64,000 nt of DNA, taken from contig JAQWQD010000030.1 of assembly GCA_029244985.1 (NCBI GenBank), forward strand, positions 62,001-126,000. The letters run 5' to 3'. This document shows positions 1 through 64,000 of this stretch, piece after piece (positions within the stretch are counted from its first letter, which is position 1; every line of letters starts with the position of its first letter). The DNA is from Gammaproteobacteria bacterium (lineage in GTDB: Bacteria; Pseudomonadota; Gammaproteobacteria; Pseudomonadales; Pseudohongiellaceae). The notes beneath the pieces were generated by a model. It worked only from the letters and a program-made list of their open reading frames with translations. It searched no databases and was not told the DNA's origin. The translations under genes and the position numbers were made by a program.

Positions 1-69
1 CTGTTGGCGGCGGGCTATAAGGCACAAAGGGCAATATCCAACCTAGCTACGTTCATTTTTCGCTCTAAT

Positions 70-127
70 TACTGTATTTTCGTACAGTATTAATTAAATC
101 AAATTAATACTGTATATACAACCAGTA
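70..127 (-). promoter_or_regulatory. Tandem LexA (SOS) operator pair
   Basis: Two LexA-type palindromes are visible. Positions 72-87 read CTGT-N8-ACAG with flanking TA on each side, a perfect match to the gammaproteobacterial consensus. Positions 110-125 read CTGT-N8-CCAG, one mismatch from consensus. On the minus strand a possible sigma-70 promoter (TTGTAT, 17-nt spacer, TTTAAT) overlaps box 2 and the gap between the boxes, so LexA binding would block it. The only gene to the right, pncC, ends at 195 on the minus strand, so the controlled gene lies to the left, outside the window. In Pseudomonas and E. coli the gene after pncC is recA. The identity of the target is therefore inference; the operators are read directly. 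Confidence 0.85.
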
Positions 128-194
128 TATTGGCCAATAATAAAATTCCTTTAGAAAAATGTATAGACAATTAACACTGCAATAAGCAGGACTT

Positions 195-719
195 CTAGGC
201 TACTAATTTCAATAATCCAGTAAGGCTAGCTTCAACAGAAGCAAGCCTTACTGCCTCTCGGTCACCGCCAAAGGAAAAGCACTGAGCGATAGCTTTATTT
301 TCCCATTGCCAAGCAATCCAAACAGTTCCAACCTGCTTTTCAGGGCCGCCACCCCCTGGGCCTGCAATGCCACTTACCGCAACCGCAATATTTGCTCGAC
401 TATTATCGATCGCACCCTGAGTCATAGCGAGCACAGTTTCTTGACTAACCGCACCGGGACCATCAACAGTAAAAAAATCGCTTGGCACTTGAAGTAACCG
501 CTGCTTTGCTTCATTTGAATAAGTTACAAAACCGGTGTCAAACCATACTGAACTACCGGCAAGCGCAGTTAGAAATTGAGCGACCCAACCACCGGTGCAA
601 GATTCGGCAGTTGACATGATTAACTTTTTAGCGACGAGTCGCTCCGCTAGTTGTTCAGCTAATTTGTTTGCTGTGGAAGTTTTATTATTCACTATGTTAG
701 GAATGTTAACGGAAACCAA
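195..719 (-). CDS. pncC: Nicotinamide-nucleotide amidohydrolase PncC (CinA C-terminal domain family)
   Basis: This stand-alone CinA C-terminal domain protein of 174 residues is expected to deamidate NMN to nicotinate mononucleotide, recycling the pyridine nucleotide produced by NAD-dependent DNA ligase. Family hallmarks are present: the STAESCTGG segment near residue 36, FVTYSN, the GAVSQETV helix start, and the SGIAGPGGGGPEKQVGTVW loop. The listed start is TTG with no clear ribosome site; a GTG at 692 is an alternative, since homologues usually begin 20-25 residues before the TAESCTGG motif. It is divergent from mutS and, as in Pseudomonas, probably precedes recA beyond the left edge. Confidence 0.93.
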   Translation of the reverse strand: MVSVNIPNIVNNKTSTANKLAEQLAERLVAKKLIMSTAESCTGGWVAQFLTALAGSSVWFDTGFVTYSNEAKQRLLQVPSDFFTVDGPGAVSQETVLAMTQGAIDNSRANIAVAVSGIAGPGGGGPEKQVGTVWIAWQWENKAIAQCFSFGGDREAVRLASVEASLTGLLKLVA

Positions 720-856
720 CAGCTGCGGTCTAACTAATTTAAAATACTGGAAATGCTTTTATCGCAGCGTAATTTAAGTCCAAGTAGTCTGTTAAAACGT
801 GTAGAATTGCTCTCTCGTGCTAAAAAGAACTTAACTCCACTTCGTACTTAAATACC

Positions 857-3448
857 TTGGTCGACGCGCAAAAACATACACCGATGATGCAGCAATACCT
901 GCGCATCAAGGCTCATAACAAAGACAACTTATTGTTTTATCGCATGGGCGATTTCTATGAGCTCTTCTTTGATGATGCGAAAACTGCTGCGGAACTCCTC
1001 GATATAACTCTAACAGCCAGAGGTAAATCTTCCGGCCAACCTATTCCCATGTGTGGCATTCCGTTTCACGCTGTGGACCGCTACTTGGTTAAGCTAGTGG
1101 AAGCAGGAATCTCCATAGCCATCTGCGAACAGATTGGTGATCCGGCAACGAGTAAGGGGCCAGTCGAACGAGAAGTCGTGCGGGTAATTACCCCAGGCAC
1201 AGTCAGCGACGAAGCCTTGTTGGATGAACGCCGTGATAATTGTCTACTCGCGATTTGCGGAAAAGTACTGCCAAAAATTAAAGAGTCAACGCTTCATTAC
1301 GGCATTGCACATATGAATATTAGTAGCGGTCGCTTCGTGTTAACTGAGGTTACCGGGATCGAAGCTCTGCTTACCGAGATTGAGCGCGTAAAACCCGCTG
1401 AGCTCCTCATCAGCGATGACCTTTTAGAGGCAAACACAAGACTAGAACATCCATCTAAACGCAAACGCCCTGTATGGGAATTTGAAATCGATAATGCAAC
1501 CCGCACTCTTTGTGATCATTTCAACACGAAAGACCTTTCTGCCTTTGGTTGCTCCAATTTAACCGTTGCCATAAGAGCGGCTGGTTGTCTTATCCAGTAT
1601 GCCCGGGAAACTCAAAAATCAGAACTAACCCATATTCAAGGAATTCAAATTGAACAACTTGCAGACAGCGTCATCTTGGATGCAGCCAGCCGCCGGAATC
1701 TAGAGATTGATATAAACTTAACTGGCGGCCGCCAACACACTCTGCTATCAGTATTAGATGCAAGCTCCACCGCCATGGGAAGCCGGCTGCTCTGCCGTTG
1801 GCTCAATCGCCCATTGAGGGACAAAGCACAGCTGAAATCAAGACAACAAGCCGTTACCAATCTCATAGCAGATTATCAGTTTGAGCCTATTGCTGAAACT
1901 TTAAAAGGAATTGGCGATCTTGAACGCATACTCGCGAGGCTCGGGCTGCGTTCGGCTAGACCGCGCGATCTTGCTATGATGCGTGATAGTTTGTTACTTC
2001 TCCCACTGCTACAGGAAACTCTTAAAAAGGTCCAGCATGAATCTATTAATCAGCTTGCCAAACGCATTAATTCATTTCCTGAACAAACTTCACTTTTGCA
2101 AAAAGCGATAGAAGAAAATCCACCCGTTGTGATACGAGAAGGCGGTGTTATCGCGAAAGATTACGATAACGAACTGGACGAGCTCCGAAATTTAAGCAGC
2201 AATGCAGGGCAGTATTTAATCGACCTTGAAATTAGAGAAAAAGAAAAAACCGGGCTAAGTACATTAAAAGTTGGCTTTAATCGTGTCCATGGATATTACA
2301 TTGAAGTAAGCAAGGGGCAGGCGCATGCCGAATTACCTCCCGAATATATGAGAAGACAGACCCTGAAGAATGCAGAACGATTTATCACTCCTGAGTTAAA
2401 AGAATTTGAAGAAAAAGTATTAAGCGCCAAAAGCAAAGCGCTCACACGAGAAAAAGCACTTTATGACGAATTAGTAGAAAAGCTAGCAGCTGGTTTAACA
2501 GAACTCCTTGTCAGCGCAGCTGCGCTTGCCGAACTAGATGTCTTTACGTGCTTTGCCGACAGCGCAACAAATCTAAACTATTGTCTGCCCGACTTAGTCG
2601 ATGAGCCAGGCTTGATTATCGAAAACGGAAGACACCCAGTGGTAGAAACAGTTACTGAGGAAGGTTTCGTTGCCAATGATCTTTGCCTTAATAATCAGCA
2701 GAAAATGATGATCATCACTGGGCCAAATATGGGTGGAAAATCAACTTATATGCGACAAACAGCTCTTATTGTATTAATGGCACTTTGTGGCAGTTATGTT
2801 CCTGCGAGTGCGGCCAGGGTTGGGCCCATCGATAGGATTTTTACCCGCATCGGTTCATCTGACGATCTTGCTGGCGGTCGATCTACATTTATGGTGGAGA
2901 TGACTGAGACAGCAAACATACTGCACAACGCGACAGCCAATAGCCTAGTATTGATGGACGAAATTGGTAGAGGTACCAGCACATTTGATGGCCTCTCTTT
3001 GGCTTGGGCTGCCGCTGCGTATATAGCAGAGCGCCTAGCAGCATTTACTTTATTCGCAACACATTACTTCGAATTGACGAGTTTGCCTGACAATTATGAG
3101 TCCATAATTAATGTACATCTTGATGCAACTGAGCATGACAATGGCATTATATTTTTACACGCAGTAAGATCCGGGCCTGCTAATCAAAGCTACGGCTTAC
3201 AAGTTGCACAATTAGCAGGGATTCCCGCTTCAGTAATTGACAAAGCGCGCGATAAATTAAAACAGTTAGAGTCGGAGAATATTGATTTGTCAATCGCTGA
3301 AAGTGGTAACCCACTACCGAATCAGGGTGATTTATTTGGCTCATCCTCACATCCAGCGATAGAATATCTGGAAAAGCTCAACCCGGATGAGATTACTGCC
3401 AAGGAAGCACTAGCGATTCTTTACGAATTACAAAACAAAACGAAATAG
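857..3448 (+). CDS. mutS: DNA mismatch repair ATPase MutS
   Basis: MutS recognises base mismatches and small loops and, with MutL, starts mismatch repair. The 863-residue protein has the usual family length. The mismatch-reading Phe-x-Glu motif is at residues 33-35 (in RMGDFYELF). The connector, lever and clamp domains follow. The C-terminal ATPase has Walker [15 protein letters not shown], the [10 protein letters not shown]-like segment (here [12 protein letters not shown]), Walker [13 protein letters not shown] and the ATHYFELT switch. The start is TTG, the only start codon between the in-frame stop at 821 and the conserved HTPMMQQY segment; no clear Shine-Dalgarno is visible. It is divergent from pncC across a 137-nt gap and is followed by fdxA on the same strand. 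Confidence 0.98.
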
Positions 3449-3568
3449 CGGGCTAAGATGAGCCACATGCAATCCGATGACTGATCGAGAAAAGTCATTG
3501 AAAAACTGTTAGAATGCGCACCGTTTTAGAATAGATAGCGCAATATTGTACGATCATACGGAGTAAAA

Positions 3569-3892
3569 ATGACTTTTGTTGTTGGTGATAATTGCATTCG
3601 CTGCAAACACACAGACTGTGTTGAGGTATGTCCAGTGGACTGCTTCTATGAAGGCCCAAATTTTCTGGTCATTCATCCTGATGAATGCATTGATTGCGCA
3701 TTATGTGAGCCAGAATGCCCTGTTGACGCTATTTACGCCGAAGATGAACTTCCCGAGGAACAGCAAGAGTATCTTGCCCTAAATGCTGAACTCGCTGAAA
3801 ATTGGCCGAATATTACTGAGAGAAAAGATCCACTGCCTGATGCTGAGGAATGGACTGACAAACCCAACAAGCGCGAGTTTTTAGAACGCTAA
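3569..3892 (+). CDS. fdxA: Seven-iron ferredoxin (3Fe-4S/4Fe-4S), FdI type
   Basis: A small acidic electron carrier of 107 residues, the typical size of the Azotobacter FdI / Pseudomonas FdxA group. All cluster cysteines are present: C9, C17 and C21 in the first half, and C40, C43, C46 and C50 in the [11 protein letters not shown] segment, plus C12 and C25. By family knowledge one site binds a 3Fe-4S cluster and the other a 4Fe-4S cluster. The C-terminal extension ([24 protein letters not shown]) is family-specific. A good ribosome site (CGGAGT) lies just before the ATG. The mutS-fdxA neighbourhood is conserved in Pseudomonas, where rpoS normally comes next; here it does not. The redox partner cannot be read from context. 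Confidence 0.96.
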
Positions 3893-4286
3893 ACATACAA
3901 ACCATCGCCCCTGCATCAATTATGAAAAAACTGCTGCTTGACTGCTTGCACCCTTCCTCTTTAAGGCATCTGATTACTGTAACAATCATCAAGAACCAGA
4001 ATCGTTTATATTAGGAACAGTTTGAAAAATAGAACGCTCCGATTAAATACTAACCGGAGCATCTTCGGAATTTTTTACACATAGTGCGGATCAATCGATT
4101 ATCCATATTTTTGTAAAACGCCAAAATGCGCTGTACTGACCCCATCATCATTATTCTAAACAACTATATAAAGATACATATTTAAGAAGAGTTTGTTCTT
4201 AACAGAAGTCATATAATTAAAGAGACATACGTCCACTCCAAAAACATATTAGTCAATGACATGGGTTGTCAGAAAGACAAGTTAGC
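3893..4286. other. 394-nt gap at the expected rpoS site
   Basis: This stretch separates convergent fdxA and nlpD. It is AT-rich and I see no credible open reading frame in it. A terminator-like hairpin sits at 4036-4060. In Pseudomonas and relatives this is where rpoS lies. I could not recognise sigma-factor remnants by reading all frames, but a diverged fragment cannot be excluded by eye. Confidence 0.6.
4036..4067. terminator. Bidirectional terminator-like hairpin between fdxA and nlpD
   Basis: A 6-bp stem, GCTCCG at 4036-4041 with CGGAGC at 4055-4060, encloses a 13-nt loop. Downstream of it on the plus strand is ATCTTCGGAATTTTTT, and on the minus strand GTTCTATTTTT. It could end both the fdxA transcript and the long minus-strand run that ends with nlpD. 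The long loop makes it a moderate candidate. Confidence 0.5.
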
Positions 4287-5207
4287 TTAGCGGCCGGGGA
4301 GGAATCCTATAGGGTCTACGGAACTACCATCTACCCTAATTTCAAAATGCAGCATGGCAATTCCGCTAGAGTTTTGACCAATTTCTGCAATTTTTTCCCC
4401 TGCTCGGACTCTTGATCCCTCTCCTACCAGCATGGCGCTGTTGTGGGCGTAAGCACTTAAATATTTATCGTTGTGTCTGATAATAATTAAATTGCCACTG
4501 CCCTGCACGCCTCGCCCAGAATAAACCACATCACCACTACTCGCCGCCAGAACTGGATCGCCCATTTTACCGCTAATGTCTAACCCTTTATTAACATCGC
4601 CTTGAAAACCACGAATTATTCTTCCCTGGTAAGGCCATTGCCATTCTGGCTCTCTATTCGACTCTATGGTCTGTCGAATTAATCCTCCAGCACGTGCAAG
4701 CGTTCCCTGGGCACGTGCTACAGAATTATTTGTGACTGCAGTACCAAGACTGCTATTACGATTAGTCTGGCTATCAATACGCTTGCTTGTATCCAGGTTG
4801 ATTTCCTGATCCAGAAATATTGTGTAAGGCGCATCTAATCCATTAGCCCTGGCCACAGCACGAAAATCCAAATCGTATTGAAAGGCGATCGATATTAAAT
4901 TGTCACCAGCTCGAACGCGATGTGTTTGCCCTGATAATACATTATTAGTCAAAACAGCATCAGCGGCTGTGCCGCCCAGTGAAGTTTCCATTGCCCGCAG
5001 CGGCTGATTAAGCTCAGAATTAACTATGGTTCCACGACTTTCTTGAACACGAAAGCTCGCCTCGTTAGAGCTACTATTAACGATAATCGGGGCTTTGACT
5101 ACTTGTCGCTCGCCCTGTTCAGAAACAGGGGCCTGATAATTACCACAGGCAACTAGCATTAAACCTGAAGGAATCAGACTTAATAATCGTAAGCGTTTGT
5201 AGTGCAT
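4287..5207 (-). CDS. nlpD: Outer-membrane lipoprotein NlpD, LysM plus degenerate LytM (M23) domain
   Basis: NlpD activates the septal amidase AmiC during cell separation. The 306-residue protein starts with a lipoprotein signal ending in the lipobox LVAC (Cys21); the following Gly gives no inner-membrane retention signal, so outer-membrane anchoring is expected. A LysM peptidoglycan-binding domain lies at about 96-138 (HRVRAGDNLISIAFQYDL). The M23 fold fills about 190-306. Where active M23 enzymes have the first zinc-binding histidine this protein has Asn206 (NKGLDISG), as in E. coli NlpD, so it should be an activator rather than a hydrolase. It is the last gene of the ispD-nlpD block; the usual downstream rpoS is missing. 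Confidence 0.94.
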   Translation of the reverse strand: MHYKRLRLLSLIPSGLMLVACGNYQAPVSEQGERQVVKAPIIVNSSSNEASFRVQESRGTIVNSELNQPLRAMETSLGGTAADAVLTNNVLSGQTHRVRAGDNLISIAFQYDLDFRAVARANGLDAPYTIFLDQEINLDTSKRIDSQTNRNSSLGTAVTNNSVARAQGTLARAGGLIRQTIESNREPEWQWPYQGRIIRGFQGDVNKGLDISGKMGDPVLAASSGDVVYSGRGVQGSGNLIIIRHNDKYLSAYAHNSAMLVGEGSRVRAGEKIAEIGQNSSGIAMLHFEIRVDGSSVDPIGFLPGR

Positions 5208-5240
5208 CTACTCAATTCCACCATTGCAAAACATAACGTC

Positions 5241-6215
5241 TTAAAAGTCGTGAGCAGCCTCTTTGTTAGCAACGGATTGCAAGGTGATCACAACTCCAAC
5301 TCCACATAAAAATGTAACGAGAGACAAAGCCAACCAAGGTGAACTTCCAGTCACTGCTGTATAGTTTAGCGGCCAGATGTTCACAGTTTGAAGAGCTTGC
5401 CCCATGCTCGAGTTGTCAGCATAAAAGCTAACCGCTTGTTGCCAAGGCCAAAGCACATAAATTGATCCACACATCAATCCAGCAATCATGGCAAAACTAA
5501 GCTCATGGTACCTCTTTAACAACCACGACAAAGCTCTGGAAAAAAGCAATAACCCTACGACACAGCCACTGAAAAAGACTGAAATATATAGCAAATCAAA
5601 ACCCACCAAGGCACTAAGGATAAACTCATAAATCCCCAACAACAGCAAAATGAAGGCACCTGATAAGCCAGGTACTAGCATTGCACTGATGCCAATAGAA
5701 CCACAGATAAACACATACAGAATATTAATCTCAACAATTCGAGGCTCTAGAGAGCCAATCATAACAGACAGGACTGCGCCGACGCAGATAGCTAACCAGT
5801 TATTAACCCTTCGCAAATGAAATTGTGATCTCAGAACCCAAACCGATCCGAGCACTAGACCAATAAAAAAAGCCATAAGCGGCTCTGGAAAGTTATAGAG
5901 CAAATACAAAACTGTATTGGCAGATATTAGTAGTCCTGTTAGAGCACCGAGAGCTAGAAGAGACAGGAAGCTTCCATCGATATGTTGCCAGGTTTTTGTT
6001 AGCTGTTTGGCGCGAAGTAAATTAAGAGCTGTAGAATCAATAGAACAAATCGCAAATATAAATCGGTCATAAATATTAGTGATTACAGCAACAGTGGCGC
6101 CAGATACTCCAGGGACCGAGTCACCCAAACCCATTGCAATTCCTTTAAGGAAAAAAACAATATAGCGCAACCTAACGCCTTCAAGTAGGCCTGAATTTGA
6201 GGAGTTTTCAGCCAT
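5241..6215 (-). CDS. DUF368 membrane protein, putative undecaprenyl-phosphate translocase
   Basis: A polytopic membrane protein of 324 residues with roughly eight to ten hydrophobic segments. Two related half-motifs mark the DUF368 family: LGDSVPGVSGATVAVIT near residue 31 and SAMLVPGLSGAFILLLLG near 178, suggesting an inverted-repeat transporter fold. DUF368 members (PopT) have been implicated in returning undecaprenyl phosphate across the inner membrane for reuse in wall and lipopolysaccharide synthesis; assignment here rests on that family knowledge. It lies between pcm (30-nt gap) and nlpD, a place where E. coli and Pseudomonas have no such gene. Its grouping with nlpD, and with uppS and uppP elsewhere in the window, fits a cell-envelope role. 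Confidence 0.85.
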   Translation of the reverse strand: MAENSSNSGLLEGVRLRYIVFFLKGIAMGLGDSVPGVSGATVAVITNIYDRFIFAICSIDSTALNLLRAKQLTKTWQHIDGSFLSLLALGALTGLLISANTVLYLLYNFPEPLMAFFIGLVLGSVWVLRSQFHLRRVNNWLAICVGAVLSVMIGSLEPRIVEINILYVFICGSIGISAMLVPGLSGAFILLLLGIYEFILSALVGFDLLYISVFFSGCVVGLLLFSRALSWLLKRYHELSFAMIAGLMCGSIYVLWPWQQAVSFYADNSSMGQALQTVNIWPLNYTAVTGSSPWLALSLVTFLCGVGVVITLQSVANKEAAHDF

Positions 6216-6245
6216 TTTTTCTCGTAGCTTTTAATCGTAAAGCAG

Positions 6246-6920
6246 TTAGTGTTGCACCTGCCCCATAAGTAAGGGGACGAATCGGACTATATCTAAAATA
6301 GATTCTGAATATTTTTCAGCATTACGTGTTACAAGTTTAAGTTCTTGCTGGTTATCCACCCCTACAGGAATAATAAGTCGTCCACCTGACGGGTTGAGTT
6401 GTGCAAGTAATTCCACGGGGATCCTTTGCGGTGCCGCGGTAGTCATTATTGCGTCAAACGGCGCCTTTTGTTCCCAACCCAAACTACCATCATCGTGCTT
6501 GTAATCAATATTGCGCAGCTTCAAAAGTTTGAGGTTTTTTTTTGCACGATCCAGCAATGGTTTAATTCTCTCCACTGTAAATACTTTTTGGGCTAACTGT
6601 GCTATTACTGCAGTCTGATAACCAGAGCCGGTTCCGATTTCCAAGATAGTTTCTATGGGACCAGAATGAATTATCGCTTCTGTCATCTTGGCAACAATAT
6701 AAGGCTGGGAAATCGTCTGATTGTGACCTATAGGCAATGCAACATCTTCGTAGGCCCGGTGTGCTAGAGCTTCGTCGAGAAAAATATGTCGAGGCGTAGA
6801 CCGCATTACATCTAGCACTTCCATACTGCCTATACCTTGATCCATTAATCGGCCCAACAAACGCTCGCGGGTTCGCTGAGAGGTCATCCCTATCCCATTA
6901 AGATTTTGCATTTTATTCAA
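6246..6920 (-). CDS. pcm: Protein-L-isoaspartate O-methyltransferase
   Basis: Pcm methylates L-isoaspartyl residues formed by ageing of proteins, using S-adenosylmethionine, so that they can revert to aspartate. The 224-residue protein has the SAM-binding loop EIGTGSGYQTAVIA at about 94-107, and the upstream conserved segment GHNQTISQPYIVAKMTE that holds the active-site serine (about Ser71). The segment PVGVDNQQELKLV is also typical of the family. It starts only 11 nt after truD ends. In E. coli and Pseudomonas surE lies in that junction, so surE is missing from this operon. Translation is probably coupled to truD. Confidence 0.96.
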   Translation of the reverse strand: MNKMQNLNGIGMTSQRTRERLLGRLMDQGIGSMEVLDVMRSTPRHIFLDEALAHRAYEDVALPIGHNQTISQPYIVAKMTEAIIHSGPIETILEIGTGSGYQTAVIAQLAQKVFTVERIKPLLDRAKKNLKLLKLRNIDYKHDDGSLGWEQKAPFDAIMTTAAPQRIPVELLAQLNPSGGRLIIPVGVDNQQELKLVTRNAEKYSESILDIVRFVPLLMGQVQH

Positions 6921-6931
6921 TCGCTCACCCG

Positions 6932-8035
6932 TTACTGATCAGTTTTACAAACTTCCCTTAAAAGACTAGTAGCATAGGCCCCAGGGTTTAAGGCAAAGCT
7001 GAGGTTCAATGTGTAATCATCTAACCATGCCCAGCGAAGCTCCTCCGGCAGGAAACGCAATGGACGCCTGGAAGATTTAGCACCTATTTTTTGTAAATAT
7101 TCGAGAATCTTTGGATATTTATCTACCTCTGCCTTTTCAATATCGGCCGCTTTACCACTGCTTATATACCTGTCTTTAGAGTCAACTTCACCGAGCAATG
7201 GACCTGTTAGATGGATATCAAAATTTTCCAGACGTTTTTGTAGCGTCGAGTCCCAGGCACCTTCCTCTACTATAAAATTTCTAGCTGTTCCATCAAGATT
7301 AATGACATCACCTGCCACAAATTGTGACCAATTATTATTAGTGATGCGGCTGGACAAGACCTGATTAAACACATAAGCCCTGGCTGCAGAGATTAACATG
7401 CCTTTTTTAAAAGATTTTTGTCGTCGTTTTGTGTTTGTTTGTGGGTCATGAATAAGTTTATCAACTTGTTTCAAATTACTGAGCCCACGACCAAACCGCT
7501 GAAACCCGTAATAATTTGGAACTCCAAACTGTTTTATTTTACCAAGATTGGCGTCAAATTCCTCTCTTCCCTCGAGGCAGTTCCGCAAGGTGATATCAAA
7601 TAAATTACGCTTGTGACTGCCAATTTTTAGTTTACGATTATTGCGCACGGTGGAAATAATCTTGATATTTTCATCCTCTAATCGAGAAATAATACTTTGA
7701 TTTTCACTTCCCTTGACAGCTCCTTTTTCTTTCTGCAAAGGTACACTAAACCATTGCGTGCACTCTGCTCTTTTGTCCTTCATTCCCGCATAGCCAACCA
7801 TGGCAATTCTTGCCTCGGCAACAGCAGCGATTTTTCTGGCAACCTCTACTGTAGATAAATTTTGTTTTTTAATATGCAAGAAAAGATGTTCGCCGTTACC
7901 ATCCATCTCAAAACCTAATTCCTCGCTTACCTTAAAATCTGAAAATTGTTGCTTGAGTATACCCCGCACGGTTGGTTCACCTTGGAGATAAGCTAGCTTA
8001 TCCAAGCCTAGCCATTCGGTAGGTATCTGCTCCAC
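6932..8035 (-). CDS. truD: tRNA pseudouridine(13) synthase TruD
   Basis: TruD converts uridine 13 of tRNA-Glu and some other tRNAs to pseudouridine. The 367-residue protein has the catalytic GMKDKRAECTQW motif at about 84-95 with the nucleophile Asp87, the FSDFKVSEEL segment near the N terminus, and the NYYGFQRFGRG motif near residue 175. The C-terminal half includes the TRUD insertion domain and the RRPLRFLPEEL segment. It lies 4 nt after ispF in the ispD-ispF-truD-pcm minus-strand operon, which matches the conserved order except for the missing surE. Confidence 0.96.
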   Translation of the reverse strand: MEQIPTEWLGLDKLAYLQGEPTVRGILKQQFSDFKVSEELGFEMDGNGEHLFLHIKKQNLSTVEVARKIAAVAEARIAMVGYAGMKDKRAECTQWFSVPLQKEKGAVKGSENQSIISRLEDENIKIISTVRNNRKLKIGSHKRNLFDITLRNCLEGREEFDANLGKIKQFGVPNYYGFQRFGRGLSNLKQVDKLIHDPQTNTKRRQKSFKKGMLISAARAYVFNQVLSSRITNNNWSQFVAGDVINLDGTARNFIVEEGAWDSTLQKRLENFDIHLTGPLLGEVDSKDRYISSGKAADIEKAEVDKYPKILEYLQKIGAKSSRRPLRFLPEELRWAWLDDYTLNLSFALNPGAYATSLLREVCKTDQ

Positions 8036-8039
8036 AGTA

Positions 8040-8540
8040 TTAAGCCTTGGAATCCATTAACACAATAGCATGGCACGAAATTCCCTCCCCCCTGCCAATA
8101 GAGCCCAAACCTTCCGTCGTTGTAGCTTTCACGTTAACTCGATCTAAATCCAGGCTGAGCAATCTGCATAGATTAGCGACCATGCTTTGTTTGTAAGGGG
8201 ACAGCTTTGGTACTTGCGCGATGATGGTTACATCAATATTAATAATATAGAATTGCTTCTTGTCGGCAGTTTGCAATACTTGCTCTAACAATTGAGCACT
8301 ATCTATATTTGCATATGCTTCGTCAGTGTCTGGAAAATGATCGCCTATGTCCCCAGCTGCGCACGCCCCCAGAATGGCATCGCAAATTCCATGCAGTACA
8401 ACGTCACCATCTGAGTAAGCCTCTAAACTGTATTTGTCAGAAATAATAATGCCACCCAATTTTAGCGGTTTACCCTCCTGGTAAGAATCCGCAAATCGAT
8501 GCACATCGATGCCATGACCTACTCTCAAATTCCCATTCAT
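8040..8540 (-). CDS. ispF: 2-C-methyl-D-erythritol 2,4-cyclodiphosphate synthase
   Basis: IspF catalyses the fifth step of the MEP isoprenoid pathway, cyclising CDP-methylerythritol phosphate and releasing CMP. The 166-residue protein shows the zinc-binding GHGIDVHRF motif (Asp12, His14) and the third ligand His50 in SDGDVVLH, as well as GDIGDHFPDTD, VDVTII-like INIDVTIIAQ and VKATTTEGLGSIGRGEGI. Its ATG overlaps the ispD stop codon in an ATGA junction, which indicates translational coupling. The isoprenoids it helps make feed the undecaprenyl carrier made by uppS later in the window. Confidence 0.98.
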   Translation of the reverse strand: MNGNLRVGHGIDVHRFADSYQEGKPLKLGGIIISDKYSLEAYSDGDVVLHGICDAILGACAAGDIGDHFPDTDEAYANIDSAQLLEQVLQTADKKQFYIINIDVTIIAQVPKLSPYKQSMVANLCRLLSLDLDRVNVKATTTEGLGSIGRGEGISCHAIVLMDSKA

Positions 8541-9232
8541 GACTCAATACCCTTAGAAGATAGAAATGACTCTGCAATTATTAAGTCTGCCTCGTGAGTT
8601 ATTTTTAAATTGGATTTTTCACCCATTACAATTTTTGGCTTAAACCCTAGTTTTTCAATGGCGCTTGCTTCATCCGTCACTGATATCCCTTTAGTGGCTG
8701 AGTTTGATAGGGCTTTGTATAGCAACTCAAATCGAAACATTTGTGGGGTTAATGCCGACCACAAACCATTGCGATCCAATGTTCCAACAACGTGCTCATC
8801 AACTCCTACCTGTTTAACAGTATCGTCGATTGGTGTTGCCAGCAGACCGCCCACACTATGCCCACTTAATTCCAAAATTAATTTCCTAATATCGGCTTGA
8901 GTCACACAGGGTCTAACAGCATCATGAACTAAAACCCAGTCATCTGCCTCTGCTCGCTCAAGTATTGCGTCTAAACCATTTAGTACCGAATTAAACCTTT
9001 CGTCACCACCCCAAGTAGTCGACATCCTCGGATCATGAAAATTTAATTGAGACCACCAAGTATCATCTGCTTGCAGAACGACGACAAGTTGCTCAATCTC
9101 CTCAATAGCGAGAAGACGCTTAATTGAATGAACAAGCACGGGAGTGCCACAGACGGATATGTACTGTTTGGGTGTAATCGATCCCATCCGGCGACCTATG
9201 CCAGCGGCTGGCAGAATAGCCCAAATTGTCAT
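8537..9232 (-). CDS. ispD: 2-C-methyl-D-erythritol 4-phosphate cytidylyltransferase
   Basis: IspD transfers CMP to methylerythritol 4-phosphate in the MEP pathway. The 231-residue protein begins with the nucleotide-binding loop LPAAGIGRRMGSITPKQY, has the VLVHDAVRPCV segment around residue 100, LATPIDDTVKQV, and ends with NLKITHEADLIIAE as is usual. It shares four bases with ispF. It is preceded by ftsB across a 65-nt gap, the same order as in E. coli and Pseudomonas. Confidence 0.97.
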   Translation of the reverse strand: MTIWAILPAAGIGRRMGSITPKQYISVCGTPVLVHSIKRLLAIEEIEQLVVVLQADDTWWSQLNFHDPRMSTTWGGDERFNSVLNGLDAILERAEADDWVLVHDAVRPCVTQADIRKLILELSGHSVGGLLATPIDDTVKQVGVDEHVVGTLDRNGLWSALTPQMFRFELLYKALSNSATKGISVTDEASAIEKLGFKPKIVMGEKSNLKITHEADLIIAESFLSSKGIES

Positions 9233-9297
9233 AATAAATTCAAAGACGATTTACTTTTTAGTAGACCAATTGTTAGTGAATTGAAAAAGAAACCTAG

Positions 9298-9567
9298 CTA
9301 GTCAATAAGTAAATAATATTTCTCACCTTCTTCAATCATGCCCAGTTCAGATCTAGCTCGTTCTTCGATAGCTTCGGTGCCGGTTTTTAGATCAACCACT
9401 TCGATCTCTAGCAGGCGATTTCGCTCTTCTTGGCTGGCGTTAATTTCTCGCTGCGCATCCAACTCTGTTTCTAATAAATTAAGCGCGCGCACACTATCCT
9501 CACCAAGCCATAACTGGAATTGAAAAGTCAGGAACGTCAAAATCAAACACCCGAACAATAATTTCAT
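9298..9567 (-). CDS. ftsB: Cell division protein FtsB
   Basis: FtsB is a small bitopic protein that forms the FtsQ-FtsB-FtsL divisome complex. The 89-residue sequence has one N-terminal membrane helix (about residues 3-19), then a coiled coil with leucine and charged heptads (about 25-65), then the family C-terminal motif around ARSELGMIEEGEKYYLL. It lies between eno and ispD, the standard gammaproteobacterial position, 13 nt after eno ends, so it is probably cotranscribed with eno. Confidence 0.95.
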   Translation of the reverse strand: MKLLFGCLILTFLTFQFQLWLGEDSVRALNLLETELDAQREINASQEERNRLLEIEVVDLKTGTEAIEERARSELGMIEEGEKYYLLID

Positions 9568-9580
9568 AATTTATGAACCA

Positions 9581-10885
<1,305 letters not shown>

Positions 10886-10920
10886 TTAGTAAAACGAATT
10901 TAATAAATAAGAAGACAAAC

Positions 10921-11766
10921 TTAGGCAGTATCGATATCCGGCTGGGATTTGATAAGCGTATCAAGTGCCTGCATCTGTTCTAGAAACGGATGGAGCTGAT
11001 CTAGCTTTAGTGCACAAGGTCCATCACATAGTGCCTGGTCGGGCTTAGGATGGGCCTCAAGGAAAAGTCCAGCAATCCCTTGGGATATGCCAGCTTTCGC
11101 AAGCGCTGTTACCTGATTACGCCGACCGTCCGCGCTAGCCGCTAAAGCGCCTGGTTTCTGCAATGCATGAGTAACATCAAAGATGACTGGATACTGAAAC
11201 TGCTTCATGACCGCAAACCCCAACATATCCACGACTAGGTTATTGTAGCCGAAGCTGCTGCCACGCTCACAGAGCATAAGCCGTTCATTTCCGGCAGCTT
11301 CGAACTTCCTTAGTATGTGGCCCATTTCCTGAGGGGCTAGAAACTGCGCTTTTTTTATATTAATTGGTAACCCCGTTTCCGCCATTGCCACCACTAAATC
11401 AGTTTGTCGGGACAGAAATGCGGGCAACTGCAATACGTCAGCTACACAACTTGCTACCACTGCCTGATCTGGCTCGTGGATATCGGTGATAATAGGTAAT
11501 CTATACCTCTCTTTGACTTCCCCGAGCCAAGCTAACCCTTTCTCAATACCTGGACCTCGAAAGGAATCTACTGAGGAACGATTTGATTTATCGAAAGATG
11601 CTTTAAAGACCAGAGGGATAGAAAGTTCCGAGCAGACCCCTGCGAATTGCTCCGCAACTGAGAGTGTTAACTCTCGAGACTCTAAAACATTTAACCCTCC
11701 AAAAAGAACCAAAGGTTGATTATTAGCAACAGGAATGTCTGCAATTTCGATTTGCTTATGATTCAT
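10921..11766 (-). CDS. kdsA: 3-deoxy-8-phosphooctulonate (KDO-8-P) synthase
   Basis: KdsA condenses arabinose 5-phosphate with phosphoenolpyruvate to give KDO 8-phosphate, the precursor of the inner-core sugar of lipopolysaccharide. The 281-residue protein has [14 protein letters not shown] at the N terminus (many homologues have GMNVLE), [12 protein letters not shown], the PGIEKGL loop, IITDIHEP, the [10 protein letters not shown] segment with the active-site lysine, and [17 protein letters not shown]. It lies between pyrG (30 nt) and eno, exactly as in Pseudomonas. Confidence 0.98.
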
Positions 11767-11796
11767 GATTTTTGATTTGGCTCAGTCAGCTTAATC

Positions 11797-13527
<1,731 letters not shown>

Positions 13528-13605
13528 CTAGCAGATGGATTTACAGCCTACCAGAAGCCACCTTTAACCACAATCTGAACCTGAAAAAGTGCAAAAACCA
13601 TCGGC

Positions 13606-14955
13606 TTACCTTAAGTTGTTTACCATTGGCCGCTGCCAAATCACTTCAAAGCCAGGTTCACCAGACTTTACTTCGCTACCCTCGCCGATGCCGATTCCAG
13701 GGATGCAGACGAGCTCTTCATCTTGATACAAAAGTGGTACTCGATCGCGAAGCCAAGGTTCTATTCGAGACTCCTGGAGAATTTTTTTAAGTGATTTTTG
13801 GGGTCGTCCGGACAAATGACAACTCTCGCCTCCCTGTCTGAATCGAACCTCAACCTTCTCTAAACAAGATGGGGCAATGCCTCCACTAGATAATTTTTTC
13901 AAGAGCAGCTTCCCATTATTAATTAGCGTCACCTGCGGGTTTCTATTTGCATGCCAGACAATACCCTTCCCTGGCGCATCCAACGCTGGCAAAAAATATA
14001 AAAAATTCTGATAACAAGCGAAGCTACTTCCCTTGATAGAAAAAGTACTTTCAGGCTTTTTATCAGCAACGATAAATTCCTCAACAAAACTGTGTAGACG
14101 ATTCCAACCTATTTCCGGCAAATCAATTTTTTCTAGCCATCTTCTTATTGAATTTCTCTGTCTGGAAGAACTCAAAAGCTGGAGATGCTTGATTGAGATA
14201 CTTGTTGACTCATTAGACTCTAGCTTTTCCAAGTCCAGGTCTGCCAATTCATCTAACATTTCGTTCGCTTCAACAATCAGCTGTAAAGATTTACTCCAAC
14301 TCAACCTGTAGGAAGGCCAGCGAGCCTCAATAGCCGGTAATATTTTATTCCGAATATAATTACGATCAAATTCAAGCGCTTGATTAGATAGGTCTTCAAC
14401 CCAGCATAATTCATGCTCCTCAGCAAATCTTGTCAATGCTAAACGATCAAAATTTAATAGCGGTCTAAAAATAAGCCCTTTACCAAAAACTCGGCTTTGA
14501 GGAATAGCAGACAACCCTTTAACACTGGAACCTCGATTAAGTCGGAAAAGCATTGTTTCTAACTGGTCGTCTAGGTGGTGAGCCAAGAGCAAAGTTTCAT
14601 TAACTTCTATTTGTTCTTCAAACACTCTGTAGCGAACCGCTCGCGCTTTGTTTTCACTTGCCGAAGTGCTTTCTCCCATCTCACTAATTTGCACTTTTGC
14701 ACAATATAGCTCGATCCCTAATTTTGCACATGTTTTTTCACAAAATTTCTGCCAATGATCCGCGTCAGCATAAAGATTGTGATTGACATGCAAGGCTCTA
14801 ATCGAAAAAGTGATCTCACCTTTTTTTTGCAGCTGATGCAAACTGTAAAGCAGCACCATAGAATCCATGCCACCACTAAATGCAATTACGACAGATTGGC
14901 AGCTTTGGAGTGGCGCAAGAATTTGCTTCAATGCAACGAAATCAAAATTCATCAA
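13606..14955 (-). CDS. tilS: tRNA(Ile)-lysidine synthase
   Basis: TilS attaches lysine to cytidine 34 of the CAU-anticodon tRNA-Ile, letting it read AUA and be charged with isoleucine. The 449-residue protein has the PP-loop SGGMDS at 27-32, the HHLDDQLETMLFRLNRG segment near 131, the WVEDLSNQ and RNYIRNKILP motifs, and the C-terminal TilS substrate-binding and tRNA-binding domains (RFRQGGESCHLSGRPQKSLK, then IEPWLRDRVPLLY). Two adjacent methionines open the reading frame, so the exact start may be one codon later. It follows accA after 81 nt, as in Pseudomonas. Confidence 0.97.
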   Translation of the reverse strand: MMNFDFVALKQILAPLQSCQSVVIAFSGGMDSMVLLYSLHQLQKKGEITFSIRALHVNHNLYADADHWQKFCEKTCAKLGIELYCAKVQISEMGESTSASENKARAVRYRVFEEQIEVNETLLLAHHLDDQLETMLFRLNRGSSVKGLSAIPQSRVFGKGLIFRPLLNFDRLALTRFAEEHELCWVEDLSNQALEFDRNYIRNKILPAIEARWPSYRLSWSKSLQLIVEANEMLDELADLDLEKLESNESTSISIKHLQLLSSSRQRNSIRRWLEKIDLPEIGWNRLHSFVEEFIVADKKPESTFSIKGSSFACYQNFLYFLPALDAPGKGIVWHANRNPQVTLINNGKLLLKKLSSGGIAPSCLEKVEVRFRQGGESCHLSGRPQKSLKKILQESRIEPWLRDRVPLLYQDEELVCIPGIGIGEGSEVKSGEPGFEVIWQRPMVNNLR

Positions 14956-15036
14956 AGAATCAAAAAGAAAAAATTACAGGGAAATTTGAGTGTAGACGCA
15001 TGGGCTGCCAAAGTCAGTAATTGCAAAAAAATAAGC

Positions 15037-15990
15037 TTAGGCGGTGATACCATAATTCATCAGTCGCTGATAACGCCTATCGACTAGTTCGTTGACATCC
15101 ATAGCAATCAGTCTATCCAGTTGGTCGATTAATGTGCTTTTGATATTTTCCGAAGTTATTTCGATATCTCGATGAGCTCCACCCAATGGCTCAGCAATAG
15201 TTCGATCTACTATACCTAGCTCCTCAAGACGTTCTGAGGTTACTCCCATAGCTTCCGCAGCAGCCGCAGCATATTCAGATGATTTCCACAGGATTGTGGC
15301 GCAACCCTCAGGAGTTATAACGGTATAGGTTGAGTATTGCAGCATATTTAGCTGATCCGACACTCCAATAGCAATTGCTCCTCCAGAATTTGCCTCTCCG
15401 GTAACGGTAGCAATTAACGGCGTTTTTATCCGCGACATCATTGCCATATTTTCAGCGATCGCTTCATTAATTCCACGCTCTTCAGAATCCACTCCAGGGT
15501 AAGCGCCAGGTGTATCTATAAAACTCAACACTGGTAATTTGTATTGTTCGGCCAGCTTAATCAGGCGGCGTGCTTTTCTGTACCCTTCTGGCCTTGGCAT
15601 GCCAAAATTATGTCGAACTTTTTCTTTTGTACCGCGCCCCTTCTGATGCCCAATTACCATTACGGGACGCCCAGCAAGTCGTGCCATACCTCCAATAATT
15701 GCTTGATCATCTCCGAACAGCCGGTCACCATGGAGTTCATCAAACTCAGTAAATATGTATTCGATATAATCCAGTGTGTAGGGCCGCAATGGATGTCGAG
15801 CTACTTGGGAAATTTGCCATGAAGAAAGATTCGAGTAGATCTTTTCTGTGAGATTTTTGCTTTTTCCTTTTAAATTCTGAATTTCTTGAGAAATATTGAT
15901 TTCATTATCTGACCCCACCAGCCGTAGCTCGCTGATTTTGGCTTCTAACTCAGCAATGGGTTGTTCAAATTCGAGGTAGTTCGGGTCCAT
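15037..15990 (-). CDS. accA: Acetyl-CoA carboxylase carboxyltransferase subunit alpha
   Basis: AccA pairs with AccD to transfer the carboxyl group from biotin to acetyl-CoA, making malonyl-CoA for fatty acid synthesis. The 317-residue length is normal. Recognisable segments are [19 protein letters not shown] at the N terminus, [70 protein letters not shown], and the oxyanion-hole segment SGGAIAIGV. It lies 49 nt after dnaE, the standard order. Confidence 0.98.
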
Positions 15991-16039
15991 TATTTCGACA
16001 AGAAGCTAAAGCGGCTCCCGTCTTCTCCAGTAAAAATAG

Positions 16040-19000
16040 CTAATTGAGAGATGTCGTTTGTTTGTAGTCTAATTCCACCTGATCTTTACCGTACTCCATT
16101 CGTAAGAGCTGCAGAAGATCATCTGTTGGCAAAATAATCCAATCTTGGCCCAACATTATACACCCTCTTGAGCCCGGCCGTTGATAGTTAACTACCACTG
16201 AGCAGCCTTCTTGGGCTCGATTCTGCTCGCCCTCTAAGGTCTCGCTTGGACTAGGAAAACTTTTGCTAGCTGTACTTGCTTCCTGTTCCACAGAGCTTTT
16301 TTTGTAAGGTGCCAATATACTAGCCAGATGCTCACAAAATCCTGTTTCTAAACCCTCAGATTTGAGGCTTAGCGCAAGCCGATGTGCAAATCTTTTACGC
16401 GCCTGTCCGAGCGTCATAACCTGTTTCGCCCTACCTCGCACCCTGCCGGTGTAGTCATCAACAGTTATAGTACATTCAACGATCAGGATCAGATCTTTTT
16501 GGATAAGTTCACGGTATTTTTCATATTCTTTGGCAAATAAGGACACTTCGAACCGAGCGCTTCGATCGTCTAATGTGAGAAAAGCAATCGTATCTCCTGC
16601 CTTACTCTTCATGGTGCGAAATCCATGAAGCAGTCCGGCCACAACTTGAGTACCTCTCTCCGGTCGCAAATCGCTCAGTCTGTCCTTTGTTATATGTGAA
16701 AGCTCAGGCAGGAATTCATCGATCGGATGTCCGGACAAATAAAGCCCAAGAGTTTCTTTTTCTGCGAGTAAACGCTCTTGTTCAGCCCAGGGCTTAAATC
16801 TTCTGCGTCCGGTGAGGTTAGCCTCTGCGCCTCGCTCAGAAGGTGCTATTCCACCAAACAAATCTTCGACACCACTCGCTTCATTTCGACTGCTTTGCTC
16901 TGCGGCTTGCATTGCTTCCGGAAGAGTAACACTGAGAAAGGCTCGGGAATGGTCACAATCACCTTCTATGAAATTATCCAGAGCTCCAGAGCGAATGAGC
17001 GCCTCCATTGTGCGCTTGTTTACTGTTTGTGAATCTACTCTTTGGCACAGATCTAAGAGGCTCGAAAACGGTGCTCCTTCCCGAGCGCTTAAAATACTTT
17101 CTACTGGTCCTTCTCCTAGCCCTTTGATTGCCCCCAGGCCATAAACAATTTCACCTTGGCCATTCACTGTAAAATTAAACTGACCGACATTAACATCCGG
17201 AGACACCAGAACTAACTCCATTGATCGACATTCCTCGATAAGCGTTACGATTTTATCGGTATTTTGCATGTCAGCAGACAATACAGCGGCCATGAAGAAC
17301 GCGGGATAGTGAGTCTTTAGCCAGGCTGTTTGATAAGATACAAGGGCATAAGCCGCCGAGTGTGATTTGTTGAATCCATAGCCCGCGAATTTCTCCATTA
17401 AATCAAAGATTGATTCTGCTACGCTTTCATCGATACCTTTGGCCTCAGCGCCCTGCATAAAGGCCTCACGCTGTTTCGCCATTTCTACTGGATCTTTCTT
17501 ACCCATTGCTTTACGTAAAATATCAGCACCGCCCAATGTGTAGCTAGCCAAGACTTGCGCAATTTGCATGACTTGTTCCTGATATAGAATGACACCATAA
17601 GTGTTAGCCAAAACATGTTCGAGGTCACCATGGGGATAAACTACTCGCGTTCGCCCATGTTTTCGATCGATAAAATCATCGACCATGCCGGACTGCAAAG
17701 GCCCGGGGCGAAACAAAGCAACTAAGGCAATAATGTCATCAAAGCAGTTCGGAACTAAGCGTTTGATCAACTCCTTCATACCGCGAGACTCTAACTGGAA
17801 TACGGCGGTGGTCTCGCCTTTTTGCAAAAGCCTATAAACTGACTCGTCATTTAGTGGCAATGAATTTATATCAACCCTCTTGACATCAGCTGAGAGTTGT
17901 TCGTTGATCATCTTTACTGCCCAGTCAATAATCGTAAGTGTTCGTAGCCCGAGAAAGTCGAATTTAACTAGGCCAGCAGTTTCAACATCATTCTTATCAA
18001 ATTGGGTAACTAAACCCTGACCTGACTCAACGCAATAAAGAGGCGTAAAATCTGTTAGCTTAGTAGGCGCTATTACGACGCCACCGGCATGCTTACCAAC
18101 ATTACGAGTAATACCCTCGAGCTTATAGGCCATCTCCATAATTTCCTGAGCATCATCATCACCGTCAACGAATTCTCCTAACAAAGGTTCTTCTTCGAAG
18201 GCTTTTTTTAGGGTCATACCCGGCACAAATGGAATAAGCTTTGAAAGCTTATCCGCGAGCGCATAAGGTTTACCTTGTACCCGGGCAACATCTCTAACTA
18301 CAGCTTTTGCCGCCATGGTGCCAAAAGTAATAATCTGAGAAACTGCGTCCTTGCCATATAACTCTGCGACATGCTGGATAACTCTATCCCTTCCTTCCAT
18401 GCAGAAATCTACATCAAAATCGGGCATCGATACTCTTTCTGGATTTAGGAAGCGTTCAAAAAGCAAATCATAGCGAAGTGGATCCAAATCAGTAATATTT
18501 AGCGCATAGGCAACAATAGAGCCTGCGCCAGAACCACGACCAGGACCCACAGGAATACCTGAATCTTTTGCCCATTGGATGAATTCCATAACAATTAAGA
18601 AGTAACCGGCAAAACCCATTTGATTAATGATTTCTAATTCAATTTTTAGGCGAGAGTAATAAGGTTCAGATACAGATTTGCTTCGAGCTTCGTCATCGAA
18701 GAGCTGCTCTAATCGTTTCTGCAATCCTTCCTCACTGAGCTTGCATAGATAATGTTCCAGAGCTACGCCTTCAGGCACAGGGTAATTAGGCAAGTGAGGA
18801 GTCCCTAATTCCAAACCTAAATTACAGCGTTTGACTATTTGATGAACATTGGCGATAGCTTCGGGAATGTCCACGAACAAGGCATCCATTTCCTCGCTAT
18901 CTTTTAAGTACTGTTGGTCAGTGTAATTATGTGAGCGCCTAGAATCGTCCAAGGAGCGTCGTTCATTAATACAGACTCTCACCTCATGGGCGTCGAAATC

Positions 19001-19642
19001 TTCTTGGTCAAGAAAGCGTACGTCATTGCTTGCAACAACTGGGCACTGTGCCTCAATCGCAAGGCTGACTGCCGCTTCGATGTAATTCTCTTCGTCTGCT
19101 TTGCCCACTCTTTGTAATTCTAGGTAAAAAGATTCCGGGAATAATTGCTGCCATGTTTGCAACAAAGACTTTGCAAGCGCATTCTCGTTGTTAATCAGCG
19201 CGCTGCCAATGTCGCTCTTTTGTGCGCCAGATAAGGCAATAAGACCTTCCGTGCGTCCCACTAATTTACCAATCTTTAAGTGCAGTTCCCCATGTGATTC
19301 AGCCTCCGTATAAAAATCTGAAATGATATTGGTAAGGTTGAGATAGCCTGTCTGATTTTTAACCAATAAGACGAGCTGTGTATGAACTCCCTCATCATTG
19401 ACCACAGGCACATCACAACCACAAATTGGTTTTATGCCTGATTTGATTGCGCTGCTGTAGAACTTTATTAAACCGAATAGGTTGGAGACATCCGTAATTG
19501 CCGCAGCTGGCATTTTAAAACCCTGCAGGCGTTCGATTAGGGGCTGGATGGTGACCAAACCATCACTTATAGAAAACTCTGTATGTAATCGTAGGTGGGT
19601 AAAGGGCGGTGTTGGTGGATGACTAGTTGTTATATCGGGCAT
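16040..19642 (-). CDS. dnaE: DNA polymerase III subunit alpha
   Basis: DnaE is the catalytic subunit of the replicative polymerase. The 1200-residue protein has the N-terminal PHP domain (FTHLRLHTEFSISDGLV), the catalytic MPDFDVDFCMEGRDRV segment with two magnesium-binding aspartates, the palm KFDFLGLRTLTIID aspartate, the GYGFNKSHSAAYALVSYQTA fingers segment, a helix-hairpin-helix region, and the OB domain. It is about 40 residues longer than E. coli DnaE, mostly because a Ser/Glu-rich linker (about 1114-1146) interrupts the C-terminal domain before the final conserved strand segment. It follows rnhB across 92 nt and precedes accA. Confidence 0.99.
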   Translation of the reverse strand: MPDITTSHPPTPPFTHLRLHTEFSISDGLVTIQPLIERLQGFKMPAAAITDVSNLFGLIKFYSSAIKSGIKPICGCDVPVVNDEGVHTQLVLLVKNQTGYLNLTNIISDFYTEAESHGELHLKIGKLVGRTEGLIALSGAQKSDIGSALINNENALAKSLLQTWQQLFPESFYLELQRVGKADEENYIEAAVSLAIEAQCPVVASNDVRFLDQEDFDAHEVRVCINERRSLDDSRRSHNYTDQQYLKDSEEMDALFVDIPEAIANVHQIVKRCNLGLELGTPHLPNYPVPEGVALEHYLCKLSEEGLQKRLEQLFDDEARSKSVSEPYYSRLKIELEIINQMGFAGYFLIVMEFIQWAKDSGIPVGPGRGSGAGSIVAYALNITDLDPLRYDLLFERFLNPERVSMPDFDVDFCMEGRDRVIQHVAELYGKDAVSQIITFGTMAAKAVVRDVARVQGKPYALADKLSKLIPFVPGMTLKKAFEEEPLLGEFVDGDDDAQEIMEMAYKLEGITRNVGKHAGGVVIAPTKLTDFTPLYCVESGQGLVTQFDKNDVETAGLVKFDFLGLRTLTIIDWAVKMINEQLSADVKRVDINSLPLNDESVYRLLQKGETTAVFQLESRGMKELIKRLVPNCFDDIIALVALFRPGPLQSGMVDDFIDRKHGRTRVVYPHGDLEHVLANTYGVILYQEQVMQIAQVLASYTLGGADILRKAMGKKDPVEMAKQREAFMQGAEAKGIDESVAESIFDLMEKFAGYGFNKSHSAAYALVSYQTAWLKTHYPAFFMAAVLSADMQNTDKIVTLIEECRSMELVLVSPDVNVGQFNFTVNGQGEIVYGLGAIKGLGEGPVESILSAREGAPFSSLLDLCQRVDSQTVNKRTMEALIRSGALDNFIEGDCDHSRAFLSVTLPEAMQAAEQSSRNEASGVEDLFGGIAPSERGAEANLTGRRRFKPWAEQERLLAEKETLGLYLSGHPIDEFLPELSHITKDRLSDLRPERGTQVVAGLLHGFRTMKSKAGDTIAFLTLDDRSARFEVSLFAKEYEKYRELIQKDLILIVECTITVDDYTGRVRGRAKQVMTLGQARKRFAHRLALSLKSEGLETGFCEHLASILAPYKKSSVEQEASTASKSFPSPSETLEGEQNRAQEGCSVVVNYQRPGSRGCIMLGQDWIILPTDDLLQLLRMEYGKDQVELDYKQTTSLN

Positions 19643-19734
19643 TCGTCATATTCTATTGCTATAAAGGCTTCGTATTGACCAAGAATCTAATTACATAATA
19701 TACCTTCTTTCAGTCGATTTTTCTGCCTGCAAAT

Positions 19735-20364
19735 TTACTTTAATACATTAGCGACTGGAGCAAAAGAACGACGATGCAACACACAAGGACCTAAGGCTTT
19801 TAATGCCGCTAAATGGGTTGGAGTTGGGTAACCTTTATGTTTCGCAAATCCATAACCTGGGTAAATTCTTTCCAACGCTATCATCTCGCGGTCACGAGTT
19901 ACTTTTGCCACAATCGACGCCGCTGCAATCCCTGCGATCCTTGCATCACCCTTCACGACCGCTTCAGACTTATATTTCCATTTTGGTAACTGATTTCCAT
20001 CAACATAAACAAATTCGGGTTGTATTGAAAGCGCGCTGACCGCTCTGGCCATGGCAATCAAACTCGCGCGCAAAATATTAATTTGATCGATTTCCTCGAC
20101 ACTGGCTCTGGCCACGGCGAAGCAAATGGCTTCTTCTTCAATTCTCGACAAGCATTCGAGTCTTTGTTTCTCACTAAGCTTCTTCGAATCACTTAAACCT
20201 TTTATAGGTTTAGCTGGATCTAAAATTACTGCCGCAGCCACCACGTCACCTGCTAAGGGTCCACGCCCGACTTCGTCTACGCCCGCAACAAGTCGATGTT
20301 GCGACTCGCCAAATTCCAATTCTTCTTGCATAAGTCGTTGACTCTTCTGGCCTTTCGATTCCAT
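19735..20364 (-). CDS. rnhB: Ribonuclease HII
   Basis: RNase HII cuts RNA in RNA-DNA hybrids and starts removal of ribonucleotides misincorporated in DNA. The 209-residue protein has the catalytic [15 protein letters not shown] motif (Asp30, Glu31), a third acidic residue in [11 protein letters not shown], and the [15 protein letters not shown] and [12 protein letters not shown] signatures. The first 20 residues before the conserved core are a polar leader; an internal ATG at residue 12 could also serve. Its ATG overlaps the lpxB stop codon (TGATG), so the two are translationally coupled. Confidence 0.97.
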
Positions 20365-21509
20365 CAGCTCAATAACTGTGTAATCGCCTCCGCCGCTTTC
20401 TCTGAAGCACCGGTGCGAAGACCTCTATGTATTTGCTCAAATTCACTCAAAAAATCCGTGAAAGTTGCAGGCTTTGTCATGAAATTTTCTATTTCTTTCG
20501 TTAACGCAGAAACAGTCAAGTCTGCCTGCAAATACTCAGGGACTATCTTTTTCCCTGCTAACAAATTTGGCAAACCGACGTAGGGAACTTTCAATAAACG
20601 AGAGCCAATTTCATAAGTTATAGGAGCCACTTTATAACAAATCAGCATCGGTCTTCTCAATAACAAAGCTTCAAGAGTTGCAGTACCTGAGGCCATTACA
20701 ATCAAATCTGCAGCACTGATAGCTCGATGAGAATTATCGACAAGCTGAAACTGATCGCTTTTGAATATTTTTTCCTTTGCTATTAAAAAGTCAATCTGAG
20801 CTTTTGCCTCCACCCCACTATAAGGAATGACAAACTTAAGCTGTGGAAATTTTTGCATCGAGACGATTGCAGTCTCCAAAAACAAAGGCATGAGACGTTT
20901 TATTTCTCCCGCACGGGATCCAGGCATAAGTGCTATGACATGAGCACCACTTTTTATTCCTAGCTCTTGCCTATGAGTTACTTTGTGATCTTCAAAACCG
21001 ATTTCATCTGCCAATGGATGTCCCACACAAATAGCTCTTACACTATGTTCTTCGTAGATTGCGGTCTCGAAAGGGAAAAGGGTCAGCATTAAATCAATGG
21101 ACTGCCTGATCTTAAGTATTCTTTTTTGTCGGTAAGCCCAAATACTAGGACTAACATAGTGCACAGTCTTGATGCCATGTTTGTGCAGATTAGCCGCCAG
21201 TCTGAGATTAAAATAAGGAGAGTCGATACCTATGAAAGCAGCAGGCTCCTCTTTAATTAAGCGCTGTTCCAATCGTTTCTTTAATTTTAGAAGCTCAGGA
21301 AGTCGACCAAGGGGCTCGACAAAACCCATTACCGATAGACGGTCCATAGGGGCCAGGGATTCACATCCCAATGCTTCCATCGCTGGGCCGCCGACACCCA
21401 CGAATTCGCAGTTAAGATAACGAGATCGCAACGCGGCCATTAGAGAGGCACCAAGAATATCGCCTGACTTTTCCCCTGCAACAATTCCGAAGCGTAGTGG
21501 TTTGGTCAT
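20364..21509 (-). CDS. lpxB: Lipid-A-disaccharide synthase
   Basis: LpxB is a GT19 glycosyltransferase that joins UDP-2,3-diacylglucosamine and lipid X to make the lipid A disaccharide. The 381-residue protein shows [14 protein letters not shown] at the N terminus, [47 protein letters not shown] with FVGHPL-like [18 protein letters not shown], and [12 protein letters not shown]. It follows lpxA after 25 nt and is coupled to rnhB; the lpxD-fabZ-lpxA-lpxB order is conserved in Proteobacteria. Confidence 0.98.
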
Positions 21510-21534
21510 TCTTTATTAGTGGATGTAAAGGAGC

Positions 21535-22317
21535 TTATCTGTGAATACCTTTTTCAGATGACTCTAAGGAATCGATTAGAACCTGCATGGTTTCGCACCC
21601 TTCGCGCATAGCCTTAAGCTGGTCAATAGCTTCCTGAAGGCTGTAGTTTCTTTTATAGATAATTTTGTAGGCTTCCCGCAGGTCCGCAATCGTTTCTTTA
21701 TCTAAACCACGTCGCTCTAGCCCGATAGCATTAATACTCCGTACTGTCGCAGGTCGTCCACTCACGATCATAAACGCTGGGATATCGTTGGTAATATGAG
21801 TCATCGCCCCAACCATAGCATGTGCGCCGATTTTCAGGAATTGATTGACTCCAGCATAACCACCAAGAATAGCCCAATCGCCTACTTGTACATGCCCTGA
21901 AATACCAACGTTGTTTGCAAACACCGTGTTATCACCAACGATACAATCATGAGCAATATGGACATAAGGCATCTGTAAATTATTACTTCCGATTTTAGTA
22001 ATTCCTCCTCCTACTGCAGTCCCCCGATGAGCAGTTACCCCTTCGCGAAAGACGTTGTTATCACCAATTTCTAACCAGGACTCTTCACCCTCAAATTTTT
22101 TATCTGCGGGGTCTTCGCCAATTGAACTAAATTGAAAGATTCGATTACCCTCACCCATTCTGGTATTGGCGCGAATCACCACATGAGAATCAAGCACAGT
22201 TCCAGCACCAATTGAGACATTCTCTCCAACCAAACACCATGGACCTATGCGAACATCCTCTGCGATTTTAGCACTCGGATGAATACGTGCAGAAGAATCA
22301 ATTAAATCATTCGACAT
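21535..22317 (-). CDS. lpxA: UDP-N-acetylglucosamine acyltransferase
   Basis: LpxA transfers a 3-hydroxyacyl chain to the 3-OH of UDP-GlcNAc, the first step of lipid A synthesis. The protein is a left-handed beta helix of hexapeptide repeats with the catalytic histidine in [11 protein letters not shown], followed by an alpha-helical C-terminal domain ([20 protein letters not shown]). I chose the ATG at 22317, giving 260 residues, because homologues begin just before the IHPSA segment and an AGAGAGA-like purine stretch lies upstream; a longer GTG start at 22335 is possible. With the chosen start it overlaps fabZ by 11 nt. Confidence 0.97.
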
Positions 22318-22756
22318 CGACTTGTCTCTCTGCACACATAATAGTCATGGTGCCAACCAATTCATCATCCACTGACGCTTCGGCGGAAAACTTATAAATC
22401 CCGCGGCGATTTGTGATTACTGTCGCCTTAAGCTTTAATTGATCACCAGGCACAACTGGCCGTCGCAAGCGCACATCGTCCGCACCAACAAAGTAATATA
22501 GATAGCCATCCTTAGGCTTTTTTTCCTGGCTTTTAAAACCTAGGACGCCAGCAACTTGGGCCAGTGCTTCAATTATTAGTACCCCCGGCATGATTGGTTG
22601 GCCTGGAAAATGCCCCTGAAAAAAAGGTTCATTTACTGTGATATTCTTATAACCGACAATGGACTTACCCAAATCCATTTCCACTATCCGGTCCACCAAT
22701 AAAAATGGATAGCGCTGCGGTAGATATTCTTTAATTTCTTCAACATTCAATAGCAT
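22307..22756 (-). CDS. fabZ: 3-hydroxyacyl-ACP dehydratase FabZ
   Basis: FabZ dehydrates 3-hydroxyacyl-ACP in fatty acid elongation and competes with LpxA for hydroxyacyl-ACP, which fits their neighbouring genes. The 149-residue protein has [12 protein letters not shown] near the N terminus, the active-site histidine in [15 protein letters not shown] (His49) and the glutamate in IIEALAQ (Glu63), all in the hot-dog fold. It lies between lpxD (51 nt) and lpxA (overlapping). Confidence 0.98.
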
Positions 22757-22807
22757 AATTAAACTCTGGATTATTATCTTTGCTCGAGCTCTGCTCTACT
22801 GCTACCT

Positions 22808-23857
22808 CTAATTCGAACTCTTATCGAACTTTTTTTCTAACTTTTTTTCTAACTTTTTTAGTCTCTTAACAATACTGTCCAACTGCTGGAAATGAATATT
22901 ACTCCGTTTCCATTCCGATGTTTTCATATGCCAGGTTCCGGAAGAGTATACCCCAGGCTCACTGATCGATTCGCTAACCAAGGTCCTGGCGCTAACGTGG
23001 ACTTTGTCGCCAATCGATATATGTCCCACTGCACCTGACCCTCCGCCCATAACACAGTGCTTACCGATAATTACACTACCAGCAATGCCGGTACAGCCAC
23101 AGATAATAGAATTCTCTCCAATCTTACAGTTATGTCCAATTTGCACTTGGTTATCAATTTTTACCCCATCACAGATTACGGTGTCTTCTAAGGCTCCTCT
23201 ATCTATCGAGGAACAGGAACCTATCTCTACATCATTGCCAATAACTACACCTCCGAGCTGACGAATTTTAACGGATTTTTCTCCATCAAATGCAAACCCA
23301 AACCCGTCGGCACCAATTACCGATCCAGAATGAATAATGGCGTTATCGCCGATCGTTACTCGATGGTAAATTGAGACATTACTACGAAGGTCGCAATTGC
23401 TTCCAAGTTCGACGTTTTCTCCAATAAAACAACCACTTCCAATACTGCAGGTTTCACCTATTTTAACATTTGCCTCTATAACTACGTTTGGCCCTATATA
23501 GACGGAACCTGCCAGATCAGCAGTCTCATGAATGGACGCCGATGGATGCACAGAAGCCTCACGAATGGAAGCATCATCAAAAAGAGCTGTAGCTTCCGCA
23601 AAGCTAACATAAGGCGCCTTGGAAATAAGTGCATTATATTTACAACTTGCCGCATACTTAGCTTCTACAATGACTGCTGAAGCATTACATGTTTTCAATT
23701 GACTTACGTAGGAAGGGTTACTTAAAAAAGTTAACTGGCCAGCGGCTGAATTTTTGAGTGTTCCAAGACTGGATATGTTGCACTGGCCATCACCGACCAA
23801 TTGCAAGTTTAAAAGAGTTGCAATTTCGCCCAGGGTAAAACTTTTATTGTGTACCAC
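22808..23857 (-). CDS. lpxD: UDP-3-O-acylglucosamine N-acyltransferase
   Basis: LpxD adds the N-linked hydroxyacyl chain in the third step of lipid A synthesis. The 349-residue protein has an N-terminal uridine-binding domain (FTLGEIATLLNLQLVGD, LTFLSNPSY), a long hexapeptide beta helix with the catalytic histidine in QVQIGHNCKIGENS, and a C-terminal helix. The last 20 residues are a short Lys/Leu/Glu repeat (LKKLEKKLEKKF), encoded by a 12-nt tandem repeat at about 22828-22862, an extension that looks like a local slippage product. The gene lies between skp and fabZ, the standard order. Confidence 0.97.
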   Translation of the reverse strand: MVHNKSFTLGEIATLLNLQLVGDGQCNISSLGTLKNSAAGQLTFLSNPSYVSQLKTCNASAVIVEAKYAASCKYNALISKAPYVSFAEATALFDDASIREASVHPSASIHETADLAGSVYIGPNVVIEANVKIGETCSIGSGCFIGENVELGSNCDLRSNVSIYHRVTIGDNAIIHSGSVIGADGFGFAFDGEKSVKIRQLGGVVIGNDVEIGSCSSIDRGALEDTVICDGVKIDNQVQIGHNCKIGENSIICGCTGIAGSVIIGKHCVMGGGSGAVGHISIGDKVHVSARTLVSESISEPGVYSSGTWHMKTSEWKRSNIHFQQLDSIVKRLKKLEKKLEKKFDKSSN

Positions 23858-23889
23858 CTGGCACTATCCGTAGTCTAATGTACGCTTCA

Positions 23890-24423
23890 TTAATTTTCAG
23901 AGGTTTCCACAGGTTGCGAATTTTCATTTAATTTTGCAGTTACTCTAGCAGTAATATCCAAAACTGGCGCGAAATAAGGTGCCGAGTCAACATTAAGAAT
24001 TAAGTCGAAACCACCCTCTGCAACTACATCAGTAACAGCTGCCGCTAATTCTTCTTGCATACTTTGCAAAAATTCTTGGTTTTTTTCTTGCAAAGCTGCC
24101 TGCACTCGCTCTTGAATCAATTGCAGTTGCACCTGCAAATCTTGGGCATTGGAATTCATCCGGCGAACTTCATCTTCAGTCATCACAGCTTCGTTCTGCT
24201 GATACTCTTCTTGCAAGGTTTGAAGCTGATCAGTGAGATCATTTGCTCTTGTTTGGTCTTGATTAAATTCTTGCTCAAGCTCTTCTTGGACAATCCTAGC
24301 CGCATCGGAATTAAAAAGCGCCTGTAGAGCGTTAAGCACTCCGATTTTTGTATCCTGAGCATAAATACCTTGAGAGAACAGAGCCAAGCTCAAGGCGACA
24401 ATTAAATTCTTTACCGTTTTCAC
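23890..24423 (-). CDS. skp: Periplasmic chaperone Skp/OmpH
   Basis: Skp holds unfolded outer-membrane proteins in the periplasm on their way to BamA. The sequence has a signal peptide ending at about IYAQ, then KIGVLNALQALFNSDAA and a long coiled-coil arm rich in Gln and Glu, then the C-terminal beta segment (GFDLILNVDSAPYFAPVLDIT). I chose the GTG at 24423 (177 residues) because a GGAG ribosome site lies seven bases before it; a TTG at 24441 would add six residues that overlap that site. The bamA-skp-lpxD order is conserved; spacing to bamA is 98 nt. The acidic Gln-rich middle is typical of the divergent OmpH forms. Confidence 0.95.
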   Translation of the reverse strand: MKTVKNLIVALSLALFSQGIYAQDTKIGVLNALQALFNSDAARIVQEELEQEFNQDQTRANDLTDQLQTLQEEYQQNEAVMTEDEVRRMNSNAQDLQVQLQLIQERVQAALQEKNQEFLQSMQEELAAAVTDVVAEGGFDLILNVDSAPYFAPVLDITARVTAKLNENSQPVETSEN

Positions 24424-24521
24424 AATTATTCTCCAATTCAAGCCAATAGCTGCTTTATTTTATTCAGCCTGTTTGCTTTAAACTTTAATACTTTAGGCTT
24501 AGCAACCCAAACTTATTTTGT

Positions 24522-27200
24522 TTAAAATCCCGCCCCGACCGTGAAATCAAATTGTTTCGTATCATCACCTTCTCTGTCCCCGAATGGGGCTGCAACATAA
24601 AATGTCAGAGGTCCAAATGGCGAGAGATACGTAACACTTAGCCCGGCCGCGTACCTCAACTCACCAACATCAAAATCGCTACAGTTATTTAGCAAGCTTT
24701 GGCGCTTCGTACAACTGGTCGAAAATACATTCCCAGCGTCAATAAAAAGAGTTGACCTCACTCGACTTGCATCAGGTACGAATGGCAGCGGAAACAACAG
24801 CTCCAATGACGCAGTGGTGAGTATATTACCACCAAAACTGTCATAATCGTCATCCAGATAGAAATTTTGTACAGCAAGTTGCACTTGCGGATCACCATTA
24901 GCATCCAGGACCAGGTTGCCCGAAGAATCTACAAATGGCTGAGTCTCGTAGCCAAAATCATTGTTAATTTGAGCCGTGCCGTCAGGGTTACGCAAAATGT
25001 TACCTTGCTCATCACGAGCTAAAGTAATGCCGTTTTGTGTCAAATATCGCCCCCCCGCAGTACTTCGAGGCCCTAAACTGTTTTCTTCATAGCCGCGCAA
25101 TTGGCCACCACCTCGAATCAGACCGCCAGCGAAAAAGTTATTAAAAAACGGTAATTCGTCAGATTCACCGTAACCTATTCCATAACCTATATTCATACGC
25201 AATCCGATAGCCCATTCACGGTTCTGACTAATAGGCCAATAGATCTGATTAGAATAATTCAAACGGGCGTATTGCAAATCAGAACCAGGCAAGGTGACTT
25301 CGAGGTTCAACTGATGCAACGCACCATCATTCGCTAATTGACCGCGATTTAATGTATTGCGAAACCAGTTACCTGTAATAGTAAAGTTATTGAATGTATC
25401 ACCGAACTTATCAACGAAACCAAGGTCTGGGCTTTTCTGCAATTGCAAGTCAGTTAAGTCACGTACATCACCTAGGACCGAATCCACCACGGGACCATCA
25501 AACGGGTTTGCGTTGAATGGAGTAATTATATAATTGTTAGCGTTTTCAAAGAGGACTGGACTAGATTCAATCTCTTGCACAGAGCCATAGCCTGAACTTA
25601 ATTCTGTATGGGTAACTCCCAAATCAAAGCCAATAACTTGTATCTCGCTTAATGGATAACTGAAACTTAAAGAACCACCCCAAGAAGTAGTGTTAAAACT
25701 AGAGACATTAAATGGCGAATCCATTTCCTGCGCAAACAGATTAAACCCGCGACTTACGCCGTCCGGGGTAAAGTAAGGGTCGAGGTATTGAAAATTTAGA
25801 CCTTTAATAAAGCGACTACGATTAACCCCTATCCCAATTGTTCTGCCGGTGCCTAAAAAATTAGCGGCTTGTAGATTTGAACTAAGAAAAAAATCTCCGC
25901 CACCACCCGTGCCAACTGAGAAACTTATAGCGCCGAAATTTTGTTCCAACACATCATAACTCACGTCGATCTGATCTTCAGTGCCAGCTATTTCTTCTGT
26001 CTCAACTTCAACAGATTCAAAATATCCTAAACGCTCAAGCCGAACCTTTGATTGTTCTATGGCTTGGCTGGAAGCCGGCGCACTTTCTAATTGCCGCATT
26101 TCTCGCCGCATTACATCATCGGCAGTAGACACGTTTCCAGCAAAATTAATTCGATTCACATAAGTACGATTACCAGGATCAATAAAGAAGGTAACTTCGA
26201 CAGTTTCTTCATCGTCACTCACTTCTGGAACGCCAGTCGCTTCAGCAAAGGCGTAACCAAGATTCCCTAGGAACTGAACCATGATTTCTTCAGTTCCCGT
26301 CACCAATGCCTGGGAATAAATTTGACCAGGGCGCACAAATATTGCGGCCCGTAAGAGGTTCTCAGCATCTACCAAATCACCCGCTAGATCAACATTCGAA
26401 ACTGTATATTGATCGCCTTCAGTGATATTGACAGTGATATAAACTTCCTCTCTATTAGGAGTAATCGCGATCGGCGTTGAATCAATATTGAATTCCACGA
26501 AGCCATTGTCTAAGTAGAACGATTCCAATCTTTCTAAATCACCTCCAAATTGCTCCCTAGAATAACGATCTCGCCTACTCAAAAACATATACCAAGGCTT
26601 CGTACCGAGCTCAAATAGTTCGAGTAGCTCTTCTTCTTCGAAGGTTTCATTACCTACAACGTTGATATGTCGAATGCGGGATTCTTCCCCTTCATTTATT
26701 TCTAAGCTAATAGCAACTCGATTACGGGGCAGTTCTTCAACCTCAATTTCAACCGAAGCTCCGTAACGACCCCTAGATGAATAGACTTCTTGAATTCCCT
26801 GTTGAATAGCTTCCAATGCAGCCCGCGTAAAAATTTGTCCTTCTGCTATTTCAGCTTGTGCCATGTTATCAAGAATATCTTCGGTCTCAAGCACGCTATT
26901 GCCTTCAATCTCAATCTCAGCAACTGAAGGCCTCTCGAGAACTGTAATAACTAAAATATTTCCTTCGCGAGACACTTCTATCTCATCGAAGTACTCGGAC
27001 TGAGAAAGCTCACGGATAATTTGTGCGGGTGCTGTGGCAGTTACTTCATCACCTATACCTACTGGTAACAAATTATAAATAATTCCTGGAGAGATACGTT
27101 GATAACCATCAACAATAATATCCGCGATGACAAAATTTTGTGCTCTGGAAGTATTGGAAAATCCAAAAACCACTAGCAAACAAAAAACCATTTTTTTCAT
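24522..27200 (-). CDS. bamA: Outer-membrane protein assembly factor BamA, with enlarged loop 6
   Basis: BamA is the Omp85-type core of the machine that inserts beta-barrel proteins into the outer membrane. The 892-residue protein has a signal peptide (cut near residue 20), five POTRA domains to about 420, and a C-terminal barrel ending in Phe892, the expected terminal aromatic residue. The conserved loop-6 motif is LRGY at 701-704 (usually VRGF or VRGY). Just after it, at about 714-788, lies an inserted Asp/Asn/Gly/Gln-rich segment absent from E. coli-type proteins, accounting for most of the extra length over the usual 790-810. A shorter insertion lies near 540-600. It follows rseP and precedes skp, the conserved sigma-E-linked order. 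Confidence 0.98.
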   Translation of the reverse strand: MKKMVFCLLVVFGFSNTSRAQNFVIADIIVDGYQRISPGIIYNLLPVGIGDEVTATAPAQIIRELSQSEYFDEIEVSREGNILVITVLERPSVAEIEIEGNSVLETEDILDNMAQAEIAEGQIFTRAALEAIQQGIQEVYSSRGRYGASVEIEVEELPRNRVAISLEINEGEESRIRHINVVGNETFEEEELLELFELGTKPWYMFLSRRDRYSREQFGGDLERLESFYLDNGFVEFNIDSTPIAITPNREEVYITVNITEGDQYTVSNVDLAGDLVDAENLLRAAIFVRPGQIYSQALVTGTEEIMVQFLGNLGYAFAEATGVPEVSDDEETVEVTFFIDPGNRTYVNRINFAGNVSTADDVMRREMRQLESAPASSQAIEQSKVRLERLGYFESVEVETEEIAGTEDQIDVSYDVLEQNFGAISFSVGTGGGGDFFLSSNLQAANFLGTGRTIGIGVNRSRFIKGLNFQYLDPYFTPDGVSRGFNLFAQEMDSPFNVSSFNTTSWGGSLSFSYPLSEIQVIGFDLGVTHTELSSGYGSVQEIESSPVLFENANNYIITPFNANPFDGPVVDSVLGDVRDLTDLQLQKSPDLGFVDKFGDTFNNFTITGNWFRNTLNRGQLANDGALHQLNLEVTLPGSDLQYARLNYSNQIYWPISQNREWAIGLRMNIGYGIGYGESDELPFFNNFFAGGLIRGGGQLRGYEENSLGPRSTAGGRYLTQNGITLARDEQGNILRNPDGTAQINNDFGYETQPFVDSSGNLVLDANGDPQVQLAVQNFYLDDDYDSFGGNILTTASLELLFPLPFVPDASRVRSTLFIDAGNVFSTSCTKRQSLLNNCSDFDVGELRYAAGLSVTYLSPFGPLTFYVAAPFGDREGDDTKQFDFTVGAGF

Positions 27201-27248
27201 TTGTAACTCAAATTTAAGATTGTTTCTTCGCGGCGGGTTAATTTTAAC

Positions 27249-28640
27249 TTACAACAAGCGACTAAAGTCATTGTAAATGGCCAATACCATGATCCCAGAA
27301 ATCATTAAAAGTCCGAGCTGCAACCCCCAAGCCTGAATTCGCTCAGGGACTGGCCTCCTAATTACTGCTTCGATCACGTAATACAACAAGTGTCCCCCAT
27401 CCAATACTGGGATTGGTAATAAATTAAGCACTCCCAATGAAATACTCAGAAGTGCCAGGAATCCCAGATAAACATCCAAGCCGTACGTTGCTGTTTCTCC
27501 AGCAACTTGAGCAATCGTTATTGGCCCATTAATATTCTTTACAGAGATTAAACCAATGACCATTTTCTTGACTGAGTCGAGAACAAAGATCGATTTATCC
27601 CATGTCTCTTGTAACGCCGGCCGAATCGCTGCTAGAGGCCCATAACGGAACTCTCGTAGCATTTCCTGAGGTAGTATCTCAGACAATCGCCCTTGTTGTA
27701 CTTCAGCGCCTATTCTTCCTACTTCCGCACCATCTTCAAGTCTTATAATTTCGGGCCGAATCTCTAACCCAGTCTCAGTTTCTCCTCGTTGGACCACCAC
27801 ATCCAAAGCTAGTTCCGGGCTGTTTCTAATCACTTCTACCCAATGAGTCCATCCTCTGATGAATTCACCGTTTACACTCAGCACTTCGTCTCCACTCAGC
27901 AGTCCACCCTGCTCAGCGCGTCCGCCCGAGATTACTCCAGCTATTCTAGCTGGGATTTCAATTTGTATAATTCCAAGATCGGAAACTGGATTAGGTTCTG
28001 TGGAACCCCCCATCCAGGACTCAATAGGTATCTCAATTTCACGAACCAAATCTGAACCGACAGGGTTAACAGTGAGCATCAAACTTCCCGTCTCCCCAAG
28101 CCGGCCTAACATTTGCAGCGTCACTTGCTGCCAAATGAGGGTTTCATGCCCGTCAACGGCGAGAATTTCGTCTCCATCGTGCAAACCTGCCATCGCAGCT
28201 GGTGAACCATCAGTCACGCCGCTAACGATTGGCGCGATACCGTTTAATCCATATGAAATGTTGATTACCCAAAAAACAAAAATAGCTAGCAAGAAGTTTG
28301 CAACAGGACCCGCCGCAACAATTGCTATACGCTGCCAAAGAGGCTTGTAGGCAAATGACTCACTGCGCTGACTTGCTGTAGTCGCGGTTTGATCCGACAC
28401 AGTTGTATCTTCCTGCCCCAACATTTTCACATAACCACCCAAAGGAATCGGAGCGATTACGTATTCGACACCATCTTTTCCAATCCAGGATTTAGCCGCC
28501 TTACCAAAACCAATCGAAAACCTGAGAACTTTCACTCCGCAGCGACGTGCAACCCAAAAATGGCCAAATTCGTGAATCGTCACAAGTATTCCCAGTGTAA
28601 CGATCAGAGCAACAGCACTGATTAATATATCTAATATCAT
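27249..28640 (-). CDS. rseP: Site-2 zinc metalloprotease RseP
   Basis: RseP cleaves the membrane segment of RseA after the first periplasmic cut, releasing sigma-E. The 463-residue protein has the zinc-binding HEFGH motif (His23, Glu24, His27) in the first membrane helix, two periplasmic PDZ domains in tandem (about 110-300), and the second catalytic motif LLPIPVLDGGH in the C-terminal membrane region. Here its substrate RseA and sigma factor RpoE are encoded some 28 kb away in the same window. Gene order dxr-rseP-bamA is standard. Confidence 0.97.
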   Translation of the reverse strand: MILDILISAVALIVTLGILVTIHEFGHFWVARRCGVKVLRFSIGFGKAAKSWIGKDGVEYVIAPIPLGGYVKMLGQEDTTVSDQTATTASQRSESFAYKPLWQRIAIVAAGPVANFLLAIFVFWVINISYGLNGIAPIVSGVTDGSPAAMAGLHDGDEILAVDGHETLIWQQVTLQMLGRLGETGSLMLTVNPVGSDLVREIEIPIESWMGGSTEPNPVSDLGIIQIEIPARIAGVISGGRAEQGGLLSGDEVLSVNGEFIRGWTHWVEVIRNSPELALDVVVQRGETETGLEIRPEIIRLEDGAEVGRIGAEVQQGRLSEILPQEMLREFRYGPLAAIRPALQETWDKSIFVLDSVKKMVIGLISVKNINGPITIAQVAGETATYGLDVYLGFLALLSISLGVLNLLPIPVLDGGHLLYYVIEAVIRRPVPERIQAWGLQLGLLMISGIMVLAIYNDFSRLL

Positions 28641-28673
28641 GGTAAGTACTACAGAAAGGCAAATTACTAGCCT

Positions 28674-29870
28674 TTAAGATTGTTGAAATTCCTTCAAAAT
28701 CATATCTTTAGATAAGCATCTAGCTCGCTCATCAATGTTCTGAATAATAGCGAGACTTGCCGCTTCTTCACAAGGTATTTTCGACATAACTTCCTCAATT
28801 ATGAGAGAAATTTCTGAAAATTTTATTTTCTCATCCAAAAAAGCAGCCACAGCAATTTCATTTGCCGCATTAAGTGCAGCGGGGGCTGTGCCTCCGGTAG
28901 TAGCCGCCTCAATACCAAGGCGCAAACAGGGAAATCTATTCAGGTCTGGCTGCCTGAAAGACAATTCAGCAATCTTTACCAAATCCAGCATTTTGGCCTT
29001 GGTGTCTATGCGGCCGGGGTAAGCTAGACCATGAGCAATGGGAACTCGCATATCTGGGTTTGCCATTTGCGCTAATACCGAACCATCACGATAGTAAACC
29101 AATGAATGAACAATGCTCTGCGGATGGATCAGCACCTCGATTTGATGAACTGCCAATCGGAATAGCTGTCGAGCTTCTATAAACTCTAATCCCTTATTCA
29201 TCATCGTGGCAGAGTCAACGGAAATCTTTCTTCCCATCTTCCATTTTGGATGTTTGCAAGCTTGTTCCGGCGTAAATTCGGCGAAATCTGTTAAAGGAGC
29301 ATCCAGAAATGGGCCTCCAGATGCAGTTAAAACAACTTTACTGACGTTTTCGAACTGTGACCTAACCACACCTCTGGTAGAAATAGGCAGACATTGAAAA
29401 ACCGCATTATGCTCACTATCAATTGGAATAACTTCAGCACCGGACCGGGTTGCCGTTTGCATGAAGAGATCGCCTGACATGACGAGTGCTTCTTTATTCG
29501 CCAGCAATAAGCGTTTACCTGACATTACTGCAGCAAGTGATGCCGACAACCCCGCCGCGCCAACAATGGCCGCCATGACCACATCAACTGCTTCAGCTGA
29601 AGCAATCTCATCAAGAGCTGCGGGCCCAATTCTCAATTCAGTATCACAGTTGGCGTTGATTAATTGTCGAGAAAAATCATCTGCACAAGAGTTATCAACT
29701 AAAACCGCAATAGAGGGATTAAACTCTTTACATTGTTCGAGTAATAATTTGCTGTTGCGATGGGCGCTTAATGCAAAGACTTCGAATTCAGATGAATTTC
29801 GAATTACATCTAACGTACTCTCGCCAATAGAGCCGGTAGAACCAAGAATTGAAACTTGCTTCGATGTCAT
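28674..29870 (-). CDS. dxr: 1-deoxy-D-xylulose 5-phosphate reductoisomerase
   Basis: Dxr makes methylerythritol 4-phosphate, the first committed intermediate of the MEP pathway, using NADPH. The 398-residue protein has the N-terminal nucleotide loop ILGSTGSIGESTLDVI, the ANKEALVMSG segment, the metal and substrate region IPIDSEHNAVFQCL, TASGGPF, and KMGRKISVDSATMMNKGLE. Together with ispD and ispF this gives three MEP steps in one window. It lies between cdsA (14 nt) and rseP (33 nt), as in Pseudomonas. Confidence 0.98.
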   Translation of the reverse strand: MTSKQVSILGSTGSIGESTLDVIRNSSEFEVFALSAHRNSKLLLEQCKEFNPSIAVLVDNSCADDFSRQLINANCDTELRIGPAALDEIASAEAVDVVMAAIVGAAGLSASLAAVMSGKRLLLANKEALVMSGDLFMQTATRSGAEVIPIDSEHNAVFQCLPISTRGVVRSQFENVSKVVLTASGGPFLDAPLTDFAEFTPEQACKHPKWKMGRKISVDSATMMNKGLEFIEARQLFRLAVHQIEVLIHPQSIVHSLVYYRDGSVLAQMANPDMRVPIAHGLAYPGRIDTKAKMLDLVKIAELSFRQPDLNRFPCLRLGIEAATTGGTAPAALNAANEIAVAAFLDEKIKFSEISLIIEEVMSKIPCEEAASLAIIQNIDERARCLSKDMILKEFQQS

Positions 29871-29884
29871 TCTGAATACACTCT

Positions 29885-30736
29885 TTAACCTATAATCAAA
29901 AAGGTAATAACAAACAGTGGAGTCACCGCGAGCAGCCCATCAATCCGATCCAATATTCCTCCATGACCCGGCAAAATTGAACTACTATCTTTAATATTCT
30001 GATTTCTCTTCAACATACTTTCCAGTAGATCTCCGATTACATCGAACAATGTAACGCAGAGACTAAGAACCATTAGTGCTAAAATTTTTTGTGGGCTCAA
30101 TTCAAGAACGTAGTTGTTCATTAGTGCTATCAATAAGAGGCCTAAAAATAGACAAGCAACCAAGCTTCCCCATACTCCTTCCCAGGATTTGTTCGGACTT
30201 AATGCAGGGGCTAGCTTTCTCCTACCAAATTTTTTGCCAGCAAAATAAGCGCCGATGTCAGCTGCGGCCACCATAATAACCAAAGCCAGCACTAAATATC
30301 CCATTGGATCCAAATATTTAAGCTGAATAATGCCGGCGCAAGCTGGAAGCAATGCCATCAAACCCATCACAGCGATTTTAGACTTATCATTCCACCATTC
30401 AGAATTTTCGGGATAACCAAAAAGCATAAGAAAGGCTAGCATCCAGAATAAGATCCCCAGACCCAATAATATTAAAGTGCGGTCGCTGCTTATCATTTTG
30501 ACTTCCGGATAAACACCCAAGAAAGGAAATAAAGCCATTGTCATGACAGCTAAAGTTGCAAGATATGAAACCTTTGAGCTATGTTGAGACAAGCCGATTA
30601 ATCCGGCCCATTCCCAAGCGGCGATTAATACTATAAGTGCAATAAACAGAGAAAAAACAAATGGACTAAAAAGCATAGTAGCTATAATAAATGTAAGTGC
30701 TAATACAATTGCCGTTATTATCCGCTGCTTAAGCAT
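29885..30736 (-). CDS. cdsA: Phosphatidate cytidylyltransferase (CDP-diglyceride synthase)
   Basis: CdsA activates phosphatidic acid with CTP to CDP-diacylglycerol, the branch point for phospholipid synthesis. It is a polytopic membrane protein with about eight hydrophobic segments, the SPNKSWEGVWGS loop, and the C-terminal CDP-synthase signature spanning DVIGDLLESMLKR and KDSSSILPGHGGILDR-D. I chose the ATG at 30736 (283 residues), just after the uppS stop and preceded by GGGATGG; the longer reading from a TTG at 30754 overlaps uppS and is less likely. The uppS-cdsA-dxr order is conserved. Confidence 0.97.
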   Translation of the reverse strand: MLKQRIITAIVLALTFIIATMLFSPFVFSLFIALIVLIAAWEWAGLIGLSQHSSKVSYLATLAVMTMALFPFLGVYPEVKMISSDRTLILLGLGILFWMLAFLMLFGYPENSEWWNDKSKIAVMGLMALLPACAGIIQLKYLDPMGYLVLALVIMVAAADIGAYFAGKKFGRRKLAPALSPNKSWEGVWGSLVACLFLGLLLIALMNNYVLELSPQKILALMVLSLCVTLFDVIGDLLESMLKRNQNIKDSSSILPGHGGILDRIDGLLAVTPLFVITFLIIG

Positions 30737-30737
30737 T

Positions 30738-31514
30738 TTAAGAACCCATCCCAAGGTGGTTTTTCTTATCTTCTAATTTGGCGTCTTCCTCAACGTCATG
30801 GCCACCGTAGCGACGTTGTCGCGATGCGTAATCATCCAATGCGATCTGTAATTGAGCATCATCAAAGTCGGGCCAATAGCAATTAGTAAAATACAATTCA
30901 GTGTAAGCAAACTGCCATAACAGAAAGTTGCTGATGCGATGTTCGCCTCCAGTTCTTAAACAAAAATCAGGGTCTGGATAATTGCTTAAACTAGTGAAGC
31001 TATGAACTAGATCGATATCAATTTCATCAAGTTCTAGATCTCCATTTTTCACTTTCTTGGCGATTAATTTGCTGGCATTACTGAGATCCCATCTACCTCC
31101 ATAATCAGCAGCTACGATTACAGTGGTTCCAGTATTTTTTCTAGTAAGTGCCTCGACTTCAGCCATCATTGCTAATAGTCTTGCAGGAAGTTCTAACCGA
31201 TTACCAATGAACCTCAAACGCACATTATTTTTATTTAACTGCCCAATTTCTATGCGCTTTAAGACTGTCAAGAACAATGCCATGAGGCTCTGTACTTCTT
31301 TAGCGGGACGCATCCAATTCTCAGAGCTAAAAGCGAATAAGGTAAGATAATCGATGCCGCGACGAACACAGGAATTAACTATTTCTCGTGCAGCTTCAGC
31401 ACCATGGCGATAACCTGACTTAGGCTCTAACCCATTAAGTTTAGCCCAGCGTTTATTGCCATCCATGATTATTGCAATGTGGTTAGGTAATTTTTTTTTA
31501 GTGTCAGGTGTCAT
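30738..31514 (-). CDS. uppS: Undecaprenyl diphosphate synthase (cis-prenyltransferase)
   Basis: UppS extends farnesyl diphosphate with isopentenyl diphosphate to the C55 lipid carrier used for peptidoglycan and lipopolysaccharide. The 258-residue protein has the catalytic IIMDGNKRWAK motif (Asp18), GYRHGAEAAREIV, LFAFSSENWMRP, and the C-terminal LRTGGEHRISNFLLWQFAYTE signature. It lies between frr (66 nt) and cdsA, conserved order. Its product is recycled by the uppP and DUF368 proteins of the same window. Confidence 0.98.
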   Translation of the reverse strand: MTPDTKKKLPNHIAIIMDGNKRWAKLNGLEPKSGYRHGAEAAREIVNSCVRRGIDYLTLFAFSSENWMRPAKEVQSLMALFLTVLKRIEIGQLNKNNVRLRFIGNRLELPARLLAMMAEVEALTRKNTGTTVIVAADYGGRWDLSNASKLIAKKVKNGDLELDEIDIDLVHSFTSLSNYPDPDFCLRTGGEHRISNFLLWQFAYTELYFTNCYWPDFDDAQLQIALDDYASRQRRYGGHDVEEDAKLEDKKNHLGMGS

Positions 31515-31579
31515 TTTTGAGGAAAGTTAAATTGAGCACCTGTTTTACTCGATAAAATTGCAAAGAACTTTAATTAGAA

Positions 31580-32137
31580 TCAAAACGATAATAGATCTGC
31601 TTCTTTCACCTGATAGGTAGATTCAATGGCGGCGATATACTTATCAGTCAATTTCTGCACTTGATCTTCTGATCTGCGCTGGTCATCTTCACTAATCTTT
31701 TTCTCCTTTTCCAGATCTTTGAAGTCAGTATTTGCATCCCTGCGTATATTACGAATAGCAACTCTAGCATTTTCCACTTCATTCTTTGCTTGTTTTGTAT
31801 ATTGGCGTCTAGTTTCTTCTGTTAACGGAGGCATAGGAACACGAATTGTATCTCCATTATTAGATGGATTAAGCCCAAGGTCAGATTTTAAAATTGCTTT
31901 TTCGATTTCTCCAATTTGATTTTTCTCCCAAGGAGAAATAATCAAAGAGCGACCCTCTTCCACATTTACATTCGCTAATTGGTTCAAGGGTGTTTCAGAG
32001 CCATAATAAGAAACCATAACGCTATCCAATATGCTCGGGTGCGCACGTCCTGTGCGAATTTTTTTAAAGGCATCTTCCAATGAAGCGACACTTTTTTGCA
32101 TTCTTTCTTCTGTGTCCGCGATTATTTCATCGATCAT
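31580..32137 (-). CDS. frr: Ribosome recycling factor
   Basis: RRF splits post-termination ribosomes together with EF-G. The 185-residue protein has the standard length and the expected segments: an N-terminal helix (MIDEIIADTEERMQKSV), KIRTGRAHPSILDSV, YYGSETPLNQLANV, the hinge, IRVPMPPLTEETRR, and the C-terminal helix with RRSEDQVQKLTDKYI. The pyrH-frr-uppS order is conserved. Confidence 0.98.
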   Translation of the reverse strand: MIDEIIADTEERMQKSVASLEDAFKKIRTGRAHPSILDSVMVSYYGSETPLNQLANVNVEEGRSLIISPWEKNQIGEIEKAILKSDLGLNPSNNGDTIRVPMPPLTEETRRQYTKQAKNEVENARVAIRNIRRDANTDFKDLEKEKKISEDDQRRSEDQVQKLTDKYIAAIESTYQVKEADLLSF

Positions 32138-32189
32138 GGTCGCTCCCTTTTCCTATTTACTATCACTCGCATCAATCAATACGGAGTTC

Positions 32190-32909
32190 TTACTCTATTA
32201 ATGTGCCGTCTAGCTTCCCCATAACATTGTCTAGCAATGCACCTGAGCGATGCATATTGAATACTTTAATCGGAATCTGATGATCGCGACTCAAGCAGAT
32301 AGCAGTCAGATCCATTACTCCTAGTTTCTTCTCTAGTACTTCATCATAGGTTAGTTTGTCAAATTTTACTGCTTCGGAATCAGTTTCTGGATCAGCAGAA
32401 TAAACACCATCGACTTTTGTTGCTTTAAGAATTAAATCTGCATCAATCTCAATACCTCTCAAGCAAGCCGCAGAATCCGTAGTAAAGAATGGATTTCCAG
32501 TGCCAGCTGAGAATATAACAACATCCCCGGCATTGAGATGGCGGATCGCCGTTCGTCGATCATAGTGCTCAACCACACCACTCATTTGAATCGCGGACAT
32601 AACCCGTGTAGGAATATTTGCCCGCTCCAAGGCATCTCGCATTGCCAGTGCATTCATGACGGTTGCTAGCATCCCCATATGATCACCGGTAACTCGCTCC
32701 ATGCCTGCTGCATTTAATTCAGCGCCACGAAAAAGATTACCACCACCGATGACCATACCTACTTGAACACCCAAACCGACCAATTGACCAACTTCAACAG
32801 CCATACGATCAAGCACTTTCGGATCGATCCCAAAATCCACTTCGCCCGTTAAGGCTTCACCACTCAACTTAAGCAGTATACGATTATATTTTCGTTCTCT
32901 TTTTGGCAT
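32190..32909 (-). CDS. pyrH: UMP kinase
   Basis: PyrH phosphorylates UMP to UDP, an essential step in pyrimidine nucleotide supply; the bacterial enzyme is a hexamer of the amino-acid kinase fold. The 239-residue protein has [44 protein letters not shown], and [19 protein letters not shown]. It lies between tsf (34 nt) and frr (52 nt), conserved order. Confidence 0.98.
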
Positions 32910-32943
32910 TACGGCATTATTTATCTGTTGAATAAAAGACCTA

Positions 32944-33819
32944 TCATCCGTTTAATTGAGCAGCGACTTCAGCAGCGAAATCTTCTTCTTCCTTCTCTAT
33001 TCCTTCGCCAACTTCATAACGTACAAATTGCACAATATCGGCACCTGCCTCTTTCAGAAGTGCTCCTACTTTAATATCTGGGTCTTTAACGAAATCTTGC
33101 TCTAGTAAGCTGACTTCAGCAACAAATTTTCGCAAACGGCCACTAATCATTTTTTCAACAATTTCCTCAGGCTTACCACTTTCCCTTGCCTGAGAAGAAT
33201 AAATCTCAGATTCTTTTGCTAGTATGTCTTCGGGTACATCTTCCGCTCTAACTACCATAGGGTTTACAGCTGCCACGTGCATTGAAATATCCCTCGCAAG
33301 AGCTTCATCTCCACCTTTCAAGGAAATTAATACAGCAATCCTATTATTACTATGCACATAAGTCTCGACTATGCCTTGGTTTGCATCGTCAAAGCTCAAT
33401 CTTTCTACGCGGCGGAGATTTATATTTTCACCAATCTTTTGCACCAACGCCTGGCGCGTATTTTCAATACCCGCATCTAACAATGCATTTACATCCGCTT
33501 CACTATTTGAATACGCCATCTCTAAACATTGCTTAGCGAAGGAAAGAAAATTCTCGTCTCGTGCCACAAAATCAGTTTCGCTATTGATTTCAACGACTAC
33601 ACCGTAATTACCATCTTCAGCGATCTTCGTCATCACAATACCTTCTGCCGCGACTCGACTCGCTTTCTTCGCTGCCTTTAATCCACTCGCTTTACGTAAA
33701 TCGTCGATGGCTTTCTCCAGATCACCATCAGCTTCAGTTAGCGCCTTCTTACAATCCATCATTCCCAAGCCAGTACGCTCACGTAATTCTTTAACCATGC
33801 TCGCAGTAATTGTTGCCAT
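32944..33819 (-). CDS. tsf: Translation elongation factor Ts
   Basis: EF-Ts recycles EF-Tu from its GDP to its GTP form. The 291-residue protein has the N-terminal UBA-like domain ([19 protein letters not shown]), the first core signature [17 protein letters not shown], and the second core domain ending in [20 protein letters not shown]. It follows rpsB across 150 nt that hold a strong intrinsic terminator, so its level may depend on readthrough from rpsB or on a promoter in that gap. Confidence 0.98.
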
Positions 33820-33878
33820 TATTTCACCTCATTCCATATCTAACGAAGTGCTTGAGACTTCGTAAAAAAATCATTTGT

Positions 33879-33903
33879 AAAAAGGGGGCTAACGCCCCCT
33901 TTC
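33879..33903 (-). terminator. Intrinsic terminator between rpsB and tsf
   Basis: On the minus strand a GC stem GGGGGC / GCCCCC (positions 84-89 and 94-99 of 33800s, extended by three A-T pairs) with a 4-nt loop is followed by five Ts at 33883-33879. In E. coli a partial terminator also separates rpsB and tsf, so this likely tunes tsf expression relative to rpsB rather than closing the operon. Confidence 0.85.
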
Positions 33904-33969
33904 TGTTTAACTTGTCTAATCTACGAACTACTGCTTAACCTGCTATTAAGACGAGTTACTACCAGATCT

Positions 33970-35040
33970 TTAGTCCTTGTTGGCATCAGCCTTTTTCTTA
34001 GCTGGCACTTTCTTCTTAGCTGCTACCTTTTTCTTAGCCGGCGCTTTTTTCTTGGTAACGGCCTTCTTTTTAGCGGGCGCTTTTCTCTTAGCTGGCGCTT
34101 TAACTTCCTTAGTAGGCTCTTCGACGGCTTCAGCAGCAGGATCCTCGACGGCTTCAGCAGCAGGATCCTCGACGGCTTCAGCAGCAGGATCCTCGACGGC
34201 TTCGACAGCAGATTCTTCCACTCCTTTATCTACAGCTTCTTCTAATGGTGCTTCTCCTTCCGCTTTTTCTGGGGAATCAGATGATTCTGCGGCACCTTCC
34301 ACTTCTTCACCAGCTGGAGCACTCTCTTCAATTTCTATGAATTCACTCTCAATAGGACCATTGCGTGCACGCCCTTCAAGACAAGCGTCAGCCACTGACA
34401 TTGCGTAGAGTTGAATCGCACGAATTGCATCGTCATTCCCAGGAATAACAAAATTAACCCCTTCCGGGTTGCTATTCGTATCTACGACTCCAATTACTGG
34501 AATTTTTAAGTTATTGGCTTCGGTGACAGCAATACGTTCATGGTCAACATCAATTACAAATAAGGCATCAGGCAACCCACCCATATCCTTAATGCCACCA
34601 ATACTGCGCTCCAATTTTTCCTTCGCTCGCTTCAGCATTAGCGCTTCTTTCTTAGTTAAGCGATTGAACGTACCGTCTTTTTCCTGAGTTTCGAGCTCTT
34701 TTAACCGTTTTATTGATCCACGAATGGTTTTGTAATTCGTTAACATGCCACCCAACCAACGGTGATTAACGTAAGGCATACCGGCACGTTCAGCTTGTTC
34801 TCTTACAATTTTCGCAGCTGCCCTTTTTGTCCCTACAAAGAGAATTTTTCTCTTTTTTTCAGCCAGATCAGCCACCTGATCTAAGGCTGAATTCAGCGCT
34901 GGAACAGTGTGCTCAAGGTTAATTATATGAATTTTGTTACGAGCGCCAAAGATGTATGGCTCCATTTTTGGGTTCCAATAGCGACACTGATGCCCAAAAT
35001 GTACTCCGGCACGGAGCATTTCTTTCATGCTTACAGTCAT
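33970..35040 (-). CDS. rpsB: 30S ribosomal protein S2 with long acidic/repeat/histone-like C-terminal tail
   Basis: S2 is a surface protein of the small ribosomal subunit needed for S1 binding. I chose the ATG at 35040 because GAAGGA lies just before it and the S2 core begins at [16 protein letters not shown]; a longer frame reaching 35133 lacks family support. The 356-residue product has a complete S2 core to about residue 236 ([55 protein letters not shown]). Beyond it lies an unusual 120-residue tail: acidic to about 281, three VEDPAAEA units at 282-305, then a basic Lys/Ala/Pro end rich in PAKKK. E. coli S2 is 241 residues. The tail resembles the H1-like protein at 43.9-45.6 kb. Confidence 0.97.
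34121..34192 (-). repeat. Three perfect 24-nt tandem repeats in the S2 tail
   Basis: The unit beginning TCGACGGCTTCAGCAGCAGG on the plus strand and ending ATCC occurs three times in a row without a mismatch (34121-34144, 34145-34168, 34169-34192), followed by a degenerate fourth copy. Each unit codes one VEDPAAEA octapeptide. Perfect identity suggests recent slipped-strand expansion, so copy number may vary between strains. Confidence 0.95.
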
Positions 35041-35400
35041 GTTATATCCTTCGGTTTGGGTTAGGCCTCCATACACCCCATGGATCAACTCAAGCTGCCG
35101 GCTAGGCTTGCAGCGAGAGCACCCAGAACACATGTGACGGTGTATGTGCGACGTTAATAGTTAAAGTAAACTCTTTTGAGATTAATATAGAGTCAACCTC
35201 AGCTCAGAGAGCGCCGCTTTATACCATAATCCGCCTTAATCTTAAAGCTCTCTTCTGCGAAGAAAAAATGCTTCCCATACCCAGAATTATTGACATACAG
35301 CCTGATTTTGGAAGACTAATCACTCTGTATTCTCGTGCTCTACTGATTTAAAATAGCTAGCATCAACACAAGATCATAATTAATTTCAGCAGATGGAAGA
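35041..35400. promoter_or_regulatory. Divergent rpsB / map promoter region with rpsB leader
   Basis: This 360-nt gap separates divergent rpsB and map and must hold promoters for both, though I cannot assign clear -35/-10 boxes. The 90 nt nearest rpsB can fold into hairpins on the minus strand, for example GCTGC and GCAGC enclosing AAGCCTAGCCG. Gammaproteobacterial rpsB leaders are known to mediate feedback by S2, so an autoregulatory leader is plausible but not shown here. Confidence 0.35.
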
Positions 35401-36174
35401 ATGACCATTCATATTAAGAATCCTGACGACCTATCTAAAATGCGGATTGCCGGCCAACTGGCCGCTGAGGTACTAGAGATGATAGGCCCCCACGTCCAGC
35501 CAGGGGTAAGTACAGGGAAATTGGACCAAATTTGTCACAGCTATATAGTTGAAGAGCAAAAGGCAGTTCCAGCGCCACTAAACTATAATGGATTTCCGAA
35601 GTCTATTTGCACTTCGATAAATCATGTTATCTGTCATGGAATTCCCAGTGACGGGAAAATTTTGAAAAGTGGGGACATACTAAATATAGACATAACAGTC
35701 ATAAAAAATGGCTTTCACGGAGACACAAGTAAGATGTTTTGTGTTGGAGAAGTTCCAGATCATGCTCGTCGGCTAATTCGAGTTACGCAGGAATGCCTCT
35801 ACAAGGCCATCAATATTGTTCGCCCAGGTACAACGTTAGGCGACATTGGACACATAATCCAGGGACATGGCGAAGCGCACAATTATTCAATTGTTCGCGA
35901 ATATTGCGGCCATGGAATCGGCAAAATCTTTCACGAAGAGCCTCAAGTACTCCATTACGGGATGCCAAACACCGGCACCAGAATTGTCGAAGGCATGACA
36001 TTTACCATAGAACCTATGCTAAATGCAGGTACCCGCTATACTAAACTTTCTCGCAAAGATGGTTGGACCGTTACCACAAAAGATCGGCGTCTCTCTGCTC
36101 AATGGGAACATACCCTAGCCGTAACGAGTGACGGATGTGAGGTGTTAACTCGTCGCTCAGATGAAGAATTGTGA
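35401..36174 (+). CDS. map: Type I methionine aminopeptidase
   Basis: Map removes the initiator methionine from nascent proteins. The 257-residue enzyme has the expected pita-bread residues: ICTSINHVICHGIP, the metal-binding aspartates in NIDITV and HGDTSKMF, the histidine in YCGHGIGKIFHEEP, and the glutamates in FTIEPML and QWEHTLAV. It is divergent from rpsB, as in many Proteobacteria. Its stop overlaps the GTG start of glnD (GTGA), pointing to coupled translation. Confidence 0.98.
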   Translation: MTIHIKNPDDLSKMRIAGQLAAEVLEMIGPHVQPGVSTGKLDQICHSYIVEEQKAVPAPLNYNGFPKSICTSINHVICHGIPSDGKILKSGDILNIDITVIKNGFHGDTSKMFCVGEVPDHARRLIRVTQECLYKAINIVRPGTTLGDIGHIIQGHGEAHNYSIVREYCGHGIGKIFHEEPQVLHYGMPNTGTRIVEGMTFTIEPMLNAGTRYTKLSRKDGWTVTTKDRRLSAQWEHTLAVTSDGCEVLTRRSDEEL

Positions 36175-38909
36175 GTGAATTAAAATTCGAGAAAAACGAT
36201 GCTGACATAGCAACGGATTTTAGTTTAGACACAGAATTACTCGATGTAAATCACTTGCGAACTGCTGTCGCCAATGCCGGCAGCCCTATCCCCTTGTTGA
36301 GCAAGGCATTAAAGCAAGCTAGTGAAGTCCTTCACTCTCGCTACAAAAACAGCCTCAACATTACCAACATCGTTTTCGGTCGCGCTTGGGTGGTAGATGA
36401 AGTATTGCGCCTCGCATGGAGTGCTCAGAACTGGCCAGATCCAAATGATATTAGCCTGGTGGCTGTTGGAGGATATGGGCGCAGCGAACTATTGCCCCAC
36501 TCTGACATTGATTTACTGCTACTTACTCGCAAAAGTCGTTTCAACAAAAAGTACAAAGACTATATCAGTGCATTTCTCACCATGCTTTGGGACATAGGGC
36601 TAGAACCTGGTCATAGTGTTAGGTCTGTACGCCAATGCAAGCAGGAAGCGATTAAAGACATCACCGTAGCTACCGCTCTGATGGAATCTCGACTATTGCT
36701 TGGCCCCGAAGATTTACACACACTTATGACGGTCGCAACCAACGAAAAAAGAGTCTGGCCAATAAAGAAATTTTTCAAAGCAAAAGTCGATGAGCAAATT
36801 GTTCGGCATGAAAAATACCATGATGTCGATTATGCCCTTGAACCCAATATCAAAACTTCACCAGGAGGCCTCCGGGACATCCAGACAATTGCCTGGGTAA
36901 GCAAAAGGCATTTTGGTGCCGGTTCTTTTAAGGATTTAGTCAGACTTGGATTTCTTAAAGAATCCGAAGAGGCTCTTATTAGTAAGGGTCAACAATTTCT
37001 TTGGAAATTACGCTACGGTTTGCATTTTCTTGAGGGTCGCAGTGAGGACCGTCTACTCTTCGATAAACAAAGAGAACTGGCGCAGCTATTTGATTACCAC
37101 GATGATGAAAAGAGTCTTGGTGTCGAAAAATTAATGAAACAATACTATCGTGCTGTTGCCAATCTCAGAGAATTAAACGACTTACTGTTGCAACATTTTG
37201 ATGAAGTGATCCTGCGTGCTGGCAAACGGGTGAAAATCAGGCCTTTAAATAGTCGCTTTCAGGTCCGAGATGATTATATTGAGGTTATTCATCCCAATGT
37301 ATTTGAATGCAATCCGTCTGCGCTTATCGAAATTTTTGTATTGATAGGAGATAGCCCAAAAATAAAGGGCATTCGGGCATCCACTATTGGACTTCTCAGA
37401 GAGAGTCGTCACCTTATAAACGACGAATTTCGCAATGACGCGCGCAATACGAGCTTGTTCATCGAATTATTACGAACACAAAACCATATGACACTGCAAT
37501 TACGTCGCATGGCGCGTTATGACATTCTTGGCCGCTACTTACCTGAATTCGGTCAAATCAGCGGGCAAATGCAACACGACCTGTTCCATATTTACACTGT
37601 CGATGCCCACACGCTGCAAGTTGTAGAAAATATGCGGAAATTTCGCTTACCTCAAGCAGTAGAAAAATTTCCTGTTGCCGCACACATTTTTAATAACCTG
37701 CCTAAAGTAGAATTACTATATATCGCAGGTCTTTATCATGATATCGCCAAGGGTCGCGGTGGCAATCACTCAGAGCTTGGCAAGATCGACGCAGTAAATT
37801 TCTGTGAACGGCACCAACTAAGCAACTGGGATGCTGGTTTAGTCTCCTGGTTGGTAGACAAACATCTATTAATGTCAATGACAGCGCAGCGGAAAGATAC
37901 AAATGACCCAGAAATCATAAAAGAGTTCGCAGAACAGATGGGGGACAAATTGCACTTAGATTATCTTTATACAATGACTGTGGCTGATATTTGCGCCACC
38001 AACCCAGAACTATGGAATAGCTGGCGTGCCACATTGTTGCGACAGCTCTACACAAATACCAAAAGAGCATTCCAGCTCGGACTAGAAAAACCAATTAATC
38101 GACAAGAGCGAATCGCTGACAAGCAACAATCTGCACGTGCTAAGTTACTAGAGAGAGGTCTAAGTACTAACCAAATAGAAATTGTATGGAGCAAAGCCGA
38201 TGACGAGTATTTCGTTCGCGAATCCAGCGCCAATATTATTTGGCATACTGAAGGCATTGCTAATTTCGAGAATGAAGATAAAACAAAAGAAAAGCCATTG
38301 ATCCTAGTACAAGATATGGGAGAAAATATTAAAGGAGAAGGCGTAACTCAGGTCTTTATTTATGCTAATAATGCTGACTTCTTGTTTGCTAATAGCACTG
38401 CCGCATTTGAAAAACTAAACCTAAACATTTATGGCGCCAGGATTTTTACTTCTGCTAATGATCACTGCATGGATACTTTTACGGTGTTAGAAAATACCGG
38501 ACTTCCCGTTGGCCGGAACCCGAAAAGACAGGATGAAATTAGAAAAGTGTTAACGGAGTATTTAACATCATGCAACAAGGCAATAAAACCAGCAAGCTTC
38601 CGACGCACACGCAAAGAAAAATATTTCGCGAAGTCTATAGAAGTCACTTTTGTAAATACATCAGAAGAAAAATATTCAACTCTCGAAGTTAATTGTCCGG
38701 ACCAACCTGGAATTCTCGCTTCTGTTGGCAAAATCCTCGCGACCAACGGGATCAACCTTAAAGATGCTCGTATAACGACATTAGGAGAGCGAGTAGAAGA
38801 TTTGTTTTTCATTACAGATAAAGCTGGTAATTCCATTAAAGAAAATTCTTTATTAGAGAAACTTCAATCTGAAATCAAAACCGAATTGAAAAATCGCTTA
38901 GCTGCGTAA
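36171..38909 (+). CDS. glnD: Bifunctional PII uridylyltransferase / uridylyl-removing enzyme GlnD
   Basis: GlnD senses glutamine and adds UMP to, or removes it from, PII proteins, setting nitrogen control. The 912-residue protein has the nucleotidyltransferase motif GGYGRSELLPHSDIDLLLL at 100-118, the helical middle with SPGGLRDIQTIAW, an HD hydrolase domain (GLYHDIAKGRGGNHSELG) near 520, and two C-terminal ACT domains near 707-780 and 835-912 (CPDQPGILASVGKILATNGI). It begins with GTG inside the map stop codon. No glnB or amtB gene lies in the window. Confidence 0.98.
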   Translation: MSELKFEKNDADIATDFSLDTELLDVNHLRTAVANAGSPIPLLSKALKQASEVLHSRYKNSLNITNIVFGRAWVVDEVLRLAWSAQNWPDPNDISLVAVGGYGRSELLPHSDIDLLLLTRKSRFNKKYKDYISAFLTMLWDIGLEPGHSVRSVRQCKQEAIKDITVATALMESRLLLGPEDLHTLMTVATNEKRVWPIKKFFKAKVDEQIVRHEKYHDVDYALEPNIKTSPGGLRDIQTIAWVSKRHFGAGSFKDLVRLGFLKESEEALISKGQQFLWKLRYGLHFLEGRSEDRLLFDKQRELAQLFDYHDDEKSLGVEKLMKQYYRAVANLRELNDLLLQHFDEVILRAGKRVKIRPLNSRFQVRDDYIEVIHPNVFECNPSALIEIFVLIGDSPKIKGIRASTIGLLRESRHLINDEFRNDARNTSLFIELLRTQNHMTLQLRRMARYDILGRYLPEFGQISGQMQHDLFHIYTVDAHTLQVVENMRKFRLPQAVEKFPVAAHIFNNLPKVELLYIAGLYHDIAKGRGGNHSELGKIDAVNFCERHQLSNWDAGLVSWLVDKHLLMSMTAQRKDTNDPEIIKEFAEQMGDKLHLDYLYTMTVADICATNPELWNSWRATLLRQLYTNTKRAFQLGLEKPINRQERIADKQQSARAKLLERGLSTNQIEIVWSKADDEYFVRESSANIIWHTEGIANFENEDKTKEKPLILVQDMGENIKGEGVTQVFIYANNADFLFANSTAAFEKLNLNIYGARIFTSANDHCMDTFTVLENTGLPVGRNPKRQDEIRKVLTEYLTSCNKAIKPASFRRTRKEKYFAKSIEVTFVNTSEEKYSTLEVNCPDQPGILASVGKILATNGINLKDARITTLGERVEDLFFITDKAGNSIKENSLLEKLQSEIKTELKNRLAA

Positions 38910-38924
38910 GGACCTATTGAACTA

Positions 38925-39269
38925 ATGATAACGCTGTATGGCATTAATAATTGTGACACTATTAAGAAAACCAAAAGATGGCTGGATACACAAAACTTTG
39001 AGTACGAATTTCATGATTATAAAAAACTGGGCTGCTCTGAACAGTTAGCTAAACAATTGTTAGATCAATTGCCTTTGAGTGAAGTAATCAATAATCGAGG
39101 AACTACTTGGCGCAAGCTCTCTAATAAAGTAAAAAATGACTTAAATAGGAAAGCTGCTATAAATCTTATGATTGAGCAGCCATCAGTCATTAAGCGCCCC
39201 ATATTCGATATACACGGGAAGTGGGTGATAGGATTCAATCCTGAAAAACTCACTTCTTTAATCAAGTAA
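38925..39269 (+). CDS. yffB: ArsC/Spx-family thioredoxin-fold protein YffB
   Basis: A 114-residue ArsC-related protein with the N-terminal GINNCDTIKKTKRWL motif (single Cys10) and the C-terminal RPIFDIHGKWVIGFNPE segment, both typical of the YffB subgroup. The three arginines that make ArsC an arsenate reductase are not obvious, so arsenate reduction should not be assumed; YffB-type proteins may be glutathione-dependent thiol reductases. It sits 15 nt after glnD and 36 nt before dapD, a place also used by a YffB homologue in Pseudomonas, which argues for a housekeeping role. Confidence 0.88.
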   Translation: MITLYGINNCDTIKKTKRWLDTQNFEYEFHDYKKLGCSEQLAKQLLDQLPLSEVINNRGTTWRKLSNKVKNDLNRKAAINLMIEQPSVIKRPIFDIHGKWVIGFNPEKLTSLIK

Positions 39270-39305
39270 ACATTAAATAACAAATTTTAGCTGGGAATCA
39301 ATAGT

Positions 39306-40346
39306 ATGAGCAGCAATGAAATCCACAGTTATGCCCTAGGTATAGCAACCCAAAACTCCAATAATGAAATTATTGAGGTTTTTTATCCTCAACCTTTACT
39401 TAATCCTTCTTCAAAACTTTCTAGCGTAATTCTTGATCTGTTTGCTGAAATTTCTGGCAATGGCTATGTTGATTTATCAGCTGACACAGCGAAATACCTA
39501 AGTAATAGCTTTATGAATATTGGCGATATGGCGCAGTCAGAAATTGCTGCAAGCCTAGCAACATCCAAAAAAGCCTTGATTTGTACACTCCTCAGAGATA
39601 ACACTGCTCCTAGCTCTATTCCCGAAGCATTCCTCAAATTGCATTTGCTTTCTCATAGATTGGCCGCGCCACATCAACTTAACTTAGATGGTTTATTTGG
39701 TGTGTTAAAGAATTTAGCGTGGACGAATCATGGCGCTGTAGATCTCGATGATCTGTCAAAACGGCAATTAGAAGCTCGCATTAATGATGAGCCTTTTGAT
39801 GTTTATTCAGTCGACAAATTCCCAAAAATGACCAGCTATGTAGTACCCGCTGGTGTCCGCATTGCTAACACAGCTCGCATTCGCCTTGGAGCTTATATAG
39901 GCGAAGGTACAACTGTCATGCATGAAGGCTTCGTGAATTTCAATGCAGGAACTAAGGGCGCTGCGATGATCGAAGGGCGCATCTCTGCAGGCGTTGTCGT
40001 TGGTAAAAATAGTGATCTAGGTGGCAGCTGCAGTACTATGGGCACTTTATCCGGAGGTGGGACTGAAATCATTTCGGTGGGCGAAAATTGTTTGATCGGA
40101 GCTAATGCCGGTATCGGCTTTCCATTAGCAGATGGCTGCATTGTAGAAGCAGGACTTTATGTAACCGCAGGCACCAAGGTTAATTTGTTAGACCAAAATG
40201 GCGCACTTATTAAGACTGCCAAAGCCCGGGAGATCAGCGATATCAAAAATTTACTATTCAGACGAAATTCTCTGAGTGGAATCGTTGAATGTGTTCCCAC
40301 TAAGAGTTCCATAAGCTTGAATGAAGAGCTTCACGCTCACAATTAA
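39306..40346 (+). CDS. dapD: 2,3,4,5-tetrahydropyridine-2,6-dicarboxylate N-succinyltransferase (long form)
   Basis: DapD succinylates tetrahydrodipicolinate in the lysine and meso-diaminopimelate pathway. At 346 residues it belongs to the long Pseudomonas-type DapD rather than the 274-residue E. coli type. It has an N-terminal alpha/beta domain (FYPQPLLNPSSKLSSVI) and a left-handed beta helix with MHEGFVNFNAGTKGAAMIEGR and LGGSCSTMGTLSGGGTE. The next gene dapE acts directly on the following succinylated intermediate, so the pair forms an operon (8-nt gap). Confidence 0.97.
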   Translation: MSSNEIHSYALGIATQNSNNEIIEVFYPQPLLNPSSKLSSVILDLFAEISGNGYVDLSADTAKYLSNSFMNIGDMAQSEIAASLATSKKALICTLLRDNTAPSSIPEAFLKLHLLSHRLAAPHQLNLDGLFGVLKNLAWTNHGAVDLDDLSKRQLEARINDEPFDVYSVDKFPKMTSYVVPAGVRIANTARIRLGAYIGEGTTVMHEGFVNFNAGTKGAAMIEGRISAGVVVGKNSDLGGSCSTMGTLSGGGTEIISVGENCLIGANAGIGFPLADGCIVEAGLYVTAGTKVNLLDQNGALIKTAKAREISDIKNLLFRRNSLSGIVECVPTKSSISLNEELHAHN

Positions 40347-40354
40347 GGAGTACT

Positions 40355-41494
40355 ATGTCTGCCACATTGGATTTGGCTAAACAATTAATTCGACGAGCTT
40401 CAATTAGCCCCGAAGATATGGACTGCCAGCAGATACTTGCGCAGCGGCTAATTAAATTGGGTTTCAAAATTGAATCTCTTCCTTTTGATAAAGTCTCAAA
40501 TTTATGGGCTGAACTAGGCGAAGAAGGTCCCCTCTTTGTTTTTGCTGGCCATACCGATGTTGTTCCAGCAGGGCCTCTAGAAGAATGGTCTTTCGACCCG
40601 TTTACCCCAACTGAACACGAAGACTTTCTTTATGGCCGCGGTTCAGCGGACATGAAATCGTCTCTCGCAGCGATGATCATCGCAACGGAGAAATATTTAG
40701 CTACAAACAAGCCTAATTTTCGTATCGGTTTTCTGATTACAAGCGATGAAGAAGGCCATGCAATAAATGGGACCCGCAAAGTTATGGAGACTTTTAATTC
40801 TCAAAATCGCAACATCGACTACTGCTTAGTTGGGGAACCAAGCAGCTCCAAAAGACTAGGTGATACGATAAAAATTGGCAGGCGCGGCTCACTAAGCTGC
40901 AAACTCAAGGTTCAAGGTATTAAAGGCCATGTTGCCTATCCTGAATTGGCTTCAAACCCAATACACAGCGCTTTGCCTGCTTTGGCAAAACTTGCCGCTG
41001 CCACTTGGGATGCAGGTAATGAAAACTTCCCTCCGACAAGTTTTCAAATCTCAAATATTCATGCTGGAGTAGGCGCAAACAACGTAATCCCTGATTCGAT
41101 GGAAATTGATTTCAATCTCCGTTATTCAACTGAACTGAATGCAGAAACAATCAAGCAACGAGTAGAAATGATTCTTGCTGAAGATGGTTTTGACTACCAG
41201 ACTCAATGGCATCTATCAGGAGAACCCTTTCTTACTAAAGAATCTCAGTTAATTGATGCCGTAATAAGAAGTGTCGAGGAAGTGATAGGAATAAAACCGG
41301 CATTATCCACTGCCGGCGGCACCTCCGATGGCCGATTTATTTCGCCTGCAGGCGCCCAAGTGGTGGAGTTAGGGCCATGTAATGCGTCCATCCACAAGAT
41401 CGATGAGCGTATCAGAATAAGTGATATCGAGCTGTTAGCTAAGACTTATGCAAAAGTTCTGGTTAATTTAGAGCGATTATCTGCTTCTAACTAA
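40355..41494 (+). CDS. dapE: Succinyl-diaminopimelate desuccinylase
   Basis: DapE hydrolyses N-succinyl-LL-diaminopimelate, giving diaminopimelate for the wall and lysine. The 379-residue M20 metallopeptidase has the zinc ligands in FAGHTDVVPAG and GRGSADMKSSLAAM, the catalytic glutamate in LITSDEEGHAINGT, the dimerisation domain with RRGSLSCKLKVQGIKGHVAYP, and the final histidine in GPCNASIHKIDE. A GGAG-type ribosome site (AAGGAGT) precedes the ATG. The gene converges on rsmJ with only 18 nt between them. Confidence 0.98.
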   Translation: MSATLDLAKQLIRRASISPEDMDCQQILAQRLIKLGFKIESLPFDKVSNLWAELGEEGPLFVFAGHTDVVPAGPLEEWSFDPFTPTEHEDFLYGRGSADMKSSLAAMIIATEKYLATNKPNFRIGFLITSDEEGHAINGTRKVMETFNSQNRNIDYCLVGEPSSSKRLGDTIKIGRRGSLSCKLKVQGIKGHVAYPELASNPIHSALPALAKLAAATWDAGNENFPPTSFQISNIHAGVGANNVIPDSMEIDFNLRYSTELNAETIKQRVEMILAEDGFDYQTQWHLSGEPFLTKESQLIDAVIRSVEEVIGIKPALSTAGGTSDGRFISPAGAQVVELGPCNASIHKIDERIRISDIELLAKTYAKVLVNLERLSASN

Positions 41495-41512
41495 GGTTTA
41501 CTTAACTAACAG

Positions 41513-42277
41513 TTAATTGAGCAGGTAGACATCATATCTACTGCTACTGCCTTTAAAACTAATACTTGGTTCTTTGACGCTTATGAAAGGTGAGTTCTTC
41601 GCCCGTTTTACGACAATTCTTTCTGTTGCCACCGTGTAAGCCGCTTCCAATAATTCTTTATCATTACTCGATGAACCTATCAGCTCCTGCAAGTAATACA
41701 TCCCTTTCTTTGCCTTAGCTATTTTATTTTTTGTTGGAAACATCGGATCAAGATAGACAACTTGCGTACTCTTCAGAGTTTCTGCCGCTTCAAGGAAATT
41801 TGCCTGGCATAGCTCAATTCTCTCAATGATTTCAGCCTCTAATGCACCCAGCCGCAAAAACCTATTGGAGCCATCCTCGAGTAAGGCAAACACAATTGGA
41901 TTTCTCTCAATAGCCAACACATGACAACCAATAGCAGCAAATAGAAAACTATCAGTTCCCAAGCCTGCTGTAGCATCAACAATTCCTGGGCGCATCCCCC
42001 TGCGTGCACCGATCGCTTTGAAAAGGTTTTGTTGTAAAACTGAATCACCAGCTCGTTTAGTCAGTCTTTTGAAGTCCACATACAGGGATCCAGGTGCTTT
42101 CTTAGTGGTTGATTGAAGCCCAAGACCATATTCATCAAAGCGAAGGTAAAAGTTGACAGCTTTTTCTTCTATTTCTGAAATGGGTAAGAGCGGAAGCTTT
42201 AAACGAATTTGTAATGCTAATTCCAGAGTGCTTGGAATTCGGTTTAACTGCGCTATAACTAGCTGTTGATGCGTCAT
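41513..42277 (-). CDS. rsmJ: 16S rRNA m2G1516 methyltransferase RsmJ
   Basis: RsmJ methylates guanosine 1516 of 16S rRNA. I chose the ATG at 42277 (254 residues), which overlaps the uppP stop in an ATGA junction; the longer open frame upstream lies inside uppP in another frame. The SAM-binding core is VDATAGLGTDSFLFAAIGCHVLAIERNP, preceded by the LYVDFKRLTKRAG segment, and the catalytic-type motif is VVYLDPMFP. The C-terminal sequence (RIVVKRAKNSPFI) also fits the family. Confidence 0.95.
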   Translation of the reverse strand: MTHQQLVIAQLNRIPSTLELALQIRLKLPLLPISEIEEKAVNFYLRFDEYGLGLQSTTKKAPGSLYVDFKRLTKRAGDSVLQQNLFKAIGARRGMRPGIVDATAGLGTDSFLFAAIGCHVLAIERNPIVFALLEDGSNRFLRLGALEAEIIERIELCQANFLEAAETLKSTQVVYLDPMFPTKNKIAKAKKGMYYLQELIGSSSNDKELLEAAYTVATERIVVKRAKNSPFISVKEPSISFKGSSSRYDVYLLN

Positions 42278-43086
42278 GCCATAAACGTGATAGAAAATAA
42301 AACGACAGCCAGACCTATACGATAGATTACAAACGGTAGGAAGCCGATGCGCTCTATTAGTTGCATAAAATAATGAATACATGCAAACGCGACTAGGCCA
42401 GACACAAAAACCCCGTAGGCTAAGGGTAGGAGATATCCTTCAGGTGCGCCCGCATTTACTAATTCTGTTCCACGAAGAGTAAAGCTGCCGAATATAATGG
42501 GTATTGCCAAGAAAAAAGATAACTTTGCAGCGGCTTGACGCGTCAGACCGCAAAAAAGTGCAGCTGTCATTGTAATGCCTGATCTGGAAGTCCCTGGAAT
42601 TAAAGCCAAGGCCTGCGCAAAACCGACGAAAAGCGCTTGTCTCCAAGTAAGTTCATATAAAGATCGACCGGGGCCGACCCTTTTGTCTGCATACCAGAGT
42701 AACAACGCAAATAGCGTAGAAGTTGAACCGATTACGTAACCAGATCTCGCATAATTTTCTACTAAGTCATTCGCAAACAAACCTGCAAGCGCACCCGGCA
42801 CTGTAGCAATGATGATTAGCCAGGCCAAACGACTGTCTTCTGATGTTTGCCGCTGAGTAAGGTTTTTTAGCCAGCCGACCAGTAACTGCAGAATGTCATG
42901 GCGGAAGTACGCAAGAACGGCAAATAACGATCCAAGATGAACAGCTACGTCAAACGTTAAACCCTGGTCAGGCCAATCCAGTAACAGCGAAGGCAAAATA
43001 AGATGGGCGGATGAGGACACCGGCAAAAATTCTGTCATTCCTTGAATCAGAGCCAACAGTGTTACTTGGAAAAAATTTAAGTCCAT
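42274..43086 (-). CDS. uppP: Undecaprenyl-diphosphatase UppP/BacA
   Basis: UppP dephosphorylates C55 diphosphate at the periplasmic face, regenerating the lipid carrier for wall and lipopolysaccharide synthesis. The 270-residue polytopic membrane protein has both conserved active-site regions, LIQGMTEFLPVSSSAHLIL at about 13-31 and LIPGTSRSGITMTAAL near 160-175. It is coupled to rsmJ by a 4-nt overlap and follows tsaB after 14 nt. It also confers bacitracin tolerance in family members. Confidence 0.97.
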   Translation of the reverse strand: MDLNFFQVTLLALIQGMTEFLPVSSSAHLILPSLLLDWPDQGLTFDVAVHLGSLFAVLAYFRHDILQLLVGWLKNLTQRQTSEDSRLAWLIIIATVPGALAGLFANDLVENYARSGYVIGSTSTLFALLLWYADKRVGPGRSLYELTWRQALFVGFAQALALIPGTSRSGITMTAALFCGLTRQAAAKLSFFLAIPIIFGSFTLRGTELVNAGAPEGYLLPLAYGVFVSGLVAFACIHYFMQLIERIGFLPFVIYRIGLAVVLFSITFMA

Positions 43087-43100
43087 ATCATTCCTGAAAG

Positions 43101-43781
43101 CTAACCATAATCCAACTGCTCTTTAACGTAATTAGGTAGTAATTGCTCACTCAAAAGTGTCTCGCCCCGAGACAGTTTATCTAGCCCAATAACGCACAAA
43201 TCATTCATAGAGGTTTTTGCCGTTATATTCCTATTTGAGACACTAACACCAAATAGCTCTTCTAATTGGCTTTGGTTTTGCCATGCCTCTCCTATTCCCG
43301 TCCATTTTCTCTCCGGCAGCGAAAGTTGCGGAGACCCCGCCTTGAGCTCAACGACTCTTTCCCTATCAAGCAGCACGAGAGTAGACCCATCATATTTATA
43401 AGCACCAAAGTACACTTCATCGTCTCGCGCGGGGATGCACACAAGAAAGTCTGCGCTTTCAGTTGGTGTTACTCCTGTCTGAGCCATAAGTGCTAAGCTT
43501 GAAACCCCTATCAAGGAGGTGGAATTAGCTACACTTATGCCCTGAGCCACCCCAATACCAATCCGCAGCCCTGTAAAAGAGCCTGGTCCCGTTACTACGA
43601 CAATCCCATCCAGGTCGATAGCACCAATACTCGCTTCAGAAAAGGCAGCCTGAATAAGAGGAAGTAATTGCTGTGCCGCCTGACGTGGTTCACCAGTTCG
43701 GTATTCCTTTATTTCGCCCTCTAGGCATAAAGCTATCCGTGTAATGGAAGAAGACGTGTCAATTGCTAGGAGTTTTGGCAT
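43101..43781 (-). CDS. tsaB: tRNA threonylcarbamoyladenosine biosynthesis protein TsaB
   Basis: TsaB is the non-catalytic partner of TsaD in making t6A at position 37 of ANN-reading tRNAs. The 226-residue ASKHA-fold protein has LLAIDTSSSITRIALC at the N terminus and VVTGPGSFTGLRIGIGVAQG near residue 61. Its promoter must lie in the 43 nt between the terminator at 43825-43859 and the start codon. TsaB next to adk is the Pseudomonas order; here a histone-like gene separates them. Confidence 0.95.
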   Translation of the reverse strand: MPKLLAIDTSSSITRIALCLEGEIKEYRTGEPRQAAQQLLPLIQAAFSEASIGAIDLDGIVVVTGPGSFTGLRIGIGVAQGISVANSTSLIGVSSLALMAQTGVTPTESADFLVCIPARDDEVYFGAYKYDGSTLVLLDRERVVELKAGSPQLSLPERKWTGIGEAWQNQSQLEELFGVSVSNRNITAKTSMNDLCVIGLDKLSRGETLLSEQLLPNYVKEQLDYG

Positions 43782-43824
43782 GAAATAACTAATTTTGTTA
43801 CTTAGTGAATAAGAATCAGATAAG

Positions 43825-43859
43825 AAAAATCCCCCTTGAATTGATCAAGGGGGATTTTT
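43825..43859. terminator. Strong bidirectional intrinsic terminator downstream of the H1-like gene
   Basis: A perfect 15-bp inverted repeat, AAAAATCCCCCTTGA at 43825-43839 and TCAAGGGGGATTTTT at 43845-43859, with a 5-nt loop. Both strands give a GC stem followed by Ts. It should end the minus-strand transcript of the H1-like gene and isolate it from tsaB. Confidence 0.92.
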
Positions 43860-43942
43860 AAGGGTCACGAGTTATGACCTGCCGCCTGGATTTTCACAGA
43901 CCTCCAGCAGATACTATGGCTAACACTCGTTCCAGCTAAGGT

Positions 43943-45568
43943 TTAACGCTTCCTACTTGGAGCCTTTTTCCTAGCTGGTGCTTTCTTTTTAGTTGCTTTA
44001 CGCTTTGCTGGCTTGCGTTTGACTGCCTTCTTTTTGGCAGCTTTTTTGCGAGCCGGAGCCTTGCGCTTTGCAACCTTTTTCTTAGCTACTTTTTTCTTAG
44101 CCTTCTTTTTGGCCGCTTTTTTCTTAGCCGGCTTCCGCTTTACAGCCTTTTTCTTAGCTGCTTTGCGTTTTGCTGGCTTGCGCTTTGCAGCCTTTTTCTT
44201 AGCAGCTTTTTTCTTTGCAGGCTTTCTTTTAGCCACTTTCTTCTTAGCTTTTTTCTTAGCAGCTTTCTTTTTAGCCGGCTTACGCTTGGCAACTTTACGC
44301 TTTGCTGCCTTTTTGGCGGCAGATCTGCGCTTTACCACTTTCTTCTTGGCCTTCTTTTTAGCTGCTTTTTTCTTCGCCGGCTTGCGCTTAACTGCCTTCT
44401 TTTTGGCGGCTTTACGTTTCGCAGGCTTGCGCTTTGCTACTTTCTTCTTAGCTTTCTTTTTAGCAGGCTTACGCTTTACTGCTTTTTTCTTGGCCGCTTT
44501 TTTCTTAGCCGGCTTGCGTTTTGCTGCTTTTTTCTTAGCTGCTTTCTTCTTGGCTACTTTCTTCTTAGCTGGCTTACGCTTCGCTGCTTTTTTCTTAGCT
44601 ACCTTCTTTTTTGCTTTTTTCTTAGCAGCCTTCTTCTTCGCCGGCTTACGCTTAGCAACTTTACGCTTAGCAGCTTTCTTAGCTGCTGAACGGCGCTTTA
44701 CTGCTTTTTTCTTAGCTTTCTTCTTAGCAGCCTTCTTTTTGGCTGGCTTGCGTTTCACTGCTTTTTTCTTAGCCGTTTTCCGCTTAACCGCCTTTTTCTT
44801 GGCTACCTTCTTTTTTGTAGCCGCTTTTTTCTTTACAGCTTTGCGCTTAACAACCTTTTTCTTAGCTGCTTTGCGTTTTACTGCAACCTTTTTCTTAGCC
44901 ACCTTCTTTTTAGCAGGTGCCTTTTTCTTTTTTGCTGCTTTCTTCTTAGCCATAGGTTTCCCCGTTGTTTTCCGAGTTAAAGTTTTCCTTTTTGACGCAT
45001 TTCGAGCCGCGACCTTTGCTTTGGCTGCGGCCTTCTTAGCGACGATCTTCTCCTTTAGAGCTACTTTTTTAGCGGCTATCCTAGCCTTCAAAGCAGCTTT
45101 TCGAGCCCGCTTAGCAGCTTGCGCCGCTTCCGCTTTAGCTCTGTTCCTTTTCCATTTAGCGATGAAAGCGTCTACCGCCCTCTCTAAATCTGCGCTCATT
45201 TTTGCTTTTTCTGCATTTTTTCTAGCTTTAGCCAGGTTCACTGTTTCTATTGCCTTAGCTTTTGCTCTTGCTGTTCGTATCTTTGCGTTTAGTGAAGCTG
45301 CCTCGGCTGCAACTTTTCGGAAGGAATTTTGAGCGGCAACCACTGCCTTCTTATTGGCAGCAGTTTCAAATTTGGTAGCAGCTTTCTTAGTCGCAATCGC
45401 TTTATTCCGAGCAATTCGAACTTTTTTTAATGCAGCCCTAGTTTCGTTTTGCAATCTAACTACTGCAGCATTTGCTCTGTCCAAAGCGGGGCTATTAATT
45501 TTTCCAATACCTTTAGCCGTCGCTTTATTTTTAGCAGAAGCTTTCTTTCTTGTTTTAACTTTAGGCAC
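43943..45568 (-). CDS. Histone H1-like Lys/Ala-repeat DNA-binding protein
   Basis: A 541-residue, extremely basic, low-complexity protein. Residues 1-200 are Ala/Lys-rich and probably helical or coiled coil; residues 206-541 are built from Lys-Lys-Lys-Ala, Lys-Arg-Lys-Pro-Ala and related short units, like eukaryotic H1 tails and Pseudomonas AlgP. A 55-residue block (271-325) recurs at 393-447 with one difference, so large internal duplication has occurred. The start is GTG with a weak upstream CAGGG; an internal ATG at codon 206 could yield just the basic tail. A role in nucleoid compaction or regulation is inferred from composition only. It sits as a single unit between terminators at the adk-tsaB junction. 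Confidence 0.85.
   Translation of the reverse strand: MPKVKTRKKASAKNKATAKGIGKINSPALDRANAAVVRLQNETRAALKKVRIARNKAIATKKAATKFETAANKKAVVAAQNSFRKVAAEAASLNAKIRTARAKAKAIETVNLAKARKNAEKAKMSADLERAVDAFIAKWKRNRAKAEAAQAAKRARKAALKARIAAKKVALKEKIVAKKAAAKAKVAARNASKRKTLTRKTTGKPMAKKKAAKKKKAPAKKKVAKKKVAVKRKAAKKKVVKRKAVKKKAATKKKVAKKKAVKRKTAKKKAVKRKPAKKKAAKKKAKKKAVKRRSAAKKAAKRKVAKRKPAKKKAAKKKAKKKVAKKKAAKRKPAKKKVAKKKAAKKKAAKRKPAKKKAAKKKAVKRKPAKKKAKKKVAKRKPAKRKAAKKKAVKRKPAKKKAAKKKAKKKVVKRRSAAKKAAKRKVAKRKPAKKKAAKKKAKKKVAKRKPAKKKAAKKKAAKRKPAKRKAAKKKAVKRKPAKKKAAKKKAKKKVAKKKVAKRKAPARKKAAKKKAVKRKPAKRKATKKKAPARKKAPSRKR
44228..44758 (-). repeat. Large internal duplication in the H1-like gene
   Basis: The segment 44594-44758 (codons 271-325) and the segment 44228-44392 (codons 393-447) encode blocks that differ at one residue (Ala289 versus Val411), 122 codons apart. 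Both contain the only two RRSAAKK motifs of the protein. Smaller imperfect repeats of 4 to 12 codons fill the rest of the tail, so recombination or slippage could readily change its length. Confidence 0.85.
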
Positions 45569-46009
45569 TAATTTAGATAACCCTGAGAAATTGAATCACC
45601 GTTGCTTAAGTTAATAACTGAACTTACTGCTTGCGCGCAACATATCACAATATTTATCTGGCTTACTATAAAACTCGTTACTTAAAATATTTTTTTATTC
45701 TTCATGCAAGAAAATCCACTTATGCATGGTGTCAAAAATATATTTCGCTACTTGAAAAGAAAACTTTAAGAAAACTATGGAATTTTCAGTAAAAATAATT
45801 GGGCTTAACTGTAATTTTAAACAGCAATATGTTTGCCAACTTTTTTTATTGACAGCATTTTTCGATTATAAATAAATATTTTCACCTTATTTTCCAACTT
45901 TTATTTTAATAAACGAATAGAATTACTGTAGCCTTATCAAAAACAAAAGCGTATTAGCTAAGATTATTAGTTACCTATTTTAAAAACTGTGTTTTATTCA
46001 GCGCTCAAC
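45569..46009. other. 441-nt AT-rich gap upstream of the H1-like gene
   Basis: This stretch between the H1-like gene start and the adk terminator has no credible open frame. It is markedly AT-rich with several A and T runs, which may give curved DNA, and must hold the promoter of the H1-like gene, though no single promoter stands out by eye. Confidence 0.5.
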
Positions 46010-46041
46010 AAAAAAGCCCGGCGATTAGACCGGGCTTTTTT
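46010..46041. terminator. Intrinsic terminator downstream of adk
   Basis: The stem GCCCGG at 46016-46021 and CCGGGC at 46030-46035, flanked by runs of A on the left and T on the right, with an 8-nt loop. On the minus strand it follows adk by about 12 nt and ends the rlmD-mazG-adk direction of transcription; it would also work on the plus strand. Confidence 0.92.
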
Positions 46042-46052
46042 GTAAAATATCA

Positions 46053-46709
46053 TTAATTTGAATTCAATGCAGATAATATCTTTTGCTTAATAACTTCTAC
46101 ATTTGCAACGCCATTCACTTTAAGTACATTAACAGTGTTACCTTTACTTGCCAGCTCTGTGTAAAATTTGACCAATGGTTTTGTTTGCTCATGATAAAGA
46201 GCCAAGCGATTTCGTACGGTATCTTCCCTATCATCATCCCTTTGAATAAGCTCTTCTCCCGTTTGATCATCTTTTCCTCGTTCTTTAGGTGGATGAAAAT
46301 CTACGTGATAAACCCGCCCTGAGTCCAAATGAACTCGCCTTCCACTTAATCGCTTTACGATTTCATTATCCGGCACATCAATTTCAAGAACCACATCTAT
46401 TTCTACTAGCGCATCTACCATTGCCTTTGCTTGCGGAATTGTTCTGGGAAAACCATCGAACAAGAACCCGTTTACGCAATCGTCTTGACTAATACGCTCT
46501 TTTACTAGGGCAATAATAATCTCGTCAGTGACTAAGCCACCACTTACCATTACCTGTTCAACTTGCAAACCTAGTTCTGATTTTGCTTTTACCGCCGCTC
46601 GCAGCATATCGCCTGTTGAAATTTGGGGGATGCCAAACTTCTCACTGACAAATTGCGCTTGAGTGCCTTTTCCTGCTCCTGGCGCCCCCAATAATATGAT
46701 TCTCATCAC
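46053..46709 (-). CDS. adk: Adenylate kinase
   Basis: Adk interconverts ATP plus AMP with two ADP. The 218-residue protein is the long type with a full LID. It has the P-loop [24 protein letters not shown], the [13 protein letters not shown] segment, and the LID region [18 protein letters not shown], which lacks the four zinc-binding cysteines found in Gram-positive enzymes. An adjacent second methionine could be the true start. It lies 32 nt after mazG. Confidence 0.98.
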
Positions 46710-46741
46710 TTACTCCTTATCACATGAAATTTGAAAATCAG

Positions 46742-47602
46742 TTATAAACCTTTTTCTTTTGCCTGCTCCCACAATTGGCTCAATTGCGTCAGATCAACTT
46801 CATTCACCGTCTTCCCCTGTTCTGCTAAGCTCGATTCTATCCACTTAAACCTATTTTCAAATCGAGAGTTTGATTGGCGCAGCGCTACTTCGGGATGCAT
46901 GTCAGTATGCCGTGCAACATTTACTGCCGCAAATAGCACATCTCCCAGTTCAGATTGCATTGCGTCACTATCTTTATGAGAAATTGCCTCTTCTAATTCG
47001 GTGACTTCTTCTTTTAGCTTAGCCAAGACAGGACCAATTGCATCCCAATCAAAACCAACCCTAGCTGCGCGCTTTTGCAGTTTTATCGCTCGCTCGAGTG
47101 CTGGCGAAGCACGAGGAACATCATCTAAAATACTGGCTGACTGTTCGTTTTGATTCACACCATCATATTTTGATTTCTTTTCCGCTTTTTCGATATCTTT
47201 AATCGCTTCCCAGTTAATCACAACTTCTGCTGCAGAAATCCCTGGCTTGTTGCCAAAATTTGTCACTTTGCCTTCATGAAAAACATGAGGATGGCGCCGT
47301 ACTAGTTTGTTAATGATTCCGTTAGCGACATCATCAAATTTAAAAAAACCCTGCTCTTTTGCGATCTGAGCATAGAACACAACCTGAAACAGTAAATCAC
47401 CAAGTTCATCTTCTAATTCCACCATGTCTTTTTTTTCAACAGCATCTACCACTTCATAAACTTCTTCTAAAGTATAAGGAACAAGAGAAACAAAAGATTG
47501 TTCAAGGTCCCAAGGGCAGCCAAAATCTTTGTCTCGTAGCATAGTCATTAACGAGACAAGCTTTTCAATGGAAGATTGGCTTTCGAATTTTGGCTTGTCC
47601 AT
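46742..47602 (-). CDS. mazG: Nucleoside triphosphate pyrophosphohydrolase MazG
   Basis: MazG hydrolyses NTPs to NMPs, and in E. coli lowers the effect of ppGpp and removes damaged nucleotides. The 286-residue protein has two MazG domains: the N-terminal one with CPWDLEQSFVSLVPYTLEEVYE and ELEDELGDLLFQVVFYAQIA, and the C-terminal one with EEVTELEEAI and MQSELGDVLFAAVNVARH. It lies 23 nt after rlmD; in E. coli and Pseudomonas relA normally lies between these two genes. Confidence 0.96.
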   Translation of the reverse strand: MDKPKFESQSSIEKLVSLMTMLRDKDFGCPWDLEQSFVSLVPYTLEEVYEVVDAVEKKDMVELEDELGDLLFQVVFYAQIAKEQGFFKFDDVANGIINKLVRRHPHVFHEGKVTNFGNKPGISAAEVVINWEAIKDIEKAEKKSKYDGVNQNEQSASILDDVPRASPALERAIKLQKRAARVGFDWDAIGPVLAKLKEEVTELEEAISHKDSDAMQSELGDVLFAAVNVARHTDMHPEVALRQSNSRFENRFKWIESSLAEQGKTVNEVDLTQLSQLWEQAKEKGL

Positions 47603-47625
47603 GGGGTGACCCGTCGCTAATTTTT

Positions 47626-48996
47626 CTAGATAAGAAGAAACTCTGCCATCGACTCTACATGAGTGGTGTGAGGAAACATATCCATTACTCCAGCGGAATT
47701 CAATCGGTAGCCATACTTTAAAAGTTCTGCTGTGTCGCGAGCAAGAGTCGCAGGGTTACATGAAATGTATACTATCTTGGCTGCTCTTAATCTCGCGATC
47801 TGAGGAATGATTTCAATCGCTCCCGACCGAGGTGGATCAAGCAAGATTTTAGAATAGTTTTTGTGATACCAATTCTCTTTTTCAATAGGACTGGTAAGGT
47901 CCGCCACATAAAATGCTGTGTTTGCAATGTTATTGTTTAGAGCGTTTTCAGCTCCACGCTCTATCATCTCTTGGCTACCTTCTATGCCGATAACCTTTCC
48001 CGCTCTTAGCGCGATTGGTAAAGTAAAGTTCCCTAAACCACAAAATAGATCAAGCACAGTGTCTTTATCTGAAAGGTCTAGCATTTGTACGGCTCGACTA
48101 ACGATAGAGCGATTAATAGCACCATTAATCTGTGTGAAGTCCATAGGGTGAAAAGTTATATCCAAGCCAAATTCAGGAAGATAGTAATGCAAACGATTGC
48201 AATCATCTTTTGGAAAAAGTTTGTTTACGCTATCAATACCTGCGGGTTGCAAATAGATCTCTATCCCTTTTTCAGCAGCAAAATTCTCTAAAATAAGTTT
48301 ATCTTGCTCGTTTAAGGGCGTTAAGTGACGGATAACAAGCGCAACACATTTACTTGCGTCTTCCTCTGCCGCACTTTCTCCTACCGCCACCTCTATTTGT
48401 GGGATTTGATCCGCAATATTAAGGGAGTAAAAGAGGGTTTTTAATGGCTCGATTAGAATTCCAACTTCGGCTACCAGAACCTGACAGTTGTCCATAACGG
48501 TTATGAAGCTGCTGTATTTTTCGCGGAACCCTACGAGGACAGCATCTTTTTTGACAACCTTGCGAACTGCTAGGCGCGCTTTGCGCCGATAATTGGTTGT
48601 TTTAGCTTTGATTTGAGGCAACACTTCAAAAGAGCAAGCATCAAGTTGAGCGCTGTGCTGAAGGTATTCTAACAATACGCCTTGTTTAAAATCCAACTGT
48701 TTATCACTATCCCAATGCTGTAAAGAGCATCCCCCGCATATGACCGCGTACTCACATGGAGGTGTCACGCGTTCCGGGGAAGATTTTTTGACTTCCAGCG
48801 TCTTAAATTCTGCGAATTGACTGCGGTTGCGTACATAATTAGCTGAGACGATTTCGTCGGGCAATGATCCGTCAACAAAGGCAACTTTCCCCTCAATGTG
48901 AGAGACCCCTCGACCTTCATGACTAATACCGGAAATATTTAGCTCTACCGCCTCTGCTGGCAGTTTATTCCTACGCTTTCGACGACGAGTAGTCAT
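47626..48996 (-). CDS. rlmD: 23S rRNA (uracil-1939-C5)-methyltransferase RlmD
   Basis: RlmD (RumA) makes m5U1939 in 23S rRNA. The 456-residue protein has an N-terminal basic TRAM domain, cysteines for an iron-sulfur cluster (Cys81, Cys87, Cys90 in CEYAVICGGC, with another in DNCQVL), the SAM loop VLDLFCGLGNFTLPIA, and the catalytic cysteine in YISCNPATLARD. Its promoter is in the 57 nt before it, or it is read with cysM. Downstream relA is absent. Confidence 0.96.
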   Translation of the reverse strand: MTTRRRKRRNKLPAEAVELNISGISHEGRGVSHIEGKVAFVDGSLPDEIVSANYVRNRSQFAEFKTLEVKKSSPERVTPPCEYAVICGGCSLQHWDSDKQLDFKQGVLLEYLQHSAQLDACSFEVLPQIKAKTTNYRRKARLAVRKVVKKDAVLVGFREKYSSFITVMDNCQVLVAEVGILIEPLKTLFYSLNIADQIPQIEVAVGESAAEEDASKCVALVIRHLTPLNEQDKLILENFAAEKGIEIYLQPAGIDSVNKLFPKDDCNRLHYYLPEFGLDITFHPMDFTQINGAINRSIVSRAVQMLDLSDKDTVLDLFCGLGNFTLPIALRAGKVIGIEGSQEMIERGAENALNNNIANTAFYVADLTSPIEKENWYHKNYSKILLDPPRSGAIEIIPQIARLRAAKIVYISCNPATLARDTAELLKYGYRLNSAGVMDMFPHTTHVESMAEFLLI

Positions 48997-49053
48997 GAGA
49001 AAAAAGCAAAAGAGGAGATAGTTGAAAAGAGCGAGCTGATATTTTTTTTACCA

Positions 49054-49947
49054 TCAAAATGAGGAAAAAACGCCAGTGGATAAATAACGGTCGCCGCGAT
49101 CACAAATTATGACGACGATAGTCGCATTCTCGACTTGTTTGGATAACTGTAAGGCAGCATAAACACCACCACCAGAGGAAACACCACAAAATATGCCCTC
49201 TTCTTCTGCCAGGGCGCGCATAGTGTCTTCTGCATCTTTCTGATCAATATCGATGACTTCATCGACGCAAGAACGATCAAAAATCTTTGGAAGGTATTCT
49301 TGAGGCCAGCGTCTGATGCCTGGAATACGAGAACCATCTTTAGGCTGTAAACCGATAATCTGGACAGCCGAGCTCTGTTCCTTAAGGTAGCGGGACACTC
49401 CCATAATTGTGCCAGTAGTCCCCATAGAACTTATAAAGTGCGTAACTTCGCCTTTCGTATCGCGCCAGATTTCAGGACCCGTCCGCATGTAATGTGCATT
49501 TGGATTATCTTGATTAGCAAATTGGTCTAACACTTTACCCTTACCCTGGTCTTGCATTCTCTGCGCGAGATCTCGCGCACCTTCCATGCCCTGCTCTTCG
49601 GTTACCAGAATTAATTCTGCACCGTAGGCAAGCATTGACGCTTTGCGCTCATCGCTAAGATTATCAGGCATGATGAGTGTCATCTTGTAGCCCTTGATAG
49701 CTGCTACCATTGCCAGGGCTATTCCGGTATTACCACTTGTTGCTTCAATCAGGCTATCGCCTGGATTAATTTCTTCCCTCAATTCCGCTTGTTGGATCAT
49801 GCTGAGCGCAGGTCTGTCTTTTACCGAACCTGCAGGGTTATTGCCTTCCAGTTTCACTAGAACTTTATTGCTACTTTTCCCAGGAAGGCGCTGCAGGCGG
49901 ACTAGTGGGGTATTCCCGATTAGACGGTCGATAGTTAAATAAGACAT
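49054..49947 (-). CDS. cysM: Cysteine synthase B (O-acetylserine sulfhydrylase B)
   Basis: CysM makes cysteine, or S-sulfocysteine from thiosulfate, using pyridoxal phosphate. The 297-residue protein has the PLP lysine in GNNPAGSVKDRPALSM (Lys43), the ATSGNTGIALAM phosphate loop, the SSMGTTGTIMGVSRYL segment, and GVSSGGGVYAAL near the end. The NNPAGSVKDRPA wording is typical of CysM rather than CysK. The cysM-rlmD pair is as in Pseudomonas. Confidence 0.95.
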   Translation of the reverse strand: MSYLTIDRLIGNTPLVRLQRLPGKSSNKVLVKLEGNNPAGSVKDRPALSMIQQAELREEINPGDSLIEATSGNTGIALAMVAAIKGYKMTLIMPDNLSDERKASMLAYGAELILVTEEQGMEGARDLAQRMQDQGKGKVLDQFANQDNPNAHYMRTGPEIWRDTKGEVTHFISSMGTTGTIMGVSRYLKEQSSAVQIIGLQPKDGSRIPGIRRWPQEYLPKIFDRSCVDEVIDIDQKDAEDTMRALAEEEGIFCGVSSGGGVYAALQLSKQVENATIVVIICDRGDRYLSTGVFSSF

Positions 49948-50058
49948 GTATGAACTGCAATCTTTGAGGTAGCCGCGAAAGCGGTGAATTCTACACGGAT
50001 TAGCAGGTGCTATAAAGCCGACCTTGAGTTTTTGCCCCTATCAAAACTTTTCTAGCAG

Positions 50059-50778
50059 CTAACGATGACTTGTAAATAAGGAGCGGCTATTAAGTGGTTT
50101 TTCACCTAAATGAGTGGCAAGTGCAAGGCGTAATAAGCGCTTAGCTGCTTTTTCAGAAGACTTTTCATCCCATTCCAAATTCCGCAAAGAAATAAGATCA
50201 ATTCCGCGAAAAATCCGCGAATTTTTTTCTCCATCTTCAATCTTTTCTGTCAATTCAAATCCAATGTCAGGAGTGAAACGATAATAGCAATAGGCGTCTA
50301 TTGGTTGGTGACTCTGACAATCTTCTTCCAAATTAATGGCGTAGCCGAGTTCCGCTAATAAATTGAGCTCAAATTTACGCAATACTAATTCCATTTTTGT
50401 ATTACCTCGAAGCGCTACCAAGGTTTCCTGATAGTTCTTATAGAGCGCTTTGTGTTCTTCATGATTATGCAGAAGGCGGCATAAGATTTCATTGAGATAA
50501 AGCCCGCTAAACAAACGCTCTCCCTGCAGTGGGATTGCAGCGTGACCTGGTTCGAGGGCACCTAATGTTTTTACTTCTCCCCTACCCGTGAAGGAGATTA
50601 ACAGTGGGTGGAAAGACTGTAACAGTGATCGGTATTTCGATTTTTCTCGACGCGCCCCTTTAGCAACAGCACGTACCCGACCATAATCTAGCGTAAAAAA
50701 ATCTACCAAAAGACTAGTATTCTGAAATGGCAAACTATGGAGTAAATAGGCAGGCTGAAGGTGTACGCGAACATCCAT
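50059..50778 (-). CDS. recO: DNA repair protein RecO
   Basis: RecO works with RecR and RecA in gap repair, helping RecA replace SSB. The 239-residue protein has the N-terminal OB fold (PAYLLHSLPFQNTSLLVDFFTLDYGRV split by a short loop), GARREKSKYRSLLQSFHPLLISFTGRGE, GLYLNEILCRLL, and the helical C-terminal domain with RKFELNLLAELGY. It is 11 nt after era. In E. coli and Pseudomonas pdxJ follows recO; here cysM does. Confidence 0.95.
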   Translation of the reverse strand: MDVRVHLQPAYLLHSLPFQNTSLLVDFFTLDYGRVRAVAKGARREKSKYRSLLQSFHPLLISFTGRGEVKTLGALEPGHAAIPLQGERLFSGLYLNEILCRLLHNHEEHKALYKNYQETLVALRGNTKMELVLRKFELNLLAELGYAINLEEDCQSHQPIDAYCYYRFTPDIGFELTEKIEDGEKNSRIFRGIDLISLRNLEWDEKSSEKAAKRLLRLALATHLGEKPLNSRSLFTSHR

Positions 50779-50789
50779 AATAATGGAGA

Positions 50790-51698
50790 TTAATCCACGT
50801 AACCGAGGCTTTGCAGCGCACGCTCGTCATCAGCCCAACCGCTTTTAACCTTGACCCAAAGGTTAAGCATGACTTTAGTTTCGAATGCCTTTTCCATGTC
50901 TTCTCGTGCAGAACTACCGATTCTCTTTAGCCGATCGCCGTCTTTGCCAACGAGTATTTTCTTTTGGCCAGATTTGTCTACCAATATTAGTCCATGAATA
51001 TGCAATATTACCCCTTCTTGTTTAAAGTTTTCTATTTCCACGGTGACCTCATAAGGTAATTCATCACCGAGCTGTCTGGTTACTTTTTCTCGAATTAATT
51101 CAGCCGCCAGAAACCTTGAGCTTCTATCAGTTATTTGATCTTCAGGAAAAAGAAAATCGCCTTCAGGCAAATACCCCTTCACTAAGCTTTCGATACTATC
51201 GAGATTGTGACCACCCAAAGCGGAAACAGGAACAATTTCAGCGAATGCAAATCTTTTTGAAATTTCATCGATAAAAGGCAACAGTGACTCTTTATCTTTT
51301 ACTAAATCTACTTTATTGACTAATAACAGCACAGGCACCTGTGTATGCCGTAAAAGATCTAATACTTTTTCGTCTGCTTCGTTAAAATTAGTTTTATCAA
51401 CCAAGAATAGAACAATATCTACACTCTTTATTACCTGTGCTACAGTATCGTTCATTACCCGATTTAATTTTCTATACTCGGTAGCATGCAAACCTGGCGT
51501 ATCAACAAATACACATTGATATCCCTTATAACTGCTAATCCCAAGAATTCGGTGACGAGTCGTTTGGGGTTTGCGTGATGTAATACTAATTTTCTGGCGC
51601 AGGAGATGATTCAATAAAGTTGACTTACCAACATTAGGTCTTCCAACTATAGCGATGTAGCCACAGAAAGTTCTAGATTCCGATGGGGAATTACTCAA
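50790..51698 (-). CDS. era: GTPase Era
   Basis: Era is an essential GTPase for 30S assembly that binds 16S rRNA near the 3' end. The 302-residue protein has the G1 motif VGRPNVGKSTLLNHLL, the G3 segment VDTPGLHATEYRKLNRVMN, the NKVDLVKD G4 motif, and a C-terminal KH domain (ILHIHGLILVDKSGQKKILVGKDG). It starts with TTG, overlapping the rnc stop in a TTGA junction; no ATG lies nearby, and the rare start may temper its level. Confidence 0.97.
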   Translation of the reverse strand: MSNSPSESRTFCGYIAIVGRPNVGKSTLLNHLLRQKISITSRKPQTTRHRILGISSYKGYQCVFVDTPGLHATEYRKLNRVMNDTVAQVIKSVDIVLFLVDKTNFNEADEKVLDLLRHTQVPVLLLVNKVDLVKDKESLLPFIDEISKRFAFAEIVPVSALGGHNLDSIESLVKGYLPEGDFLFPEDQITDRSSRFLAAELIREKVTRQLGDELPYEVTVEIENFKQEGVILHIHGLILVDKSGQKKILVGKDGDRLKRIGSSAREDMEKAFETKVMLNLWVKVKSGWADDERALQSLGYVD

Positions 51699-52375
51699 GT
51701 TAAAGCCTTGAGTTTAGTCAGCATAACATTTGCTGCCTCTTGCTCTGCATTACGTTTACTCGATCCTGTCCCTTTTTGCGGCTCCGCCATAACATCTACT
51801 CTGCATTCGACAAGGAAATTTTGCTCATGGGCTTCTCCAGAAATTTCTAAAACACTGTAAAACGGCAAGCTCAATCCCTGCGCCTGCATCATTTCTTGCA
51901 ACTTGGTTTTTGCATCTTTTTGTTGTTCCACGACAGATTCGGTTGCGATTCGATCTGCAACCCAACCTTTGATCAAAGATTTGCAGGAATTAATACCACC
52001 ATCCAAATAGATTGCTGCAATTAACGCTTCAATTGCATCCGCAAGAATCGAATCTCGGTTATCGCCGCCACTTTTCTTTTCACCACTGCCAAGTTGAATA
52101 AAATTCTTGAGATCGATCTCCCGCGCAATTTCAGCAAGAATAGTTTTATTCACTAACATCGCGCGCAAACGGCTAAGCTCACCTTCGCTAGCCTGAGGAA
52201 AAATTTCAAAAAGAATTTCAGCAACAATATAACCCAACAATGAATCTCCTAGAAATTCTAGCCGTTCATTATTTAATTTATTGGCGCTACGGTGGGTTAA
52301 TGCGAGCCTAGCTAAATCAGGATCAGAAAACTTATGATTTAGAAGTTGTTGCAGTTTATCGAGGTCTATTGCCAT
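51695..52375 (-). CDS. rnc: Ribonuclease III
   Basis: RNase III cuts double-stranded RNA, including the rRNA precursor. The 226-residue protein has the catalytic signature NERLEFLGDSLLGYIVAEILF (first part) near residue 36, the second acidic cluster in DSILADAIEALIAAIYLDGG, and the C-terminal dsRNA-binding domain ending GTGSSKRNAEQEAANVML. It is coupled to era and follows lepB after 82 nt, the standard order. Confidence 0.98.
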   Translation of the reverse strand: MAIDLDKLQQLLNHKFSDPDLARLALTHRSANKLNNERLEFLGDSLLGYIVAEILFEIFPQASEGELSRLRAMLVNKTILAEIAREIDLKNFIQLGSGEKKSGGDNRDSILADAIEALIAAIYLDGGINSCKSLIKGWVADRIATESVVEQQKDAKTKLQEMMQAQGLSLPFYSVLEISGEAHEQNFLVECRVDVMAEPQKGTGSSKRNAEQEAANVMLTKLKALT

Positions 52376-52457
52376 CTAATAAAATTTTTCATCGAGCGTC
52401 TCGATGTTATCTAGATTAGCAACAAGCTCTATTCGAATTTCAACAATTTCCATTCTG

Positions 52458-53297
52458 CTAATAAATCCACTGATTCCTAGAGAATGAAGGAAGGTTCAGG
52501 CCAGGTTCCTTGTGCATCCAGATTGCGATGGCCTTGCCGACGATATCTTCCTCAGAGACAGTGCCCCAATCGCGACTATCACTGCTATTGTTTCGGTTAT
52601 CGCCCATCATAAAGTATTGGCCATTAGGAATTATCCAGTTGGTCCGGGTACGACGTTGACCGAGTGCATTTATAAGCTGGATGGCATGCTCGATGCCACC
52701 AATTGTTTCGCTATAAAGAGTACCCGGGAGATCACCGATACTTGTATCAATTAAAATTTCTTTCTCAAATTCTGTGATTATTAATTCTCCATTGATGTAG
52801 AGGTTATTATTTTCGTAACGAACAGTGTCGCCAGGCAAGCCAATAACTCGCTTAATGTAGTACTTGTTCTCATGAGGCGGGATAAAAACCATTACCTCAC
52901 CCCTTTTAGGATCATCTATATCTATAATCTTAGTACCGACTACAGGAAGGCGGACGCCATAAGCATATTTATTCACCAAGATAAAATCCCCTACTTCCAG
53001 TGTTGGGATCATCGAACCTGTCGGAATCTGGAATGGCTCTATGAGAAACGACCTTAGTACCAGCACAATAAGAAGCACCGGGAAGAAAGATTTGGCATAC
53101 TCAATAACAAGTGGCTCTTCTCCCAACTCAGCCACTGCTTTGTTAATTTCTTCTTCACTTCGCCCTTTAGCTTGCGTGCGCAGATATTCCTCAATAGCCG
53201 CCAAACGATTATTCTTGTTTAACAGGCTATCAAGAAGCCACAGAGCACCGCAAAAACTAACCAGGGAAACCAGAACTAATGCAAAATCGATATCCAT
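52458..53297 (-). CDS. lepB: Signal peptidase I
   Basis: LepB cleaves signal peptides of exported proteins at the periplasmic face. The 279-residue protein has two N-terminal membrane segments, the catalytic serine in IPTGSMIPTLEVGDF (Ser95), the catalytic lysine in YYIKRVIGLPGD (Lys149), and the SDSRDWGTV box near the C terminus. It lies 9 nt after lepA, the conserved lepA-lepB-rnc-era-recO order. Confidence 0.98.
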   Translation of the reverse strand: MDIDFALVLVSLVSFCGALWLLDSLLNKNNRLAAIEEYLRTQAKGRSEEEINKAVAELGEEPLVIEYAKSFFPVLLIVLVLRSFLIEPFQIPTGSMIPTLEVGDFILVNKYAYGVRLPVVGTKIIDIDDPKRGEVMVFIPPHENKYYIKRVIGLPGDTVRYENNNLYINGELIITEFEKEILIDTSIGDLPGTLYSETIGGIEHAIQLINALGQRRTRTNWIIPNGQYFMMGDNRNNSSDSRDWGTVSEEDIVGKAIAIWMHKEPGLNLPSFSRNQWIY

Positions 53298-53306
53298 CTA
53301 AACCCT

Positions 53307-55106
53307 TTAAGAGTCAACTTTAAGTACTGCAAGAAAAGCTTCTTGAGGCACTTCTACATTGCCTACCTTCTTCATCCGTTTCTTGCCCGCTTTTTGTTTT
53401 TCCAATAACTTTTTCTTCCGAGTAATGTCTCCACCATAGCATTTTGCTGTGACGTTTTTTCGCAGTGCTTTTACGGTTTGGCGGGAAATTATCTGGCCGC
53501 CGATAGCTGCTTGTATAGCCACATCGTAAAGCTGGCGTGGAATTAACTCTTTCATTTTTTCAGTAAGCAGTCTTCCCTTTGATAGCGCATGGTCGCGGTA
53601 CACAATCAACGCTAAAGCATCTACTTTATCACCATTAATCAGAATATCTAAGCGCACCAGATTTGATGGCTCAAATCTAATAAAATGGTAGTCCAACGAC
53701 GCATAGCCACGACTAACTGATTTTAGCCGATCGAAAAAATCCAACACTACCTCATTCATTGGGATTTCATAATTTAAAGAGACCTGGTTTCCAATAAATT
53801 GCATATCTTTTTGTACGCCGCGTTTCTCAACACATAAAGTAATAACATTTCCCAGGTGCTCCTGAGGAACAAGAATGCTTGCTAGCACAATAGGTTCTCG
53901 CATTTCTTCAATATTTGTAACTGGTGGCAAGCGTGAAGGGCTCTCGACCTTTATCACTTCGCCATTTGAAAGCACTACTTCATATACAACTGTTGGTGCG
54001 GTAGTGATTAGCGATAAGTTGTATTCTCTTTCAAGCCTTTCTTGAATGATCTCCATGTGTAGCATGCCGAGAAAACCACAGCGAAAACCAAAACCCAAGG
54101 CATCTGAATTTTCTGGCTCATAATATAATGAGGCGTCGTTGAGGGTAAGTTTCGATAGAGCATCACGAAAATTTTCAAAGTCATCAGAAGACACTGGAAA
54201 CAACCCGGCGTAAACCTGCGGTTGAATTTTGCGAAAACCATCTAACGAATCAACATTGGATGTACTGGCAAGTGTAATCGTGTCGCCGACGGGCGCACCG
54301 AGAATTTCCTTAATCCCGGCGACAACAAACCCTACTTCCCCCGCAGCCAAAGAATCCATTTCTTGCCTCTTGGGAGTAAATACGCCAACACTATCCACGA
54401 CTTGAGCTTTGCCAATTGATTTCGCAATTATTTTGTCACCTTTTCTTAGTGTTCCTGCCATAACTCTAACAAGGGAAACCACGCCCAAATAATTATCAAA
54501 CCAGGAATCAATAATTAACGCCTGTAAATCATTCTTTCTTTCTCCAATCGGGGGAGGCACTTTGGCAATAATTTCTTCCAGAATTTCATGCACGCCCAAA
54601 CCAGTTTTAGCACTCGCGCAAACAGCTTCAGTGGCATCCAGGCCAATTATTTCCTCAATTTCCAGACGCACCCGATCGGGTTCGGCCTGTGGTAGATCCA
54701 TCTTGTTTAGCACGGGTATAACTTCGAGGCCTTGCTCAATCGCGGTATAGCAAGTAGCAACAGATTGGGCTTCAACACCCTGCCCAGCATCCACTACTAA
54801 CAACGCACCCTCGCAAGCCGCCAGAGATCGCGACACCTCATAAGTGAAGTCGACATGGCCTGGCGTATCAATAAAATTAAGTTGATAACGGTTTCCATCT
54901 TTGGATTTGTAATGCAAAGTAACACTCTGCGCCTTGATGGTTATCCCTCGCTCGCGTTCAATATCGAGACTGTCAAGTATTTGCGCTTCCATTTCCCGAT
55001 CACTCAAGCCACCACACGTCTGAATAAAACGATCTGCAAGGGTAGATTTACCATGATCAATATGAGCAATAATAGAAAAATTTCGAATGTGACTTAAATC
55101 AGACAC
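53307..55106 (-). CDS. lepA: Elongation factor 4 (LepA)
   Basis: LepA is a ribosome-bound GTPase proposed to assist initiation or back-translocation. The 599-residue protein has the normal length, the P loop [15 protein letters not shown], the switch [28 protein letters not shown], the EF-G-like domains III and V, and the LepA-specific C-terminal domain ([22 protein letters not shown] in part). It follows the DegP-like protease across 49 nt, so it is probably within the rpoE-rseA-protease-lepA-lepB transcript. Confidence 0.98.
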
Positions 55107-55155
55107 GCGCCTATCCCGGTAAGGTTAAAGAAAATCTAAGAATGAGCGAAGCTAA

Positions 55156-56577
55156 TTAAGGAGAAAGTTCCAAGGCCATCGTCGTGCCCTGGCCTTCGCG
55201 AATTATGCGAATTGGAACAAATCCCAAGGCAGGTAATTGATTCGCGATTTCTTCAAATTGCTCTGCAGAAGTAATGTCTCGCCGATTCAGGGCTACGATT
55301 ACATCACCTTCTACCAAGCCTGCTTCACGGCCAGGTCCTTCTACAATTTCAGCAATTCTTACACCTGAAAGACCAGTAACCTGTTTAGTTTCTGCACTGA
55401 GTTCGTTGACTTTGAAGCCTAGTGGGTTTCCTCTATCTCGTGCCGGCTCAGGTGAAACTGTGGCGACAATATTGGTTGGCGAACTGCCAAGCTCAACTGT
55501 TCGAGTAATTAACTCACCATCGCGAAAGATCAATACTTCAGCTTTAGTACCTGGACGGTACTGCCCAACATAAAAAGGCAAATCTGTGTAGTACTCAATC
55601 TCGTGATCATTGAAATCTAGAATAATATCTTCGTTGCGTATTCCGCTTATAGCCGCGGGAGATTCCGGTTGTACTTCATCAACAAAAGCACCCCTAGGTC
55701 TTTCCATACCAAAAATTTCAGCCAGCGCATAATCTACTTCACGCATGCGTACGCCTAACAACCCTCGTTCCACACGCCCATTCTCACGCAATTGAGTAAC
55801 AACGTTTAAGGCAACATTACTTGGAATTGAAAAGGAAATTCCATTTGATCCACCGGTACTACTTAGTATTTGTGAATTTATACCTACCACTTCACCATCG
55901 AGATTAAATAATGGTCCACCAGAGTTACCTTGATTAATCGCTACGTCAGTTTGAATAAATGACATGTAATTGTAAGAAGAACGGCCGGGAACAGAACGAC
56001 CTTGGGCGCTAACTATTCCAGCAGCAGCTGAAAACTCTAAACCAAAAGGAGAACCTATTGCCAATACCCAGTCACCAACTCGCAATATATCTGAGTCACC
56101 AAACTCTACAAAAGGCAAATCACCGGCGCCTATTTTCAGAAGGGCTAAGTCAGATGGTTCGTCTAAACCGATTACCTCAGCATCGAAAACTCTGCGATCA
56201 TTTAAGTGCACCTGGATTTCGTCAGCGCCAGCTACAACATGATTGTTGGTAATCACGTAACCATCCTCAGAGATTACGAACCCAGAACCCACAGCACCAC
56301 GCTGACGCATTTCGGGGATTCCTTCAATATCGAGATCCGGCTCTTGTCCTGGGTTCAGACGGCGCAACAAATCTTCCAATTCCTGATCCGCAACAGGTGA
56401 TCGGGACTCAACGGAACGAGTTGTCGAGATCTCAACGATTGATGGCGCATTTTGCTCTACCAAATCAGCAAAATTCGGTAATTCAGCTGCGCCTAAATAG
56501 GGGGTTCCCAGCAGAAAAACACCACCAGCTGCTAGTGTAAAAAAGAATGTAAATCGATTCTGTAACAACAATCTCAT
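55156..56577 (-). CDS. mucD: DegP/MucD-type periplasmic serine protease
   Basis: A HtrA-family protease-chaperone expected to degrade misfolded periplasmic proteins and so reset the envelope stress response. The 473-residue protein has a signal peptide to about residue 31, the trypsin-like triad His113 (NNHVVAG), Asp143 (PSDLALLKI) and Ser219 (QGNSGGPLF), and two PDZ domains at about 275-370 and 395-470. Membership in the rpoE operon matches Pseudomonas MucD, which is why I use that symbol; it could also be named degP or degQ. It is preceded by a 205-nt gap after rseA in which mucB/rseB is absent. Confidence 0.93.
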   Translation of the reverse strand: MRLLLQNRFTFFFTLAAGGVFLLGTPYLGAAELPNFADLVEQNAPSIVEISTTRSVESRSPVADQELEDLLRRLNPGQEPDLDIEGIPEMRQRGAVGSGFVISEDGYVITNNHVVAGADEIQVHLNDRRVFDAEVIGLDEPSDLALLKIGAGDLPFVEFGDSDILRVGDWVLAIGSPFGLEFSAAAGIVSAQGRSVPGRSSYNYMSFIQTDVAINQGNSGGPLFNLDGEVVGINSQILSSTGGSNGISFSIPSNVALNVVTQLRENGRVERGLLGVRMREVDYALAEIFGMERPRGAFVDEVQPESPAAISGIRNEDIILDFNDHEIEYYTDLPFYVGQYRPGTKAEVLIFRDGELITRTVELGSSPTNIVATVSPEPARDRGNPLGFKVNELSAETKQVTGLSGVRIAEIVEGPGREAGLVEGDVIVALNRRDITSAEQFEEIANQLPALGFVPIRIIREGQGTTMALELSP

Positions 56578-56782
56578 AAGTTTGTTCCGTTTAGTTGGGA
56601 GTAATCCTGCGTGTGTACCCAGTCTGACCGTTCTACTTGTATTAGCTTAATACTTGTTTAAAAAAGAATAAGTGAGAAGCGTAACTTTACCATAGTGCAG
56701 GTTTAAACTCACAACCTGTAATCATTGCGAATTCCTGTCGTGGCAGGGTATTAGGGGGTCTTGGTGCAGGTTATAGAAGAGA

Positions 56783-57352
56783 CTATCGCTGTTCTTCTCT
56801 AGTTTGAAGCTCATTGACCAGCCTATAAAGGGGCGAGTCTTGAATGTGGTCCACATGAGGCGGTTCTGCCTCATCAATCTCAATTCGCTTAATGTATTGC
56901 TGCAACAGCAGTTGGGCTTGAGGGTCGACCTCAAAAGAGACATTCTCTGCAAGTAAGTTTGGCTCTGGAATTGATGACTGCAAAGAAGGCAATTGATCCT
57001 GATTGGCTAGCTCCGGCGTTGGCACTGAATTAAGATTAGACCGAACTGTAAACAAGAATACCGCGGCAACTGAAGCAGCAATCGCTATTTTCGTAAGGTT
57101 TTGCTGCCAACCGGTAAAGTGCTGACGTTTAAAGGGAGCCTCCATAGCAATTTGCTGTTGAATGTTTTGGTTGAAATTAGCACTTACCGGCACAGCATTT
57201 TCATGGAGCAAAGCTTGCACCAAGCTATATCGCTCCCAAGACTCGGCTATCCCTGAATTTGTCCCATAGGTTTTAAGCAATCGACGCAATTCAAGCTCGT
57301 CCGCTTCATTGTCTAACAGGGCAGACAACGTTTCCTTATCATTCTGACTCAT
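56783..57352 (-). CDS. rseA: Anti-sigma-E factor RseA/MucA
   Basis: RseA binds and holds sigma-E at the inner membrane until it is proteolysed. I chose the ATG at 57352 (189 residues) because AAGAGGT lies seven bases before it and the MSQNDKETLSALLDNEADELE start matches MucA, whose sequence begins similarly. The cytoplasmic sigma-binding domain spans about 1-80, one membrane helix about 86-103, and the rest is periplasmic. It is 70 nt after rpoE. The downstream rseB/mucB partner, which normally protects RseA from the first cut, is not in the operon. Confidence 0.93.
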   Translation of the reverse strand: MSQNDKETLSALLDNEADELELRRLLKTYGTNSGIAESWERYSLVQALLHENAVPVSANFNQNIQQQIAMEAPFKRQHFTGWQQNLTKIAIAASVAAVFLFTVRSNLNSVPTPELANQDQLPSLQSSIPEPNLLAENVSFEVDPQAQLLLQQYIKRIEIDEAEPPHVDHIQDSPLYRLVNELQTREEQR

Positions 57353-57422
57353 GCTGTACCTCTTTCCAGCCACCCTATTGTCATAAACATTGGCGGCTTT
57401 GTGCAACTGTGAAATTTATTTG

Positions 57423-57992
57423 TCACAACAAATCTCGAATCTTTTTATCGATTGCTTCCCTGGCTCTAAAAATCCGGGACCTTACAGTCCCGACTGGACA
57501 ATCCATAACCTCAGTAATATCTTCGTAACTCAACCCTGAAAATTCACGCAAAGTGAAAGCAGTGCGCAAATCTTCAGGTAAATCTTCTACAGCGGCGTTA
57601 ATAGCCTGTTTTAATTTTTCCGTGGCCAAACTACCTTCAGGGTTTTCAATCTCCCTTAGCACGGTTCCTATTTCACTGACCTCAGCTTCGTCAACATCCA
57701 AGTCACTCGCGGGAGGCCTTCTGTTCCTGGATACCAAATGGTTTTTAGCCGTATTTACAGCTATTCGATAAAGCCAGGTATAAAACGCGCTGTCTCCACG
57801 AAACAAAGGCAAGGCCCTATAAGCCTTTATAAATGCCTCTTGGCAAACATCCTCCGCTTCCTGTGCGTCATGTACAAATCGGCCGACCAGCGCAGCGACT
57901 CGGTGTTGGTACCTAAGAACGAGCATGTTAAACGCATTCTTGTCCCCAGCTAACACCCTATCAACTAAACGTTGATCAGTATCCTCTGCCAT
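57423..57992 (-). CDS. rpoE: Envelope-stress sigma factor RpoE (AlgU type)
   Basis: Sigma-E (ECF family) drives outer-membrane stress genes. I chose the ATG at 57992 (189 residues), preceded by GGAG at a distance of nine bases; longer starts lie at 58001 and 58013. Region 2 holds CQEAFIKAYRALPLFRGDSAFYTW (in part) and VNTAKNHLVSRNRRPPAS, and region 4 holds SGLSYEDITEVMDCPVGTVRSRIFRAREAID. The sequence is close to E. coli RpoE and AlgU. A sigma-E-type promoter upstream implies autoregulation. It is divergent from nadB, as in E. coli. Confidence 0.97.
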   Translation of the reverse strand: MAEDTDQRLVDRVLAGDKNAFNMLVLRYQHRVAALVGRFVHDAQEAEDVCQEAFIKAYRALPLFRGDSAFYTWLYRIAVNTAKNHLVSRNRRPPASDLDVDEAEVSEIGTVLREIENPEGSLATEKLKQAINAAVEDLPEDLRTAFTLREFSGLSYEDITEVMDCPVGTVRSRIFRAREAIDKKIRDLL

Positions 57993-58062
57993 TCGTTCCA
58001 TCTCCGTTAACACTGGTGCCTGTCTAACTCACTACCGGGAACAAATGTGCAGATCCTCTCAA

Positions 58063-58089
58063 ATAGACAATTAGGCGGCGCAAAAGTTC
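58063..58089 (-). promoter_or_regulatory. Sigma-E-type autoregulatory promoter of rpoE
   Basis: On the minus strand, GAACTT at 58089-58084 is followed after exactly 16 nt by TCTA (58067-58064), matching the RpoE/AlgU promoter form (GAACTT, 16-17 nt, TCTGA-like). It lies about 70 nt upstream of the rpoE start, suiting the positive autoregulation known for this sigma factor. Spacing and hexamer are read directly; activity is inference. Confidence 0.8.
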
Positions 58090-58290
58090 TCAGATATTAA
58101 AAAAATATGTCACTATCTCACAACAGTACCGCGTATCAGGCTTTAATCATGCAAGACTGAATCAGAAATTGGTGATAAAAACATCGTTTTTAACTACTAC
58201 TAACAACCAAACTCCATACCATCCATACAGTATAAAGCCTTAATCTTGTCTTTCATTAATCCAATTAGTTTAATACTTCCAATAAGTTAA

Positions 58291-59958
58291 ATGAATAAGA
58301 CCGTGTCACTTTTAAGCAATCAGACAGACCTGCTGATCATTGGAAGTGGGGCCGCCGGATTGACATTGGCCCTGCGCAGTGCAGACTTTGCTCGGGTAAC
58401 AGTGCTCAGTAAAGGTGATCTGCGCGAGGGAGCCACTTTCTATGCACAGGGCGGCATCGCTGCGGTACTTGATGAATCAGACAGTGTCGATTCCCACGTA
58501 GAAGATACAGTAATAGCCGGCGTAGGACTCTGCCACCGAGCCATTGTTGAGCGAGTGGTGGAAAAAAGCGCAGATGCTGTTAGTTGGCTTGTAAGTCAAG
58601 GTGTCCCGTTTACAACTAAACCCAAAACACCCGACAAGAATCCTCGGTTATTAGAAGAGGTGGCAGAGTTAAGCTCTCTGCATCTCACTCAGGAAGGCGG
58701 CCACAGCCATCGGCGCATCATTCATGCAACGGATGCCACCGGTAAAGCGGTGTTTGAAACCCTGCAGAGAAAAGCTGAAGCGCACCCTAACATTAAATTA
58801 CTTGAAGAGTGTACTGCTGTGGATTTAGTGACACAAACCCCCCAGGGCAGCTCTAGGCCCGTCTGTGTGGGTGTCTACGTGTTAAATCAAGAGACGACTA
58901 AAGTAGAAGCAATTAAGGCTAAATTCGTTGCTCTTGCGACCGGGGGTGCCAGTAAGGCCTATCTTTACACCACCAATCCAGATGGAGCCAGTGGTGATGG
59001 CATTGCCATGGCATGGCGTGCTGGTTGTCGCGTGGCCAATATGGAATTTAATCAATTCCATCCAACTTGCCTCTATCACCCGCATGCCAAATCATTTCTT
59101 ATCACAGAAGCATTGCGGGGAGAAGGCGCGAAGTTGGAATTGCCTGACGGCTCTCGTTTTATGCCAAGATTTGACTCAAGGGAAGAATTGGCACCAAGAG
59201 ATATTGTTGCTCGCGCAATTGATTACGAAATGAAGCGACTTGGTTGTGACTGTGTTTACTTGAATATTAGTCATCAGCCTTCAGAATTTGTGAAAAAACA
59301 TTTCCCAACAATATATCAGCGCTGTTTAGAATTCGGCATCGATATCACACAAGAAAGAATACCAGTCGTGCCCGCAGCCCACTATACCTGTGGCGGTGTA
59401 GTTATTAACGCGACTGGCGAAACTGACATCGCAAACTTGTACGCAATTGGAGAAACTTGTTTTAGTGGATTACATGGTGCCAATCGAATGGCAAGCAATT
59501 CATTACTTGAATGTTTCGTTGTAGCCTTTGACGCTGCGACCGACATTCAAGAAAAATACACAGCCACCGAATTTGCTTCAGCAGTGCCCGAGTGGGATGA
59601 GAGTCGCGTCACTGACTCTGATGATGAAGTTTTGGTTTCTCATAATTGGGATGAGATTCGCCGTGTTATGTGGGACTTTGTTGGCATAGTGCGCAACAGC
59701 AAGAGACTCAATCGCGCCGAGCGGCGCATTAAATTGCTAAGAGAAGAAGTAAGAGACTATTACGTCAAGCACCCCGTGACCAACGATAATCTTGAACTTA
59801 GAAACCTTGCTCTTGTCTCGGAACTAATTATAAATTGCGCATTGCAACGCAAAGAAAGCCGAGGGCTGCACTTTAATCTCGATTACCCTAATACTCTTGA
59901 AGAGGCTCAAGACACCATCCTTTCTCCAAAAAAAACACTAGCAAAATATAATACCTAG
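58291..59958 (+). CDS. nadB: L-aspartate oxidase
   Basis: NadB oxidises aspartate to iminoaspartate, the first step of de novo NAD synthesis. The 555-residue flavoprotein has the FAD-binding [20 protein letters not shown] near the N terminus, the [10 protein letters not shown] segment, [15 protein letters not shown], the [12 protein letters not shown] and [12 protein letters not shown] active-site regions, [11 protein letters not shown], and [18 protein letters not shown]. Full length. It is divergent from rpoE, the E. coli arrangement. No nadA or nadC lies in the window. Confidence 0.97.
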
Positions 59959-60003
59959 ATAAAATGCATTTAACTTAAAACACTTTAGAGCAGATCAGCC
60001 AGG

Positions 60004-60258
60004 CTAGTTTGACCCATTATTGTGCGCTAAGATTTTCGCAATGATAAGCTGGAACCTGTGATCTTGAGGTATGGCAGTACCCATTAGCCACCCGAATAGA
60101 TCTTGGTCTTCTTCATCCAGAAGCTGTTCATATAACAATTGTTCCTGGTAGGGCAAATCGCTGAAAACTTCTTGAGCAAAAGGCACCAGCAATAGATCAA
60201 GTTCCAACATTCCACGGCGGCTGTGCCAGAAAATCTTTTGCTTATCGAGTTTTTGCAT
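60004..60258 (-). CDS. sdhE: Succinate dehydrogenase flavinylation factor SdhE
   Basis: SdhE (YgfY) helps attach FAD covalently to SdhA and FrdA. The short protein has the RGxxELD signature (RRGMLELDLLL), and the EEDQDLFGWLMG segment typical of the family. I chose the ATG at 60258 (84 residues), near the usual homologue start; a GTG at 60282 would add eight residues, and neither has a strong ribosome site. It is divergent from ygfZ, the E. coli arrangement. Confidence 0.94.
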   Translation of the reverse strand: MQKLDKQKIFWHSRRGMLELDLLLVPFAQEVFSDLPYQEQLLYEQLLDEEDQDLFGWLMGTAIPQDHRFQLIIAKILAHNNGSN

Positions 60259-60379
60259 ATGATAATTCGCCACCGAAGCCACTATAGTAGCTGTTGGTAA
60301 ACGGTAACTGAAACGCCCTTTATTTGTAATAGTCTAATTGGGAAATTTTAAAGATTTACTCGGAAAAACTTAAAGTAAA

Positions 60380-61303
60380 ATGAATGTCATAAATTTGGAT
60401 AACTATCAATTCGTTAGGGCTTCAGGACCTGATTCGAAACAGTTTTTACAGGGCCAATTAAGCTGCAATATGGAATCTCTGAAGATTAATTCAAGTCTAA
60501 CCGGGGCGCTTTGTAATATAAAAGGCCGCGTTGTAAGTGATTTCCAAGTTGCCTTGATTGATGATGATTGTCTATTACGCACGACCAGCAAAATAGCCGA
60601 TGTCATAATTCAGACGTTGGCAAAGTATGCAGTTTTCTCAAAAGTCGAACTCAGCAACGATAGGTCAGTCCTGCAGGTGTTTGGTTTAATTGGACCTGAA
60701 TCAATCAATTATCTGCAAGAAAAATTCGGCGTGCTGCCCGAACATCCAGGAAATTGCGTGAACAATGAACTCGGGACTCTGATTCGTTCGCCGGGCACCG
60801 TCGCCCGCTTCGAATTTTGGTGCCAAAACGAAGCAATGATTACTGAAATTGCTAATCAGGCCGCAAGCAGTCGTGTCTCAAACCAGTGGCAGCGTGAAGA
60901 TGTTCGAGCGGGAATAGTTCATATTGATACCACTCGATCCGAAGACTATACACCTCAGCTTCTAAACTACGATATCTCAGGTGTAATAGACTTCAATAAG
61001 GGTTGTTATACTGGCCAAGAAGTTGTCGCACGCATGTTTTATCGTGGCAAACCTAAAAAGCGCTTATATCTTTTGGCAAGTGAAAATCCATTAAATTCAG
61101 AATCTAAACTGCTGCAGCTCAACGCCGACGATATTAAGCCCGCAGAAATTCTCTCTATAGGAAATTCTGCTGAGGATTCTGGCGAACCAAGCTTGGTTCT
61201 GGCCATTCTTGACACCAAAGCAGTAGAGGAAGATTGGAAGTTTGCTTTATCTGATCACTCAGAATCTTTCCTACAAATTCAATCCTTACCCTATCCTGTA
61301 TAA
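60380..61303 (+). CDS. ygfZ: Folate-binding tRNA-modification and iron-sulfur factor YgfZ
   Basis: YgfZ binds folate and supports iron-sulfur enzymes such as MiaB. The 307-residue protein resembles the T-protein fold and contains the conserved NKGCYTGQEVVARMFYRGK motif with the key cysteine, and the N-terminal ASGPDSKQFLQGQLSCNM segment. It pairs with the divergent sdhE, as in E. coli, which is a functionally related flavin/iron-sulfur neighbourhood. It converges on the tRNA-Arg gene. Confidence 0.95.
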   Translation: MNVINLDNYQFVRASGPDSKQFLQGQLSCNMESLKINSSLTGALCNIKGRVVSDFQVALIDDDCLLRTTSKIADVIIQTLAKYAVFSKVELSNDRSVLQVFGLIGPESINYLQEKFGVLPEHPGNCVNNELGTLIRSPGTVARFEFWCQNEAMITEIANQAASSRVSNQWQREDVRAGIVHIDTTRSEDYTPQLLNYDISGVIDFNKGCYTGQEVVARMFYRGKPKKRLYLLASENPLNSESKLLQLNADDIKPAEILSIGNSAEDSGEPSLVLAILDTKAVEEDWKFALSDHSESFLQIQSLPYPV

Positions 61304-61370
61304 TAACGGCGGAAAGTTCCTATCATTTTTGCTGAACTTTTTAGCCGCTTTCTTAACACCCCAGCATTAA

Positions 61371-61447
61371 TGGTGTCCCCAGCAGGAGTCGAACCTGCAA
61401 CCTGCCCCTTAGGAGGGGGCTGCGCTATCCAGTTGTGCCATGGGGAC
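61371..61447 (-). tRNA. tRNA-Arg (anticodon CCT)
   Basis: A 77-nt cloverleaf on the minus strand. The 7-bp acceptor stem pairs GTCCCCA (61447-61441) with TGGGGAC. The anticodon stem GCCCC / GGGGC encloses the loop CTCCTAA with anticodon CCT, reading AGG. The T arm is GCAGG-TTCGACT-CCTGC. The CCA end is encoded (61373-61371). One A-C mismatch sits in the D stem. It is a lone tRNA; I see no integrase or att duplication beside it. Confidence 0.96.
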
Positions 61448-61540
61448 AAGGATGCGTAGTATTCCAATGAAGCGGCAGACCGTCAACGAAGTTCTATGAT
61501 AAAGTTCACGCCTTGCTAACCTCGCCTGACCGGGCTATTA

Positions 61541-61996
61541 ATGTCTAAGCTTCAATTTAGGACTCAAAAATTTGTCACACTTAATGTACATGAGCTGTAT
61601 TCGCTGCTCCAACTCCGTTCTCAGGTATTTGTCGTTGAGCAAAAATGTATCTACCAAGATATTGATGATTTTGATCTAGATGCGATCCACGTATGCGGAC
61701 ATAACGATGGCGAGATAGTCGCTTATTCGAGGTTGTTAGCTCCTGGGCTCAAATATGTGGGCTCATCCATTGGGCGAGTACTAACTAAACAAACAACCCG
61801 CGGTACTGGATTAGGCAAGGCCTTATTAAAAGAATCTATAGTTCAATGCCAACAAGAGTGGCCGGAAGCGGACATAAGTCTGTCTGCACAAAAATATTTA
61901 GAAAAGTTCTATAGCAGCTTTGGTTTCGAGACCGAATCTGCCGCTTATATGGAAGATGGCATGCCTCATATCCAAATGACTAAGAAAAGCTCCTGA
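61541..61996 (+). CDS. elaA: GNAT-family N-acetyltransferase ElaA
   Basis: A 151-residue ElaA-type acetyltransferase. The LLQLRSQVFVVEQKCIYQDIDDFD segment in part is the ElaA signature near residue 22, followed by VAYSRLLAPG, the acetyl-CoA loop IGRVLTKQTTRGTGLGKALL, and the C-terminal YSSFGFETES. The substrate of ElaA proteins is not established. It stands alone between tRNA-Arg and putP, with no operon partner to suggest a role. Confidence 0.93.
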   Translation: MSKLQFRTQKFVTLNVHELYSLLQLRSQVFVVEQKCIYQDIDDFDLDAIHVCGHNDGEIVAYSRLLAPGLKYVGSSIGRVLTKQTTRGTGLGKALLKESIVQCQQEWPEADISLSAQKYLEKFYSSFGFETESAAYMEDGMPHIQMTKKSS

Positions 61997-62245
61997 CAAC
62001 ATCTACTTAGCTGACCAGCCCTTGCTTATTAAATATTAGAACCCAACCTGATTGTTATCTCCTAAGAAAATAATCCAGCAAAACATCGAGAAGCAAGAAT
62101 ACCTGCTAATCCTTAACCAACATTCGAAACTGTAGAAAATAAAACCCTGCAAAATTAGCGGATGAGGCTGACAGGATCATTCAAGCTCAGAAATTAAAGC
62201 CTTTAATTATCCACAAAAATAAATCAGCTGGAAACGACAACATGC

Positions 62246-63724
62246 TTAATAGTCGCTTGCTGCCAAACTGTCTTGAACATCGTCATATTGATTCAATATT
62301 GACTCGTTTTTTTCGAGCCTAAAGAGATTTACAAATACTATCGAGAGTGAAGCAAACAGAAAACCAGGAACGATTTCATATAATTCGAACAAGCCGCCGG
62401 AAAGATTCGACCAAACTACAACTGTAACTGCCCCAACAATCATCCCGATAACTGCGCTAAGTGCTGTCATACTTCGCCAAAAGAGAGAAAAGATTATAAC
62501 CGGGCCAAAGGCCGCCCCAAACCCAGCCCAAGCATAACTGACTAATTCTAAAACCCGGCTATTTCTGTCGCTAGCAATAACTAGCGCCAGCAAGGCGATA
62601 ACAACGACTGCGATTCTACTAACCAACAACAACTCCTTTTCCGACGCCTTTGGTCTGACAAATACCCTATAGAAATCCTCACTGATAACACTTGATGAAA
62701 CTAATAACTGTGAATCAATAGTCGACATAATGGCAGACAATATAGCGGCTGTAATGATTCCAGCAATCCAGGGATTGAAAAGGCTCTGGCTCAATATAAT
62801 AAATACGGTCTCTGGGTTAGCCAAAGGTTGGCCAACAAAATATGTAATTCCTACTAACCCGGTAGAAACTGATCCAATCAAAACAACCAGCATCCAGCTC
62901 ATGGCTATCCATTTTGAAGAGTTTAGTTTTTGTGGATCCTCGACCGCCATAAAGCGTGCAAGGATATGAGGCTGTCCAGCATAACCAAGACCCCAAGCAA
63001 TGAGAGAAACAAAACCAAGCAAGGTCAAATTGGCGAACAAATTAGTATTTTCTGAATTAATTTGCTCCAATTGATCCAATACAACACAGGCTCCCCCAGC
63101 CTCATTTATGACAACTATTGGCGTTATTAATAAAGCAGCTAACATAAGCATTGCCTGAAAAGCATCAGTCCATGCCACTGCAAGAAAGCCGCCAACAAAA
63201 GTGTAGGCAACAATAATAAACGCACCTGCTAATAAAGCCACGGAGTATTCCAAGCCAAAACTGCTTTCAAAAAGAATGGCTCCACCCACCAAACCAGACG
63301 CCGTATAAAACGTAAAAAATAATAAAATAACTAAGGCGGAAATGACGCGTAGCACTCTACTCTTATCATTAAATCGATTTTCGAAATAATCGGGAAGTGT
63401 TAATGAGTTATTAGCCCACTGACTATATATTCTCAGCGGTTTTGCAACAAGCAGCCAGTTGAAGTAAGCCCCTATGACCAAACCTATTCCAATCCATACT
63501 TCGCTTATACCACCGAAATATATAGCGCCAGGTAACCCTAATAAAAGCCAGCCACTCATATCCGAAGCGCCAACACTCAGCGCGGTAACGACTGAACCCA
63601 ATTTTCGGCCGCCAAGGATGTAGTCGCCTAAACTATGAGTGCGCCTGTAAGCCTTGACCCCCAAACAAAGAATCAACAATAAATACACAAGAAAGGTAAT
63701 TAAAAGAGGGGTATCAAAACTCAT
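62246..63724 (-). CDS. putP: Sodium/proline symporter PutP
   Basis: PutP imports proline with sodium, for nutrition or osmoprotection. The 492-residue SSS-family membrane protein has about 13 hydrophobic segments. Recognisable segments are GGRKLGSVVTALSVGASDMSGWL (in part) near residue 40, TLPDYFENRF, GLGYAGQPHILARFMAVE, and ILSAIMSTIDSQLLVSSSVISED near 325, with the conserved Asp and Ser residues of sodium binding. No putA lies in the window. The 276 nt beyond its start to the window end hold its upstream region; no gene is seen there. Confidence 0.95.
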   Translation of the reverse strand: MSFDTPLLITFLVYLLLILCLGVKAYRRTHSLGDYILGGRKLGSVVTALSVGASDMSGWLLLGLPGAIYFGGISEVWIGIGLVIGAYFNWLLVAKPLRIYSQWANNSLTLPDYFENRFNDKSRVLRVISALVILLFFTFYTASGLVGGAILFESSFGLEYSVALLAGAFIIVAYTFVGGFLAVAWTDAFQAMLMLAALLITPIVVINEAGGACVVLDQLEQINSENTNLFANLTLLGFVSLIAWGLGYAGQPHILARFMAVEDPQKLNSSKWIAMSWMLVVLIGSVSTGLVGITYFVGQPLANPETVFIILSQSLFNPWIAGIITAAILSAIMSTIDSQLLVSSSVISEDFYRVFVRPKASEKELLLVSRIAVVVIALLALVIASDRNSRVLELVSYAWAGFGAAFGPVIIFSLFWRSMTALSAVIGMIVGAVTVVVWSNLSGGLFELYEIVPGFLFASLSIVFVNLFRLEKNESILNQYDDVQDSLAASDY

Positions 63725-64000
63725 TTACTGCCGGGCCTGTCAGATCGCACATGAATTGACTCATTATCCGCCGTTAATCCTATACCAATAAACAAACTAT
63801 TTGGAACAGTAGTTTCGTTTCGCTTAGCTGACTTTTCGTTTAAATATTCAACGAACCCTTAGTCTAGATGAATAACATACATGCAATACATTCGTCGTCT
63901 TTGTCCAGGGTTGCGCAACACTCAACCGCCACCACGATGAAAATCTGTTACATCTAATCAATCCGCTAAAGTTTCAAGGTCATCAGTGGCAAGGCTGATG

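Follow-up and report, generated by a model that had tools for sequence, protein, structure and literature searches.

The rpsB locus

The window, i.e., the whole stretch of 64,000 nucleotides that was analysed, carries on its minus strand an rpsB gene whose product, ribosomal protein S2, continues well beyond the conserved core. The features considered here are:

33970..35040 (-): rpsB, 30S ribosomal protein S2 with a C-terminal tail, 356 aa, stop codon at 33970-33972
34369..35040 (-): S2 conserved core, residues 1-224 (Pfam PF00318 match, residues 8-223)
34333..34368 (-): native-type acidic C-terminus of S2, residues 225-236 (from the S2 ends of relatives and alignment)
34102..34332 (-): acidic segment, residues 237-313, 28 D/E and 3 K/R, predicted disordered (composition and pLDDT)
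34126..34197 (-): three VEDPAAEA units, residues 282-305, within a 24-bp tandem repeat
33973..34101 (-): Lys/Ala/Pro basic arm, residues 314-356, 20 K/R and 2 D/E, period of about 6 residues (composition and repeats)
35060..35168 (-): t44 RNA (RF00127), upstream of rpsB (Rfam 62.9 bits, gathering cut-off 44)
32944..33819 (-): tsf-like gene, downstream of rpsB (named by eye)
43943..45568 (-): separate histone-H1-like / AlgP-like Lys-rich protein, 541 aa, about 10 kb from rpsB

The start of rpsB was taken as 35040, a position common to relatives; the longest open frame begins further upstream, at 35133. The S2 core is full length and scores above the curated cut-offs of both Pfam Ribosomal_S2 (PF00318; 323 bits, cut-off 26.1, E 8e-97, residues 8-223) and TIGR01011 rpsB_bact (343 bits, cut-off 76.3, E 4e-103); no other S2 match occurs in the 3.2-Mb genome. 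The surroundings also are those of an S2 gene, with the t44 leader RNA of rpsB and a tsf-like gene located 3', all on the same strand. The t44 RNA is the site of S2 autoregulation in other gammaproteobacteria and tsf is the usual partner gene of rpsB; the gene at 32944..33819 (-) is presumed to be tsf from its sequence. Between the two genes, the inverted repeat GGGGGC-TAAC-GCCCCC (33884-33899), with A and T runs at its flanks as seen by eye, looks like an intercistronic attenuator; it is absent from the list given by a terminator scan. Opposite the tail, a 143-aa open frame (33977-34408, plus strand) seems merely to mirror the repetitive tail codons.

Architecture of the tail

The native C-terminus of the window S2 is SEFIEIE, and the tail continues directly from there, while most S2s of arm-less relatives stop soon after an EFVEV-type motif. 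As the first-pass annotation had proposed, the tail is exactly 120 residues long (residues 237-356, 33973-34332 on the minus strand), in the same frame as the core, and consists of an acidic stretch (residues 237-313) that includes three VEDPAAEA units (282-305), followed by a Lys/Ala/Pro basic end (314-356) in which 19 of the 43 residues are K, 12 are A and 4 are P. The DNA behind the VEDPAAEA units is a 24-bp tandem repeat of 4.1 copies with 94% matches between copies. Unlike the tail, this unit is not found clade-wide: OM182 bacterium MED-G28, the closest relative, with an S2 core 99% identical, carries a different repeat in its place. Given this replacement and the high identity between copies, the tandem repeat is probably of recent origin.

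An AlphaFold2 model built from nine sequences gives pLDDT values below 50 across residues 232-356, which is consistent with disorder of the tail and lends it weak support, the model being modest overall (mean pLDDT 54, with residues 1-23 and 26-41 likewise below 50). In a Pfam scan of the window S2 with E up to 1, Ribosomal_S2 was the sole family matched and no histone H1, HC1 or HC2 match was seen; no family model for an S2 with such a tail was found in Pfam and NCBIfam.

Distribution of the arm

S2 was searched for in 137 genomes of the family, of which 130 matched and seven were without a match; five gave pieces only (two with an internal stop). The S2 loci read numbered 125, of which 121 were complete, with four dropped as truncated by contig ends (L026, L062, L067, and L093); the S2 of genome G041 was added afterwards and enters the genus count only, outside the tree and the rate tests. 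An arm was scored when a 20-residue window reached a net charge of at least +7 with no folded end domain. In the OM182-clade genus to which the window belongs, the arm is present in 54 of 69 complete S2s, or 55 of 70 with G041, judged by eye. The assignment to the OM182 clade of Gammaproteobacteria, which GTDB places in Pseudohongiellaceae, comes through the record of MED-G28 (L126), whose contig stretch is identical to that of L005, a genome of the genus. L034 was counted as carrying an arm despite a run of unknown bases inside it. Wherever the arms of the genus were measured, the most acidic window lies N-terminal to the most basic one (54 of 54). The 15 of 69 genus S2s scoring no arm comprise six with an end domain, six that are acidic only, and three intermediates; five of the six acidic-only proteins belong to one clade, and L028, scored as acidic only, ends very near a contig end. 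S2 lengths in the genus range from 275 to 510 aa, the upper value counting a run of unknown bases.

Since the acidic part and the arm occur in 55 of the 70 complete genus S2s, the tail is not a product of chance. The comparison across relatives suggested in the first-pass annotation shows an acidic and polycationic tail kept in most close relatives and under purifying selection (see below). A reading frame broken in close relatives, named there as a refutation, was not seen among the tails read, a set leaving out the fragmentary S2 matches of the genus drafts G015 and G124, which have a stop in the core region. To call the tail chimeric would imply a one-off fusion, but it is clade-wide.

Beyond the genus, the arm is found in four other genera of the family (22 of 23 S2s: g2, 11/11; g3, 5/6; g4, 1/1; g8, 5/5) and in none of the 29 S2s of three further genera (g5, 0/1; g6, 0/14; g7, 0/14). 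Six genus S2s being acidic only and all 29 of g5, g6, and g7 being without an arm, the arm is dispensable. Outside the family, it recurs in other gammaproteobacteria, including Wenzhouxiangella, and was scored in 13 of 86 rows. Twelve of these arms come from the 67 non-genus loci of a scan of named genomes, among them that of Wenzhouxiangella sp. XN79A, and one (L241) from 19 extra loci that were chosen for long open frames and do not form a fair sample. On a quick tree of 207 rows, built from S2 only and with 84 of its 197 inner branches open, the arm needs 15 changes, at least six of them forced by well-supported branches; this would fit either repeated gain of the arm or an ancient arm with frequent losses. 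The draft genome G132 has two S2 loci (L067 and L068), one of which is just 70% identical to the window core, and contamination could explain this duplicate.

Selection on the tail

In 12 close pairs from the genus, in which no sequence was used twice and which were picked by core identity rather than from the tree and are hence not strictly independent, dN/dS was 0.028 for the core, 0.215 for the acidic part, and 0.141 for the basic arm. Rows containing X were excluded from these rate tests and from the charge tests below. As alignment favours matches in repeats, a neutral control was added: the whole-tail value is 0.192, versus 0.74-0.83 in neutral simulations realigned identically, which simulate whole tails and not the arm alone. 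The dN/dS of the tail is 5-8 times that of the core. The arm value equals or exceeds that of the acidic segment in three of the 10 pairs having both values (0.213-0.376). Lys occurs in at least one row of 206 arm columns; of these columns, 147 are identical, 36 synonymous, and 23 changed. An earlier test of Lys conservation, made on arms out of register, had shown no difference (61 of 141 Lys columns changed versus 37 of 85 others, p = 1), and was superseded by the aligned close pairs and the neutral control. As the sequences show, the acid-then-base order and the positive charge of the arm are held by selection, whereas the exact residues drift.

The tails are nonetheless negative as a whole, with a median net charge of -8 over 49 tails. 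Balancing of K/R against D/E was considered as a constraint and set aside as weak: the two counts correlate (rho 0.39, 49 tails) and change in the same direction in seven of the nine pairs differing in both, but each tracks tail length more strongly.

The neighbouring H1-like protein

The separate Lys-rich protein encoded about 10 kb from rpsB matches Pfam HC2 below the cut-off (17 bits, cut-off 40, E 0.0065). A DNA pattern for the arm motif [AP]AKKK[AV] was used in the genome scans, as a protein search of the own genome with the arm recovered S2 only and missed this protein. In the 3.2-Mb genome, the pattern has 27 matches, of which four fall within S2, 22 within the H1-like protein, and one elsewhere; the reversed pattern has none in the same genome. 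In at least nine other genus genomes (G011, G012, G024, G027, G029, G043, G054, G125, and G127, all by the DNA pattern), a motif cluster was observed that shares a contig with rpsB, at a distance of about 9-11 kb.

The six genomes with an acidic-only S2 retain 6 to 14 motif matches each elsewhere, so that the arm and the H1-like gene do not simply co-occur. Copying of the tail from the H1-like gene was likewise rejected: the longest exact DNA word that they share is 18 bases, a length matched in 61 of 200 codon shuffles. There is hence no support in the sequences for either gene having given rise to the other.

A subclade of S2s with an HTH-like end domain

Eleven genus S2s form one clade in the quick S2 tree (SH-aLRT 99). 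Six of them (L003, L024, L079, L081, L082, and L091) end in a domain of 85-90 residues, two carry an arm, and three fall below both thresholds; in one of the latter genomes, G021, a contig-end fragment (L292) has an S2-like tail together with the domain. Arm-motif scans of nine of the 11 subclade genomes gave no match in seven and one match each in two, with the qualification that the [AP]AKKK[AV] pattern would not pick up arms of the KPKAAK type seen in this subclade and that its two arm-bearing genomes lie outside the scan.

The end domain is predicted to be HTH-like in a single-sequence model (pLDDT 71). It occurs in 17 of the 137 family genomes, and a single-sequence search of the order recovered it from 6 of 115 genomes, where the frames are 88-127 residues long. 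Within the subclade, it also ends a frame of 750-794 residues in five genomes (L282-L286); the one such frame scanned scores over cut-off for both a NERD and a UvrD helicase domain and also matches a NERD+UvrD model of PADLOC. In 10 genomes, the domain closes a small frame of 171-226 residues, of which eight were read (L287-L291 and L295-L297); by eye, this protein seems to have two membrane helices and is apparently membrane-anchored. The proteins carrying the domain suggest that it may work on nucleic acid.

Searches for relatives of the domain gave little. Pfam returned no family for three S2 copies with E up to 1, NCBIfam had nothing over cut-off for two copies, and the best PHROGs match has an E of 0.019; over 11 domain members, the best Pfam family is HTH_1 (E 0.0022), matched by four of them. 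The PDB yielded only a designed repeat protein (whole-sequence E 0.00018, no single stretch passing), and the domain was not found in viral contigs and plasmids. MGMT/ATL-type structures make up 19 of the top 20 Foldseek matches, many being the same protein and every E exceeding 1, and an hhalign comparison with an MGMT/ATL alignment scored 17.3 (probability 3%) against a maximum of 15.1 in 40 column shuffles. A relationship with MGMT/ATL is suggestive only.

A more general idea would be that the S2 C-terminus serves as a docking port to which different lineages attach H1-like arms (several lineages of gammaproteobacteria), the HTH-like and possibly MGMT/ATL-related domain that also occurs on the NERD/UvrD-type helicase (the one OM182 subclade), or perhaps the C-terminal domain of PRK12311-type S2s (see below), thereby tethering ribosomes to DNA; this is conceivable, if unlikely.

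Possible roles of the arm

The first-pass annotation had suggested that the two arms could bind RNA, DNA or other ribosomes and perhaps link translation to the nucleoid, or help packing in a small cell. The conserved tail on which this idea was built is real, and PhaF, AlgP, and a mosquito ribosomal protein provide precedents by analogy for the function. Our own tentative reading, to which we give rather less than an even chance given that the target may be DNA or RNA, is that the tail could be a nucleic-acid-binding electrostatic arm on an acidic leash, tethering ribosomes near the chromosome. The disordered leash would carry the Lys-rich arm out from the native S2 C-terminus, beside the mRNA exit, and keep it away from the ribosome's own rRNA and the S2 core. 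The polycation would bind nucleic acid without sequence specificity, its target most likely being nucleoid DNA and/or nascent transcripts close to RNA polymerase, and the bound arm would keep translating ribosomes near the chromosome, in the way that the tails of PhaF and AlgP may hold granules of PHA and polyphosphate. The position of S2 is described in reviews: uS2 touches RNA polymerase both in 30S-RNAP structures and in those of the expressome (PMC6566652); it sits at the back of the 30S and has a link to the Shine-Dalgarno region, and bS1 depends on it for docking and, in E. coli, for binding (PMC10931766).

Several observations favour such a tether: the arm in 55 of 70 genus S2s, the order in 54 of 54, the low dN/dS of the tail, the near-confinement of the motif to S2 and the H1-like protein, and, in the subclade, S2s ending in an HTH-like domain common to a NERD/UvrD-type helicase. 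Against it, polycations likewise bind RNA, polyphosphate, and acidic proteins, the net negative charge of the tail could mask the arm, and the arm is missing from the acidic-only S2s and from g5, g6, and g7.

The nucleic acid nearest to S2 is RNA. Without any connection to DNA, the basic end might instead engage nearby RNA at the 30S platform, be it mRNA, the Shine-Dalgarno region or 16S rRNA, and so increase the recruitment of mRNA or assist bS1. The suggestion that uS2 stabilises the Shine-Dalgarno helix, together with its requirement for bS1 docking (PMC10931766), would fit this, as would the t44 RNA match upstream of rpsB. However, a local contact needs less than a leash of more than 70 residues, the closest sequence parallels, PhaF and AlgP, are DNA binders, and bS1 appears full length. 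We consider an RNA-directed arm rather unlikely. The related candidate that the arm compensates for a short S1 was rejected, S1 matching its model over 516 of 516 positions.

The tail could also be largely non-adaptive, with slippage expanding low-complexity repeats at an exposed terminus and selection filtering only against harm. The spread of S2 lengths in the genus (275-510 aa), repeat units that are unlike between closest relatives, whole sister genera without an arm, and a tail dN/dS of 5-8 times that of the core are what such a process would leave. A tail value of 0.19, far under the neutral control of 0.74-0.83, argues in the other direction, as do the acid-to-base order in 54 of 54, the recurrence of arms among distant gammaproteobacteria, and the lone arm-motif match in the genome besides S2 and the H1-like protein; we regard this explanation as decidedly unlikely.

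Contact between ribosomes, with the arm bridging to the rRNA of a partner and stabilising 100S dimers or packing, for instance in starvation, is improbable: when E. coli ribosomes pair as 100S dimers, uS3 of one touches uS2 of the other, and other bacteria have uS2 in the dimer interface (PMC6177447), but no feature of the tail points to dimerisation. It is very improbable that the polycation senses or binds polyphosphate and so connects ribosomes with the starvation response. AlgP, with its similar tail, does associate with polyphosphate granules, but tethering by AlgP is its authors' speculation, and in vitro the peptides of its tail bind to DNA (PMC9239181).

Should DNA or nascent RNA be what the S2 arm binds, one of the core proteins of the ribosome would act as a translation-chromosome tether in a group of mostly uncultured marine bacteria, and arm-bearing and arm-less species would provide natural comparison sets.

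Comparison with known systems

Other extended forms of bacterial S2 are already represented by family models. PRK12311 (NF008966, 334 positions) describes an S2 with a long C-terminal extension, as in the window, but the window S2 scores 319.3 bits against a cut-off of 526, and its match stops at residue 254. Among the S2s fetched, L249 and L252 pass this cut-off. For L249, the C-terminal segment gives a further match, to the end of the extended L21 model NF008916 (E 6e-12, below cut-off), which would look like a domain common to two ribosomal proteins, S2 and L21. The S2 sunset-domain variant NF051451 has, by its model name, an added C-terminal module like the window S2, which, however, reaches only 264.4 bits against a cut-off of 710.

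Closer in composition are the tails of PhaF and AlgP in Pseudomonas. According to the available parts of the respective papers, the Lys/Ala/Pro tail of PhaF binds DNA and the protein acts in granule localisation (PMC3574117), while peptides from the tail of AlgP bind to DNA in vitro and granule spacing needs the tail (PMC9239181); the DNA binding of these tails is non-specific. Like them, the window S2 has Lys/Ala/Pro repeats, predicted to be disordered on a weak model, joined to another functional domain. In contrast, the PhaF and AlgP tails sit on a phasin or helical domain and not on a ribosomal protein, their repeat unit is KPAA versus xPAKKK in the window S2, and the excerpts of these sources describe no acidic leash of the window S2 kind.

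On ribosomes themselves, the nearest precedents come from insects. The C-terminus of mosquito RPS6 bears an H1-like tail of about 100-170 residues, in which lysine, alanine, and glutamate abound and which evolves faster than the core and is retained on ribosomal subunits, its H1 resemblance being ascribed to convergence, and the N-termini of Drosophila L22 and L23a have histone-H1-like extensions (PMC548281; also PMC11764897). The tail of the window S2 similarly is H1-like and evolves faster than its core. It differs in being bacterial, in being located on S2, and in its ordered acidic leash, a feature that the available part of PMC548281 does not describe for the insect tails. A literature search, with most subscription papers outside its reach, found no report of a histone-like tail on a bacterial ribosomal protein. 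While H1-like tails on insect ribosomal proteins and extended bacterial S2s were already known, what appears to be new is an H1-like arm placed after an acidic leash on a bacterial S2, which would make it a bacterial parallel of the histone-like tails on insect ribosomal proteins.
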